Of a stretch of 40,927 nucleotides of DNA, positions 1-40,927 are shown piece by piece. Both the position numbers and the translations under genes were made by a program. Under the pieces are notes generated by a model that saw nothing but the letters and a program-made list of their open reading frames with translations, ran no database searches and was not told the origin of the DNA. The stretch covers positions 1-40,927 of IMG/VR virus record IMGVR_UViG_3300042519_003773; one strand, 5' to 3'. The stretch's first letter is position 1, and every line of letters begins with the position of its first letter. This DNA comes from a virus.

Positions 1-290
1 CACTCTACCAATTCTATTCCAATCCAATCAGCATCATCTTTATGCTTGACTACATTGTCCATAAAATTAGGAGCGTATACTATATCAGAATTGTCCCATA
101 AAACTAATTCATATTTAGATCTCCTCATTAACCAATCCCAACTCTCATAGACAAGATCCTTCCTCCCATTGTCAGCCAAAATTAATATCTCGTAAGGATA
201 GGTAGCATTATCCTTAAGCATCTGAAGCTTTAAATCAAGAACAGCATCATTCTGCTTATTTATTAAGTGAGGAAATATTATGCTTATCAT
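1..290 (-). CDS. Glycosyltransferase family 2-like protein, partial (C-terminus outside window)
   Basis: Only the first 96 codons are in the window; the gene runs off the left edge. It opens with a hydrophobic beta-strand (MISIIFPHL), followed by an EILILADNG segment and a later LVLWDNSD stretch. This is the start of a GT-A Rossmann-like nucleotide-diphospho-sugar fold as in family 2 transferases, with Asp-rich positions where nucleotide sugar would bind. The start at 290 overlaps nothing, and the methyltransferase stop lies 3 nt upstream, so the two are probably co-transcribed. The fold is inferred from the strand pattern only; donor and acceptor are unknown. Confidence 0.55.
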   Translation of the reverse strand, partial: MISIIFPHLINKQNDAVLDLKLQMLKDNATYPYEILILADNGRKDLVYESWDWLMRRSKYELVLWDNSDIVYAPNFMDNVVKHKDDADWIGIELVE

Positions 291-292
291 TT

Positions 293-892
293 TTAATTAA
301 TTTTAATTACGCCGATACCACTAGCAATATTTATATCAGGACAAATAAATTCCCAATACTCATATTTACTTTTTAATTCATCCCAAAAAACTTTAGCCCC
401 CTCACATGATCTCAATCCTAGTATATCATGGAATGCCATATAGGTACATTTACCTTTATAGTTATTAAAGTCAGACTTAACAGCCTCATAAGAATGATCC
501 GCATCTATAAAATACAAATCAGAAAAAGAAGCTATCTTAACTACTTCCTGATCCTGTGATTTACCATAAAATACTGGAAGACCTATATGAGACTCTCTTT
601 CATCATATGTAATACCAAATACATTTAAATTCATTTCATCTTTCATGAATCTAAGAAGTAATCCAGCGGCTATACCAATCTCTGTATAGCTTTTGATATT
701 CTTGATTTTTATAAATTCACAAAACTTTTCCAGCTCATACGCATTTTGCTCTAACCCCCCTGTAAAATCATTCCCACCTAGAGCCCAATGAAGGGGCCAT
801 TTAGAAATTATACTTTGCATACCTAAAAAAGAAAATTGCCCTGCCATTTCTGGCTTAAAGGAGCGGGCCACCCCCAACAAACAACAACACAT
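293..892 (-). CDS. Class I SAM-dependent methyltransferase-like protein
   Basis: The protein has the motif order of Methyltransf_24-type enzymes. TEIGIAAG (about residue 70) is the SAM-binding glycine loop. LYFIDADHSYEAV (about 126) is the acidic strand plus the DxDHxY signature. MAFHDI follows near 152. Such enzymes often methylate sugars or small molecules, and the neighbouring glycosyltransferase supports a glycan role. The start is uncertain: the Cys-rich first residues (MCCCLL) are atypical, and Met16 or Met25 are alternatives. A TTGACA-N16-TAAACT promoter lies about 45 nt upstream of the 892 start. Confidence 0.65.
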   Translation of the reverse strand: MCCCLLGVARSFKPEMAGQFSFLGMQSIISKWPLHWALGGNDFTGGLEQNAYELEKFCEFIKIKNIKSYTEIGIAAGLLLRFMKDEMNLNVFGITYDERESHIGLPVFYGKSQDQEVVKIASFSDLYFIDADHSYEAVKSDFNNYKGKCTYMAFHDILGLRSCEGAKVFWDELKSKYEYWEFICPDINIASGIGVIKIN

Positions 893-938
893 TGTTTATC
901 TACTATGAACACGCAAACAACAAATCACTGACAAAATT

Positions 939-966
939 AGTTTACACACTTACACGTACTTGTCAA
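939..966 (-). promoter_or_regulatory. Sigma70-type promoter for the methyltransferase/glycosyltransferase pair
   Basis: On the minus strand TTGACA (961-966), a 16-bp spacer, then TAAACT (939-944). It is one of the few promoters here predicted to leave a leader of about 40 nt. The spacer length matches the other promoters in the window. Confidence 0.5.
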
Positions 967-1388
967 ATCTTTTTTTAAACTTCCTGTTCTTTCCGCTCAT
1001 TTGCTTTATATATACCTATATATACATAAAACACTATATACGCTATAATATAGTGCACGCCCTATTATATATATTTTCTATAGGGGTAAATACAAAAATA
1101 CTAATCAATATCCTCTCTGATAGATTCAAGTATCAAGAAAAGAGTATTATGTATACCAATAATAAAGGATAATGACATATAGGGGATAAATTGGGGCATA
1201 TTTTCTGATTTAAAGTACTTATTTTTATTTTTTTTACGTGGATGACACCATAATTCATCCAAATACAACCAAATCATTCATTCTAAACCGAAAAAATCTT
1301 TATTATCTACCTATTCTTTTATTATATCTTTGTTGTTTATTATTGTTATCTATTATGATTTTGTTATATGAGGGAATACTTTAATTGA

Positions 1389-1552
1389 CGTGCAAGCCGC
1401 GAAATACCAAATCATCTATTCTAAACCTAAAAATCTTTATTGTTTCTTATTCCTATTGTTTCTTATTACAGATCTACTATATTCTTTATTATTATATGGA
1501 GGTTTTTTATTATATAGGGGAAAACCTTACTAGCGTGCAAGCCGCGAAATAC
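1389..1552 (+). repeat. Perfect 19-bp direct repeat, copies 145 bp apart
   Basis: CGTGCAAGCCGCGAAATAC occurs at 1389-1407 and again at 1534-1552. It is far richer in G+C than its surroundings. Each copy follows a TATATGAGGGA- or TATATAGGGGA-type block by about 20 bp, so the copies are parts of a longer diverged unit. Two copies with no regular spacer exclude a CRISPR array. Confidence 0.8.
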
Positions 1553-1566
1553 TCCTTTATTATATA

Positions 1567-1812
1567 CTACTTTTCATTATATTCATACACGTTAGCTAAA
1601 TAAGGGAATTCAGGAAGATCCATCCACGCTAAAATTAAATTATCTTCATTAGGGTAAATATTTTCATTTGTACTTTCCCATATATCATATCCACCTTCAT
1701 TTGATTTAAGGTATTTAACAATATCATACCCTTCTGGGCCGTCAGTCGTATTACCCCATACTATTAAGATTTCTCTATTTTTAGGGATAGTTGTAAAAGG
1801 TTTCCATTTCAT
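1567..1812 (-). CDS. Small DUF551-like protein
   Basis: 81 residues. It begins with a Trp/Pro pattern (W-x-P-F-T-T-I-P) and ends with AWMDLPEFP, resembling the DUF551 pattern of an N-terminal W..v...lP and a C-terminal HWmpLPepP. DUF551 proteins are common small phage proteins of unknown function. It starts 5 nt after the upstream gene stops, so it is the distal gene of the operon. The relationship is judged by eye from short motifs. Confidence 0.6.
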   Translation of the reverse strand: MKWKPFTTIPKNREILIVWGNTTDGPEGYDIVKYLKSNEGGYDIWESTNENIYPNEDNLILAWMDLPEFPYLANVYEYNEK

Positions 1813-1817
1813 AATAT

Positions 1818-2252
1818 CTATTTATTAATATACTGTTTTGCTATCATTTGATAGTATGTATCTAATAGATCTAATGCATGTTTTAAATTCTTTTCATTTA
1901 AATAAAGTGCATGTAGCCTATCAGCTTCGGGTGAAAGCGCACCATATTGAGACATTACTGCTTTATTAATGTTCTTTTTTATTTCGTCTGTATCATCGCC
2001 TCTCAGAATATTATTGATCAACTCCTGAGTACTACGATTTTCCATCGCCGCGAGTTTGTTCACCACGATCATAATGGCCTCAGAGGAATCCGGGGCTGTT
2101 GTGTCTATCGGGAAAACCAGTTGACGACGCTCGAATTTTGGGTTTGTCATCACATAAAGCCGATCTTTCTCGGCCTCATTGAGCAAAATCCACCCTTGGT
2201 TTTCCGCGTAGTCGCGCAGATTAGTGGGAGAAATGAGTGTTTCAAGATTCAT
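1818..2252 (-). CDS. Conserved hypothetical protein, host-like base composition at its 5' end
   Basis: 144 residues, not recognised with certainty. It is a soluble mixed alpha/beta protein with an N-terminal NLRDYAENQGW segment and an FERRQLVFPID strand. The ATG overlaps the stop of a 44-residue gene as ATGA. The coding DNA for the N-terminal part is about 55% G+C (33 of 60 bases at 2041-2100), against 25% (15 of 60) at 1861-1920 near its 3' end. The 5' part looks recently acquired. Confidence 0.75.
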   Translation of the reverse strand: MNLETLISPTNLRDYAENQGWILLNEAEKDRLYVMTNPKFERRQLVFPIDTTAPDSSEAIMIVVNKLAAMENRSTQELINNILRGDDTDEIKKNINKAVMSQYGALSPEADRLHALYLNEKNLKHALDLLDTYYQMIAKQYINK

Positions 2253-2383
2253 AATAAGGTTTCAGTAATAGTCTTCTGACAGTATTCTATAGATGTATCG
2301 TCAATGTACAAAATATATTTTGCTTCACGTTCTATTGTCAGATCGTTATAATCTATTTTCTTTGGAGGTAATTTTATAAGCAT
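2249..2383 (-). CDS. 44-residue hypothetical protein
   Basis: A short frame starting MLIKLPPKKIDYND and ending ITETLL. Two things support it. Its TGA overlaps the next start as ATGA, and a near-perfect promoter (TTGAAG-N16-TATAAT) ends 4 nt before its ATG. Charged and soluble, no recognised domain. It is probably the first gene of a leaderless transcript that continues into 2252-1567. Confidence 0.7.
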   Translation of the reverse strand: MLIKLPPKKIDYNDLTIEREAKYILYIDDTSIEYCQKTITETLL

Positions 2384-2387
2384 ATTT

Positions 2388-2415
2388 ATTATACCAGATT
2401 TCCTTTAAACTTCAA
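2388..2415 (-). promoter_or_regulatory. Promoter, TTGAAG-N16-TATAAT, 4 nt before a start codon
   Basis: The -35 is at 2410-2415 and the -10 at 2388-2393, with a 16-bp spacer. The -35 lies in the last codons of the upstream gene (2405-2749). The consensus -10 falls 4 nt before ATG, so the mRNA should be leaderless or begin at the start codon. Confidence 0.6.
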
Positions 2416-2749
2416 TTCCGCGATTTTTAAGAAATAACTCAACCTCTAATAGATTATGCTCTGGCAAACGATAAGGATCTAATACATAATCATGCATCTG
2501 TTGCATAACAGATAAAACTTGAATATTTACATCTTTCACCTCGTCTTTTAGGCAATCAGGATATTCTCGCAATAATGACTCCACATTAGGATAGTCCTCC
2601 ATTAAATTATTATATTTCTCAGGTTTAATCCAACGCCCAATAGCGCAGTAGTGAGTGCCGCACTTATACATCGGTCCCATCTCTGCGATGCGACTAGAAT
2701 CTGCGCAGTAATACTCTATAGTGTCTTTAATAAATTCTTTATTAGTCAT
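2405..2749 (-). CDS. Hypothetical phage protein with CAIGRW motif
   Basis: 114 residues. The centre has YKCGTHYCAIGRWIKPE, reminiscent of small phage proteins containing C-x-x-G-R near a paired Cys. Function unknown. Two or three cysteines could bind a metal, but no complete zinc-finger spacing is visible. It lies 15 nt downstream of 2765-3073 in a co-directional block. Confidence 0.7.
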   Translation of the reverse strand: MTNKEFIKDTIEYYCADSSRIAEMGPMYKCGTHYCAIGRWIKPEKYNNLMEDYPNVESLLREYPDCLKDEVKDVNIQVLSVMQQMHDYVLDPYRLPEHNLLEVELFLKNRGIEV

Positions 2750-2764
2750 AATTTAGCGTATAGT

Positions 2765-3073
2765 TTAAGAGAAAAATAAATTACACCATCTGATTGCGTC
2801 AATTGGATTTTCAAATGATTCATGTGCCAATTGAATTTTATCTGAATTTGCTGGCACGTGCGCAGGATACCATTTGCCATCATTATTTAGTTGCGCACCA
2901 TATGATCCAAACGATCCTTCTTTGCTCAAATAATTTCCAACTGATTCTAGATATGTTCCATCATTAGCTTCCCATTGGTAACTGCGACAATCTATTATGG
3001 CATCCGAATACGCTCCCTCAGTTGCGTTCCAATCGTAACGACAAGTCTGAATTACAATAATTTTTTCGTTCAT
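2765..3073 (-). CDS. Hypothetical protein
   Basis: 102 residues, rich in Tyr, Trp, Asn and Asp (NEKIIVIQTCRYDWNATEGA at the start, IRWCNLFFS at the end). No family recognised. Its start overlaps the upstream stop as ATGA, so it is probably translationally coupled to 3070-3471. Confidence 0.7.
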   Translation of the reverse strand: MNEKIIVIQTCRYDWNATEGAYSDAIIDCRSYQWEANDGTYLESVGNYLSKEGSFGSYGAQLNNDGKWYPAHVPANSDKIQLAHESFENPIDAIRWCNLFFS

Positions 3074-3471
3074 ACTGCTTTATAGTGTTTTAATTTAGAC
3101 TCCACTGCTTCAGACAAAGTGAACCCATAACTACCTACTGAGTAGTTATCTCCCTTCATAAAGCCCCTATCGCTGACGAATACTTCAGCTTCAATAAATG
3201 GATCATCAGGGGATTCCTCTCTTTGATGAAGAGCTAAAACCCTATAAATATCTTCTGAATTGGTGAAAATATCGCCTATTGATATGTTGTGCATACTATT
3301 ATTATATTCTAGTTTATTGCTATTAGACCTGAGGTAATCGTATCCTTCTAATGCTTTTTCTGTAGTCTCTTTTGGTCTGTCAGCTATAAATTTAGCTGTA
3401 GCTCGCTTTACTTTATTACGTGGAGACGGTACAGCAATATTATATAGAGGATTAGATGGATCATACGACAT
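3070..3471 (-). CDS. Hypothetical protein
   Basis: 133 residues. Basic N-terminus, then a central IGDIFTNSEDIYRVL segment like a small SH3-like beta domain, and a short helix at the C-terminus. No family recognised. Overlaps the next gene by 4 nt. Confidence 0.7.
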   Translation of the reverse strand: MSYDPSNPLYNIAVPSPRNKVKRATAKFIADRPKETTEKALEGYDYLRSNSNKLEYNNSMHNISIGDIFTNSEDIYRVLALHQREESPDDPFIEAEVFVSDRGFMKGDNYSVGSYGFTLSEAVESKLKHYKAV

Positions 3472-3479
3472 ATTTTATA

Positions 3480-3743
3480 CTAGTGCAAGCGTTTTTTTAC
3501 TATTTCAATAAATTTGTCCCACCAATCTTTAGCTGGTGGATTCGGCTTTTCAAGGGCTAAAGGATTTACATGACATCTACCTAATAATATTAAATTCAGC
3601 ATAATTCCATGATATTTTGCTGGAACATCTGTAAAATCGAATCTTGCGCTTACTTTATACCCATAAGCTGTAACATAGTCTTTCATTTCTAATACTGGAG
3701 GGATATTAACGATAAAAGCAAAAGAAGAACCTTGGTGAATCAT
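3480..3743 (-). CDS. Hypothetical protein
   Basis: 87 residues, mixed beta and alpha pattern, C-terminal helix WWDKFIEIVKKRLH. Not recognised. It sits between 3754-3963 and 3070-3471 with gaps of about 10 nt, typical of the block. Confidence 0.65.
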   Translation of the reverse strand: MIHQGSSFAFIVNIPPVLEMKDYVTAYGYKVSARFDFTDVPAKYHGIMLNLILLGRCHVNPLALEKPNPPAKDWWDKFIEIVKKRLH

Positions 3744-3753
3744 ATTAAGATGT

Positions 3754-3963
3754 TTAATAAGGATCTGTATTGTAATTTTTCCATATAGAAATTTTTTTTT
3801 CGCATCGTCGGCAATACTTCCTTTTGCCTCTATCCTGTATAGAAGATCGGCACTTTGTACTGCATGTCAAGCAACGAAATCGACGGCTAGGAAGTTTTTT
3901 TTCTTGGATCGAATTTTTCGATAAGCTAAGAATAAATTTAAGAAATTGTTTTATTATTCTCAT
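3754..3963 (-). CDS. Small zinc-ribbon-like protein
   Basis: 69 residues. A basic N-terminal helix is followed by FRCLTCSTKC and, about 15 residues on, YCRRCEKK. Two CxxC knuckles this far apart form a probable four-Cys zinc ribbon. The surrounding Arg/Lys density fits nucleic-acid binding. The partner is unknown. Confidence 0.65.
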   Translation of the reverse strand: MRIIKQFLKFILSLSKNSIQEKKLPSRRFRCLTCSTKCRSSIQDRGKRKYCRRCEKKISIWKNYNTDPY

Positions 3964-3973
3964 TTTTAGAAAA

Positions 3974-4390
3974 TTATCTACAACAAAATACTAAAGCTTT
4001 TGGGTATTTCTTGCAAGCCTGTAAATATTTGCGAACAAATGGAACAAAATCTATATATCTTCCGAATCCATTAGGAGAATTCCATTTTTTAAAATGCTCG
4101 GCTCTCATTTTTAAATCTTCTAATCCTTTTTCTAAATAAGGTATAAGCTCTTGAGCTAATATTACAGTTTTGCTTTCATATTCCCACTCTTCATCGAGAC
4201 CGGACTTAATATAGTCCTCTTTTAACCTGTATGGACGCCAAAGAGCTTCGTAAATACCCGCCTCACTAGCCATTCTAACTAAATTATGGGTAATATTACA
4301 ACGATAAACCTCTTCATAGAACTCTAGCCATGTTTTACAATCATCTTCACTAACATGTTTTTTAGTCTTTAATGTAATGTCTAAGCTCAT
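3974..4390 (-). CDS. Conserved phage protein, NITHNL/GIYEALWRP family
   Basis: 138 residues. It matches, from memory, a widespread uncharacterised phage family. That family begins MSLDxxL and has NITHNLxxMAxEAGIYxALWRP in the middle. It then has a helix with LIPYLEKGLEDL, an NGFG (usually NGWG) turn, and a C-terminal FVRKYLQACKKYP. All these blocks are present in order (NITHNL near residue 32, LWRP near 51, NGFG near 107). Function unknown. Confidence 0.8.
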   Translation of the reverse strand: MSLDITLKTKKHVSEDDCKTWLEFYEEVYRCNITHNLVRMASEAGIYEALWRPYRLKEDYIKSGLDEEWEYESKTVILAQELIPYLEKGLEDLKMRAEHFKKWNSPNGFGRYIDFVPFVRKYLQACKKYPKALVFCCR

Positions 4391-4440
4391 ATTATTATTG
4401 TTTATGATTGCAGTATGTATTTAATAGCGCCTTTGTATCT

Positions 4441-4749
4441 TTAAAGGATACCTTTGTAAGCCATTTGGACAATATTATCCAAAGACAAACCGTATCTAAT
4501 CAATCTCACGATCACTCTTTTATCTTTTACAATACGACATAAGAAATCTATTTTTTCCTTATTAGCTGCATTGTATGAAGAAATTCTATCAAGAAGTGAT
4601 TGTCCTTCCTGTTCTACAGTATTTTGTTTTTTTACTTCTATTGTGTCATTGTCACTAATCGAAGCCTGAGTCGGCGAAAGAGTGAATTTATCCCCATCAT
4701 TAATATCAAAAACGACATAATGGGTGTTTTTATAAGATATAGTTTTCAT
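4441..4749 (-). CDS. Hypothetical protein
   Basis: 102 residues from the ATG at 4749 (MKTISYKNTHYVVFD). The open frame extends upstream to 4821, but that part overlaps a convincing small membrane-protein gene in another frame, so the shorter start is preferred. N-terminal beta-strands, a Gln/Asn-rich middle and a basic C-terminal helix. Not recognised. Confidence 0.65.
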   Translation of the reverse strand: MKTISYKNTHYVVFDINDGDKFTLSPTQASISDNDTIEVKKQNTVEQEGQSLLDRISSYNAANKEKIDFLCRIVKDKRVIVRLIRYGLSLDNIVQMAYKGIL

Positions 4750-4754
4750 TTTTT

Positions 4755-4883
4755 TTATCGAAATAGTAAATAGCCGCCTGCAAAAAGAACAATTATTAGC
4801 ATGAATAGACACATGAAGCATCCTGTAAGGAAAACTCCATCATCCATATTACCTTCATTCCTACTCTCTTTTCTTAAGAACAT
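4755..4883 (-). CDS. Small single-pass membrane protein (42 residues)
   Basis: Reading from ATG at 4883 gives a charged N-terminus (MFLRKESRNEG), then MDDGVF and one strong hydrophobic segment (CLFMLIIVLFAGGYLLF) ending in Arg. A shorter 30-residue product from the in-frame ATG at 4847 is possible. It begins 1 nt after the stop of the preceding small membrane protein and stops 5 nt before the next gene. Could be a holin-like, lysis-regulating or anti-host membrane peptide; nothing in the sequence decides. Confidence 0.6.
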   Translation of the reverse strand: MFLRKESRNEGNMDDGVFLTGCFMCLFMLIIVLFAGGYLLFR

Positions 4884-4884
4884 A

Positions 4885-4998
4885 TTAAAAAGATTTGATA
4901 ATAATGCCTGTAATAACTCCAAAAAAGTAAATTAGGAACATAATTGTGAAAGCTACCAGCTTTGTTCCGCCATCGTCGGGTTGATTAAAGTGATTCAT
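4885..4998 (-). CDS. Small single-pass membrane protein (37 residues)
   Basis: A soluble N-terminus (MNHFNQPDDGGTK) is followed by one hydrophobic stretch of about 20 residues (LVAFTIMFLIYFFGVITGIII) and a short KSF tail, which suggests an N-out or N-in single helix. It fits exactly between 5008-5304 and 4755-4883 with short gaps. No family recognised. Confidence 0.6.
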   Translation of the reverse strand: MNHFNQPDDGGTKLVAFTIMFLIYFFGVITGIIIKSF

Positions 4999-5007
4999 AT
5001 ATATAAA

Positions 5008-5304
5008 TTAAAAGTCTAAGTCAAAAGTACAAGGGCGGTCTTCGTTATTAGACAACATAATATCGTTATTATACGTCTTTTTAAGGAATTCTAACGCGGA
5101 AAGTATATGCGAACAAGGGATTGCCCTCATATCCACTTCTAGTTCGGCCATATACCAGAAATTACAGAATCTACCTGTTGAAGCAGGAATAGACTTCTTT
5201 AAAAATACCATCTTTGTAAAACTTAAATCATTATTAGTAAAAGTAAAAGTATTCTCATCTACTTTTAATTGGTATTTAACGCCAGAAAGGAGAGTGTAAC
5301 TCAT
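5008..5304 (-). CDS. Hypothetical protein
   Basis: 98 residues, mostly beta at the N-terminus (KYQLKVDENTFTFTNND), with a helix near the C-terminus (ALEFLKKTY). Not recognised. The stop of the upstream gene is 3 nt before its start. Confidence 0.7.
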   Translation of the reverse strand: MSYTLLSGVKYQLKVDENTFTFTNNDLSFTKMVFLKKSIPASTGRFCNFWYMAELEVDMRAIPCSHILSALEFLKKTYNNDIMLSNNEDRPCTFDLDF

Positions 5305-5307
5305 ATT

Positions 5308-5577
5308 TTATTTAGTGTGGTTCATTAAGACTCGCAAACTGTGCATATAATCGCCTTCCATGCAATCTTTAATAACTAAAGAAATCTCATCCTCTGTTCT
5401 TCCTTGCTTCCTAGCCGCTTTACTGAAGAAAGTCAAGAGAGAGAAAAGAGTTCTATTATTAGCGTGGACATTCATTTTAACAGGATCACAATGAATTTCA
5501 TCCTCTGGTAGTAAATTATATTGTTTTTTCACTCGTTTGGCAAGTTTTAAAGGCTCGAAGTGTACTTTGTTGTTCAT
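5308..5577 (-). CDS. Hypothetical protein
   Basis: 89 residues, helical and basic in the first half. No family recognised. It is the first gene behind a TTGACT-N16-TATTCT promoter and has a 22-nt A-rich leader (about 20 nt, no Shine-Dalgarno), unlike the leaderless genes. Confidence 0.7.
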   Translation of the reverse strand: MNNKVHFEPLKLAKRVKKQYNLLPEDEIHCDPVKMNVHANNRTLFSLLTFFSKAARKQGRTEDEISLVIKDCMEGDYMHSLRVLMNHTK

Positions 5578-5605
5578 TTTTTTGTTTGTGATTAGCTCCC
5601 AATGC

Positions 5606-5633
5606 AGAATACCTCATAAACGAATATAGTCAA
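5606..5633 (-). promoter_or_regulatory. Promoter, TTGACT-N16-TATTCT
   Basis: The -35 is at 5628-5633 and the -10 at 5606-5611, in the 77-nt gap after the TilS gene. Expected start about 5599, giving a short leader before the 5577 ATG. Confidence 0.6.
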
Positions 5634-5654
5634 GGTTTTTTTTACAAGAAAAAA

Positions 5655-6278
5655 CTATTTTGACTTAATTTTATCCAAATACCTCTTTTTAACTACTTTT
5701 TCCACATTAGTCCTCAACTTGATTTCAGGCAGCAACGACATTCTGACCCAATTCCTTCTACGTGTTAAATCGAAATTTAACGGATCTTCTGCCACAAATT
5801 GAGTCAAATTGTTTTTTTTGATAAAAAAATTGATTTCTTCTTTAGTATTTAGAATAAAAGGTCGAATTACTTTAGTTTTTCCAAATACTGTCTCTAATGG
5901 AATAGGTAAATACTCAGGATGGCCAGCAAAACAATTCATTAAATAGCTCTCAGTAGCCTCGCTTAGGTTGTGACACGTAATTAGAGTGCCTCCCAACTCC
6001 TTAAACCAATCATATCTTTGTTTTCGACACCAATCTTCTGAGCTGCCCTTCTCATATTTTTCTTTTGATCTCTCTACCTGAATATTAAAATCAAATTTTT
6101 TAGCAAAAGTACGACATTTTTCTTCAATTTCGTCATCTTCTTTGCAAAATTTATGATTAAAGTGTTTTAGCAATGGATTTTTACCCCTCAGATAAAAGGA
6201 AACAGCAATACTATCCGCACCTCCAGAAAAAGCAATCTGTGGTGATTCAATTTTTTCTTTTGATAAACAGCTAATCAT
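5655..6278 (-). CDS. tilS: tRNA(Ile)-lysidine synthetase-like protein (TilS N-terminal domain)
   Basis: 207 residues, N-type PP-loop ATPase. SGGADS at residues 18-23 is the ATP-pyrophosphatase P-loop. HNLSEATESYLM at 103-114 corresponds to the H-x-x-D/S-x-x-E-T helix of TilS. RPF at 139-141, AEDPLNFD near 163 and RNWVRMSLLPE at 175-185 match the TilS DpSN and RNxiR..llP blocks. TilS attaches lysine to C34 of tRNA-Ile2(CAU), so it reads AUA. The protein is short: only the catalytic domain is present, without the C-terminal tRNA-binding domains of E. coli TilS (about 430 residues). A matching tRNA(CAU) is encoded at 12634-12709. TtcA-type thiolases share the fold but lack the RNxxR block. Confidence 0.85.
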   Translation of the reverse strand: MISCLSKEKIESPQIAFSGGADSIAVSFYLRGKNPLLKHFNHKFCKEDDEIEEKCRTFAKKFDFNIQVERSKEKYEKGSSEDWCRKQRYDWFKELGGTLITCHNLSEATESYLMNCFAGHPEYLPIPLETVFGKTKVIRPFILNTKEEINFFIKKNNLTQFVAEDPLNFDLTRRRNWVRMSLLPEIKLRTNVEKVVKKRYLDKIKSK

Positions 6279-6371
6279 TTTATTATTTTATTAAAGGAAT
6301 CTCTACAATTCATCTTAAAACAGAAATTAATATTGTCCAGAGAAAAAAAATAAACTGGTGTAATATTTTGT

Positions 6372-7709
6372 ATGGCCCAGCAATATTCTATAGATAATCT
6401 TTCTCAATTATCACAATCAGCAGGAAATATCCCTTTTATCTACGATAGAGACACAGATACCTATCGTCCAATGGAACAAAATGATTTTAGTTTCTTTAAT
6501 TCTGAAAATGCCGCTTCTCAAGACGCATTCGGACGTTTAAGAGTCTCTAATCCATTTACTCTATTTGATTCAAGCCATAGATATGCTGACAATGGGCTTT
6601 GGGTATCAGCTAGTGGAGTTTCTGGCAATTCTTCATTTAATTCTAACCAAGGTTTGATAAATTTAAATGTAACTAATGCATCCGGCTCATATATTTCAAG
6701 AGAGACTACAAAAGTATTTGCTTATCAACCCGGCAAATCTCTCTTGAATTTAAATACTTTTGTAATGTCTCCTGCAAAAACTAATTTAAGACAAAGAATT
6801 GGTTATTTTTCAACTCTAAACGGATTTTATATTGAATTAGATGATAATATTTTAAGTATAGTTAAAAGAACTTCTGTAGGAGGATCAGTTTCAGAGGAAA
6901 AAATACCGCAATCTCAATGGAATAGCGATAAATTAGATGGAACAGATTCTTCCGGGATCACTTTAGACATAACTAAAGCCCAAATTTTATGGATGGATTT
7001 AGAATGGCTAGGAGTTGGCTCTGTACGTGTAGGATTTGTAATAAATGGCAAATTTATTCTATGCCATACTTTCCATCATGCTAATATAATAGATTCAACT
7101 TACATAACTACTGCCTCTTTACCTATTAGGTATGAAATTGAAAATAAAAATTCAACTACAGGTAGTAGCACATTGAAACAAATTTGTTCTACAGTTCTCT
7201 CTGAAGGAGGATATGAACTCAGAGGAGCTCAAAGAGAAGTGGATTTGCCATTGAACGTGCCAAGAATTTGTACATCAGCAAATGTTAATTACCCTGCTAT
7301 ATCATTAAGATTGAAAACTTCTCCAAATAGATTAGACTCTATTGCAATTTTATCAGCCCTAAATATAGTAGGAGATGGAAATAATTCAATATTTAATTGG
7401 AAAATAGTCGCGAATGGGACTACTTCAGGAGGATCTTGGGTTTCTGCATCTACAGATTCATCTGTAGAGTACAATACAAGCGGCACTTCTTTCTCAATTG
7501 GGAGCGGAAGAATTTTAGCTGGCGGATATTTCACCTCTAATACACAATCTAATCCGCCTATTTATATTGATAACTCAAATCTTTTTAAATTCCAATTAGA
7601 AAGAAATTCTTTTACATCTACTCCTTATGAATTAACTTTGTTAGTCGCTGCTAAAGTGGGCGGAGATACAGTTTACGCTAGTATTGACTGGGAAGAAATA
7701 TCAAGATAA
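6372..7709 (+). CDS. Virion structural protein (tail/baseplate-associated, cyanophage-like family)
   Basis: 445 residues, one of only two plus-strand genes. After a short N-terminus come AFGRLRVSNPFTLFDSSHRY (about 51-70), then GLWVSAS, ETTKVFAYQPGKSLL and FVMSPAKTNLRQRIGYF. This run is typical of a structural protein family found in large T4-like and marine myoviruses, as I recall it. The rest is Ser/Gly/Asn-rich and beta-rich, as in receptor-facing or decorating virion proteins. Its strand and isolation suggest a separate, probably late, transcript. tRNA-Thr follows on the opposite strand immediately after the stop. Confidence 0.75.
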   Translation: MAQQYSIDNLSQLSQSAGNIPFIYDRDTDTYRPMEQNDFSFFNSENAASQDAFGRLRVSNPFTLFDSSHRYADNGLWVSASGVSGNSSFNSNQGLINLNVTNASGSYISRETTKVFAYQPGKSLLNLNTFVMSPAKTNLRQRIGYFSTLNGFYIELDDNILSIVKRTSVGGSVSEEKIPQSQWNSDKLDGTDSSGITLDITKAQILWMDLEWLGVGSVRVGFVINGKFILCHTFHHANIIDSTYITTASLPIRYEIENKNSTTGSSTLKQICSTVLSEGGYELRGAQREVDLPLNVPRICTSANVNYPAISLRLKTSPNRLDSIAILSALNIVGDGNNSIFNWKIVANGTTSGGSWVSASTDSSVEYNTSGTSFSIGSGRILAGGYFTSNTQSNPPIYIDNSNLFKFQLERNSFTSTPYELTLLVAAKVGGDTVYASIDWEEISR

Positions 7710-7710
7710 G

Positions 7711-7781
7711 AGGCTCATGACAGAATTGAACTGTCCTCTCAGGTTTACAAAACCTGTGCATCACCACAATGCTTATAAGCC
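7711..7781 (-). tRNA. tRNA-Thr(UGU)
   Basis: Cloverleaf read by hand. Acceptor GGCTTAT/ATGAGCC with one G-U pair, D stem GCAT/ATGC, anticodon stem CAGGT/ACCTG with loop TTTGTAA (anticodon TGT), T arm GACAG-TTCAATT-CTGTC. No CCA is encoded; the discriminator is U. Position 8 is A instead of the usual U, so it is slightly degenerate, but all stems pair. Confidence 0.8.
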
Positions 7782-7797
7782 AGATTTTTTACTTTAT

Positions 7798-8271
7798 CTA
7801 TCTAGATAAAAAGAATTTTTCTGATCCTTTCTTTGAGTAAAATAACTCTATTTTACTTTTTAGGATTTCATTCTCCACTTCTGCATGACAATTAGCACAT
7901 AAAAGCACACATTTTTTAGCTTCAGCAATCTGCTTTTCTAAGCTGTAAGCGGATTCGCTAATTTCAAATTCTTTTTGAGAAGGATCAATATGATGAAATT
8001 GCAATGCTGATCTACATTTATCATAAGAGCAAACAGAACATTTATTTCCATGTATTTTTAATAACTCCTGTCTAATACGGTTTTTCCTAAGGCTTTTCCT
8101 TACAGACTGGCATTTTATACATTTAATTTTATATTTGCTAGAATATGTAAATTCTGTATGCCCATGCTTTTCACAATACTCTTTGCTCCTATGGCCTCGT
8201 TCATATTCGACCTGTTCGTTTCCCTTACCGATAGAGGAAAAGAAAGAAAAAAACAATTGGAAACAATTCAT
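7798..8271 (-). CDS. HNH endonuclease
   Basis: 157 residues. Basic N-terminal half with a CIKC knuckle (near 60), then the nuclease core: CSVCSYD, the catalytic FHHIDP (about 104-109), and LLCANCHAEVEN (about 130-141), the four-Cys zinc-bound beta-beta-alpha HNH fold. Such phage HNH proteins nick DNA and often spread as freestanding homing enzymes. It sits between tRNA-Thr and tRNA-Asn, a usual insertion place. The first 20 residues (Phe-rich) may not be native; no later ATG is in frame. Confidence 0.85.
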   Translation of the reverse strand: MNCFQLFFSFFSSIGKGNEQVEYERGHRSKEYCEKHGHTEFTYSSKYKIKCIKCQSVRKSLRKNRIRQELLKIHGNKCSVCSYDKCRSALQFHHIDPSQKEFEISESAYSLEKQIAEAKKCVLLCANCHAEVENEILKSKIELFYSKKGSEKFFLSR

Positions 8272-8290
8272 TCCATTGAAATTTTGAAAT

Positions 8291-8365
8291 TGGCTCCTGA
8301 GGTAGGGTTCGAACCTACGACATAGTGATTAACAGTCACCCGCTCTGCCACTGAGCTACTCAGGA
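8291..8365 (-). tRNA. tRNA-Asn(GUU)
   Basis: 75 nt with the CCA encoded. Acceptor TCCTGAG/CTCAGGA, D loop with AGTGGCA, anticodon stem GGTGA/TCACT with loop CTGTTAA (anticodon GTT), T arm GTAGG-TTCGAAC-CCTAC. All stems are intact. Confidence 0.97.
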
Positions 8366-8373
8366 TTATAAAA

Positions 8374-8586
8374 TTATTCAGCTTTAGCAGCTAATTTGGC
8401 GGCTTTTCGCTCGTTTTTCTCGTCAGCAATTAATTTACGACAAATTTTTGCATTTGCAATAATTTCTTGCAATGCTTTTCGGGCCCGAGTACTAGCCGCT
8501 CCATTGCCAGATTCAAACTTTGCATATTCATTTAAAGCGATGACTAAATTTTCGTTAATTAGAATTAATGAAGTATTTGGATTCAT
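8374..8586 (-). CDS. Histone H1-like (Hc1-type) DNA-binding protein
   Basis: 70 residues. The segment GNGAASTRARKALQEIIANAK, followed by a Lys/Arg/Ala-rich helix (RKLIADEKNERKAAKLAAKAE), matches the pattern of bacterial Hc1-like proteins: G-N-x-A-A-x-T-R-x-R-K-A-L-x-E-I, then a basic tail. Such proteins bind DNA non-specifically and compact it. A TATAAATA octamer at 8605-8612 (minus strand), 19 nt before the ATG, resembles T4-type late promoters and could be read by the gp55-like sigma factor at 28680-29132, though such octamers are common by chance in AT-rich DNA. Confidence 0.6.
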   Translation of the reverse strand: MNPNTSLILINENLVIALNEYAKFESGNGAASTRARKALQEIIANAKICRKLIADEKNERKAAKLAAKAE

Positions 8587-8616
8587 ATTGTTTTATTATT
8601 GTGTTATTTATATGTT

Positions 8617-8808
8617 CTAAATGCCATTCCGTTTCTTCAAATTTTCAGTATATCTATCTAAAATATCATTAAATTGAATACGAGCTATATTACGCTGCTC
8701 AGTAATTCTCTTTAATTCTTTATCAAGATGAGAAAGCAGCGTTTGTTTTTCGATATATTCGTAAATTAAAGCTTGATGTGTATCAATCCAAAATAAATCG
8801 TTATTCAT
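8617..8808 (-). CDS. Small coiled-coil protein
   Basis: 63 residues from ATG 8808 (MNNDLFWIDTHQAL). A long charged helix (LLSHLDKELKRITEQRNIAR) suggests a coiled coil. The frame is open to an ATG at 8862 that overlaps the neighbouring stop as ATGA, but a TTGACA-N16-TAATCA promoter ends 5 nt before 8808, which favours the shorter leaderless start. Function unknown. Confidence 0.7.
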   Translation of the reverse strand: MNNDLFWIDTHQALIYEYIEKQTLLSHLDKELKRITEQRNIARIQFNDILDRYTENLKKRNGI

Positions 8809-8813
8809 GTTAA

Positions 8814-8841
8814 TGATTACCACTGTATGAGATTTTGTCAA
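8814..8841 (-). promoter_or_regulatory. Promoter, TTGACA-N16-TAATCA, 5 nt before a start codon
   Basis: The -35 is at 8836-8841 and the -10 at 8814-8819. Predicted transcription start is at or next to the A of the 8808 ATG. It also decides the start codon of the coiled-coil gene. Confidence 0.55.
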
Positions 8842-8858
8842 GTTTTTTAAAAAAAACT

Positions 8859-9071
8859 TCATAATTGTCCATCTCCATTTCCATCTCCAAAACCTTCACC
8901 ATCTCCAAACCCTTCTCCTCTACCCCCTCCATTACCATCTCCCTCCGCTTCTCCATACCCTTCTCCGTCACCATTTCCATACCCATCCCCATCACCATTC
9001 GCCTCTCCATACCCATCGTCTAAATCTAAATAATAATTAAACAAATGATTTCCAATTAGTAATTTTTTCAT
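8859..9071 (-). CDS. Gly-X repeat protein 1 (outlier leader)
   Basis: 70 residues. Leader MKKLLIGNHLFNYYLDLDD, then GYGEANGDGDGYG and further Gly-X pairs dominated by Asp and Glu, ending GDGNGDGQL. Strongly acidic. The stop overlaps a downstream ATG as ATGA. It is the last array member in the direction of transcription. Function unknown; an alternating Gly strand with Asp/Glu on one face could bind metal ions. Confidence 0.75.
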   Translation of the reverse strand: MKKLLIGNHLFNYYLDLDDGYGEANGDGDGYGNGDGEGYGEAEGDGNGGGRGEGFGDGEGFGDGNGDGQL

Positions 9072-9080
9072 AAATCAAAT

Positions 9081-9473
9081 TTAAAGACCACACAAACTTT
9101 CAGTAATTTCTTTATTCTTCTTCATCGTAACCCCCTCCACAGCCATTGCCAGATCCAAACCCTTCTCCTCCCCCCCCTCATCATAACCATCCTCGCTCTC
9201 TTCGCCTCCTCCATCTCCTAAGCCATGACCCTCTCCATCCCCATCTCCCTCTCCATCCCCATCTCCAGATCCATATCCAAAGCCTTCTCCCGACTCGGGA
9301 GCATGACCAACGCCGTCTCCAGATCCAAATCCGTCTCCAGTGCCAGCACCATACGCAATCCCAACACCATACCCAGCTCCAGATCCGCTGCCAGATCCAC
9401 GACCGGAGCCTTTCGTGAACCTAGGAAAACCCGGCGACACGCACATTTGATGAATATTTACTGATTTTCCCAT
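9081..9473 (-). CDS. Gly-X repeat protein 2 (frameshifted tail)
   Basis: 130 residues as read. The leader MGKSVNIHQMCVSPGFPRF resembles neither main type. The tail GSGRGSGSGSGAGYG and following repeats run to about residue 100. After a run of eight G at 9170-9177 (minus strand) the frame leaves the Gly-X pattern and ends with AVEGVTMKKNKEITESLCGL. With one G fewer, the tail would continue GFGSGNGCGGGYDEEE and stop at 9112-9114. The start lies 16 nt inside the end of the previous gene. Either a sequencing error or length variation of the G tract. Confidence 0.7.
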   Translation of the reverse strand: MGKSVNIHQMCVSPGFPRFTKGSGRGSGSGSGAGYGVGIAYGAGTGDGFGSGDGVGHAPESGEGFGYGSGDGDGEGDGDGEGHGLGDGGGEESEDGYDEGGEEKGLDLAMAVEGVTMKKNKEITESLCGL

Positions 9474-9781
9474 GTTTTTACCCAGTTTCCTTTTCCAAAT
9501 CCACTTCCATCACCTGACCCATCACCATATCCAGATCCAACATTCACTGGGTATGACTCCCCTTCGTCATTATCATCGTTGCTTTCGTCGCCTCCTCCAT
9601 CTCCTATGCCGTGACCCTCTCCATCCCCATCTCCCTCTCCATCGCCATCCCCAGATCCATAGCCAAATCCTTCACCCCAGTTGCACCCATGACCATTGCT
9701 AAATCCATGCGGATTTTCATAAATAGGCACAGATTCATCTGCCATAAAATCTTTAAATCGGTTAATTAGTAAATTGTTCAT
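9458..9781 (-). CDS. Gly-X repeat protein 3 (type A leader)
   Basis: 107 residues from ATG 9781 (MNNLLINRFKDFMADESVP); an upstream in-frame ATG at 9799 is less likely because relatives begin at MNNLL. The tail holds GEGFGYGSGDGDGEGDGDG, an acidic GGGDESNDDNDEGE insert, then more Gly-Ser/Asp repeats and a non-repetitive end (GNWVKTWENQ). The DGDGEGDGDGE stretch places acidic side chains as in DxDxDG calcium loops, though no EF-hand is present. Confidence 0.75.
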   Translation of the reverse strand: MNNLLINRFKDFMADESVPIYENPHGFSNGHGCNWGEGFGYGSGDGDGEGDGDGEGHGIGDGGGDESNDDNDEGESYPVNVGSGYGDGSGDGSGFGKGNWVKTWENQ

Positions 9782-9801
9782 ACTTAAATTAAATTTCATT
9801 A

Positions 9802-10077
9802 TTAAAATATATCACAGTATCCCTCTCCAGTTCCAGCTCCATTAGCTGTACCTAAACCCCATCCTGATTCAAATCTACTTCCACAACCATCCCCCATCCC
9901 TTCACAGGAAACTTGTCCCCACTCGTCTGCATCTCCATCTCCATCTCCGTAACCGTAGCCGAACCCATCGCCGTTGCCATACCCACGACCAGAACATATA
10001 CCATCCTCAAACAGATAAGCGTGCAGAGAGTTACCTGCAATTAAGCCTTTAAAATCGTTAATCAGAGAAATTTTCAT
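9802..10077 (-). CDS. Gly-X repeat protein 4 (type A leader)
   Basis: 91 residues from ATG 10077 (MKISLINDFKGLIAGNS); an in-frame ATG at 10089 adds MYIF. Leader continues LHAYLFEDGIC, then RGYGNGDGFGYGYGDGDGD. Several cysteines (CSGRG, SCEGMGDGCGS) distinguish this tail, and the Gly spacing becomes less regular toward the end (GTGEGYCDIF). Confidence 0.75.
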   Translation of the reverse strand: MKISLINDFKGLIAGNSLHAYLFEDGICSGRGYGNGDGFGYGYGDGDGDADEWGQVSCEGMGDGCGSRFESGWGLGTANGAGTGEGYCDIF

Positions 10078-10089
10078 AAAAATATACAT

Positions 10090-10401
10090 TTAGAGCCAAA
10101 TCCATCCTCCAGACCCAGACCCTTCACCGCTACCTCCTCCAGTACCAGTCCCAAAGCCTTCACCAATATTATTGCCATTGCCGAGACCATTGCCTGATCC
10201 AAAACCATCGCCATCACCATCACCGTATCCACTGCAATCTCCGCCCGCTTCACCATCCCCATCACCGTCTCCTGATCCATAGCCATTCCCTCCACCATTT
10301 CCATGTCCTTCACTGTCCCCAATTTCTTCCCCATCCCCATAAATATCAAGAGATTCATCTACAATCAATCCTTTAAATTTGTTAATTAGTAAATTATTCA
10401 T
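10090..10401 (-). CDS. Gly-X repeat protein 5 (type A leader)
   Basis: 103 residues. Leader MNNLLINKFKGLIVDESLDI, then an acidic linker and Gly-X tail including GSGDGDGDGEAGGDCSGYG. It shares GFGSGNGLGNGN with the next gene upstream. The end is more hydrophobic (GSGGWIWL). Sits 3 nt downstream of gene 6. Confidence 0.75.
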   Translation of the reverse strand: MNNLLINKFKGLIVDESLDIYGDGEEIGDSEGHGNGGGNGYGSGDGDGDGEAGGDCSGYGDGDGDGFGSGNGLGNGNNIGEGFGTGTGGGSGEGSGSGGWIWL

Positions 10402-10404
10402 AAT

Positions 10405-10701
10405 TTAATTAATTACTACCCCATCTCCATCTCCATAACAAACTCCATTAATTACTACCCCGTCCCCATCCCCATCTCCATAACAATTTCCATTGCCATT
10501 ACCGAGACCATTTCCTGATCCAAATCCATCTCCATCATTGTAGCCATAACTATCCTCACTCTCTTCTCCAACACCATAACAGAAACCTAGACCGAGACCG
10601 AACCCACGCCCATTACTCATTACAATCGAATTTTTAAAAAGATAAGCAGAATCGCTATCAGCGATTAAACCTTTAAATTGATTAATTAGTAAAGTATTCA
10701 T
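10405..10701 (-). CDS. Gly-X repeat protein 6 (type A leader)
   Basis: 98 residues from ATG 10701 (MNTLLINQFKGLIADSDSAY); the frame is open upstream but only inside gene 7. The tail shares GFGSGNGLGNGN with gene 5 and ends with a short internal duplication: CYGDGDGDGVVIN then CYGDGDGVVIN. The matching DNA repeat (CCATTAATTACTACCCC) is visible near 10405-10460, a trace of recent slippage or recombination. Confidence 0.75.
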   Translation of the reverse strand: MNTLLINQFKGLIADSDSAYLFKNSIVMSNGRGFGLGLGFCYGVGEESEDSYGYNDGDGFGSGNGLGNGNGNCYGDGDGDGVVINGVCYGDGDGVVIN

Positions 10702-10951
10702 AAATTTCGAGTCCCATACCTCTACCATTACCAGATCCAAACCCAGCTCCATTACCAGATCCAAATCCATGACCTGATCCCGGTCCATACCCAGTTCCAT
10801 AACAATGTACTGATCGAGAGCCGTCTTCACCAAATCCTGATCCATTTCCAAACCCCTGACCATCTATAGACCCTGAACCGTGTCCATGTTCACATGGTTC
10901 AAGTACTGGAAGACTTGAAAATCTGTGGTGATTACATATAATATATTTCAT
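10682..10951 (-). CDS. Gly-X repeat protein 7 (outlier leader)
   Basis: 89 residues. Leader MKYIICNHHRFSSLPVLEPC is unrelated to types A and B apart from the hydrophobic start and a His pair. The tail (GHGSGSIDGQGFGNGSGFG and on) is richer in Ser, His and Asn than Asp. The last 12 residues (GLEIYEYFTN) are read through the start of gene 6, a 20-nt overlap. Confidence 0.7.
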   Translation of the reverse strand: MKYIICNHHRFSSLPVLEPCEHGHGSGSIDGQGFGNGSGFGEDGSRSVHCYGTGYGPGSGHGFGSGNGAGFGSGNGRGMGLEIYEYFTN

Positions 10952-10978
10952 AATTACTCTTAATTGTCCCCATTTTAT

Positions 10979-11212
10979 CTAGTTAATTGTATACCCAGTA
11001 CCGTCACCTGTACCATCACCTTTCCCCTTTCCTGATCCTTCATCATATCCAGATGAAAAACCAGAGCCATCACCAGACCCAGCTCCATCAATAAACCCAC
11101 AGCCAAACCCATAACCAAGCCCAGATCCATCACCTAAACCATAGCCAGACCCAGATCCATCTCTATAGATCAAATCAGCAGAATAACCATGATGTCTGTA
11201 AAGTAAATTCAT
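10979..11212 (-). CDS. Gly-X repeat protein 8 (type B leader)
   Basis: 77 residues. Leader MNLLYRHHGYSADLIYRDG, then GSGSGYGLGDGSGLGYGFG. Tail is Ser/Tyr/Phe-rich and less acidic than genes 1-3, with a Lys-bearing end (GSGKGKGDGTGDGTGYTIN). Confidence 0.75.
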   Translation of the reverse strand: MNLLYRHHGYSADLIYRDGSGSGYGLGDGSGLGYGFGCGFIDGAGSGDGSGFSSGYDEGSGKGKGDGTGDGTGYTIN

Positions 11213-11220
11213 ATTATCTA

Positions 11221-11472
11221 TTAAGACTCGTCTCCAGCTCCATCACCTAATCCATTGCAGTATCCTGATCCATCACCTAACCCATCTTCAAACATACTTT
11301 TAAGTCCAAATACACCATATCCACAACCAAACCCATAAATAGACCCATAACCACTACCGAATCCATATGCATCACCAGATCCGTCGCCAGTTCCATGACC
11401 AGATCCAGATCCAAATCCAGATCCACAAATCAAATCAGCACAATATCCGTTATGTATATAAAGTAAATTCAT
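11221..11472 (-). CDS. Gly-X repeat protein 9 (type B leader)
   Basis: 83 residues. Leader MNLLYIHNGYCADLICGSG; tail GFGSGSGHGTGDGSGDAYG and on, broken by a non-repetitive YGVFGLKSMFEDGLG patch near residue 52. Starts 8 nt downstream of an AAGTAAATTCAT block conserved ahead of all type B genes on the plus strand. Confidence 0.75.
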   Translation of the reverse strand: MNLLYIHNGYCADLICGSGFGSGSGHGTGDGSGDAYGFGSGYGSIYGFGCGYGVFGLKSMFEDGLGDGSGYCNGLGDGAGDES

Positions 11473-11515
11473 AAGTTAATCGCTGTTTCTAAAACCAAAT
11501 CCATTTCCTGTACCA

Positions 11516-11863
11516 TCACAAAAGCCAATACATGTGCTGAACTTGTCTGCTACCCCCATCTCCCTCGCCGTCCCCATCTCCAGCACCATCACCCTCACCA
11601 TGTCCATCTCCAGATCCCTCTCCATATCCATCTCCAGACCCAAAATTACAAGAAGATCCCCACCCGTCACCATAACCATCGCCTTCACCATAACCATCTC
11701 CAGACCCAGAGCCGCCGCCTGAACCATAACCAAATCCACATCCATCACCAAAGCCAGCCCCGAAGCCACATCCATCACCATCACCATATCCAGATCTGCC
11801 TCCATCACCAAATCCATGGATTACATTAGGAGAGTATCCTTGATGTGCGTAAAGTAAATTCAT
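11516..11863 (-). CDS. Gly-X repeat protein 10 (type B leader, frameshifted tail)
   Basis: 115 residues as read. Leader MNLLYAHQGYSPNVIHG, then the longest regular tail in the array (FGDGGRSGYGDGDGCGFGAG onward). At a five-G run (11553-11557) the frame leaves the pattern and ends SRQVQHMYWLL. With one G fewer the tail would read VADKFSTCIGFCDGTGNGFG and end at 11476. This is the second array gene whose tail end is switched by one base in a G run. Confidence 0.7.
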   Translation of the reverse strand: MNLLYAHQGYSPNVIHGFGDGGRSGYGDGDGCGFGAGFGDGCGFGYGSGGGSGSGDGYGEGDGYGDGWGSSCNFGSGDGYGEGSGDGHGEGDGAGDGDGEGDGGSRQVQHMYWLL

Positions 11864-11890
11864 AAAAATATCTATTAAAGGGCTTCCCCA

Positions 11891-12181
11891 TCACCAACCA
11901 AAGCTATAACCTCCTCCTTCACCAGACCCAGCTCCATCACCATCACCATATCCAGAACCCTCTCCAAATAGGCAACGTCTAGACGCATCAATCCCGAATT
12001 CATAACCATTCTCCTCTCCATCTCCTGATCCACTCCCATACCCTCTTGCATCACTATAGCCACTCTCATGACCTGATCCTGATCCTGTACCATGGCCGTA
12101 TTCAATGCCTGACGAGTCCCCATTTCCAGATCCACAGATCAAATCAGGAGAATAGGTAAGATGAATAGAAAGTAAATTCAT
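11891..12181 (-). CDS. Gly-X repeat protein 11 (type B leader)
   Basis: 96 residues from ATG 12181 (MNLLSIHLTYSPDLICGSG); upstream in-frame codons belong to the terminator and the previous gene. Tail NGDSSGIEYGHGTGSGSGH and on, with a Cys/Arg patch (DASRRCLFGEG). First array gene in transcription order. The U-tract of a strong terminator ends only 1-2 nt before its ATG, so there is no room for an ordinary promoter. Confidence 0.75.
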   Translation of the reverse strand: MNLLSIHLTYSPDLICGSGNGDSSGIEYGHGTGSGSGHESGYSDARGYGSGSGDGEENGYEFGIDASRRCLFGEGSGYGDGDGAGSGEGGGYSFGW

Positions 12182-12182
12182 A

Positions 12183-12219
12183 AAATAAAAAAAGCGGAGC
12201 AGGGATATTCCTGCCCCGC
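12183..12219 (-). terminator. Rho-independent terminator between the DUF6948-like gene and the Gly-X array
   Basis: Minus-strand stem GCGGGGCAGG.../...CCTGCTCCGC (12194-12219, one internal mismatch, six-base loop), followed by TTTTTTTATTT (12183-12193). A shorter T run on the other side makes it weakly bidirectional. It would stop transcripts from the tRNA/DUF6948 unit just before the array. Confidence 0.8.
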
Positions 12220-12233
12220 AATTTTTCGTATTA

Positions 12234-12599
12234 CTACTCGACGAACTTAATATAAGTAGCCTCTGCCTCAGGTGTAGTTGGGATGTATTCGATGGCATTA
12301 GTCAAGTAAACCTCGCCAGTTGCATTCAAACGGCCTCCTTTAATGCCGTCTTTAGCTACAGCAGATAGACTTAGACCGCCGCCTTCCCACTTCCACAGTC
12401 GCAAAGCATTTTTTAGCTTCACTTCCATTGAATTGGTTGGGTTCACATATTCCACATCACCGATATGGACACCAGCCGAGTATGTTCGGATGATACAGCG
12501 GCGGCCTAGCATTGGATGAGGAGGAGAAACAGAAGAGTTAAGCCCTGAAAACATAGAAGCTAACTGTTTGGCTTCGCCAATTGTCATATTGTCAATCAT
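12234..12599 (-). CDS. DUF6948-like phage protein
   Basis: 121 residues. LGRRCIIRTYSAGVHIGDV (about 31-49), then LKNALRLWKWEGGGLSLSAVA (about 62-82) and a C-terminal beta region ending TTPEAEATYIKFVE. The RxYSAGVHxG motif and the LxxAxRxWxWxGxxxLxxxA motif are those I associate with DUF6948, a small phage family without known function. Base composition is higher in G+C than neighbours. A terminator follows the stop by 15 nt. Confidence 0.7.
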   Translation of the reverse strand: MIDNMTIGEAKQLASMFSGLNSSVSPPHPMLGRRCIIRTYSAGVHIGDVEYVNPTNSMEVKLKNALRLWKWEGGGLSLSAVAKDGIKGGRLNATGEVYLTNAIEYIPTTPEAEATYIKFVE

Positions 12600-12633
12600 A
12601 TTATTTTATTGTTTTTGTTTTTTACTAAGAAAA

Positions 12634-12709
12634 TGGTAGGCCATGATGGAATCGAACCATCGACACAAGGATTATGAGTCCTCTGCTCTAACCGCTGAGC
12701 TAATGGCCT
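12634..12709 (-). tRNA. tRNA-Ile2(CAU), predicted lysidine substrate
   Basis: 76 nt with CCA. Acceptor AGGCCAT/ATGGCCT, D arm GCTC...GAGC, anticodon stem GAGGA/TCCTT with loop CTCATAA, T arm GATGG-TTCGATT-CCATC. Anticodon CAT could mean elongator Met, initiator Met or Ile2. It lacks initiator features, has C4-G69 and C5-G68 in the acceptor and resembles E. coli ileX around GGTTAGAGCAG and CTCATAATC. C4-G69 and C5-G68 are recognition pairs for TilS, and a TilS-like gene is present at 5655-6278. Confidence 0.85.
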
Positions 12710-12715
12710 GTAAAT

Positions 12716-12791
12716 TGGTAGGTACTGAGGAATTCGAATCCTCACTGGAATCATTTTAAGTGATTTGTCTCTGCCGTTGGACTAAGTACCC
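12716..12791 (-). tRNA. tRNA-Leu(UAA) with short variable arm
   Basis: 76 nt with CCA. Acceptor GGGTACT/AGTACCT (G1-U72 wobble), D stem GTCC/AGAC with a C-A mismatch, anticodon stem AATCA/TGATT with loop CTTAAAA (anticodon TAA), T arm GAGGA-TTCGAAT-TCCTC. The variable region is only five bases (CCAGT), whereas bacterial tRNA-Leu normally has a long variable arm. The anticodon reads UUA/UUG; which synthetase charges it is not certain. Confidence 0.85.
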
Positions 12792-12807
12792 ATTTATTGA
12801 GAAAGAT

Positions 12808-12882
12808 TGGTGACCCCACCAAGAATCGAACTTGGATAATCTGATTAGAAGTCAGATGCTCTATCCGTTGAGCTATGGGGCC
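12808..12882 (-). tRNA. tRNA-Arg(UCU)
   Basis: 75 nt with CCA. Acceptor GGCCCCA/TGGGGTC (G2-U71 wobble), D arm GCTC...GAGC, anticodon stem TCTGA/TCAGA with loop CTTCTAA (anticodon TCT), T arm CCAAG-TTCGATT-CTTGG. Reads AGA/AGG. First gene of the cluster. Confidence 0.96.
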
Positions 12883-12900
12883 TTTTGTCTTTCTTCTCTT

Positions 12901-12928
12901 ACTCTAACACACTAAAATTGAATGTCAA
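12901..12928 (-). promoter_or_regulatory. Promoter of the Arg-Leu-Ile2 tRNA cluster
   Basis: TTGACA (12923-12928), 16-bp spacer, TAGAGT (12901-12906). Expected start about 12894, some 12 nt before the mature tRNA-Arg. No other promoter is seen between the three tRNAs. Confidence 0.65.
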
Positions 12929-12964
12929 CACTTTTTTGAAGAATTTTTGTCTTTTCCCCACTTT

Positions 12965-13684
12965 TTAACCCTTTATCAACTCAGAAAGAGCAGAGGAAAG
13001 AGGTTTGATCTCTTCGATATTTAAACAAACACACTCGATTCCCTTGTAATTGGAGACATAAGAGTTGTGAAAATGACCATAATACCAATATTTAATCTTC
13101 TTTTTCTGTTTTTCGATTAAATTATCTACCCAATTTTTAATTAGAATTTGCTCTTCATTCAAATCAGATACCAAATCCTGATCTTCTTGAGAGAACCCTA
13201 TGATCATTTGACTCAACAAAGGGAAAGATGTGACCTCAGAGAAAGAAGAATGAGTAATTAGATAATCAATTTCCTCATTACATTCGACTGGTTTAAATCC
13301 TTCTCCTTCCCAATAGCTAATTTCATTGATTCTATCGTATCTGTCAATAGATATTGCGCCGCCATTGAAAAGGATTTTTCTATTTTGCCATTCTGCTACA
13401 GTACCGTCTTTAACAAAAGTAATGCCGCCATACTCTCCGCCGTACCTCCGACCATCAAAAAAGGATGGATCATCATGGTTTCCACGAACAACATAAACAT
13501 TTTTATCATTATCGTTTAGTTCATCACCTAATAAAATAGTTTTCTGATGCATTCCTTTAAAACCGATACCGTAGTCCCCTACATGTATCAAATTCGTGGT
13601 ATTCCCGAGCTTAGCCCACCTTGAAATAGAGCTATTTACTCCATGGGTATCGCCAATAATATCAATATCGCCTATAATTTTCAT
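12965..13684 (-). CDS. Calcineurin-like metallophosphoesterase
   Basis: 239 residues with the full metal-site motif set: GDTHG (11-15), GDYG (36-39), GNHD (68-71), a THSS block near 148, and YGHFH near 205, which together bind two metal ions. Members cleave phosphomonoesters or phosphodiesters of nucleotides, proteins or RNA. In phages the substrate is usually unknown; a 2',3'-cyclic phosphate or protein phosphatase role cannot be separated from sequence. Start overlaps the upstream stop as ATGA. Confidence 0.85.
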   Translation of the reverse strand: MKIIGDIDIIGDTHGVNSSISRWAKLGNTTNLIHVGDYGIGFKGMHQKTILLGDELNDNDKNVYVVRGNHDDPSFFDGRRYGGEYGGITFVKDGTVAEWQNRKILFNGGAISIDRYDRINEISYWEGEGFKPVECNEEIDYLITHSSFSEVTSFPLLSQMIIGFSQEDQDLVSDLNEEQILIKNWVDNLIEKQKKKIKYWYYGHFHNSYVSNYKGIECVCLNIEEIKPLSSALSELIKG

Positions 13685-13875
13685 TTAAATTTGATTTCGT
13701 TTGGTAATGACATCTCCAAATATTCTAAGTACTCTGCATTATCCTCTTCTTTACTCTTATCGTCAAAGTCTATTTTTACTATTTTCAAAGGTTTTGAGCT
13801 TAAAATTCTAGAAATTTGATCGTTTTCAAAGATGAGAGCCACATTTATAGGCCGATTTGATTCATTGTAGTTCAT
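13681..13875 (-). CDS. Hypothetical protein
   Basis: 64 residues, acidic middle (DDKSKEEDNAEYLEYLE). Not recognised. Overlaps the phosphoesterase gene by 4 nt, so the two are probably co-translated. Confidence 0.65.
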   Translation of the reverse strand: MNYNESNRPINVALIFENDQISRILSSKPLKIVKIDFDDKSKEEDNAEYLEYLEMSLPNEIKFK

Positions 13876-13957
13876 TTTAATTCTGCTCCATTTATTTTTT
13901 TTATATTGTAATGGATATACTTATAAAAAGGCAGAATGTTATTAAAGATATTTTAGA

Positions 13958-14749
13958 TCAATAATTTTGAGTACTTTTATTGAAAAGCCAATTCAAATCA
14001 ATTTTGCTTCCATTTCTCTCCCACCAGCTTCGAACTATATCAGAGGAATCTTTTTGATGGTCTTTATTTTTAACTTCAATAAAATCTGGATAAAAAGAAG
14101 AATTTATATTGGTATTCTCAACAAATAAAGGAAAGGTATAAATATTTTCTTTATTGGAAGCATTATATATAACATTTTCCACATGAGGAATCACTTCTGG
14201 AAAAAATGGCAAATTTAAATCATAGCTATAATCTCCTCTAACATGAGAATCTATAATTATTTTAGCATATTCTCTTGAAATCAAATAACCACATGCAGAC
14301 CAATTGTCCCAAACGTATGGGTGAAGTTTTATATAGTTTTCTAGATTTTCATCTTTTATTTCCCGAATTAAAATTAATTGTATAGCAAACCAATTCTTAG
14401 GCAAATTTTGAATTACATAATTCCAGTTAAATGGCCAATATTCATTTAAATTTAAAGATAAATCATCTTCACAGAAAAATCCGTATTCATCATCAGAATT
14501 AAAAAACCAATCCTTGATAGCTTTCACATGGGATATACTTACCAAAAGCTCCCGAGAATTCATCAAGTGAAGCCATGGGCTACTTACTTCTATATTTTCT
14601 CCTAGCTCACTTTTTAAATCTTCAGGGCCATAAATAAAATTATACTTTAAATTATATTTTTCACATTGCTCCGCAAATAAAGAATGCCTTTCAGTTAGTT
14701 TTTTTACAGTTAAACAATTTATAGTAGGTAAATTAATTAAATTATTCAT
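13958..14749 (-). CDS. Glycosyltransferase family 25-like protein
   Basis: 263 residues. ERHSLFAEQCEKYNLKYNFI gives the usual start, SISHVKAIKDWFF (about 91-103) is the conserved helix, and GFFCEDDLSL (about 109-118) carries the acidic metal/donor-binding cluster. Later, LISREYAKIIID (about 176-187) fits the GT25 C-terminal part. GT25 enzymes add Gal or Glc to lipooligosaccharide or to hydroxylysine. It lies away from the main glycan cluster but may serve the same glycan. Acceptor unknown. Confidence 0.7.
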   Translation of the reverse strand: MNNLINLPTINCLTVKKLTERHSLFAEQCEKYNLKYNFIYGPEDLKSELGENIEVSSPWLHLMNSRELLVSISHVKAIKDWFFNSDDEYGFFCEDDLSLNLNEYWPFNWNYVIQNLPKNWFAIQLILIREIKDENLENYIKLHPYVWDNWSACGYLISREYAKIIIDSHVRGDYSYDLNLPFFPEVIPHVENVIYNASNKENIYTFPLFVENTNINSSFYPDFIEVKNKDHQKDSSDIVRSWWERNGSKIDLNWLFNKSTQNY

Positions 14750-14766
14750 TTTTATTCAAGATTTTT

Positions 14767-15021
14767 TTATTTTTTACTATAAAGATGCTCTCTAATTTCG
14801 TTAATATAACGGCTTACAGACATTAAATTTTCGGACTGATCTCTTCTTTCTGAAAGAGCCTCCATCCAAGCTTCCTGCCCCTGAACATAATAATCTCTAG
14901 CATTAAAATCTATTTCTTCCCATTTTTTAGCAAAATTATTAAAAGCAGTAGATAATTCATCATATTGCTTGATTAAACTATCTCTTCCTGTTCCATTAGA
15001 ATGTATACTAGGTAATCTCAT
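14767..15021 (-). CDS. Conserved small phage protein (HxNGTxRxxL...ARDYY family)
   Basis: 84 residues. SIHSNGTGRDSL at the N-terminus, FNARDYYVQGQEAW in the middle, and a C-terminal helix with ERRDQSENLMSVSRYI. The same skeleton is, as I recall, common in small phage proteins of unknown function. It is preceded by an excellent promoter ending 6 nt before ATG, so it is probably leaderless. Confidence 0.75.
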   Translation of the reverse strand: MRLPSIHSNGTGRDSLIKQYDELSTAFNNFAKKWEEIDFNARDYYVQGQEAWMEALSERRDQSENLMSVSRYINEIREHLYSKK

Positions 15022-15027
15022 ACTTTA

Positions 15028-15055
15028 ATAATATCACATTGATTTTAGTTGTCAA
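15028..15055 (-). promoter_or_regulatory. Promoter, TTGACA-N16-TATTAT, 6 nt before a start codon
   Basis: The -35 is at 15050-15055 and the -10 at 15028-15033. With standard geometry, +1 is the A of the ATG at 15021. One of the best consensus matches in the window. Confidence 0.75.
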
Positions 15056-15070
15056 ACTTTTAATTACAAT

Positions 15071-15529
15071 TCAAAGCCAAGAAGGCTTTTCTCTTTTACT
15101 CCATTTGAACAAATGAGTTTTACCTACCCTGTAATAATCTTGATAGTCTGTTACTACGCACGCGGTTTTACATGCCTCAATAGCACCAAAGCAGCGAGGA
15201 GGATCAATAAATCCACTATCAGGCAGGTTAGGCAAATTATCAGCGAACCAATCTGCAACATTTTGGCTTTTATGTTTTTTACCATATCTGTATGTATACT
15301 CGTTACACAAAGCGTAACAATAATCTAAAGTCCAAATAAAGTTGTCGAGGCTAGATCTAACCCAGACAGCCATGGGATGATTAGCATGAGTGTGTTTGTA
15401 AGGAGCGCCTCCCTTAGGATAAGCAGTCGCCATCATCTGGCAAGCTTCAAGGATGATTTTTACCACATGGCGGTCCACATGGTACTCTGCGCATTTTTTT
15501 GGCTCTAGATCAAGGAAGAAGATGTTCAC
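15071..15529 (-). CDS. Conserved phage protein (HVDRHVVKIILEACQ family), GTG start
   Basis: 152 residues beginning NIFFLDLEPKKCAEYHVDRH and HVVKIILEACQMMATAY. Then THANHPMAVWVRSSLDNFIW, EYTYRYGKKHKS, PPRCFGAIE, and a C-terminal YQDYYRVGKTHLFKWSKREK. This His/Trp/Tyr-rich pattern marks an uncharacterised family common in T4-like and marine phages. Conserved His and Asp could bind metal. The GTG start is supported by a TTGACC-N16-TATACT promoter ending 6 nt upstream. Confidence 0.75.
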   Translation of the reverse strand: MNIFFLDLEPKKCAEYHVDRHVVKIILEACQMMATAYPKGGAPYKHTHANHPMAVWVRSSLDNFIWTLDYCYALCNEYTYRYGKKHKSQNVADWFADNLPNLPDSGFIDPPRCFGAIEACKTACVVTDYQDYYRVGKTHLFKWSKREKPSWL

Positions 15530-15535
15530 TCTTTG

Positions 15536-15563
15536 AGTATATAGATTTTTGAATTTTGGTCAA
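15536..15563 (-). promoter_or_regulatory. Promoter, TTGACC-N16-TATACT, 6 nt before a GTG start
   Basis: The -35 is at 15558-15563 and the -10 at 15536-15541. Predicted +1 is the G of GTG, giving a leaderless message and fixing the start of the downstream gene. Confidence 0.65.
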
Positions 15564-15626
15564 ATATTTTTTACAAAAAAAATCCTTACCTGCATTTTTT
15601 ACAAGTAAGGCAGTGTATAAATTTAT

Positions 15627-16223
15627 ATGGCAATAATATCCGATAGTATTGGCAAAAAAATCAATTCTTTGTTAATACTTGAAAGAATAGGGAAAAGAAA
15701 AGTAAAATGTCAATGTGAATGTGGAAATATAAAAGAAATAGATTTTTATGACATTAAAAGAAATTTTACAAAATCTTGCGGATGTCAAGCTAATTCCTTA
15801 GAGAATAGAGAGAAATCAAGGATAAGAGTGAAAAAAATGAGGGATGAGGGTATTTTCAAAACAGGAGGAGACTATATTACAGATGCTATGACGCCATTTA
15901 GATATACATGGAAGTGTATAAATAATAAATTTTCGAAACGTAAGACTGTTGATATTTCTATAGAAGATTTATCAACTATTTGGCATAAACAAAATGGAAT
16001 ATGCCCATATTCCAAAATTAAGCTAATTTTGCCAACACATACAAATTTAAAAGAGTTTAAATCTTATATGTATGCTTCTTTAGACAGAATCGACTCTAAC
16101 GAAGGTTATACAATTAACAACTGCCAGTTTATTTCCAGATCTTTAAATTATGCCAAGAATTCAATGAGTCATAATGAATTCGAAGATTTTTTGATTATTT
16201 TAAGGAATGGCGGAAAAAATTAA
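15627..16223 (+). CDS. HNH-type homing endonuclease
   Basis: 198 residues on the plus strand. The N-terminal KCQCECGNIKEIDFYDI and TKSCGC (about 28-54) form a Cys-rich zinc motif seen in many phage HNH enzymes. The C-terminal core ASLDRIDSNEGYTINNCQFI (about 150-169) carries the catalytic Asp/Asn, followed by NYAKNSMSHNEFEDF. It probably nicks DNA and spreads itself. Its opposite orientation to all neighbours fits recent insertion. Confidence 0.8.
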   Translation: MAIISDSIGKKINSLLILERIGKRKVKCQCECGNIKEIDFYDIKRNFTKSCGCQANSLENREKSRIRVKKMRDEGIFKTGGDYITDAMTPFRYTWKCINNKFSKRKTVDISIEDLSTIWHKQNGICPYSKIKLILPTHTNLKEFKSYMYASLDRIDSNEGYTINNCQFISRSLNYAKNSMSHNEFEDFLIILRNGGKN

Positions 16224-16462
16224 TAGCTTTTTTACACAGAAAGCTAAAAAACTGTCAAAAGGTGGACCTAGTGGGTAATGCTCCCACGTCTTTAATTCCT
16301 CCTCACCGATTAGTTACATGTTTTTCTTTTTTTTTGATAAAAGACAATCTATTTTCTTTTAGTGTGAAACAACACCTATTTTGAAAAAATAGTAAACAAA
16401 CTTATTTTTCTTAAATAAGCAAACTGGCTATTTTCTGTTTAAAGGAATAACTTCCCACCCTG
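16224..16462. other. Intergenic region with hairpins
   Basis: No gene seen. Hairpins: TAGCTTT/AAAGCTA at 16224-16246, GTGGG/CCCAC at 16271-16287, CTATTTT/AAAATAG at 16376-16392 and CTTATTT/AAATAAG at 16401-16419. The last two lie just beyond the minus-strand gene stop at 16463 and could end its transcript. A possible minus-strand promoter, TTGACA-N16-TGTAAA (16231-16258), would point antisense into the HNH gene. Confidence 0.5.
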
Positions 16463-16672
16463 CTAGACAGATGCCATTTCTGGATTGTACTTTGCAAGAA
16501 CCTCGTCTGCTGAATTGAAGATAACTTCTGCTTCGGCAATCAAGGCGTCGAACTCATTGGTTTCGGCGTTTATTTTGTTTTTCCCGTTTTTTAAAGTGGC
16601 CAACGAGAATCCACTACATGCTAACCAGTAATTTGAAATTAAATCGAATCTATTTAGGCCCAAAAAATTCAA
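16463..16672 (-). CDS. Hypothetical protein, TTG start
   Basis: 69 residues. No ATG is available near the 5' end, so the frame is read from TTG at 16672. The second half (NAETNEFDALIAEAEVIFNS) is a clear amphipathic acidic helix. Less AT-rich than neighbours. Not recognised; the start is uncertain. Confidence 0.55.
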   Translation of the reverse strand: MNFLGLNRFDLISNYWLACSGFSLATLKNGKNKINAETNEFDALIAEAEVIFNSADEVLAKYNPEMASV

Positions 16673-16686
16673 AAAATAGTTTAAAA

Positions 16687-16971
16687 TTAGATATTAAATC
16701 CGAAATAGATGGGATTACCTTCTACAGGCAAGTACAAATCATCTATTTGCTCGCCCTTTGTCTCTTGCATTTTTGTCAAATCATAAAGAGTTTCAGAGAC
16801 TGGATCGCTCTCTTCCTTCAATCTCAGAGATTTTGCATCGTAATAATCATCAGAAGATGAAAGGAACAACTCAATTTGATATCCGATGTCTGAGACCTGA
16901 TCTAGCCTACTCGGTAAGAATTTTTTTACAAGTGGCAAGTAACGAGTTTCAATTTCTTCAATAACTTTCAT
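16687..16971 (-). CDS. Hypothetical protein
   Basis: 94 residues, acidic, mixed alpha/beta (RYLPLVKKFLPSRLDQ at the N-terminus, YLPVEGNPIYFGF at the end). No family recognised. Five nt downstream of the macro-domain gene, so part of that operon. Confidence 0.7.
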   Translation of the reverse strand: MKVIEEIETRYLPLVKKFLPSRLDQVSDIGYQIELFLSSSDDYYDAKSLRLKEESDPVSETLYDLTKMQETKGEQIDDLYLPVEGNPIYFGFNI

Positions 16972-16976
16972 TTTAT

Positions 16977-17429
16977 TTAATCTTTTTTACAAATAATAAG
17001 TCTAATGTCTGCTTCTTCAAACAATTCTGACAGCATAGAGAATACAATTTTCCAACTACCGCCATTAAATTTACAATTAAGTCCGTAAGGAATCGCTATG
17101 CGATAATTAGGTTTCAAATAAATTTTGAGCTCTTCTAGGCAAGAATACAAAGCTTCATAATTAATCCTTCGACCAAAAGAGATAGATCTCTCAAATGATA
17201 AATTAAAAATTTGTCCATTTTTTGTGTCTAAATAATTTGTATACCCCAATCCAGCTCCTCTATTAGTTCCGTCTTTGAAATAATCAAGAACTTCAGGGAA
17301 CTCACTAACAATTCTTTTAGCATAACTGGAATTACATTCCCATTCCGAATTTACTAAGTTGACTATCCCATCTAAACTTTTCTCTTTAAAAAGTTCTATA
17401 ATATCTGTTTTTTCTAAAATCTCGATCAT
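16977..17429 (-). CDS. Macro domain protein
   Basis: 150 residues. SLDGIVNLVNSEW (about 19-31) is the strand/loop usually reading I-V-N-A-x-N. GAGLGYTNYL near 59 and QIFNLSFERSISFG (about 73-86) follow. The C-terminal IPYGLNCKFNGGSWKIVFSM (about 112-131) matches the P-x-x-G-x-G-x-x-G-G-x-W helix of phage macro proteins. Macro domains bind ADP-ribose and can remove ADP-ribose or Appr-1''-phosphate. In this window it could act with the RNA ligase on RNA-repair by-products or counter host ADP-ribosylation; that is inference. Start overlaps the upstream stop as ATGA. Confidence 0.65.
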   Translation of the reverse strand: MIEILEKTDIIELFKEKSLDGIVNLVNSEWECNSSYAKRIVSEFPEVLDYFKDGTNRGAGLGYTNYLDTKNGQIFNLSFERSISFGRRINYEALYSCLEELKIYLKPNYRIAIPYGLNCKFNGGSWKIVFSMLSELFEEADIRLIICKKD

Positions 17430-17635
17430 TTTGAGTTAAGGTTTACATTAAAGTTTGATTTTACTTGATAGATTCTAGATTGCCTTCCTGCCCCTTTGTT
17501 AAGCTGTTTTGAGATTTGGTTAGCGAACCCAGTTTTCTCCATTACCTTTACGAGCAGATAGAACTCTTGGAGAGTTAAATCTATACTTTCTAAAGATAAT
17601 TGTTTATGGAGTTCTTTAATTGTTCCAGTATGCAT
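17426..17635 (-). CDS. Small winged-helix-like protein
   Basis: 69 residues. LTLQEFYLLVKVMEKTGFAN followed by basic KGAGRQSRIYQV gives a helix-helix-wing pattern like small DNA-binding proteins. Not assigned to a named family. It starts the transcript behind a 238-nt upstream region with TTGAATAGA repeats, so it may be a regulator of itself and the macro gene. Confidence 0.5.
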   Translation of the reverse strand: MHTGTIKELHKQLSLESIDLTLQEFYLLVKVMEKTGFANQISKQLNKGAGRQSRIYQVKSNFNVNLNSK

Positions 17636-17873
17636 TTGTTGCCCTCTATTTTGATTTTAGAAAAATTATTAAAGCTATAGTAATATCGCTTTACCCTTAG
17701 CATATTAAAAATTGTTATATAAAAGATTTTTTTAAAGAAATTGTCTTACAAAATTAACTACTCGAAAAACAAACATTTTGCAAGTATATTTTATATTATC
17801 TATCTCTATTCAAAACATTTTGTCTATTCAAAATAAAATAGTAAAATATTCTCTATTCAAGGATAGTTTCATT
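17636..17873. other. Upstream region with three TTGAATAGA repeats
   Basis: No gene seen. On the minus strand TTGAATAGA occurs at 17805-17813, 17823-17831 and 17852-17860. They lie 165 nt or more before the 17635 start. They could be operator sites, tandem -35-like elements, or chance in AT-rich DNA. No promoter with the usual 16-bp spacing is obvious. Confidence 0.45.
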
Positions 17874-18212
17874 TTAATACTCGGAATGAACCCCGTAACC
17901 AACCCACTTAATAGGATCATAGGTATAAGTGAAATCATCAGCTAGAGGGGTATGGAATCCATGGAACTCTGATCTAGAAGAAATATGATTTAAAAATTCC
18001 CTGAATTCTGGTTCAATTTTTTTAGGGACCGACAAACCGCTAGTGCCATTCAAAGCCCTATCTAAAGCAATAGTGGCTCCAATCTTTTTAGTAGGGTTAT
18101 CCCCATTCATGACTACAGAGAAACCTACATTAACAATTCCTTTGCTTTCATCTTTGACAGCAACAATTGTCCCAATTATTTTTTTATTTCGACGGATATG
18201 TTGGATTTTCAT
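17874..18212 (-). CDS. Conserved phage protein (IALDRA family)
   Basis: 112 residues from ATG 18212 (MKIQHIRRNKKIIG); upstream codons to 18251 overlap the neighbouring gene. VNVGFSVVMNGD (about 26-37), KKIGATIALDRALNG (about 41-55) and a Phe/His-rich C-terminus fit a small family in T4-like and other large phages (pattern: vriGwS...D.F.kk.G..iAl.RA). Function unknown. Confidence 0.7.
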   Translation of the reverse strand: MKIQHIRRNKKIIGTIVAVKDESKGIVNVGFSVVMNGDNPTKKIGATIALDRALNGTSGLSVPKKIEPEFREFLNHISSRSEFHGFHTPLADDFTYTYDPIKWVGYGVHSEY

Positions 18213-18222
18213 TATTTTATTT

Positions 18223-18471
18223 TTAAGAAACCATTTGTTTAATAATTTCAATTAGAGAATTTCGATCTACGATCTTTTCAGGAACTTCTGAAGGAGAACA
18301 TGGCTGAGAAGAATGATCAGTGTATACAAAAAATTTAGAATGGTCTTTTTTATTTTCAAAAGTTACCTTCTCAACAGAGAAAATATTATGCTTATTTTTA
18401 TATGTTCGCATTTCTACTGTCTCTAATAACTCTAATGTTGATAAAGATTCGTTGATAGGTAATTGCTGCAT
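18223..18471 (-). CDS. Hypothetical protein
   Basis: 82 residues; beta-rich middle (NIFSVEKVTFENKKDHSKFF), C-terminal helix. Not recognised. The ATG is 5 nt after a -10 box, so the message is predicted leaderless. Confidence 0.65.
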   Translation of the reverse strand: MQQLPINESLSTLELLETVEMRTYKNKHNIFSVEKVTFENKKDHSKFFVYTDHSSQPCSPSEVPEKIVDRNSLIEIIKQMVS

Positions 18472-18476
18472 TGCAT

Positions 18477-18504
18477 TATATAATATAAAAATTTATGTTG
18501 TCAA
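18477..18504 (-). promoter_or_regulatory. Promoter, TTGACA-N16-TATATA, 5 nt before a start codon
   Basis: The -35 is at 18499-18504 and the -10 at 18477-18482. A consensus TATAAT also overlaps here with an 18-bp spacer, placed 3 nt before the ATG. Drives 18223-18471 and 17874-18212. Confidence 0.6.
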
Positions 18505-18513
18505 TATTTTTTA

Positions 18514-18933
18514 TCAGAATTGTATAGATTTTCTTATACGGCTCATTTGAGATAAAACGACCTCTTCAGGCACATTATGAACATTTATTGTATTGAACAC
18601 TCTTTCCGAAAGAATTACATGAGACCTATAACCATATTTAACAGCATTACTCAAATAATAATGGTAATCTAATTTAGAACTATTAACATTAGAGCATATG
18701 ACCAAAGGAGCACTATTAGAAATTGCATGTAAAAATTTCTCTCTACATAATTTATGAGCCTCAACAATTTCTATTTCACAAGCATTATCTTTACTGGGCT
18801 TTCCAAAAAATTCGTCAGCTTCACAAATAATACAATTAGAACTTAAAGAGGCTAAACTTTCAGCAAGGAAACTTTTCCCAGATCCCGCAGCCCCTCTAAT
18901 TAAAATAAAAATTTTATCCTGTTTTTTCTCCAT
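18514..18933 (-). CDS. P-loop kinase, N4BP2L/polynucleotide-kinase-like (AAA_33)
   Basis: 139 residues. GAAGSGKS at 14-21 is the Walker A, EADEFF near 38 the acidic base-binding/catalytic block, AHKLCREKFLHAI near 59 the helix, VICSNVNSSKLDY near 78 the sugar/phosphate strand and HNVPEEVVLSQMSRIRKS near the end the lid. This order matches small phage NTPases related to NEDD4-binding protein 2-like kinases. Likely phosphorylates a nucleotide or nucleic-acid end; together with the RNA ligase it could repair RNA breaks. Substrate not shown. Confidence 0.75.
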   Translation of the reverse strand: MEKKQDKIFILIRGAAGSGKSFLAESLASLSSNCIICEADEFFGKPSKDNACEIEIVEAHKLCREKFLHAISNSAPLVICSNVNSSKLDYHYYLSNAVKYGYRSHVILSERVFNTINVHNVPEEVVLSQMSRIRKSIQF

Positions 18934-19204
18934 TTAAATAAAAAATAACCCTTCCATCTGCATACTCCTTAGCTGGGCCATCTTCTCTGTGCAATTTATT
19001 TTTTACATACCACATTTTATCTCCATTAGCGAATTCAGCAGCGGGACCATCTTCTCTATGTATAGAGCCCTCAATATACCAGAATTTGCCGCCATTAGCG
19101 TATTCTATAGCTGGGCCATCATCCCTATGCAAAAAATACATAAATTTATCACAATAGTAAAATGTATTCCCTTCACTATCTATTTTTATATAACGCTCCC
19201 TCAT
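18914..19204 (-). CDS. HREDGPA-repeat protein
   Basis: 96 residues from ATG 19204 (MRERYIKIDSEG); an upstream ATG at 19225 is less likely. Three copies of LHRxDGPAxxYxxGxxxWYxxG are spaced about 24 residues apart (near 24, 48 and 72 of this start), a MORN-like beta-hairpin repeat that occurs in many phages and some bacteria. Function unknown, possibly protein-protein interaction. Overlaps the kinase gene by 20 nt. Confidence 0.8.
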   Translation of the reverse strand: MRERYIKIDSEGNTFYYCDKFMYFLHRDDGPAIEYANGGKFWYIEGSIHREDGPAAEFANGDKMWYVKNKLHREDGPAKEYADGRVIFYLNGEKTG

Positions 19205-19205
19205 T

Positions 19206-19430
19206 TTAGAACTTTTTATACTCACTATCCTCCACCTGTTTCATCTCTAGAATTTTCAATACTTGAATAGGCAATGTTGCTTTCCTCATTAAGCTATGAG
19301 CGCAGGTTGCCCTATAAGCTTTCCAAACAATTTTCCCTGAGCACTCTTGGGTCTTCACATGCCAATTTTTCATCTCTCTAGGTTTTTGAGGATTTTTCCT
19401 GACAGCTTTTGGTTTGTTTAGATTTTCCAT
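19206..19430 (-). CDS. Hypothetical basic protein
   Basis: 74 residues, Lys/Arg-rich N-terminus (MENLNKPKAVRKNPQKPREM). No family recognised. Preceded by TTGACA-N16-TATAAA 7 nt upstream. The first residues and the DNA around its start (GATTTTCCATTTTA on the plus strand) repeat those of 19451-19618. Confidence 0.65.
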   Translation of the reverse strand: MENLNKPKAVRKNPQKPREMKNWHVKTQECSGKIVWKAYRATCAHSLMRKATLPIQVLKILEMKQVEDSEYKKF

Positions 19431-19437
19431 TTTATTT

Positions 19438-19465
19438 TTTATAATTAATTTTAATGCTTTGTCAA
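19438..19465 (-). promoter_or_regulatory. Promoter, TTGACA-N16-TATAAA, 7 nt before a start codon
   Basis: The -35 (19460-19465) lies in the last codons of 19451-19618 and the -10 (19438-19443) in the short gap before 19430. Predicted +1 is at or just before the ATG. Confidence 0.6.
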
Positions 19466-19618
19466 AAGAATGAGAAGGTGCTGCATCATCATTTCCGCAC
19501 TATAATCTCCTTTTGTAATGATCGAAGCGATTTCTTCGGCACTATATGGTTTGCGGATATGTCCAGCTACAGATTGCGCCACTTCGTGTAATAAATCAAA
19601 ATTTTTTAGATTTTCCAT
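19451..19618 (-). CDS. 55-residue hypothetical protein
   Basis: MENLKNFDLLHEVAQSVAGH at the start, a YSAEEIASIITKGDYSAEMM helix pair, and LLILLTKH at the end. It fills an otherwise empty gap with coding-like composition and overlaps the upstream gene by 13 nt, as elsewhere here. Helical; no family recognised. Confidence 0.65.
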   Translation of the reverse strand: MENLKNFDLLHEVAQSVAGHIRKPYSAEEIASIITKGDYSAEMMMQHLLILLTKH

Positions 19619-19797
19619 TTTAATGTTTTCGCAATTTTAATTTTTAAGGGCTCTATAATGCAGGCTGAAAACTCGTCGTTAAAGAAGCCTGTGTCAACAA
19701 CAAAATTTATACTTTCTTTTTCTGATATATTTGTAAAATCATGATCTTCATCATATTTTTGTTTAGCAAGTTTTGCGTATTCTTCAATTGTTCTCAT
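19606..19797 (-). CDS. Hypothetical protein
   Basis: 63 residues, N-terminal helix (TIEEYAKLAKQKYDEDHDF), basic end (KIKIAKTLKWKI). Not recognised. Overlaps both neighbours by about 13 nt. Confidence 0.65.
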   Translation of the reverse strand: MRTIEEYAKLAKQKYDEDHDFTNISEKESINFVVDTGFFNDEFSACIIEPLKIKIAKTLKWKI

Positions 19798-20182
19798 ATA
19801 ATTCCCATTCGCCTTTACTATTAGTAAAATAAACTTTTTTAAATTTTAATTGGCGAATTACATTAGAGCAACAATTACAAGGCTTACTCTGATTCAATTT
19901 GCCATTTCTGTCTATTCTTAGAACGGCAATAGAATATTTTTTGCAATCATTTTGTCCGAATCGAATACATGCAGATAATTCCGCATGTAGTCTAGAGAAA
20001 TCTTCATATCCATATTTTTTAATTTTAGGGTGAGTTTTCTTACTATTGAGTCCTATTGATAATATTCTATTCTTTTTGAAAATAAAAGCTATGTGATAGC
20101 ATCTATTCTTCCGAGATAGCTTCTTCCATGCTATTGCTTGGAATTTCTCTAAGAACTTCAGTTTTGTTGCCACTGGCATCAT
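19784..20182 (-). CDS. Cytidine/deoxycytidylate-deaminase-fold protein
   Basis: 132 residues. NRCYHIAFIFKKNRILSIG (about 26-44) is the N-terminal strand pair. HAE at 66-68 and PCNCC at 101-105 provide the His and two Cys zinc ligands and the proton-shuttle Glu. Then VIRQLKFKKVYF gives the last strand. It differs from the dCMP deaminase at 27928-28326 and is closer to small phage deaminase-like proteins of unknown substrate. Its first 80 nt overlap a second gene in another frame. Confidence 0.7.
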   Translation of the reverse strand: MMPVATKLKFLEKFQAIAWKKLSRKNRCYHIAFIFKKNRILSIGLNSKKTHPKIKKYGYEDFSRLHAELSACIRFGQNDCKKYSIAVLRIDRNGKLNQSKPCNCCSNVIRQLKFKKVYFTNSKGEWELYENN

Positions 20183-20279
20183 TGTCAGATTCTCTTTTTT
20201 TGGAAAAAATTAAATCCCAGTTTTCATTATACTTTTTATAATCTGAAATACGATTTTTGTCGCCTTTTCCGTTTTGCAT
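20103..20279 (-). CDS. Small conserved phage protein (KGDKNR-DYKKY-NWD-IF)
   Basis: 58 residues beginning MQNGKGDKNRISDYKKYNEN and continuing WDLIFSKK. The pattern K-G-D-x-x-R-x-x-D-Y-x-x-Y-x-x-N-W-D-x-I-F recurs, as I recall, in many phage genomes. The conserved half precedes the deaminase gene. The C-terminal 26 residues lie inside it in another frame, an 80-nt overlap. Function unknown. Confidence 0.75.
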   Translation of the reverse strand: MQNGKGDKNRISDYKKYNENWDLIFSKKRESDNDASGNKTEVLREIPSNSMEEAISEE

Positions 20280-20284
20280 ATATA

Positions 20285-20518
20285 CTAATTTACTTTTTTG
20301 AAAATTTCGTAGTCGCTTTTGTGCTCAACATATTTGTTCCATATAGGTTTATGGATTTCCCTATTTCTGACTGCATACTCTCCTTTATATAGAGAATACG
20401 AACATTTGCCAACACTATCAAGATAAACATGAAGAAGTTTTGCCTTCTCCTTGCTTTCTTTGTTATTCTGTTTTTTTTCAATTAGATTTGAAATAAATTT
20501 AGAAAAGATATTTTTCAT
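20285..20518 (-). CDS. Hypothetical protein
   Basis: 77 residues, basic helical N-terminus (SKFISNLIEKKQNNKESKEK), then a short beta region. Not recognised. First gene of a transcript from the TTGACA promoter 9 nt upstream. Confidence 0.65.
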   Translation of the reverse strand: MKNIFSKFISNLIEKKQNNKESKEKAKLLHVYLDSVGKCSYSLYKGEYAVRNREIHKPIWNKYVEHKSDYEIFKKVN

Positions 20519-20527
20519 TAGGACTTT

Positions 20528-20555
20528 AATATATAAAGAGAAAAAAGGTTGTCAA
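20528..20555 (-). promoter_or_regulatory. Promoter, TTGACA-N16-TATATT
   Basis: The -35 is at 20550-20555 and the -10 at 20528-20533. The ATG lies 9 nt downstream of the -10, leaving a leader of about 3 nt. Followed by AAAGT, as at 15021. Confidence 0.7.
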
Positions 20556-20566
20556 ATTTTTTATTT

Positions 20567-21343
20567 TTATAAATTAATATTTTTACTCCTAATAAAATTT
20601 AAATCAAAAGTTGTATAATTTATAGGGTAAATATCAAAAGGCAAAGAACTAGGACAAGTATACCTCCATCCTTCTCCCCATTTTTTATTCAAATACTCAA
20701 AGTTAATTAAATTAATTTCCTCCAATCTTTTATAAAATTCTAAACTAGATTTTTTAGTTTGGCTACCATGTATAGAATATTCCGTATTTAATCCGGGTCC
20801 ATGGAAATAAGGTTTGCTTAAGCCACATATTTTTTTAATATCACTATTATGCAATCTCATTATATAATCAGCATCTTCACAGTAAGCTGGAGTAAGATTT
20901 TCATCAAATAACCCGTACTGCTGAATTACAAAATCCTTAATCAGAAAAAGATCCCATGCTCCTTGACCAAAATCCCCTCCATAAGGATGAATCATTCCTA
21001 TCTCAGGATCATCAGCAGATAGTGATATTTCTTCAAGCAATCCGTTCGTAAACGCTACATCATCATTGACTATAATCCAATAAGGAGAATTTATATAAGA
21101 TTTTATAATCAAATTCCAAACAGCAGATACTCCTAAATTAGCAGGTAAATGACAAATAAACAATTTTTCAATAAATTTATTTTCTACCAATTTCAAATTC
21201 TCAAGTTCTTCTGTTATTTCTCCATTACCGTTATTATTGAATATAATAAAATTTTCTAATGGGTAATCTATACTTTCATATAGGCGTTTTACCCAGAAAG
21301 GATTCTTCATTACAGCCGTTCCTATAACAGGTATTTTATTCAT
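20567..21343 (-). CDS. Glycosyltransferase family 2-like protein
   Basis: 258 residues, GT-A fold. IPVIGTAVMKNPFWVKRLYE at the N-terminus gives the first strand and helix. FIIFNNNGNGE follows, WIIVNDDVAF (about 88-97) carries the DXD-like metal site, and CEDADYIMRL (about 154-163) the acceptor-side ED motif. Most like rhamnosyl- or glycosyl-transferases of phage and bacterial polysaccharide clusters. Start overlaps the upstream stop as ATGA. Together with 21340-26586 it forms a glycan operon. Confidence 0.75.
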   Translation of the reverse strand: MNKIPVIGTAVMKNPFWVKRLYESIDYPLENFIIFNNNGNGEITEELENLKLVENKFIEKLFICHLPANLGVSAVWNLIIKSYINSPYWIIVNDDVAFTNGLLEEISLSADDPEIGMIHPYGGDFGQGAWDLFLIKDFVIQQYGLFDENLTPAYCEDADYIMRLHNSDIKKICGLSKPYFHGPGLNTEYSIHGSQTKKSSLEFYKRLEEINLINFEYLNKKWGEGWRYTCPSSLPFDIYPINYTTFDLNFIRSKNINL

Positions 21344-21981
21344 GAATTAAAGAAATACATGTGAAATAATCGACTCGATGGTATATCCCATCCAAAATAT
21401 TCAGAAGCAGCATGTATTAATGATCCATCGAATATTACTAAACGATTAAATATATTCCCTACTGTATCAACCATTTCATAAGGAGTTTTATCAACAAATG
21501 TTTTTTGATTAAAAACTTTAAAGCCTTCTCCTTGATCCCAATTTATTTGAGACGAATGATGTATTTTAGTTTCCTTGTGTCTAAAAAAACTTGTGCCACA
21601 TTCTATCGGAGCATCAGGCGTAAGATATACCATAGCGGCCCATCTTTGATCATCGCAATGATAAACTAAAGGTGTTCCAGCTTTGCAAGTCTGGAATCTC
21701 CCATTCATAGGTTGATCATCCCAGTCTGTAATTTTTTCGCCAATAATCTCTTCTATCCTCTCTTTGACGCCATCGAAAAAAAATTGTTTTCTCGTTCTCA
21801 TACCTAAATACCCTTCATCATCAAAATAATATTGATTTAAAGCAAAATCTCTTACAGCTAAAGGATCTTCATAAAAATTATCTACTACGAATAAACGCTT
21901 ATCTTTACCATTAGATAATTTTATTTTATCTGTTTCTATTATTCCCCAATCAGAATCGGGGGTTTTATCTATATATTTCAT
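21340..21981 (-). CDS. 2-oxoglutarate/Fe(II) oxygenase-like protein (DUF6445-like)
   Basis: 213 residues. FVVDNFYEDPLAVRDFAL near 31, then YHCDDQRWAAMVYLTPDAP near 116 with the H-x-D iron ligands, SFFRHK, and VIFDGSLIHAASEYFG near 186 with the distal His, followed by Arg for the co-substrate. This is the double-stranded beta-helix pattern of prolyl-4-hydroxylase-like enzymes. Phage members often sit beside glycosyltransferases and may hydroxylate a protein or sugar before glycosylation. The iron ligands are judged by position only. Confidence 0.65.
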   Translation of the reverse strand: MKYIDKTPDSDWGIIETDKIKLSNGKDKRLFVVDNFYEDPLAVRDFALNQYYFDDEGYLGMRTRKQFFFDGVKERIEEIIGEKITDWDDQPMNGRFQTCKAGTPLVYHCDDQRWAAMVYLTPDAPIECGTSFFRHKETKIHHSSQINWDQGEGFKVFNQKTFVDKTPYEMVDTVGNIFNRLVIFDGSLIHAASEYFGWDIPSSRLFHMYFFNS

Positions 21982-21988
21982 ATTTATT

Positions 21989-22672
21989 TTAATATTTTAT
22001 TTTTAAAAAACTATCCATATAGTCAGAGAATTTATTAATTCCGAAATCAGAATAATGCCCTAAATTGCTAGACATTACTTCATCTTGACTATAACTAGAT
22101 AATACATTTGAAGGGTTAATAAAAACAATATTATATTTTTCACAAATAGTAGACAATAAATTTATTAAATTATGTCTTGAACTAATATATTCGTTATTTT
22201 TTTTCGAATCATAATGAGAAATAATAATAATTTTTTTAGGATGTAAATTTTTTTTTATTTCCAGAATATCACTTTCAATTTCTTCGTCGCTTTGTTGTTC
22301 TATTTTATAATTATCTAAAATTTCATTAGGAGTATTCCTATTATACTCTAAAAATCTTTTGTCAACACATAAATGATGTAAATAAAAATTATTATGAATA
22401 TATTTTTTACGAGAACATATCTCTATAATGAATAATTCTGTATCTAAAAAAAGTTTATTATAATACTCATTATAATCTATAAATTTATCGTTATATATCC
22501 CAGATCTAAAACATACTTTATTATATGGACTTGGTATAATTAATTCGTTTTTTAAAAACCTAATAAATTGTATAATTTCCTTTGTTGAGTGAGGATAATT
22601 AATAAGATTATTTAAATTATTATGATTAGATATTTTATTTAATCTACAAGTACCAAATAAAGTAATTGACAT
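21989..22672 (-). CDS. SGNH/GDSL-like hydrolase-fold protein (tentative)
   Basis: 227 residues. It opens with ITLFGTCRLNKIS, where an SGNH protein has its first strand and nucleophile loop. It ends with NLGHYSDFGINKFSDYM, like the D-x-x-H block before the last helix. Middle: IIEICSRK and KIIIISHYDS strands. The canonical GDSL serine is not present (G-T-C-R instead), so activity is uncertain. Possible O-acetyl-sugar role given the glycan cluster. Confidence 0.45.
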   Translation of the reverse strand: MSITLFGTCRLNKISNHNNLNNLINYPHSTKEIIQFIRFLKNELIIPSPYNKVCFRSGIYNDKFIDYNEYYNKLFLDTELFIIEICSRKKYIHNNFYLHHLCVDKRFLEYNRNTPNEILDNYKIEQQSDEEIESDILEIKKNLHPKKIIIISHYDSKKNNEYISSRHNLINLLSTICEKYNIVFINPSNVLSSYSQDEVMSSNLGHYSDFGINKFSDYMDSFLKIKY

Positions 22673-22677
22673 ATACT

Positions 22678-24258
22678 TTACTTTTTTTTGAAAGTTAGCT
22701 TTTGTTCATATTCAGATAATGAAAAACTATTCTCTTGTTCCAATACAAGATTAAAATTATTTTGCTCCATAAAATTCAAAATTTCTTGTTTAGAAGCCGA
22801 GTTTTTATATAGAGGTTTAATTTGTACCTCTGTTTCTACGATATCTACTTTATCAATCATTTCTCCAAGAGATTTAAGAACATTAAAATCACTTCCTTGA
22901 GTATCCACTTTAAGAAAATCTATATATTCAATACAATTCTCTTTCATAAATGTATCAATTCTTTTTGTTTGAACTGGAATTACTGATATTAACTCGTCAT
23001 AACCAGAATCTTCTTGTTCGCATTTTTTTGCGAACTCCCCTTCTTTATCAATTTCTAAAAAAGAAGAGTAACCATAATGATCATGCCAATTAAATTGTTT
23101 AAAGCTATCCTCGTCAGAAATCCCAATCTGGAAACATTTCACTCTAGGATCATTTTTATATTTTTCGGAAAGGATATTAAACGCATAAGGAGAAGGTTCG
23201 AATGCATAAATTTCATCAAATTCTTCGAAATTACAAATTGTCTCCCCTATACAGGCCCCTACATCAAAACCTATTTTTTTTCTTGCTTTACTTGAAGTAA
23301 CAGATCGCTCTTCTATACAAATTTTATCTATAATTTCAGAATTAAATCCCATCATTTCTTCAACTATTGAGGATGGACATTCTATAATAAAATTTTCACG
23401 TTCATCAATTGAAATTGAAAGTAAAAACTGATTATCTTGATAAATTAATCCTGCACAAAATTCTATACCTTGACTAAAAAAGAAAAATTCTTCGGAAAAT
23501 TTAATTAAATTCCAATCTTTATCCCAAAATAAAAATCGGTGCCCAGTTTTATAGGGCCAATCTATATATGTAGTATAATAATTCTCATGGACCACTGCCA
23601 GATATCCGCCCTTCCAAGAAATTACTTGAGAACTTCCTCTTAAATTTTCTTTTAAATTTTCTAATTTAGTGTTCTGTTCTTTTTTATAAACAACTGTCGT
23701 AGTATTTTTTTCAATATCATATTTTATGATTTCTGTTGGATTTGACCATCTTACAAAATGATATGGCATTTCAAGAATTGGCATCCAATTTTTTTCCCAA
23801 TTATTATCACTTTCTTCTGGTGATAAAATAAGATATCTAGAAATCTCAGATATTACTCCATTTGCAATTTCAACTTCTGATAAATAAATCCTACGTCTTA
23901 CCGATGTGGGGGAGTCATATCTATCATTTCCACAAAGATACATCTTATTGTGCCATTTAACTAATCTTACATCTTCTAATCCATGATATTCACGTAATGG
24001 CAATACATCAAACTTTGAAGTATCTACAATAAATTTTTCTTTAATTTGGAAATTAGAATTTAGAATTGAAAAGTGATTTGAATTAGTATTATTTGTTCGA
24101 TCAAAACAGCGGAGATTCAGAAATACGCTATCATTACAATTCATAAAAATTGAAGCAGTTAGAAAAAGTAAATTTTCCTTATGTTCTAATTCTATTTTTG
24201 TAACAGAACCTCCAGCATTGATAACTTCGGATGTAAAATTTGAAGTATTTTTTTTCAT
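22678..24258 (-). CDS. Fusion: beta-propeller glycosidase-like domain + FkbM methyltransferase
   Basis: 526 residues in two parts. Residues 1-310 form a five-bladed-propeller-like domain with YHGLEDVRLVKW (91-102), NWEKNWMPILEMPYHFVRWS (153-172), LRGSSQVI (206-213) and HRFLFWD (240-246), similar to GH130-type enzymes. Residues 328-526 are an FkbM-type SAM methyltransferase: IGFDVGACIGET (329-340), IYAFEPSP, LKVDTQGSD and VETEVQIKPLY. The propeller repeats the 326-residue protein at 25606-26586. The fusion suggests trimming or binding of a sugar coupled to its methylation. Only the propeller similarity to GH130 is a fold-level guess. Confidence 0.7.
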   Translation of the reverse strand: MKKNTSNFTSEVINAGGSVTKIELEHKENLLFLTASIFMNCNDSVFLNLRCFDRTNNTNSNHFSILNSNFQIKEKFIVDTSKFDVLPLREYHGLEDVRLVKWHNKMYLCGNDRYDSPTSVRRRIYLSEVEIANGVISEISRYLILSPEESDNNWEKNWMPILEMPYHFVRWSNPTEIIKYDIEKNTTTVVYKKEQNTKLENLKENLRGSSQVISWKGGYLAVVHENYYTTYIDWPYKTGHRFLFWDKDWNLIKFSEEFFFFSQGIEFCAGLIYQDNQFLLSISIDERENFIIECPSSIVEEMMGFNSEIIDKICIEERSVTSSKARKKIGFDVGACIGETICNFEEFDEIYAFEPSPYAFNILSEKYKNDPRVKCFQIGISDEDSFKQFNWHDHYGYSSFLEIDKEGEFAKKCEQEDSGYDELISVIPVQTKRIDTFMKENCIEYIDFLKVDTQGSDFNVLKSLGEMIDKVDIVETEVQIKPLYKNSASKQEILNFMEQNNFNLVLEQENSFSLSEYEQKLTFKKK

Positions 24259-25592
24259 TGTAATAAAAATATATTTCGAGATTTTTTTATACTATTATCT
24301 ACATTTATTATTTTATTCACAATTTCCATATTCACAAGATCAGGATGAACCCACCAATCTTCGTATGGCCTATTATCATCTGGAGAAATATTGCTAATTA
24401 CTCTTAAATACCCAAGGCCTTCAAGATAGTTTTTCGACTTTTCTTGAAAAGATTTAGTTTCATCTATATAATAATCATGCTCATAAGTAATAATAGCAAA
24501 TTTATATTTATCAAATGGTATTTTATTTAGAATATCATAAGTAATATTAGGAGGATCACAATCAAGTTGCAAATAATCTATATTATTAGGCATACGACAA
24601 TCTTCTAAAAGATAGGCATAGTCAACTTCTCTAGCGTCTAAACAAACAGACACATTTCCACGGTCTCTGAAATGTCTTTCCGATGACTCAGGATCTATAT
24701 CCAATGTTATTCCATACCAATCAAACTTAGACTCTAATAAATAAGTATTATTACCATAAAAAGGTAGACCCCCTCCTATCTCTAAATAAGTGCCATTTCT
24801 TTTTCCATTTAATAGAGTAAGAATAAATATATCTTGGAATGCCTCTGAGTAATTTCTATCTATATGCTCGCAGTTATTAAAATTATATTTTAAATTCTTA
24901 AAATCTTTTCTATAATATAAATTTAAATTATTTTCAGACATTTCTATTTCTTGCGATTTAGATCTACAAAATGAATAAAAATTACTTTCGTCTTTCCATG
25001 CTTTTAAATTTTTTAAATTATAAATTACAGAATTTTTATGCAACTTATCTAATGGTTCATATATTGACAAATATTTAAAATAGTCTCGCGACTCTTCGCA
25101 TAAACCTGTATGCCAACTAGATACAGCTTTTTCAAAAATTATACCGTAAAATCCCGGATAATCTAATTTAGTTCTTAATTTGCTAGGATTTCTAGAACTT
25201 ACTTTTTCACCAATAGAAGCTATTAAATAAGAATCAGACCATCTAAAAGATCTCTCATAAAATCTACTTAAATAAAAATAACCTTCTGGCCTTTTAGGCA
25301 TTAAAGCTACACAATGTTTTAGCATTCCTTCCACAGAGTTATTTCTACATCCCTGAGAATCAAAACATATAGAAGCTTTTATCAATGCTTCATACATCAA
25401 TATATCTTCAGTCGATCTTTCAGCTGCCCTTAAATAATAAGAAATAGCAGACGCTGTCTGTCCTATCTCGTGATAGTAAACACCTATATTAAAATTAGCT
25501 TCTGGACAATCAGGAGACTCTATATAATTATATAATAAAGATTTTAATTTATCTTTTTGCATTATCTTTTCAGAATTATTTATTCTATCCAT
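24255..25592 (-). CDS. TPR-like domain fused to FkbM-type methyltransferase
   Basis: 445 residues. The first 200 are helical pairs with TPR-like spacing (ANFNIGVYYHEIGQTASAIS near 32, FEKAVSSWHTGLCEESRDYF near 153). From 250: FQDIFILTLLNGKRNGTYLE and EIGGG (269-275) for SAM binding, DWYGITLDID, IDYLQLDCDPP and FAIITYEHDYY. The last three strands match FkbM family methyltransferases that modify sugar hydroxyls. TPR-methyltransferase fusions occur in large viruses. Start overlaps the downstream gene by 4 nt. Confidence 0.7.
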   Translation of the reverse strand: MDRINNSEKIMQKDKLKSLLYNYIESPDCPEANFNIGVYYHEIGQTASAISYYLRAAERSTEDILMYEALIKASICFDSQGCRNNSVEGMLKHCVALMPKRPEGYFYLSRFYERSFRWSDSYLIASIGEKVSSRNPSKLRTKLDYPGFYGIIFEKAVSSWHTGLCEESRDYFKYLSIYEPLDKLHKNSVIYNLKNLKAWKDESNFYSFCRSKSQEIEMSENNLNLYYRKDFKNLKYNFNNCEHIDRNYSEAFQDIFILTLLNGKRNGTYLEIGGGLPFYGNNTYLLESKFDWYGITLDIDPESSERHFRDRGNVSVCLDAREVDYAYLLEDCRMPNNIDYLQLDCDPPNITYDILNKIPFDKYKFAIITYEHDYYIDETKSFQEKSKNYLEGLGYLRVISNISPDDNRPYEDWWVHPDLVNMEIVNKIINVDNSIKKSRNIFLLQ

Positions 25593-25605
25593 TTTAAATT
25601 AAACT

Positions 25606-26586
25606 TTAACTATAAATAAAATCTCTTATAAAAGATTTGGGAGATTTTAAAATATAAGCAGCGTTGTCTTGAAAACCAAAAGTTATCAAATAAGAATCTT
25701 TATGTTCAGCTAATCCTATACAGAATTCCACATCAGCATTCATAAAATTAAATTCAGGAGTAACTTTTATAATATTGAAATTTTTATCCCATACAACAAA
25801 TCTATGATAATAGATAGCGTCTTTTCTACCTACTTCACTTGAAAATAAATCTACCTCATGAGTTATAGCGAAATAACCATCTTCAAAAGGTAATACTTGA
25901 GACCCCCCTCTCAGATCTCTAGGTAGAGGAATATCTTTACTAACATTAACAGTTTTTGATAATGCCTTTGAAATATCTATATTAACCAATTCAGTAGGAT
26001 TAGACCACTTAATATAATGGAAAGGCATGTCTAAAATTGGCATCCAATTTTTTTCGCAATATGAATCTAAATTAGTAGACAATTCTATCCTAGTTCTATT
26101 TACTTCTTTAACTTCATTATTATAGACTTCTATTTCAGATAACTCCATTCTTCCTTGACCATTTGTAGTCGTATCTCTCCGAACTCCCGAAATAAACAAT
26201 TTTTTATCCCAATTTATTATACGAGCATCCTCTAAGCCTACAAAATCCCACAATGGATCATAAGTATCAAATTTACTAGTATCTATTTTAAAAATTTTTT
26301 CAATATCTAAATTATCTGATAATTCGCAATACCAATTCCATGTTCTTAAATGCACATCATTCTCAGGATGTATATAAGTTAATGGACCATAAGGATGTTG
26401 AAATAATTTTCTTTCAGAATGATAGAATGTATAATTAACATGACGAACTATAACTATAATTTTGCCATCTTTAACCATGACAGAAGGATTCATAAGTCCT
26501 GTACCATTAGTAAGTTCAGAAGGAATTATAAGAGGGGCTATCTCTCCCCCTTTATTTATGCTACATCTTACGAAATTTTTTTCCAT
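25606..26586 (-). CDS. Beta-propeller glycosidase-like protein (GH130-like), stand-alone
   Basis: 326 residues, the single-domain paralogue of the N-terminal half of 22678-24258. Shared blocks in order: VGLEDARIINWDKKLFISG near 116, EKNWMPILDMPFHYIKWSNP near 180, LRGGSQVLPFEDGYFAITHE near 228, HRFVVWDKNFNII near 262, and EFCIGLAEHKDSYLIT near 287. This set resembles GH130 mannosyl-phosphorylase or GH32/43-like folds, but the catalytic acid was not identified. It probably handles the same glycan. Confidence 0.65.
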   Translation of the reverse strand: MEKNFVRCSINKGGEIAPLIIPSELTNGTGLMNPSVMVKDGKIIVIVRHVNYTFYHSERKLFQHPYGPLTYIHPENDVHLRTWNWYCELSDNLDIEKIFKIDTSKFDTYDPLWDFVGLEDARIINWDKKLFISGVRRDTTTNGQGRMELSEIEVYNNEVKEVNRTRIELSTNLDSYCEKNWMPILDMPFHYIKWSNPTELVNIDISKALSKTVNVSKDIPLPRDLRGGSQVLPFEDGYFAITHEVDLFSSEVGRKDAIYYHRFVVWDKNFNIIKVTPEFNFMNADVEFCIGLAEHKDSYLITFGFQDNAAYILKSPKSFIRDFIYS

Positions 26587-26604
26587 ATTTATAATTTAAA
26601 TATT

Positions 26605-27894
26605 TTATTCTGCGCTATCTAATAGTTGAGTTTCCAATCCTAAGAATTTGAGATCCTTGAGCTTGTAAGCTTCCCATTTAAAAGGAACTTGTCGAGAAAC
26701 AACTATACCTTCCATTGGGAGTCGAGCAGAGCATAAAGGATCTACTTTATCTAGATACTCGGCTTCTAATCTCTTTAAAAAAGTTTTACTCCATTCAGGA
26801 GAATCAGAAGGGATATCAAATAAATCCTTAGCTTTCCCATAATAATAAGTTTCTGGAGTTTTTAACTGTTTCTTCTTGCAGTAAGCTTGAATTTGCTCAT
26901 GAGAAAAAGAAATAACTTCCCCATCTTGATTAGTATAATCAATTCTGAATACTAGGAAATCTCTTTGCCCTTTAAGAATTCCATAATCATATGGGGTTTG
27001 GATCATTGACTGCCCATTTACCCAGCCAATTACCTCTCCATAAACAGAGATACCCTTATCCAACTTTGGATAAACTTCATCAGCAACAGACTTCCAAATA
27101 TCCTCTTTGTAAAAGCCTTTTGAAATTCCAATTGCAATATCTTTATTTTTGATTACATTTCTAGAAGCATAAAGCATCCCGTATTCTTCTTCTGATACTT
27201 TGAATCCCAGAAGCTTAACAAGCTTTTCTAAGAGAGAAAGACGGCGCTTGATTAAAACATTAGCTACTACACCATTACTTCCATGATATTTATTTGTAAT
27301 AGAAATATAATCCTCAGGATTAATCTTATAGATTTCTTTTCTCAAATTTTCCGTATCAGAATGGAGTCTGAATTGATTCTCTACTAATCTTTCAAATTTT
27401 TTGACTTTTGTTTTCGGAGATGGAAAACTACTCTCTTGAACAGGCGGCTCATATTTAGAAATAAATAATTCACCGCAAATGGTATCAAAAGAAATATTCT
27501 CTTCAGCATCTTTTAAAAACACACCGTACTCACTAGAAACAAATTCGCAAAATTTTTCAAAAGGAATAATATATCCATTAGAATACTCACCTCTTAATTT
27601 TATCATTTTGACTCTGCCTTTAGCATCAAAAAATCCTTTGATAATTTTATCTTGATTTAAAAGAGGATCTCTAAAAGAATTACTCCAAGACAAAAACTTT
27701 GAAGAGATTTGACTTTCAACAGGACAATACACGCAAATATCACCGACTTTAGAAGTTAAGCCAGTAACAACTACTGAATTCTGTACCTCTGCCAATTGCA
27801 ATTTATCAGCATTTGGGTGAGGGTAAACAGAATCCAATTTTAAAATTTGAGCTAAATAATTTGAATTATAATCTTTAGAAGTAGAGAGAGCCAT
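26605..27894 (-). CDS. RNA ligase, DraRnl/Rnl5 type
   Basis: 429 residues. The N-terminal OB-like domain runs to about residue 140 (YPHPNADKLQLAEV, DICVYCPVESQIS). The nucleotidyltransferase domain has K202 in NKYHGSNG as the AMP-accepting lysine (motif I), SVYGEVIGW (motif III), FLVFRIDY, EGIVVSRQVP (motif IV) and WEAYKLKDLKF (motif V). The OB domain in front of the ligase is diagnostic of the DRB0094/DraRnl family, which seals 3'-OH/5'-phosphate nicks in RNA:DNA or RNA duplexes. A TTGACA promoter ends 5 nt before the ATG, so it is probably an early, leaderless gene. Confidence 0.9.
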   Translation of the reverse strand: MALSTSKDYNSNYLAQILKLDSVYPHPNADKLQLAEVQNSVVVTGLTSKVGDICVYCPVESQISSKFLSWSNSFRDPLLNQDKIIKGFFDAKGRVKMIKLRGEYSNGYIIPFEKFCEFVSSEYGVFLKDAEENISFDTICGELFISKYEPPVQESSFPSPKTKVKKFERLVENQFRLHSDTENLRKEIYKINPEDYISITNKYHGSNGVVANVLIKRRLSLLEKLVKLLGFKVSEEEYGMLYASRNVIKNKDIAIGISKGFYKEDIWKSVADEVYPKLDKGISVYGEVIGWVNGQSMIQTPYDYGILKGQRDFLVFRIDYTNQDGEVISFSHEQIQAYCKKKQLKTPETYYYGKAKDLFDIPSDSPEWSKTFLKRLEAEYLDKVDPLCSARLPMEGIVVSRQVPFKWEAYKLKDLKFLGLETQLLDSAE

Positions 27895-27899
27895 AATTA

Positions 27900-27927
27900 A
27901 ATATACAAAAATTTTTTAATCTGTCAA
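27900..27927 (-). promoter_or_regulatory. Promoter, TTGACA-N16-TATATT, 5 nt before a start codon
   Basis: The -35 is at 27922-27927, inside the 3' end region of the dCMP deaminase gene junction, and the -10 at 27900-27905. +1 is predicted at the A of the RNA ligase ATG. Confidence 0.7.
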
Positions 27928-28326
27928 CTAAATTTTAACCATTTTTATATCGTATTTCTTTGCTATCTCAGAAACTTGAAAATAGTCAATATATACATCT
28001 TTAAAAATTACTTTTTTAATACCGAACATTGCAATGTCCATAATACAATGCTGACATGGAGACAGCGTAATGGCTATTATTTTTGCTTCTCCGGGCTTGC
28101 AATAACGAAGAGCTGATCTCTCTGCATGAGACACAAACGGCCTTCTAGAGTCTCTGTCTGACCAATCTATATCATACCCCGGAGGGCTACCATTGTAGCC
28201 TAATGCAGCAACACTATTATCATGTCTTAATACACAAGCCCCGACCTTCATATAAGGATCTTCAGATCTTATAGAAGCTGTTTCCGCTAATTTTAAAGCG
28301 TATTCTTCCCAAGAAATTCTATTCAT
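27928..28326 (-). CDS. dCMP deaminase
   Basis: 132 residues. Zinc site from HAE (67-69) and SPCQHC (89-94), with GYNGSPPG (43-50) for dCMP binding and VLRHDNSVAALGYN as the first beta-hairpin. Converts dCMP to dUMP for thymidylate supply. Length is shorter than the 190-residue T4 enzyme and nearer bacterial ComE-type. Start overlaps the upstream stop as ATGA. Confidence 0.9.
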   Translation of the reverse strand: MNRISWEEYALKLAETASIRSEDPYMKVGACVLRHDNSVAALGYNGSPPGYDIDWSDRDSRRPFVSHAERSALRYCKPGEAKIIAITLSPCQHCIMDIAMFGIKKVIFKDVYIDYFQVSEIAKKYDIKMVKI

Positions 28327-28676
28327 GATTCTAATCCATCAAAATCTTCTTCATCATCATCTTCCCCTTCATCTAATTCCATCTCTCCATCATCCCCCTG
28401 CAAGAAAGAAATAGTATCCTCAAAAGAAACTTCTTGCATTTTTTTAGAAATGTTTAACAAATCTTGACTTTTATCAGAATAATGAGCTGAAGCTAATGAT
28501 AAGATTAGATTGCAACAAAAAAGAACCTGTTTTTCATCCATTGATTCCAAAGCGCAATGATTAAGAATATTATGCCAATTAACGAAGGCTACTGTAGATA
28601 TTTTTTCAGCACTATCAGGGAAAACATTCTCTATTATAGACAACATAGTCTCTACATTATTTTTTTCAGTTTCCAT
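28323..28676 (-). CDS. Hypothetical protein with acidic tail
   Basis: 117 residues. Helical body and a strongly acidic C-terminus (DEGEDDDEEDFDGLES). Not recognised. The neighbours (sigma factor, deaminase) suggest a DNA- or transcription-linked protein, but this is inference from position only. Confidence 0.7.
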   Translation of the reverse strand: METEKNNVETMLSIIENVFPDSAEKISTVAFVNWHNILNHCALESMDEKQVLFCCNLILSLASAHYSDKSQDLLNISKKMQEVSFEDTISFLQGDDGEMELDEGEDDDEEDFDGLES

Positions 28677-28679
28677 ATA

Positions 28680-29132
28680 TTAATTAGTTATTCCTTTTAT
28701 AAGTTTCTTTTTAGCTCTGAATTTCATAGACCTTGAACCTGAACCTTTCATCAAGCAATCAAAATGATTAGGACTAAGGTCTTTTAAAGAATTAGAAATA
28801 TCAATACTCTCTAAATCGGAAAAAGATTTATCTTTCTGAGTAGATGTATACTTATAAGATACTTTCTTTCTTTTTATAAAGTTTTGAATTCTATTATTTA
28901 TACAAACAGAACAGAATGTTAAAAATTTAGTTTTGTTTTCAGGGTCAAAAGCATATATAGCGGAGATGATTGCATCATGCGATTCCGATAATAAGTCCTC
29001 TGTATAGCCGAAATTCTTATATTTATTGCAAACAATAGTTTGAGCTAACTTATAAGACTTCTCTAGGATTTCTTTCCCTATTGAATAATCTCCAGTTAAA
29101 CAAAAATTTTTAACTTTTTCTTCTAGAATCAT
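28680..29132 (-). CDS. Short sigma factor (gp55-like), region 2
   Basis: 150 residues. Residues about 45-105 read as sigma70 region 2: EDLLSESHDAIISAIYAF, then FDPENKTKFLTFCSVCINNR (core binding and -10 recognition helices), then IQNFIKRKK. There is no helix-turn-helix region 4. T4 late sigma gp55 has the same limited architecture and relies on a -10-like box. Probably directs late transcription. Overlaps 29129-29695 by 4 nt. Confidence 0.65.
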   Translation of the reverse strand: MILEEKVKNFCLTGDYSIGKEILEKSYKLAQTIVCNKYKNFGYTEDLLSESHDAIISAIYAFDPENKTKFLTFCSVCINNRIQNFIKRKKVSYKYTSTQKDKSFSDLESIDISNSLKDLSPNHFDCLMKGSGSRSMKFRAKKKLIKGITN

Positions 29133-29695
29133 ATTATAGAGAATTCGGAGTTAAATATAGGAATACAACCACAAAATGTTTTTTGATGAAAACGAGATCT
29201 TGCCATAGAGAAACGATTTAAAGCCTCTATCAAAACCTCTTTAGATCCCCTAATCACTTTAGGAAGAATTAATTTAGGATTCTCGGAGAAAAGTCTTTCT
29301 AACCCTTTTAATTGCAACTCATTACAAACTTTTAAAAGGTTCTCCATAAATGGGGCAAATCTAAAATCCTGAACCGTAATATTTTCTTGAACTATTTCGA
29401 ATCCATCTCTAGTCATTTTTAGTTTAGAAATTTCAGATTGCAAATCTGAATGAATACTAATAACTTCCCAATCAATTAATGTAAATTGATCAGCAATTAA
29501 ATTACCAGAAGACAATACAGATAAATAAACATTAAGAGCGTCATCTTGAGGAGCTAAATCTCCGAGATTTACAACTCCATGAGGTATTCCATCAAGAGGC
29601 TTGTAAGATAAAACAGCGATATTTTCATTGGAGCTTTTCAAAAAAGCTCTCAAATTCTCTTCTTTTTGATGAGGATAAAAAGTTGTTAAAAACAT
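29129..29695 (-). CDS. Hypothetical protein
   Basis: 188 residues, mixed alpha/beta, with FAPFMENLLKVCNELQLKG near 113 and a Cys pair near the C-terminus (KTFCGCIP). No family recognised. Between the sigma gene and the annealing protein, with ATGA overlap to the former. Confidence 0.7.
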   Translation of the reverse strand: MFLTTFYPHQKEENLRAFLKSSNENIAVLSYKPLDGIPHGVVNLGDLAPQDDALNVYLSVLSSGNLIADQFTLIDWEVISIHSDLQSEISKLKMTRDGFEIVQENITVQDFRFAPFMENLLKVCNELQLKGLERLFSENPKLILPKVIRGSKEVLIEALNRFSMARSRFHQKTFCGCIPIFNSEFSII

Positions 29696-29707
29696 TTTTT
29701 ACGTACT

Positions 29708-30565
29708 TTAGTTTTTAGAAGAGTTTGCTTTTAATACAGTTATAAAGCTCATTGCAGCAGCAGGATCAATCCTTTCTACTGTTACCCATTTAGGATTCCA
29801 TTCGAAGCCTTCTTTAATAGCATATTCTTTTAAATCATTTATATCTAAAGAATATTTTTCTAAATGCTGGGCAAGCAAAGATTGTATCTTCACAGTTTGA
29901 GCTTCCGCTTTTAAATCATCCTGCTTCATTTCATCTTGACCCAAAGATATAATACCCAAAGAGTGCCTTACAGCTCGAATAAAAGCTCTGTTTTCAGCAA
30001 TAGTATCGAGAAATTTAGAGAACTTCTCATCTGTATTAGAAGGTGAAGCATTGGCTGTAGCAGAGAAAGAGAATCCGTCTGGATTTTCAACATTCGGAAT
30101 CCAATCAATAATAACTGTAGTTGTTACCCCTTCGCTAGGAGAAGTTACTGAGATAGGGTGAACTCGCTTTACTCCTCTTATAGAGGCCAGCTCTCTAAAT
30201 CCTGCCAGCTTAATCACAAGATCTTCTTCAGGAGACTCATCTATCAATCTGTCTACATCTTCCTGATTAAAATCTTCTAATGATACGCCCCTAGCTGCAA
30301 AATTGTACTTGTTAAGCACAACATGCTCTCTTGGAATAAGCTTTCTCCAATCTATAAGACCATTAGATTTTATAGGATATTTAACCCTATTTAGAAGACC
30401 CATTTCATTACGAATAGGTATAAAGTCTTCATTCTTTGGGTCTATAAACTCGATAGGATTATTAACTCCTGTAACAGCAGCAGCTACAGGAACTTTTCGA
30501 GGAGCTGGTTTAGCAGGCTCTTCTTTCGAGTCTTTAATATCAGAATTTTTATTAGATTTTAACAT
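29708..30565 (-). CDS. Putative ssDNA-annealing recombination protein (Rad52/Erf/RecT-like)
   Basis: 285 residues. Basic/Pro-rich first 30 residues, then IDWRKLIPREHVVLNKYNF near 71, DLVIKLAGFRELASIRG near 115 and TTVIIDWIPN. The key block is ATANASPSN...FLDTIAENRAFIRAVRHSLG near 165-203, similar to the A-E-N/T-R-A-x-x-R-A-x-R helix of phage annealing proteins. Such proteins bind ssDNA and promote strand annealing in replication-linked recombination. Placement beside replication genes fits. The similarity is limited to one block. Confidence 0.45.
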   Translation of the reverse strand: MLKSNKNSDIKDSKEEPAKPAPRKVPVAAAVTGVNNPIEFIDPKNEDFIPIRNEMGLLNRVKYPIKSNGLIDWRKLIPREHVVLNKYNFAARGVSLEDFNQEDVDRLIDESPEEDLVIKLAGFRELASIRGVKRVHPISVTSPSEGVTTTVIIDWIPNVENPDGFSFSATANASPSNTDEKFSKFLDTIAENRAFIRAVRHSLGIISLGQDEMKQDDLKAEAQTVKIQSLLAQHLEKYSLDINDLKEYAIKEGFEWNPKWVTVERIDPAAAMSFITVLKANSSKN

Positions 30566-30570
30566 ATACT

Positions 30571-30891
30571 TTACTGAAGTCTGCTGTAAATTTTTATAAC
30601 ATTCTGAATGTCTTCGAAAGAGGTATCTGGGCTATCATTAAATTCTGCAACAAACAAATTTTTTCCAGTATACATTTCTATAGCTTTAGAAAGCTTTGAA
30701 ATTATTTTAGAACGAGATTGAGACTCTGGTTCAGTAAAATATGTAACCGCTCCATATAAAGAAAAACAAATTGGCTCTTTAACATCCTCCTTCCACTTCC
30801 TTACGAAGGAGAAATTAGAGCCATCTTTATTTAAAGCTCTACCATTTTGCATCCATCTATTTTTATTAGTAAATATTTTATTGAGATTCAT
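30571..30891 (-). CDS. DUF6197-like protein
   Basis: 106 residues. NRWMQNGRALNKDGSN at the N-terminus, CFSLYGAVTYF near 42, and FNDSPDTSFEDIQNVI near 84. These match the DUF6197 pattern (w.qg....d..G, C..GAi, wND.p....dv...l). Small phage/actinobacterial family, function unknown. Overlaps 30878 by 14 nt. Confidence 0.65.
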   Translation of the reverse strand: MNLNKIFTNKNRWMQNGRALNKDGSNFSFVRKWKEDVKEPICFSLYGAVTYFTEPESQSRSKIISKLSKAIEMYTGKNLFVAEFNDSPDTSFEDIQNVIKIYSRLQ

Positions 30892-32026
30892 TTTTAAATA
30901 TTAAGGTATAATCTTTATTTTCTAGGAAATCTTTATCATTTATAAAACTTTCATCAAGTTTTACGACAGAAGAAGTAAGCTCTAAATCGTTTTTATAATG
31001 ATAAATAGAAGCATATGTTTTATTGTTGCCTATATAAACTCGATTACATTTAAAGAATGTATCTCTAGTTTCTAATATGTCAAGAGGTTTTTCTTTTATT
31101 TTTTTGTAAACAGTGCATATGCCTAAACATTTAAATCTTGCCTCATTTAAAGCTTCTTCATCTTCACAAATAATACCTATATTGATTAATTTAGATATAC
31201 ATTCTTTAATAAAATTAATATCTATATCTTTATCGCAAAAATAAATAATACTTTTTATATTAGCTACATTAAGATTACTTAAATCGAAAGATGTCTTTGT
31301 GGTTATATCAACTTTAGAGACTTTTGTAGCATAAGGTAAATATTGTATATTGTTGCAAATATCTAACCTGTAATTAAAAACATTATCAATCAATTCTCTA
31401 GGAAAACTTTTATCAGGAATGAAATTTAAAAATCTCGGACCATATTTATCCCCTATGTACAATGTCTTATAATTTACAGTGCTATCTATATCTAATTTTT
31501 GCAAAATAGCTTTAGCTACAATTTCAGGTTTTATATGATTGATATTTTTAGGCCACTCATCTTGTTTATAATTCCATTTCGCAGTTTTTAATTCAGATCC
31601 TATATATAAAACTTTATCGAAATCAGGTTTTATCATCTTACTTGGAAAATTACTCCCCAATAAAATCAAATCTTTTTTATAAACCCTACATAATTTAGCT
31701 GTTAAAATATTAGACGTAATACAAAGTTTACTATTTTTTATCAAATAAGCTAACTGCCTTATAGTCAGTTGACTTCTGAGGTCTATAGAATTAGGAACTA
31801 AAGGATCACTTAAATCTCCCACTTGAACTACTTCAATATTCAATAGACTTAACTCTTTTGAAATAATAGAAAGAACCTCTGGAGAATAATCGTAAATTTG
31901 GGATTTCTTCTCAGAGCCAGTTTGATAAATAATATATTTTTTAGGAACTGGAAAAAAATTTTCTGGAAAATTCTCTTCTTTCTTTAATTCATCTAAACCA
32001 CAATGTTGAAATATTTTCTTTAACAT
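30878..32026 (-). CDS. Glycosyltransferase family 9-like C-terminal half plus extra domain
   Basis: 382 residues. IDLRSQLTIRQLAYLIKNSK (about 81-100) then LCRVYKKDLILLGSNFPS match the C-terminal Rossmann half of GT9 (ADP-heptose-type) transferases; the DLxGxxSxxxLxxLI helix is clear. The N-terminal half of GT9 is not here but at the 3' end of the upstream gene, which stops 1 nt before this start. From residue 190 an additional alpha/beta domain of about 190 residues is unrecognised. It may work as a two-subunit enzyme with 32028-33707, or be the second part of a frameshifted gene. Confidence 0.6.
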   Translation of the reverse strand: MLKKIFQHCGLDELKKEENFPENFFPVPKKYIIYQTGSEKKSQIYDYSPEVLSIISKELSLLNIEVVQVGDLSDPLVPNSIDLRSQLTIRQLAYLIKNSKLCITSNILTAKLCRVYKKDLILLGSNFPSKMIKPDFDKVLYIGSELKTAKWNYKQDEWPKNINHIKPEIVAKAILQKLDIDSTVNYKTLYIGDKYGPRFLNFIPDKSFPRELIDNVFNYRLDICNNIQYLPYATKVSKVDITTKTSFDLSNLNVANIKSIIYFCDKDIDINFIKECISKLINIGIICEDEEALNEARFKCLGICTVYKKIKEKPLDILETRDTFFKCNRVYIGNNKTYASIYHYKNDLELTSSVVKLDESFINDKDFLENKDYTLIFKNESQ

Positions 32027-32027
32027 A

Positions 32028-33707
32028 TTAAAAATTATTTTTTATAAAATCTGTGCAAGTCCTTGCTATTTTTGGATGAAATGCCATATCGAAGAAACCT
32101 TTATGATCCTCTATACCTTCCATCGCAAAAATATCATCTAAAGCCGGACTATAAGGAATAGTTTTCTTTATAAAATCTAAATGCTCAAACATTAATGGAA
32201 ATAAAGTCGAAACATAATAATCCCATTCTGATTTTGGATATTTAAATTCTAATTCTTCTAAAACAGCGATAGAATCTACACAGTCCCCAAGATTGCCGTC
32301 TTCGACATACAGAATTCTTTTTTTACCATTTTTAGTATCTATAAGGTCTTCTATAGAAACAGTTTTCTCATCTTTATCTTTAGAGAAAGAAAAATCATAA
32401 TCTGTAAAAGGAAGATCATCTAAAAACTTTTCTATTTTAGCGCAAATTTTATCACCATCAAAATTTTCTAAAGCCCATTTTCTTAAAGCTAATCCTTTTT
32501 CATATCTTTCTGTTTTTGTTAAAGAAGTAATCTTCTCCATAAACTCTACTATAGAAGAAGGCAAAACTTGAGCTTTATCAAATTGAGAACCGTGCTCTCT
32601 ATATAAACTAAAATCAAGAGGAAAGACTTCAGGATTTACTGTAAAATTTGTTCCATAAGCATAATTAGTGGTAGCTGTTGGCAGTCCGCAAAACAAAGCT
32701 TCTAAAACTGGCATTTCAAATCCGCCGCTAGTAGCTGGATGTATATAAGCATCGCATATATTGTATAATCCACATAATTCTTTCTCTTCTACACCTACAG
32801 ATACATTTGTAGTATTAACTCTTTTTTCCGATTTACAATTTTGACAATTCATTTCCTGACCAAAGAAAGGCTTAACAGTTACGTCCTTACAAGAAGAACA
32901 TACATAAGTAGTTAATACATCATCTCTTTTAACTCCGAACCTTTCTAAGAATTCAGGAATACGCCAGCCTTCTGACCAATTTGTATGTAAAAATAATTTA
33001 CAATCAATTTCTGGATGCTTTAATTTAAAAATAGAAAAAGCTTCTATAAGTGTGCCTACTAGTTTTCTGAGCTGATTTCTAAAAACAAATCCAAAAATAA
33101 AAGTTTTATCTGATATTCCAAACTTTCTTCTTACTTCTTTCTTTTGATTCTCTGAAAAAATTATGAAATCACTATGATCAATAAGAGCTGGCATATACTC
33201 TGACTCTATACCTTGTTCAGCAAGAGCGTCTTTAGCAAATTGAGCCTTTACCCAAAGATTTCCAAATTTATCTTTTTGCTCTTTAAAAACTTTTAATAAA
33301 GGCAAAGAATCAACAGGCGTCCAAAAAACATGAGGAAATTTATTGATCCAAGGTTTATCGAAGTATGGCATCCCCCATATATCTTCTAACATAATTAGAG
33401 CATCAGGCTTTTCTGTCTCTAATACTCTATTCATATTATACTCTCCATATTGAATAGCTTGCATTTTAGATGGGTCATTCCGAAACTGATCTATTTCCCT
33501 TGGATTGTCAGGCATAGCTCCATAGCATTTCCAAGGCATAGATTTACATACATCATGACTCCAGTTAAATGCTCCAGCGGCATATTCTACTAAATCATAT
33601 TTCCCAGTCTTAAAAAGATATGACAACAAGAATTTCATATGCCTTCCAAAACCTGTATTTGCTAAACAAGAATTAGAGTGTAATACAATTTTTTTCTTTC
33701 TTTCCAT
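32028..33707 (-). CDS. Glycosyltransferase family 4 with zinc-knuckle insert, plus GT9 N-terminal half
   Basis: 559 residues. N-terminal NTGFGRHMKFLLSYL for the acceptor half, FGFVFRNQLRKLVGTLIEAF (about 206-225) and GGFEMPVLEALFCGLPTA (328-345, the E-x7-E motif) for the nucleotide-sugar half. Between these lies an insert with C270, C273, C288 and C291 as a zinc knuckle, unusual for GT4. From residue 461, RILYVEDGNLGDCVDSIAVL restarts as the N-terminal Rossmann half of a GT9 transferase and runs to the stop. So one chain holds a whole GT4 and half a GT9. Confidence 0.7.
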   Translation of the reverse strand: MERKKKIVLHSNSCLANTGFGRHMKFLLSYLFKTGKYDLVEYAAGAFNWSHDVCKSMPWKCYGAMPDNPREIDQFRNDPSKMQAIQYGEYNMNRVLETEKPDALIMLEDIWGMPYFDKPWINKFPHVFWTPVDSLPLLKVFKEQKDKFGNLWVKAQFAKDALAEQGIESEYMPALIDHSDFIIFSENQKKEVRRKFGISDKTFIFGFVFRNQLRKLVGTLIEAFSIFKLKHPEIDCKLFLHTNWSEGWRIPEFLERFGVKRDDVLTTYVCSSCKDVTVKPFFGQEMNCQNCKSEKRVNTTNVSVGVEEKELCGLYNICDAYIHPATSGGFEMPVLEALFCGLPTATTNYAYGTNFTVNPEVFPLDFSLYREHGSQFDKAQVLPSSIVEFMEKITSLTKTERYEKGLALRKWALENFDGDKICAKIEKFLDDLPFTDYDFSFSKDKDEKTVSIEDLIDTKNGKKRILYVEDGNLGDCVDSIAVLEELEFKYPKSEWDYYVSTLFPLMFEHLDFIKKTIPYSPALDDIFAMEGIEDHKGFFDMAFHPKIARTCTDFIKNNF

Positions 33708-33729
33708 TTGATTTGTTTTTTAAAATATA

Positions 33730-33768
33730 TAATAAAAAAGGCCGCTCGCTTATAAAGCGAGAAGCCTT
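33730..33768 (-). terminator. Rho-independent terminator after the SSB-like gene
   Basis: Minus-strand hairpin with CTCGCTT/AAGCGAG (33745-33761), extended by a GGC/GCC clamp, then TTTTTT and further T/A bases. It separates the replisome operon from the glycosyltransferase genes. Confidence 0.85.
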
Positions 33769-33788
33769 AGTTCAACTTTCAATTAAAG

Positions 33789-34439
33789 TTAAAATGGGAT
33801 TTCATCTTCCTCTACACTTTCAGAGAATTTATCTTCTTCCCAATCAGAGGACGTAGATTTAACATTTGTCAAAGGATATGTAGCAGAGCTTGGATTAGAA
33901 AGACTTGATTTAATCTTTTCGTTAAGAACTTTAATCTGCGCGACAAAGAACTGGTCAATTTTATCGAAATCTCGAATAGTCTTACCCTTAAAAGTAATTT
34001 CTTCTGGAGATGGCAACTCAGAGGACTCAAACTTCCAAGTAACCTTGCTATCATTTTGAGTTACATAATACGAATCATATCCAGTCTTTGAAAGATAATA
34101 TCGAATTGATATATTATCGAAACTTTCTAGATTAAAAAAAGAATTCAACAAACTTCTACTCGCAATATTCATGCGAAAAGGAATAAGATAACTCTCGTCG
34201 CCATCTTTGATGAAAGCTTTAACTCGGAAATATTTATCTCCCTTATATTCCTCTTCCACAGCTTCAATTTTAAATAGAGATCCAGATATGCTATTGATGG
34301 AATTGTCTTCAGAAGGAACCCACTTGTCTCCTTCTTTCGAAGAGATTTCGAAAAATGGCCTTACATTCTCTCCATTAATTTTTGAAACCGGCTTAAGGAT
34401 TAAAAGCTTGCCACTTTTTTCATTTTTGTTTTGTAACAT
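33789..34439 (-). CDS. Single-stranded DNA-binding-like protein with acidic tip
   Basis: 216 residues. A beta-rich N-terminal half (GKLLILKPVSKIN, FRVKAFIKDGDESYLIPFRM) fits an OB-like core, and a disordered Ser/Asp stretch leads to SVEEDEIPF. That DEIPF end is the SSB tail type that docks replication and repair partners. Located in the replisome operon with the DNA polymerase. The OB fold itself is inferred; no standard SSB motif was seen. A GNRA-type hairpin lies in its leader. Confidence 0.6.
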   Translation of the reverse strand: MLQNKNEKSGKLLILKPVSKINGENVRPFFEISSKEGDKWVPSEDNSINSISGSLFKIEAVEEEYKGDKYFRVKAFIKDGDESYLIPFRMNIASRSLLNSFFNLESFDNISIRYYLSKTGYDSYYVTQNDSKVTWKFESSELPSPEEITFKGKTIRDFDKIDQFFVAQIKVLNEKIKSSLSNPSSATYPLTNVKSTSSDWEEDKFSESVEEDEIPF

Positions 34440-34477
34440 TCGATTGTTTTTTTATTTGGTTTTTGTTTTTTCGGAAA

Positions 34478-34491
34478 GAGGTTTTCACCTC
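34478..34491 (-). promoter_or_regulatory. GAAA-tetraloop hairpin in the SSB leader
   Basis: Minus-strand GAGGT-GAAA-ACCTC, 39 nt before the 34439 ATG, in a long A-rich leader. A TATAAT box is at 34515-34520. T4 gp32 represses its own mRNA by binding its leader; this hairpin could serve a similar purpose, but no more than position supports it. Confidence 0.4.
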
Positions 34492-34552
34492 AAAATTTTG
34501 TATACTATAATTACATTATAGATTCGAAAATGTTTCTTAAATTTCTATTTTT

Positions 34553-34951
34553 TTAGTTGCCATCATGCTCTGGCTGATCAGGTATAAAATCTTCGTCTTC
34601 GTCTTCTTGCTTTTCCCCGCCTTTTAGCAAATCAAGGAAAGTTTTGACAGCCATAGTTGCAAAATTAATTCTATCTTGCTCTGGTGCGAAAGAAACATAC
34701 GAACTAAGGACTAACTGAAGAATAGATCCTACGAATTCATAATTGAAAGGATGATCATCTACAGAATCAAAACTAGCAATTTTATATTTCAGTTCTTCTC
34801 CATCTTTATTTTCTACGATATCTTTTAAAATTATTCGAAACAATACACTAGGATTACTTTCGCCTACTGTTTCATCTACAGACGCTTCTGACTGTAGTTC
34901 TTCAAAATCTGCATCTTTTATTTCTGAATTTTCGTTTTTATTAATTTTCAT
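34553..34951 (-). CDS. Hypothetical acidic protein in the replisome operon
   Basis: 132 residues, acidic N- and C-termini (EDEDEDFIPDQPEHDGN), hydrophobic middle helix (FVGSILQLVLSSYVSF). Not recognised. Between the SSB-like gene and the polymerase C-terminal gene; 1 nt gap to the latter. Confidence 0.7.
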   Translation of the reverse strand: MKINKNENSEIKDADFEELQSEASVDETVGESNPSVLFRIILKDIVENKDGEELKYKIASFDSVDDHPFNYEFVGSILQLVLSSYVSFAPEQDRINFATMAVKTFLDLLKGGEKQEDEDEDFIPDQPEHDGN

Positions 34952-34952
34952 T

Positions 34953-36125
34953 TTATTCTATGTTTTTTAGTTCTGAGAGTTTTGTATAAGCTTTATGATT
35001 TTGGACTTCCATCTTATTTATCCAAAAAATATCATCGCCTTTTGTCCCCTTTATATACAATATATCTTCCTCTTTTGGCTCTTCATTATTTTCTAAATAT
35101 TGAGCTAATTTGTCACCTAACAACATTGCATATTTAGTTCCTGTTTCATCAAAGATTTTCATCTTTAGATACCTATTACCATTCTTACTTTTGCCTGAAA
35201 GAGTATCTTTTACAATACAAATAAGTTCAAAATTGCCTTTAACAGGAACATACTGATCTATCTCATCTATATTACGAATGTCAATATTAAAATCTCCAAA
35301 AACCATTTTCATGGTAGTAGAATAAGAAAATCCTAAAAGCATTCTTTCGTAGAAGAATGATGCCAAGAGTTCATTACGACTATTGAGATTATATATTTTG
35401 AAATATCCTACAGAATTTTTACGAATAGTTTCTAAACGAGACTCTTTAGTAAACTTTTTACCATTCGAATCTATCCAATTCAAATAATCTTTAAGCATTA
35501 TAATTAGATCAGAATTATATTTGCCTTCATTGTTTATACAAAATATCTTTTCTTTAGGAGTCAATAGGTTCCAGAGCTGAGCTTCCAAAACCTTCTTAGA
35601 TCTATCCTTAACTGTATGACCTAAGGCCCCACTCTGGATCAGAGAAGAGAGAATACCTATCCCAAGTTTAGCGTCTTTAGCAGAATTATACAATTTAAAA
35701 TCAGAATCTATATCAGAAGATATGAAACTCCTAAGCTTATCTATACTTTTATCTGATATACCTTTTATCTCTCCTAGTCCGAATCTAATATTCTTTCCTT
35801 CAATAGAAAAACCTAATCCGCTTTTAGCTATATTTGGGGGCATAAGTTCAATCCCAAAATGGGGCAACTCATGTTGGATAAGCTGAAACTGCTCTAAGAA
35901 ATCACCTCTAGTAGAAGCTATCTTAAGACAAGCAAGAAAGAACTGTTGTGGATATTTATGCTTTAGATAAACTGTTGAGGCTGCGATACTTGCATAACTA
36001 AAAGAATGGGAATTAGATACAACTATATCATCAGCATAAAAATTATGATTTTCACTATCCACCTCTAAATCTATAGAATCTTGTAATCCTATATGTTTTA
36101 TATATTTAATTTTATTTGCTGTCAT
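34953..36125 (-). CDS. dnaE: DNA polymerase III alpha, C-terminal fragment with IntC
   Basis: 390 residues. Residues 1-38 are a C-intein ending EVDSENHNFYADDIVVSN (block F SENHNFY, block G VVSN). The extein starts at Ser39 with SHSFSYASIAASTVYLKHKYP, matching the FNKSHSaAYA segment that follows the polymerase fingers. Next come finger/HhH parts (LGIGILSSLIQSGALG) and an OB-fold near 290-375 (FELICIVKDTLSGKSKNGNR). No tau-binding domain follows. Splicing would join it to the fragment at 37159-38946. Gene start overlaps the endonuclease stop as ATGA. Confidence 0.9.
   Translation of the reverse strand: MTANKIKYIKHIGLQDSIDLEVDSENHNFYADDIVVSNSHSFSYASIAASTVYLKHKYPQQFFLACLKIASTRGDFLEQFQLIQHELPHFGIELMPPNIAKSGLGFSIEGKNIRFGLGEIKGISDKSIDKLRSFISSDIDSDFKLYNSAKDAKLGIGILSSLIQSGALGHTVKDRSKKVLEAQLWNLLTPKEKIFCINNEGKYNSDLIIMLKDYLNWIDSNGKKFTKESRLETIRKNSVGYFKIYNLNSRNELLASFFYERMLLGFSYSTTMKMVFGDFNIDIRNIDEIDQYVPVKGNFELICIVKDTLSGKSKNGNRYLKMKIFDETGTKYAMLLGDKLAQYLENNEEPKEEDILYIKGTKGDDIFWINKMEVQNHKAYTKLSELKNIE
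36012..36125 (-). other. C-terminal split-intein domain (IntC)
   Basis: 38 codons. Conserved block F (SENHNFYADD) and terminal VVSN, followed by Ser+1 of the extein. Asn at the end is the cyclising residue. The penultimate position is Ser instead of the usual His. The length suits natural split inteins such as the gp41-1 class, which also use Ser+1. Confidence 0.85.
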
Positions 36126-37132
36126 TTTTTAATCTCTTTTATATAATTATCCCTTATTTCTTTTGCATCAGATTGAGAGTTAGCACATCCGATATATTTA
36201 CCCCTAAAATAACACACCCATCTATTAACACGTTTGCTGATATCCAAACAGACACCGATATAGTTAGATGTTTTTTTGATCGTTTTCAAATTGGCTTGTT
36301 GACTTTTAATGAATTTTCTTTCATATCCTATTTTATCATTTTCATAATTTTTATATATAAACTCAAAAAATTTTATACATCCATTTACATTTCCAATATT
36401 GACTGTGCTTCCTTTACCCAATTTACTTCGGGTCTTATAGATAGAACACCTTATGCCTAATTCTTCACAAAGAATTTCAAAAAATTTCCAGTCTTGATCA
36501 ATATTAGAAGATAATTGAATCTTAACAGATGGAGATTTTCCATTTTCATTCATTTTAAATACGAAACAACCGTCCCCATCGAAATACCCTCTCCACCAAT
36601 AATGCTTTAGATGATCAGGGATTAAATTTAAAATCTTAAATGGAGAACTCTTAGATTTTATTTCATAATCATTTTCTACCAAGAAATTTGAGATATATTT
36701 ATCGGATAAGTAAAACATAACGCAAGGTTTCCCACTAATAACTTGACCCTTATATACTCTTTGTAAAGCTTTTTTTTCATACGTTTTCCATTTAAAATCT
36801 CCCCATTTATCCAAAACTTTTTTTAAATAACTTGAATCAGACTTTGTGACTGTAACACTTATAAGATAAGACTTTTTAGAAGCTTTACTTACAGATCCAT
36901 CTGCCCACAAAAATCCTAATGTATAAACAATTTCAGGAGTCCATAAATTTATATAATCATTTATATCGCATTTATAATCTTTATTACTTTTTATTTTATT
37001 TTTTAATACGAATGATTCTATTTGAGATGTTGTTTTATTTAATTTTTTACGACAATAACCAACCCCAAAAATTGGAAAATATTTTTTTATAAACTCCCCT
37101 TCCTCATCATTAATTTTGTATTTATATGGCAT
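36122..37132 (-). CDS. Freestanding LAGLIDADG homing endonuclease with AP2-like domain
   Basis: 336 residues. The two LAGLIDADG helices are LGFLWADGS (near 73) and WWRGYFDGDGCF (near 177), a monomeric two-motif enzyme. The last 50 residues (SNYIGVCLDISKRVNRWVCY, then FRGKYIGCANSQSDAKEIRD) form an AP2/ERF-type DNA-binding domain. It lies between the two halves of the split polymerase gene, same strand, overlapping IntC by 4 nt. It probably cleaves an intein-less dnaE and spreads the split-intein arrangement. Confidence 0.85.
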   Translation of the reverse strand: MPYKYKINDEEGEFIKKYFPIFGVGYCRKKLNKTTSQIESFVLKNKIKSNKDYKCDINDYINLWTPEIVYTLGFLWADGSVSKASKKSYLISVTVTKSDSSYLKKVLDKWGDFKWKTYEKKALQRVYKGQVISGKPCVMFYLSDKYISNFLVENDYEIKSKSSPFKILNLIPDHLKHYWWRGYFDGDGCFVFKMNENGKSPSVKIQLSSNIDQDWKFFEILCEELGIRCSIYKTRSKLGKGSTVNIGNVNGCIKFFEFIYKNYENDKIGYERKFIKSQQANLKTIKKTSNYIGVCLDISKRVNRWVCYFRGKYIGCANSQSDAKEIRDNYIKEIKK

Positions 37133-37158
37133 ATATTATACATATACACTAAATATAG

Positions 37159-38946
37159 CTATTTAGATATAATCTTTATATCTTCTTTAATAATTTCCCT
37201 TAAACTTTTCATAGAAAAGTTTTCTGTTAAAAACTTATGATCTAGAGAACATTTAATTTTTTTTCCATCTTCAAGTTCTACCTCATACATTTCAACTTTA
37301 TTATGATATATATTAAGGACTTCAACTAAATGATCTTTTTTCTTATCTATATCAAAAGCTACAATAAAATCTCCTTTTTTTATATTTTTGATTTTTTCTT
37401 TTTTTCCGTTTTTTAAATCTACAAGAGAATCCAAAGATAAACATTTATTGAAACTGTAGTTAGCACTTTGCTCCAAAATTTCCCATAATAGATCTGGAAT
37501 CTGTTTATTCAATCCATTTTTCTCACAAGTTTCAAAGATAATATCTTTCCACTTAGCCATCTCTTTGATTTTCTTCTTACCAATGCACTTACGGATTACT
37601 TCTCCGTCAGCTTTCGTAAGACCAATTTTCTCACACATCTGCATGGTAGACTCTTGGTAAAGAGCCAAAGATGCAGTTGATTTCAAAAGCTCATCAAAGA
37701 ATGGGTGGATAGACTCATTCTTACCTTCATTAACGAACTGGGCATACCTATCAACGAACTGCAAAGCTCCGGGTCTAGCTAGAGCAGTAACTGCTGCTAG
37801 ATCATCCATATTTTTAGGCTTTACTTTATTGACTACTCCTAGATTACAGTCTCCACTAATTTGGAAAAGTCCATATGGATACTTGACATCTTGAAGATGA
37901 CTAAAGACATTTTCATAATTAATATCAAAATCTTCAGGTTTTAGATTTAGATTGGAACAAACCTCATTGATAATGCCGACAGCTTTTAATCCCAGCAAGT
38001 CAAGCTTAATATTATCAAGCTGAGCGTAATTCATATCGTAGCTTGTAACCATTTCATCTTCTCCCATTTCACATGGGATAGAATCAACAAGTTTATTATA
38101 AGACACAATATAAGCACTAGCGTGAGAACCTTTAGAACAGTTCAATTCTGAAAGTTTTAATGCTATTTTATATGCTTTAGGATTTTCTTTTACGAACTCC
38201 GCAAAAGACGGAACTTCTTTTACAGCATTTTTTAAGGAATGCACCTTCCCAAATAGAGAAGGAATTTGTGAAGAAATTTCGAGACTTTGTTGTTCTGAAT
38301 ATCCCAAAACAATTTTACAAACCTCTTTAATATTCTTTCTACTTTGCAATGTACTGTAAGTAGAAACTTTACAAAAATAGCCATCATATTTTTTCTTTAG
38401 AATTTCAATTAGTATTTCCCGTTTAGAGTCCTCAATATCAAGATCAATATCTGCGGCATCGGAATAATATTTAATACCGTCTACTATATTAGGTGTTGTT
38501 CTCGAAGGAGACAAAAACCTTTCAAAATATAGACCATTTTTTACAGGGTCAATATTAGTTACACCAAGACAATACAGAACTAAACTAGATGCCGCACTGC
38601 CTCTACCCGGCCCTACAGCAATACTATTCTTTTTAGCAATATTGACGACATCCCATACCATCAATAAATAATCTACGAAATCTGTGGGGCTAATAACACC
38701 CATCTCATAAGACAATCTATCTCTATAAGATTTCTCTTCTTTCGGGTCAATATCATTCTTTAATCTTTTTTCGAATCCCTTTTCAACTAGAATATTAAAA
38801 AGCTCTAAACTTGTCAAGTCAGAACCATTTAAGCTAAAAGGAAGATCTAGCGTAGCATGATCCTCTTTGCTTAAACAAAACTTTGGGAGCCTAATCCCAT
38901 GGATATTAAGATCTATTTTTTCGAATCTATCTAAAAAGGGTAACAT
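37159..38946 (-). CDS. dnaE: DNA polymerase III alpha, palm/fingers fragment with IntN
   Basis: 595 residues. Residues 1-501 are alpha-subunit core without the PHP domain: GPGRGSAASS (112-121), the palm aspartates in ADIDLD (D166, D168), HASAYI and KLDLLGL (D316 as third aspartate), all present. ALARPGAL near 390 and KADGEVIRKCIGKK near 450 complete the thumb/finger region. At FNK501 the intein begins with Cys502: CLSLDSLVDL (block A), ELEDGKKIKCSLDHKFLT (block B with the key His). The gene stops 94 residues into the intein. The start at 38946 follows the exonuclease gene by 3 nt. Confidence 0.9.
   Translation of the reverse strand: MLPFLDRFEKIDLNIHGIRLPKFCLSKEDHATLDLPFSLNGSDLTSLELFNILVEKGFEKRLKNDIDPKEEKSYRDRLSYEMGVISPTDFVDYLLMVWDVVNIAKKNSIAVGPGRGSAASSLVLYCLGVTNIDPVKNGLYFERFLSPSRTTPNIVDGIKYYSDAADIDLDIEDSKREILIEILKKKYDGYFCKVSTYSTLQSRKNIKEVCKIVLGYSEQQSLEISSQIPSLFGKVHSLKNAVKEVPSFAEFVKENPKAYKIALKLSELNCSKGSHASAYIVSYNKLVDSIPCEMGEDEMVTSYDMNYAQLDNIKLDLLGLKAVGIINEVCSNLNLKPEDFDINYENVFSHLQDVKYPYGLFQISGDCNLGVVNKVKPKNMDDLAAVTALARPGALQFVDRYAQFVNEGKNESIHPFFDELLKSTASLALYQESTMQMCEKIGLTKADGEVIRKCIGKKKIKEMAKWKDIIFETCEKNGLNKQIPDLLWEILEQSANYSFNKCLSLDSLVDLKNGKKEKIKNIKKGDFIVAFDIDKKKDHLVEVLNIYHNKVEMYEVELEDGKKIKCSLDHKFLTENFSMKSLREIIKEDIKIISK
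37162..37443 (-). other. N-terminal split-intein domain (IntN)
   Basis: 94 codons from Cys1 (CLSLDS) with block A and block B (KKIKCSLDHKF) and a terminal IKEDIKIISK. No endonuclease domain is present in-frame. The insertion point after FNK is four residues downstream of the classical cyanobacterial DnaE split-intein site, which lies before CFNKSHS. Confidence 0.85.
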
Positions 38947-38949
38947 ATT

Positions 38950-39570
38950 TTAAGTCTCTTGAAAATTGTAAGCGAGTTTTTTGAAAATTTGAGCAGTTAG
39001 AAAACAGTCATAATCTCCTTGGTGAGTTTTAGAAGCATCTATTTCAATACCCCATTCATTGCAAAGATAAGCTACATTACTTTTCAAACCTTTCTTGATA
39101 AAATTTGCCCATCGAAGTTGCCAAGCATCGAAATTATCAAACTCTGGAGTTGATCCGCTTAAAAAAGCTTTTGCTAAAGCATTAGTATCTACCACTCTTG
39201 AAACCCAATCGAAATCTGTAGATTCCCCTATCTCTCGAAACCAATTTCTTATTTGATAAACATCAAATTTTAGTCCATTATGAAAACCTAGAAGGTTATC
39301 TCCAAAAAACCATGGAGATATTTCTTTGTAAACTTCTTTAGGACACTTAGCAATCTTTTCGTATTTCTTGTAATTAAATCCTGTAACCTCAGCTGCTCTA
39401 GGATTAACATTGAGATCTTCCCACCATAGATATCTAGACTGACTATCTACAATAACCCCATTATCCATGACTACCCAAGCGAATTCCCATGGACGAGACG
39501 TATTCAAGTTAAGACCCTCAGTCTCTGTATCAGCAAAATAAATTCGCTGGTTGATATCTAGTTTATTCAT
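38950..39570 (-). CDS. DnaQ-like 3'-5' exonuclease (epsilon-type)
   Basis: 206 residues, DEDDh fold. Exo I YFADTETEGLN (about 11-21), Exo II LLGFHNGLKFDVYQI (about 95-109) and Exo III THQGDYDCFLTAQIF (about 182-196) with the catalytic His. Should proofread for the alpha subunit, with which it is encoded in one operon. Overlaps 39567-39794 by 4 nt. Confidence 0.9.
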   Translation of the reverse strand: MNKLDINQRIYFADTETEGLNLNTSRPWEFAWVVMDNGVIVDSQSRYLWWEDLNVNPRAAEVTGFNYKKYEKIAKCPKEVYKEISPWFFGDNLLGFHNGLKFDVYQIRNWFREIGESTDFDWVSRVVDTNALAKAFLSGSTPEFDNFDAWQLRWANFIKKGLKSNVAYLCNEWGIEIDASKTHQGDYDCFLTAQIFKKLAYNFQET

Positions 39571-39794
39571 ATTGTTTTTAGAAATTGTATATTATCTTCC
39601 AGCTTTTTGATCCATTCTTTTGCATCTTTTTTAGTTAATGATTGAGGTGTAAACATTTTATATTCGCCCTCTGGACCTTGTACAGTATATTCATTAACTC
39701 CCATAATTTCTTCTATGCTTTTTATTTCAGCAAAAATCTGAATACCTAAAAAACCTCTGCACTGAACAAAGTCTCCAATTTTATTATTCGCCAT
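39567..39794 (-). CDS. Small hypothetical protein in the replisome operon
   Basis: 75 residues. An SH3-like beta pattern (GDFVQCRGFLGIQIFAEIKS) then a helix (DAKEWIKKLEDNIQFLKTI). Not recognised. Lies between the PHP-domain gene and the exonuclease, so may be a replisome accessory protein. Confidence 0.65.
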   Translation of the reverse strand: MANNKIGDFVQCRGFLGIQIFAEIKSIEEIMGVNEYTVQGPEGEYKMFTPQSLTKKDAKEWIKKLEDNIQFLKTI

Positions 39795-39803
39795 AATTAA
39801 TAT

Positions 39804-40595
39804 TTAAATTAAACGATCTTTAGCTTCGAGATAAGATTCCCAGCTAAACTCTCTAGAAGACATATCATCGAATCCCGGATTATCTAAGGTTCTGCCTGAT
39901 CCAAACTTTTTTCTATTCAAGCATTTAAGAGCTAGAAAAGCATCGTAATCTTCTCGATTTTTGTAATAAATACTTTTTGTTTCAAGGACTTCTTTTTTAT
40001 AAGCCTTAGCATATTCCAAGGCAGCATTGCGAAGAAGATTATCAAATACTATACCGTTGGATTCAATAAAAACTGTATGAGGAATATTTCTTGAGAATTC
40101 AGGTACACAGATATTCTCTTTCAAAAGATTATTGTGAATGAAAGAATCGTAAAAAGGAACTGCAATCTCTAAGTCATCACTCCAATACTTGTGTAAATCA
40201 GAATAAGAAAGCCTAGGCTCTTTATAAAAATTATCATAAGATGCTAGAGTAGATAACTTTATTAGAGTTTTATATCCTTTTAAGTTCTTAGGGAAAATAA
40301 TATTTTTATGACACGATATCAAAGAATCATCTGTCTTCTCAGAAGAGTCCCTGATGAATGTCATTCTCAACCCGAATATAAGCTTAATATTAGAAGCCTC
40401 GCAAGCTTGCAAAGCCGCAATATACCCAGACATACTATCTTCTACTAAGACTATCTCTTTAAGCTTATTCTCTACAGCTATATCTATAATACTGTCAGGA
40501 AGATCCTTGTCTCTGCTTGAGTCATACGGGTCAACAGTTAGAATAGAACGCAATAGACTATAATGCGACTTAAACAATGGGATCAATTGAGTCAT
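39804..40595 (-). CDS. PHP domain of DNA polymerase III alpha as a separate gene
   Basis: 263 residues. LIPLFKSHYSLLRSILT at the N-terminus corresponds to the PHP start (normally LHxHSxYS), but only one His remains, so metal-dependent activity is doubtful. IIDIAVENKLKEIVLVEDSM (about 36-55), IKLIFGLRMTF and YDAFLALKCLNR (about 220-231) follow the alpha-subunit PHP order. The next alpha segment starts in 37159-38946. PHP as its own gene makes the polymerase three-part. Confidence 0.75.
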   Translation of the reverse strand: MTQLIPLFKSHYSLLRSILTVDPYDSSRDKDLPDSIIDIAVENKLKEIVLVEDSMSGYIAALQACEASNIKLIFGLRMTFIRDSSEKTDDSLISCHKNIIFPKNLKGYKTLIKLSTLASYDNFYKEPRLSYSDLHKYWSDDLEIAVPFYDSFIHNNLLKENICVPEFSRNIPHTVFIESNGIVFDNLLRNAALEYAKAYKKEVLETKSIYYKNREDYDAFLALKCLNRKKFGSGRTLDNPGFDDMSSREFSWESYLEAKDRLI

Positions 40596-40612
40596 GAATT
40601 CTAAAAAGAATC

Positions 40613-40927
40613 TTAGTTAAATTTAGGACAACCGGAATGTTTCCTCTGCACAATTGAATAACCCATAGTAACATGCTTGTCAAGTTCCTTTTTAGAATAT
40701 GCTGATTTAGAAGGACACCCCTCTTTCACAGCTTCGAAATAAAGGAAAGGAGCTTTATATTCACAAACCCAAACTGGTGATCCATCTTCCTTATAAGTAA
40801 AAGGTTCTTTGCCGCAGAGCCATTTACGTTTGAAATCTCCAGCCGCTGTATTGGCTAAAGCTTTTTCTAATCCAAAATCTTGCAAATAATTACTGATGTA
40901 TTCTAAATAATCTTCAAATGCATCTAT
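40613..40927 (-). CDS. Hypothetical protein, partial (N-terminus outside window)
   Basis: At least 104 residues; the frame is open to the right edge and an internal TTG near 40885 need not be the start. The visible part has WLCGKEPFTYKEDG, VWVCEYKAPFLYFE, a Cys-Pro pair (GCPSKS) and ends QRKHSGCPKFN. Four Cys could bind zinc. Not recognised. First of the replisome operon seen in the window. Confidence 0.65.
   Translation of the reverse strand: MDAFEDYLEYISNYLQDFGLEKALANTAAGDFKRKWLCGKEPFTYKEDGSPVWVCEYKAPFLYFEAVKEGCPSKSAYSKKELDKHVTMGYSIVQRKHSGCPKFN

Follow-up and report, generated by a model that had tools for sequence, protein, structure and literature searches.

An array of eleven Gly-X genes is an expanded form of a conserved DUF6948-associated phage gene pair

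The window analysed here, a 40,927 nt stretch of viral DNA (IMG/VR record IMGVR_UViG_3300042519_003773; positions 1 to 40,927), includes a region in which successive short ORFs encode tails of Gly alternating with another residue (Gly-X). This raises the questions of whether these ORFs encode proteins, to what family they belong, and what such proteins might do.

Layout of the array

Eleven adjoining Gly-X ORFs were found on the minus strand (coordinates 8859 to 12181; order of transcription 12181 to 8859), as described in a first-pass annotation made from the sequence alone. The region includes 246 Gly alternations, compared with a mean of 71 and a maximum of 96 in 1000 shuffles. The Gly frame is free of internal stops, its 11 stops being the natural ends of the eleven ORFs, and the other two frames contain 33 and 107 stops. 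The leader type MNLL(Y/S)xHxxYSxDLI is shared by the four ORFs that end at 11891, 11516, 11221 and 10979, and MNxLLINxFKGLIADES by another four (10405, 10090, 9802 and 9458). However, three genes fall outside both types, one with MKYIICNHHRF (10682), one with MKKLLIGNHLF (8859) and one with no clear leader (9081), thus the earlier division into two leader types holds for only 8 of the 11. The leaders recur at the DNA level as repeat families D7 and D8, and leaders and tails have both diverged among members of the array. The mosaic tail blocks noted previously were recovered at 9173–9309 and 9559–9695 (84% identity over 137 nt), and the shared sequence GFGSGNGLGNGN was again found in two genes.

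Table 1. Features of the DUF6948 gene and Gly-X array in the window
Feature	Coordinates	Strand	Evidence or remarks
First gene of module, encoding DUF6948 (121 aa), predicted Sm/LSm-like	12234..12599	-	PF22253 match, AF2, Foldseek
Terminator-like hairpin and T-run, between DUF6948 gene and array	12194..12219	-	Separates the two parts of the module
Gly-X gene 1, leader MNLLSIHLTYSPDLI	11891..12181	-	ORF; orthologue in L009
Gly-X gene 2, leader MNLLYAHQGYSPNVI	11516..11863	-	ORF
Gly-X gene 3, leader MNLLYIHNGYCADLI	11221..11472	-	ORF
Gly-X gene 4, leader MNLLYRHHGYSADLI	10979..11212	-	L009 and L010 orthologues 88-90% identical; dN/dS 0.23-0.51
Gly-X gene 5, leader MKYIICNHHRFSS (third type)	10682..10951	-	L010 orthologue 80%; dN/dS 0.80
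Gly-X gene 6, leader MNTLLINQFKGLIADS	10405..10701	-	ORF
Gly-X gene 7, leader MNNLLINKFKGLIVDES	10090..10401	-	ORF; AF2 model disordered
Gly-X gene 8, leader MKISLINDFKGLIAGNS	9802..10077	-	ORF
Gly-X gene 9, leader MNNLLINRFKDFMADES	9458..9781	-	ORF; alternative in-frame ATG at 9799
Gly-X gene 10, leader uncertain (MGKSVNIHQ...)	9081..9473	-	137-nt block 84% identical to gene 9
Gly-X gene 11, leader MKKLLIGNHLF	8859..9071	-	L010 orthologue 91%; dN/dS 0.13

The Gly-X ORFs are protein-coding genes

The eleven ORFs are real protein-coding genes. Third-base choice in the Gly codons of the array matches the usage of the phage's own genome, with a GGG share of 0.18 compared with 0.15, and dN/dS values against orthologues range from 0.13 to 0.80. 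The X residues are mostly Ser, Tyr and Asp, in proportions that are equal in low- and high-GC phages, and the composition of the tails is constant across phages with very different hosts. When related phages were compared, as the first-pass annotation had proposed, genes were seen to have been gained and lost, the sequences were mosaic and the frames were intact, supporting its view of an unrecognised coding family. It had also considered junk repeat DNA, which is ruled out by the open Gly frame, codon usage, dN/dS and GC-independent X composition; as relatives keep their frames and synonymous change exceeds non-synonymous change, the pattern expected of junk is not found.

The GGNNNN hexamer periodicity could also reflect a role of the DNA or RNA itself, as a hexamer repeat, G-quadruplex or RNA sponge, with the peptide a by-product, and in near-identical phages the length of the repeat changes mostly by two residues at a time. 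However, this is extremely improbable given the Gly codon usage, the GC-independent proportions of Ser, Tyr and Asp, dN/dS values below 1, and the coupled starts with SD-like motifs and protein fusions described below. Selection for G-quadruplexes was ruled out, as GGG is not enriched.

The array belongs to a conserved gene pair

What places the family is the gene that immediately precedes the array, which is absent from the first-pass annotation. Its product is a member of DUF6948 (PF22253; E 1.3e-19, 70.6 bits against a curated cut-off of 27). A Gly-X ORF, usually in single copy and often with a start that overlaps the DUF6948 stop, was located immediately downstream in 167 of the 172 distinct DUF6948 genes with sufficient downstream sequence. 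For a divergent DUF6948 branch, Gly-X was found downstream in 55 of 63 cases. The reverse search found DUF6948 directly preceding 59 of 66 Gly-X loci, with the divergent branch preceding 4 more and 1 further locus being a fusion. Two natural DUF6948/Gly-X fusions (L363 and L491) were identified, the only fused loci, the genes being separate in the window and at almost every locus. Counting starts coupled at a fixed offset and accompanied by an SD-like motif gave 114, compared with 34 in controls; it is these offsets and motifs that carry the argument, as an ATG is also present in 47% of control windows and a plain count of ATG overlaps is weak alone. As the pairing with DUF6948 was found in both directions and fusions occur, the array is a local and unusually expanded form of a conserved two-gene phage module.

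The pair is spread over contigs of phage origin that number in the hundreds. Among them are a gonococcal prophage and phages that infect Pectobacterium, Vibrio, Iodobacter and green sulfur bacteria. Among 297 bacterial genomes of one phylum, DUF6948 was present only in the seed genome itself, and is therefore essentially phage-borne in that phylum. The neighbours of the module are mostly early or recombination genes, though a few are terminase or tail-fibre genes. The Gly-X gene multiplies while DUF6948 remains single, and at one locus (L054) two small genes other than DUF6948 have Gly-X copies coupled to them. Earlier suggestions of a reservoir of displayed peptides or a recombination-driven diversifier are not supported: most relatives have one copy, which is tied to DUF6948 and lies mostly among early and recombination genes.

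Literature searches found no paper on DUF6948, nothing on phage Gly-dipeptide proteins or on gonococcal prophage repeats of the Gly-X kind, and nothing relevant on phage-encoded Hfq-like proteins. The module is thus a near-invariant phage gene pair that is apparently undescribed as far as the literature searched shows. Part of the reason is that annotations of the Gly-X gene are missing, read 'hypothetical', or follow the wrong frame.

Predicted structures of the two products

The AlphaFold (AF2) model of DUF6948 (pLDDT 93.5) consists of an N-terminal helix and a five-strand barrel, and the best 50 matches listed by Foldseek against the PDB were all Sm/LSm-type proteins of ring-forming kinds (for 1i8f, target TM 0.79, rmsd 1.6, E 3e-3), predicting an Sm/LSm-like fold. 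For the Sm1/Sm2 sequence motifs, Pfam profiles gave only sub-threshold matches, to SM-ATX in 4 of 96 DUF6948 members (best E 0.0043) and also to LSM and LSM14. Hfq homology was negative by profile for both branches, with hhalign probabilities against 18 Hfq sequences (PF17209) of 0.4% for DUF6948 and 0.1% for the second branch. In a PDB sequence search DUF6948 had no match, and the best E value for the second branch was 0.97.

The conserved DUF6948 residues, RTYSAGV and RRxWxW, differ from the canonical Sm RNA-binding pattern, and the conserved patch of the protein could be a site for binding proteins. Rof (YaeO), a small bacterial Sm-like homologue of Hfq, inhibits Rho (PMC11018626), and DUF6948 might similarly bind a host protein such as Rho and not RNA, with Gly-X as a solubility or assembly partner. 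This is unlikely, however, as Rof was missing among the 50 fold matches listed and no Rof relative with a Gly-X partner was seen in this analysis.

The Gly-X peptides are predicted to be disordered, the AF2 model of gene 7 (pLDDT 39) having no confident sheet. Searches of the Gly-X genes against Pfam, NCBIfam and PHROGs returned only low-complexity chance matches, and no structural PHROG was found. At E 0.1 in Pfam, the Gly-X proteins scanned gave no RTX or collagen match, only sub-cut-off low-complexity matches to TrAA12, and their period is two residues, compared with the RTX nonapeptide GGxGxDxUx or the collagen triplet GXY. The proposal that the DGDG runs bind Ca2+ is not supported, as no RTX family was matched in these scans. 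The resemblance of Gly alternating with Ser, Tyr or Asp to silk-like strands had suggested a matrix protein, and a silk-like or adhesive peptide of the virion or extracellular matrix was considered. This is highly unlikely, as no secretion signal was evident on inspection of the leaders, the model is of very low confidence, and the module lies mostly among early and recombination genes.

Possible role of the Gly-X peptides

An about even chance is assigned to an explanation in which a predicted Sm-like DUF6948 core is served by a separately encoded low-complexity Gly-X tail or partner, the array being a tandem expansion of the tail gene. By analogy with Hfq proteins bearing Gly-rich C-termini, Gly-X is probably a detached tail or binding partner of this core. 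The first gene of the module would supply the small Sm/LSm-like barrel, and the second a short peptide, predicted to be disordered, that consists of a variable leader followed by a (Gly-X)n tail and whose translation would normally be coupled to the DUF6948 stop. Gly-X would tune the nucleic-acid binding or self-assembly of DUF6948 via Tyr 'stickers' set among Gly/Ser spacers, and would probably do so early in infection. The lineage of this phage would have lost the coupled start and multiplied the tail gene, giving eleven variants that have diverged and that all differ in leader.

Several observations count against this explanation. A terminator-like hairpin separates the DUF6948 gene from the array in the window, the Gly-X tails are acidic and not obviously nucleic-acid binding, and the genes to which Gly-X is coupled in L054 are not DUF6948. 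Most DUF6948/Gly-X pairs are separate proteins, and DUF6948 has no significant sequence link to Hfq or to solved structures. Its conserved residues also depart from the canonical Sm RNA-binding pattern.

The multiplication of Gly-X beside a single DUF6948 gene, the differing leaders and tails of array members and the ability of Gly-X copies to join other genes would also suit a reversal of roles, in which Gly-X is an effector that might, for example, coat, gel or inhibit some component of the host cell, with DUF6948 as a carrier, chaperone or antidote for it and the array as a set of diversified effectors. A composition that is constant across very different hosts, unlike that of a target-specific effector, and the DUF6948 fusions make this improbable. 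A bolder form of the core-and-tail explanation, a widespread two-component phage system in which an Sm-like ring and a detached Tyr/Gly low-complexity tail form ribonucleoprotein condensates inside infected bacteria, with eleven interchangeable tails here, is rather doubtful. If DUF6948 is a true Sm protein with a detachable low-complexity tail, the pair would be a minimal natural system for studying how RNA-binding rings are tuned by Gly-Tyr-Ser sequences, and would reveal a layer, so far unsuspected, at which phages control RNA or recombination.

Comparison with known systems

The window gene is a clear member of PF22253 and has the Gly-X partner in common with its relatives, though the family description does not include this partner. 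Some Sm/LSm proteins have low-complexity partners or tails (e.g. Scd6/LSM14 and ataxin-2), and DUF6948 resembles them in its predicted five-strand Sm barrel, and has weak, sub-threshold SM-ATX, LSM and LSM14 matches. It differs in being phage-borne, in having a helix between strands 3 and 4, in apparently lacking canonical Sm motifs, and in the separate Gly-X gene. Rof is likewise a small Sm-like protein, with a protein target (PMC11018626). However, it does not appear in the listed fold matches of DUF6948. Rof is not known to have a Gly-rich partner.

In A. baumannii Hfq, the number of Gly-rich C-terminal repeats affects RNA binding and fitness (PMC11617691). DUF6948 has no sequence link to Hfq, and in Acinetobacter a single polypeptide holds both the core and the tail, the latter built of GGFGGQ repeats with an acidic tip, whereas the (GX)n tail is encoded by a separate coupled gene. 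The likeness lies in the combination of an Sm-type core with a repetitive, Gly-rich disordered tail, the fold of the core and the disorder of the tail being predicted in the phage module.

The Gly-X array is coding

Eleven ORFs in the window (table) encode short low-complexity proteins, each with a leader followed by a tail in which Gly occupies alternate residues (Gly-X), and this array is real and coding. Alternate-position Gly was observed 246 times, compared with a maximum of 96 across 1000 shuffles of the residues, and the Gly frame includes only the eleven terminal stops, against 33 and 107 stops in the other two frames. Usage of Gly codons in the array and the rest of the phage was similar (GGA 0.42 and 0.42, GGT 0.28 and 0.29, GGC 0.12 and 0.15, GGG 0.18 and 0.15), as was that of Asp, Tyr, Asn, Phe and His codons. 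A Shine-Dalgarno (SD)-like motif was found for 2 of 35 ordinary genes of the phage, indicating that SD sites are hardly used, and the array genes share the AT-rich upstream sequence of ordinary genes.

Array orthologues were present in two related contigs, L009 (121.6 kb) and L010. Gene 4, counting from the 12181 end, shares 88-90% identity with its orthologues in both, and genes 5 and 11 share 80% and 91% identity, respectively, with those in L010; other genes have been gained, lost or recombined between the three sequences. The dN/dS values of array orthologues were 0.13-0.80, and 32, 31 and 71 substitutions were found at codon positions 1, 2 and 3 in five orthologue pairs. It is virtually certain that the module is coding.

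The two leader types described in the first-pass annotation hold for eight of the eleven genes, four with MNLL(Y/S)xHxxYSxDLI and four with MNxLLINxFKGLIADES, but not for the other three, which have leaders of other kinds. The mosaicism it proposed is supported by an 84% match between two 137-nt blocks (9173-9309 and 9559-9695) and by leader repeats D7 and D8. The X residues (n=247; Asp 61, Ser 45, Tyr 24, Phe 23, Glu 18, Asn 15) are more mixed than in relatives.

The module sits within a tRNA cluster. An 81-aa ORF with no convincing family match overlaps the gene 11 stop at its own start codon (ATGA), and may thus be translationally coupled to the array. The ORF inside DnaE is probably an intein.

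Features of the window
Feature	Coordinates	Remarks
81-aa ORF	8617-8862	
Small protein with a histone H1-like Hc1 match	8377-8586	Pfam PF07432, E 4.6e-10
Gly-X array, eleven ORFs	12181-8859	minus strand
Terminator-like hairpin, strong	within 12190-12234	between DUF6948 and array
DUF6948	12234-12599	minus strand; precedes array
DnaE-type DNA polymerase, two split ORFs	34953-38946	flank homing-endonuclease-like ORF
Homing-endonuclease-like ORF, 336 aa	36122-37132	between DnaE halves; intein-like ends

Gly-X genes accompany DUF6948

Relatives of DUF6948 (Pfam PF22253) were taken from IMG/VR, GTDB genomes and annotated phages, giving 194 distinct genes, of which the 172 with at least 150 nt downstream were scored for a Gly-X ORF (six or more GX). 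One was found directly downstream on the same strand in 167 cases and upstream in two. Three were scored as having none; in two of these loci (L222, L290) the Gly-X stretch is short or degenerate, and only L296 lacks Gly-X altogether. Elsewhere in the 749 kb of DUF6948 loci there were only 25 Gly-X ORFs, array members included.

In the converse test, a viral collection was scanned with a degenerate Gly-X DNA pattern; DUF6948 was directly upstream in 59 of the 66 loci with enough upstream sequence, and in locus L363 one ORF fuses a DUF6948 domain to a downstream Gly-X tail. In four loci (L338, L344, L369, L372), the gene before Gly-X encodes a small protein of the IRRWGTTKGLGELA type, which by sequence comparison is a divergent DUF6948 branch. 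PF22253 is matched slightly under the cut-off by two of these four, weak matches were found in 24 of 52 branch members, and profile comparison with DUF6948 gave E 4.8e-6 (probability 86%). Gly-X lies downstream in 55 of 63 cases in this branch, and locus L491 appears to be another natural fusion.

Most relatives carry one Gly-X copy. The window, L009 and L010 are the only sequences in which arrays of eight or more were found, and smaller independent expansions 3' of DUF6948 have four tandem copies (L017) or two or three (L049, L050, L056). Annotated carriers include Pectobacterium phages Taid and Sabo, Iodobacter phage phiPLPE, Vibrio phage IKEMa6-1, Chlorobiaceae phage CV-1-33 and a Neisseria gonorrhoeae prophage. 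The array is a derived expansion of a very widespread, apparently undescribed, phage gene pair. Of the public records for the Gly-X genes of CV-1-33 (L063:3286-3531) and phiPLPE (L061:1140-1400), one gives the wrong frame (MAMAMALA...) and the other leaves the gene unannotated.

Coupled starts

Of 179 loci, 152 have an ATG in the Gly-X frame between -35 and +12 nt relative to the DUF6948 stop. As ATG alone occurs in about 47% of control windows, the argument is carried by the clustering of coupled ATGs at a few fixed offsets (-17, -13, -23) and by SD-like motifs upstream (114, compared with 34 at control positions). In the -23 group the ATG arises from the TAT-GTN codons of TYVKF; inspection of this site revealed TAT-ATT (TYIKF) in the window and L009 and TAT-CTT in L010, hence the coupled start is gone. 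In the window, 52 nt containing the terminator-like hairpin separate the DUF6948 stop from the start of the array. At the position of the window hairpin, L009 has a longer stretch (10367-10510) with the same CCCTGCTC...TTTTTT end, which looks like a tRNA-like or tRNA-derived sequence.

The constant pairing, coupled translation and fusions together provide a strong inference that the Gly-X peptide works with DUF6948, and a functional pairing is considered very likely. Three near-identical Gly-X copies sharing the C-terminal extension TYAPPTEMECTTPYMTDKTEWLRLREKLIEATT occur in L054 (8877-9597 and 13861-14560), as in L053; each L054 copy is coupled to a different small gene, one of these being DUF6948 and the other two unrelated, which shows that the peptide can move to new partners. 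The gene may move as a cassette.

Composition and length of the Gly-X peptide

Across 175 loci with GC contents of 30-70%, the main X residues are Ser (0.36), Tyr (0.26) and Asp (0.23), in proportions near-identical below and above 45% GC, with synonymous third bases following genome GC; in the divergent branch the values are Tyr 0.42, Asp 0.28 and Ser 0.14. An AlphaFold model of one window Gly-X protein had a pLDDT of 39. Length differs, mostly by two-residue steps, among phages with identical DUF6948 genes, for example in gonococcal-type prophages (L196-L215 and L065; DUF6948 identical or nearly so), where Gly-X ORFs span 89-108 residues. This fast in-frame polymorphism could serve as a strain marker.

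Predicted fold and possible roles

In the AlphaFold model of DUF6948 (96 relatives; pLDDT 93.5), helices at the N- and C-termini flank five strands, and a further helix is inserted between strands 3 and 4. Every one of the model's 50 best PDB matches was an Sm, LSm or SmAP-type chain, and the LSm-like NatC subunit was among them (top E 1.6e-3; archaeal SmAP 1i8f, target TM 0.79, rmsd 1.6). A search of 24,736 Pfam models gave sub-threshold SM-ATX, LSM and LSM14 matches, and profile comparison with Hfq gave no match. As sequence support is weak and the Hfq profile does not match, DUF6948 is probably Sm-like by predicted fold, and is not classed as an Hfq protein.

Most identifiable neighbours of the module are early or recombination genes (RecT, Sak4, exonuclease VIII, SSB, HNH, NinG, RusA and, in the Pectobacterium phages, Erf). 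Gly-X would be the detached tail of a putative Sm-like nucleic-acid-binding core, by analogy with Acinetobacter Hfq, in which Gly-rich repeats change RNA binding and fitness (PMC11617691). Low-complexity Tyr-Gly-Ser sequences drive assembly, and those of Gly-X may do likewise; a putative RNA- or DNA-linked assembly is proposed only tentatively. Inhibition in the manner of Rof (PMC11018626) and a Gly-X peptide that is itself the effector are both live rivals.
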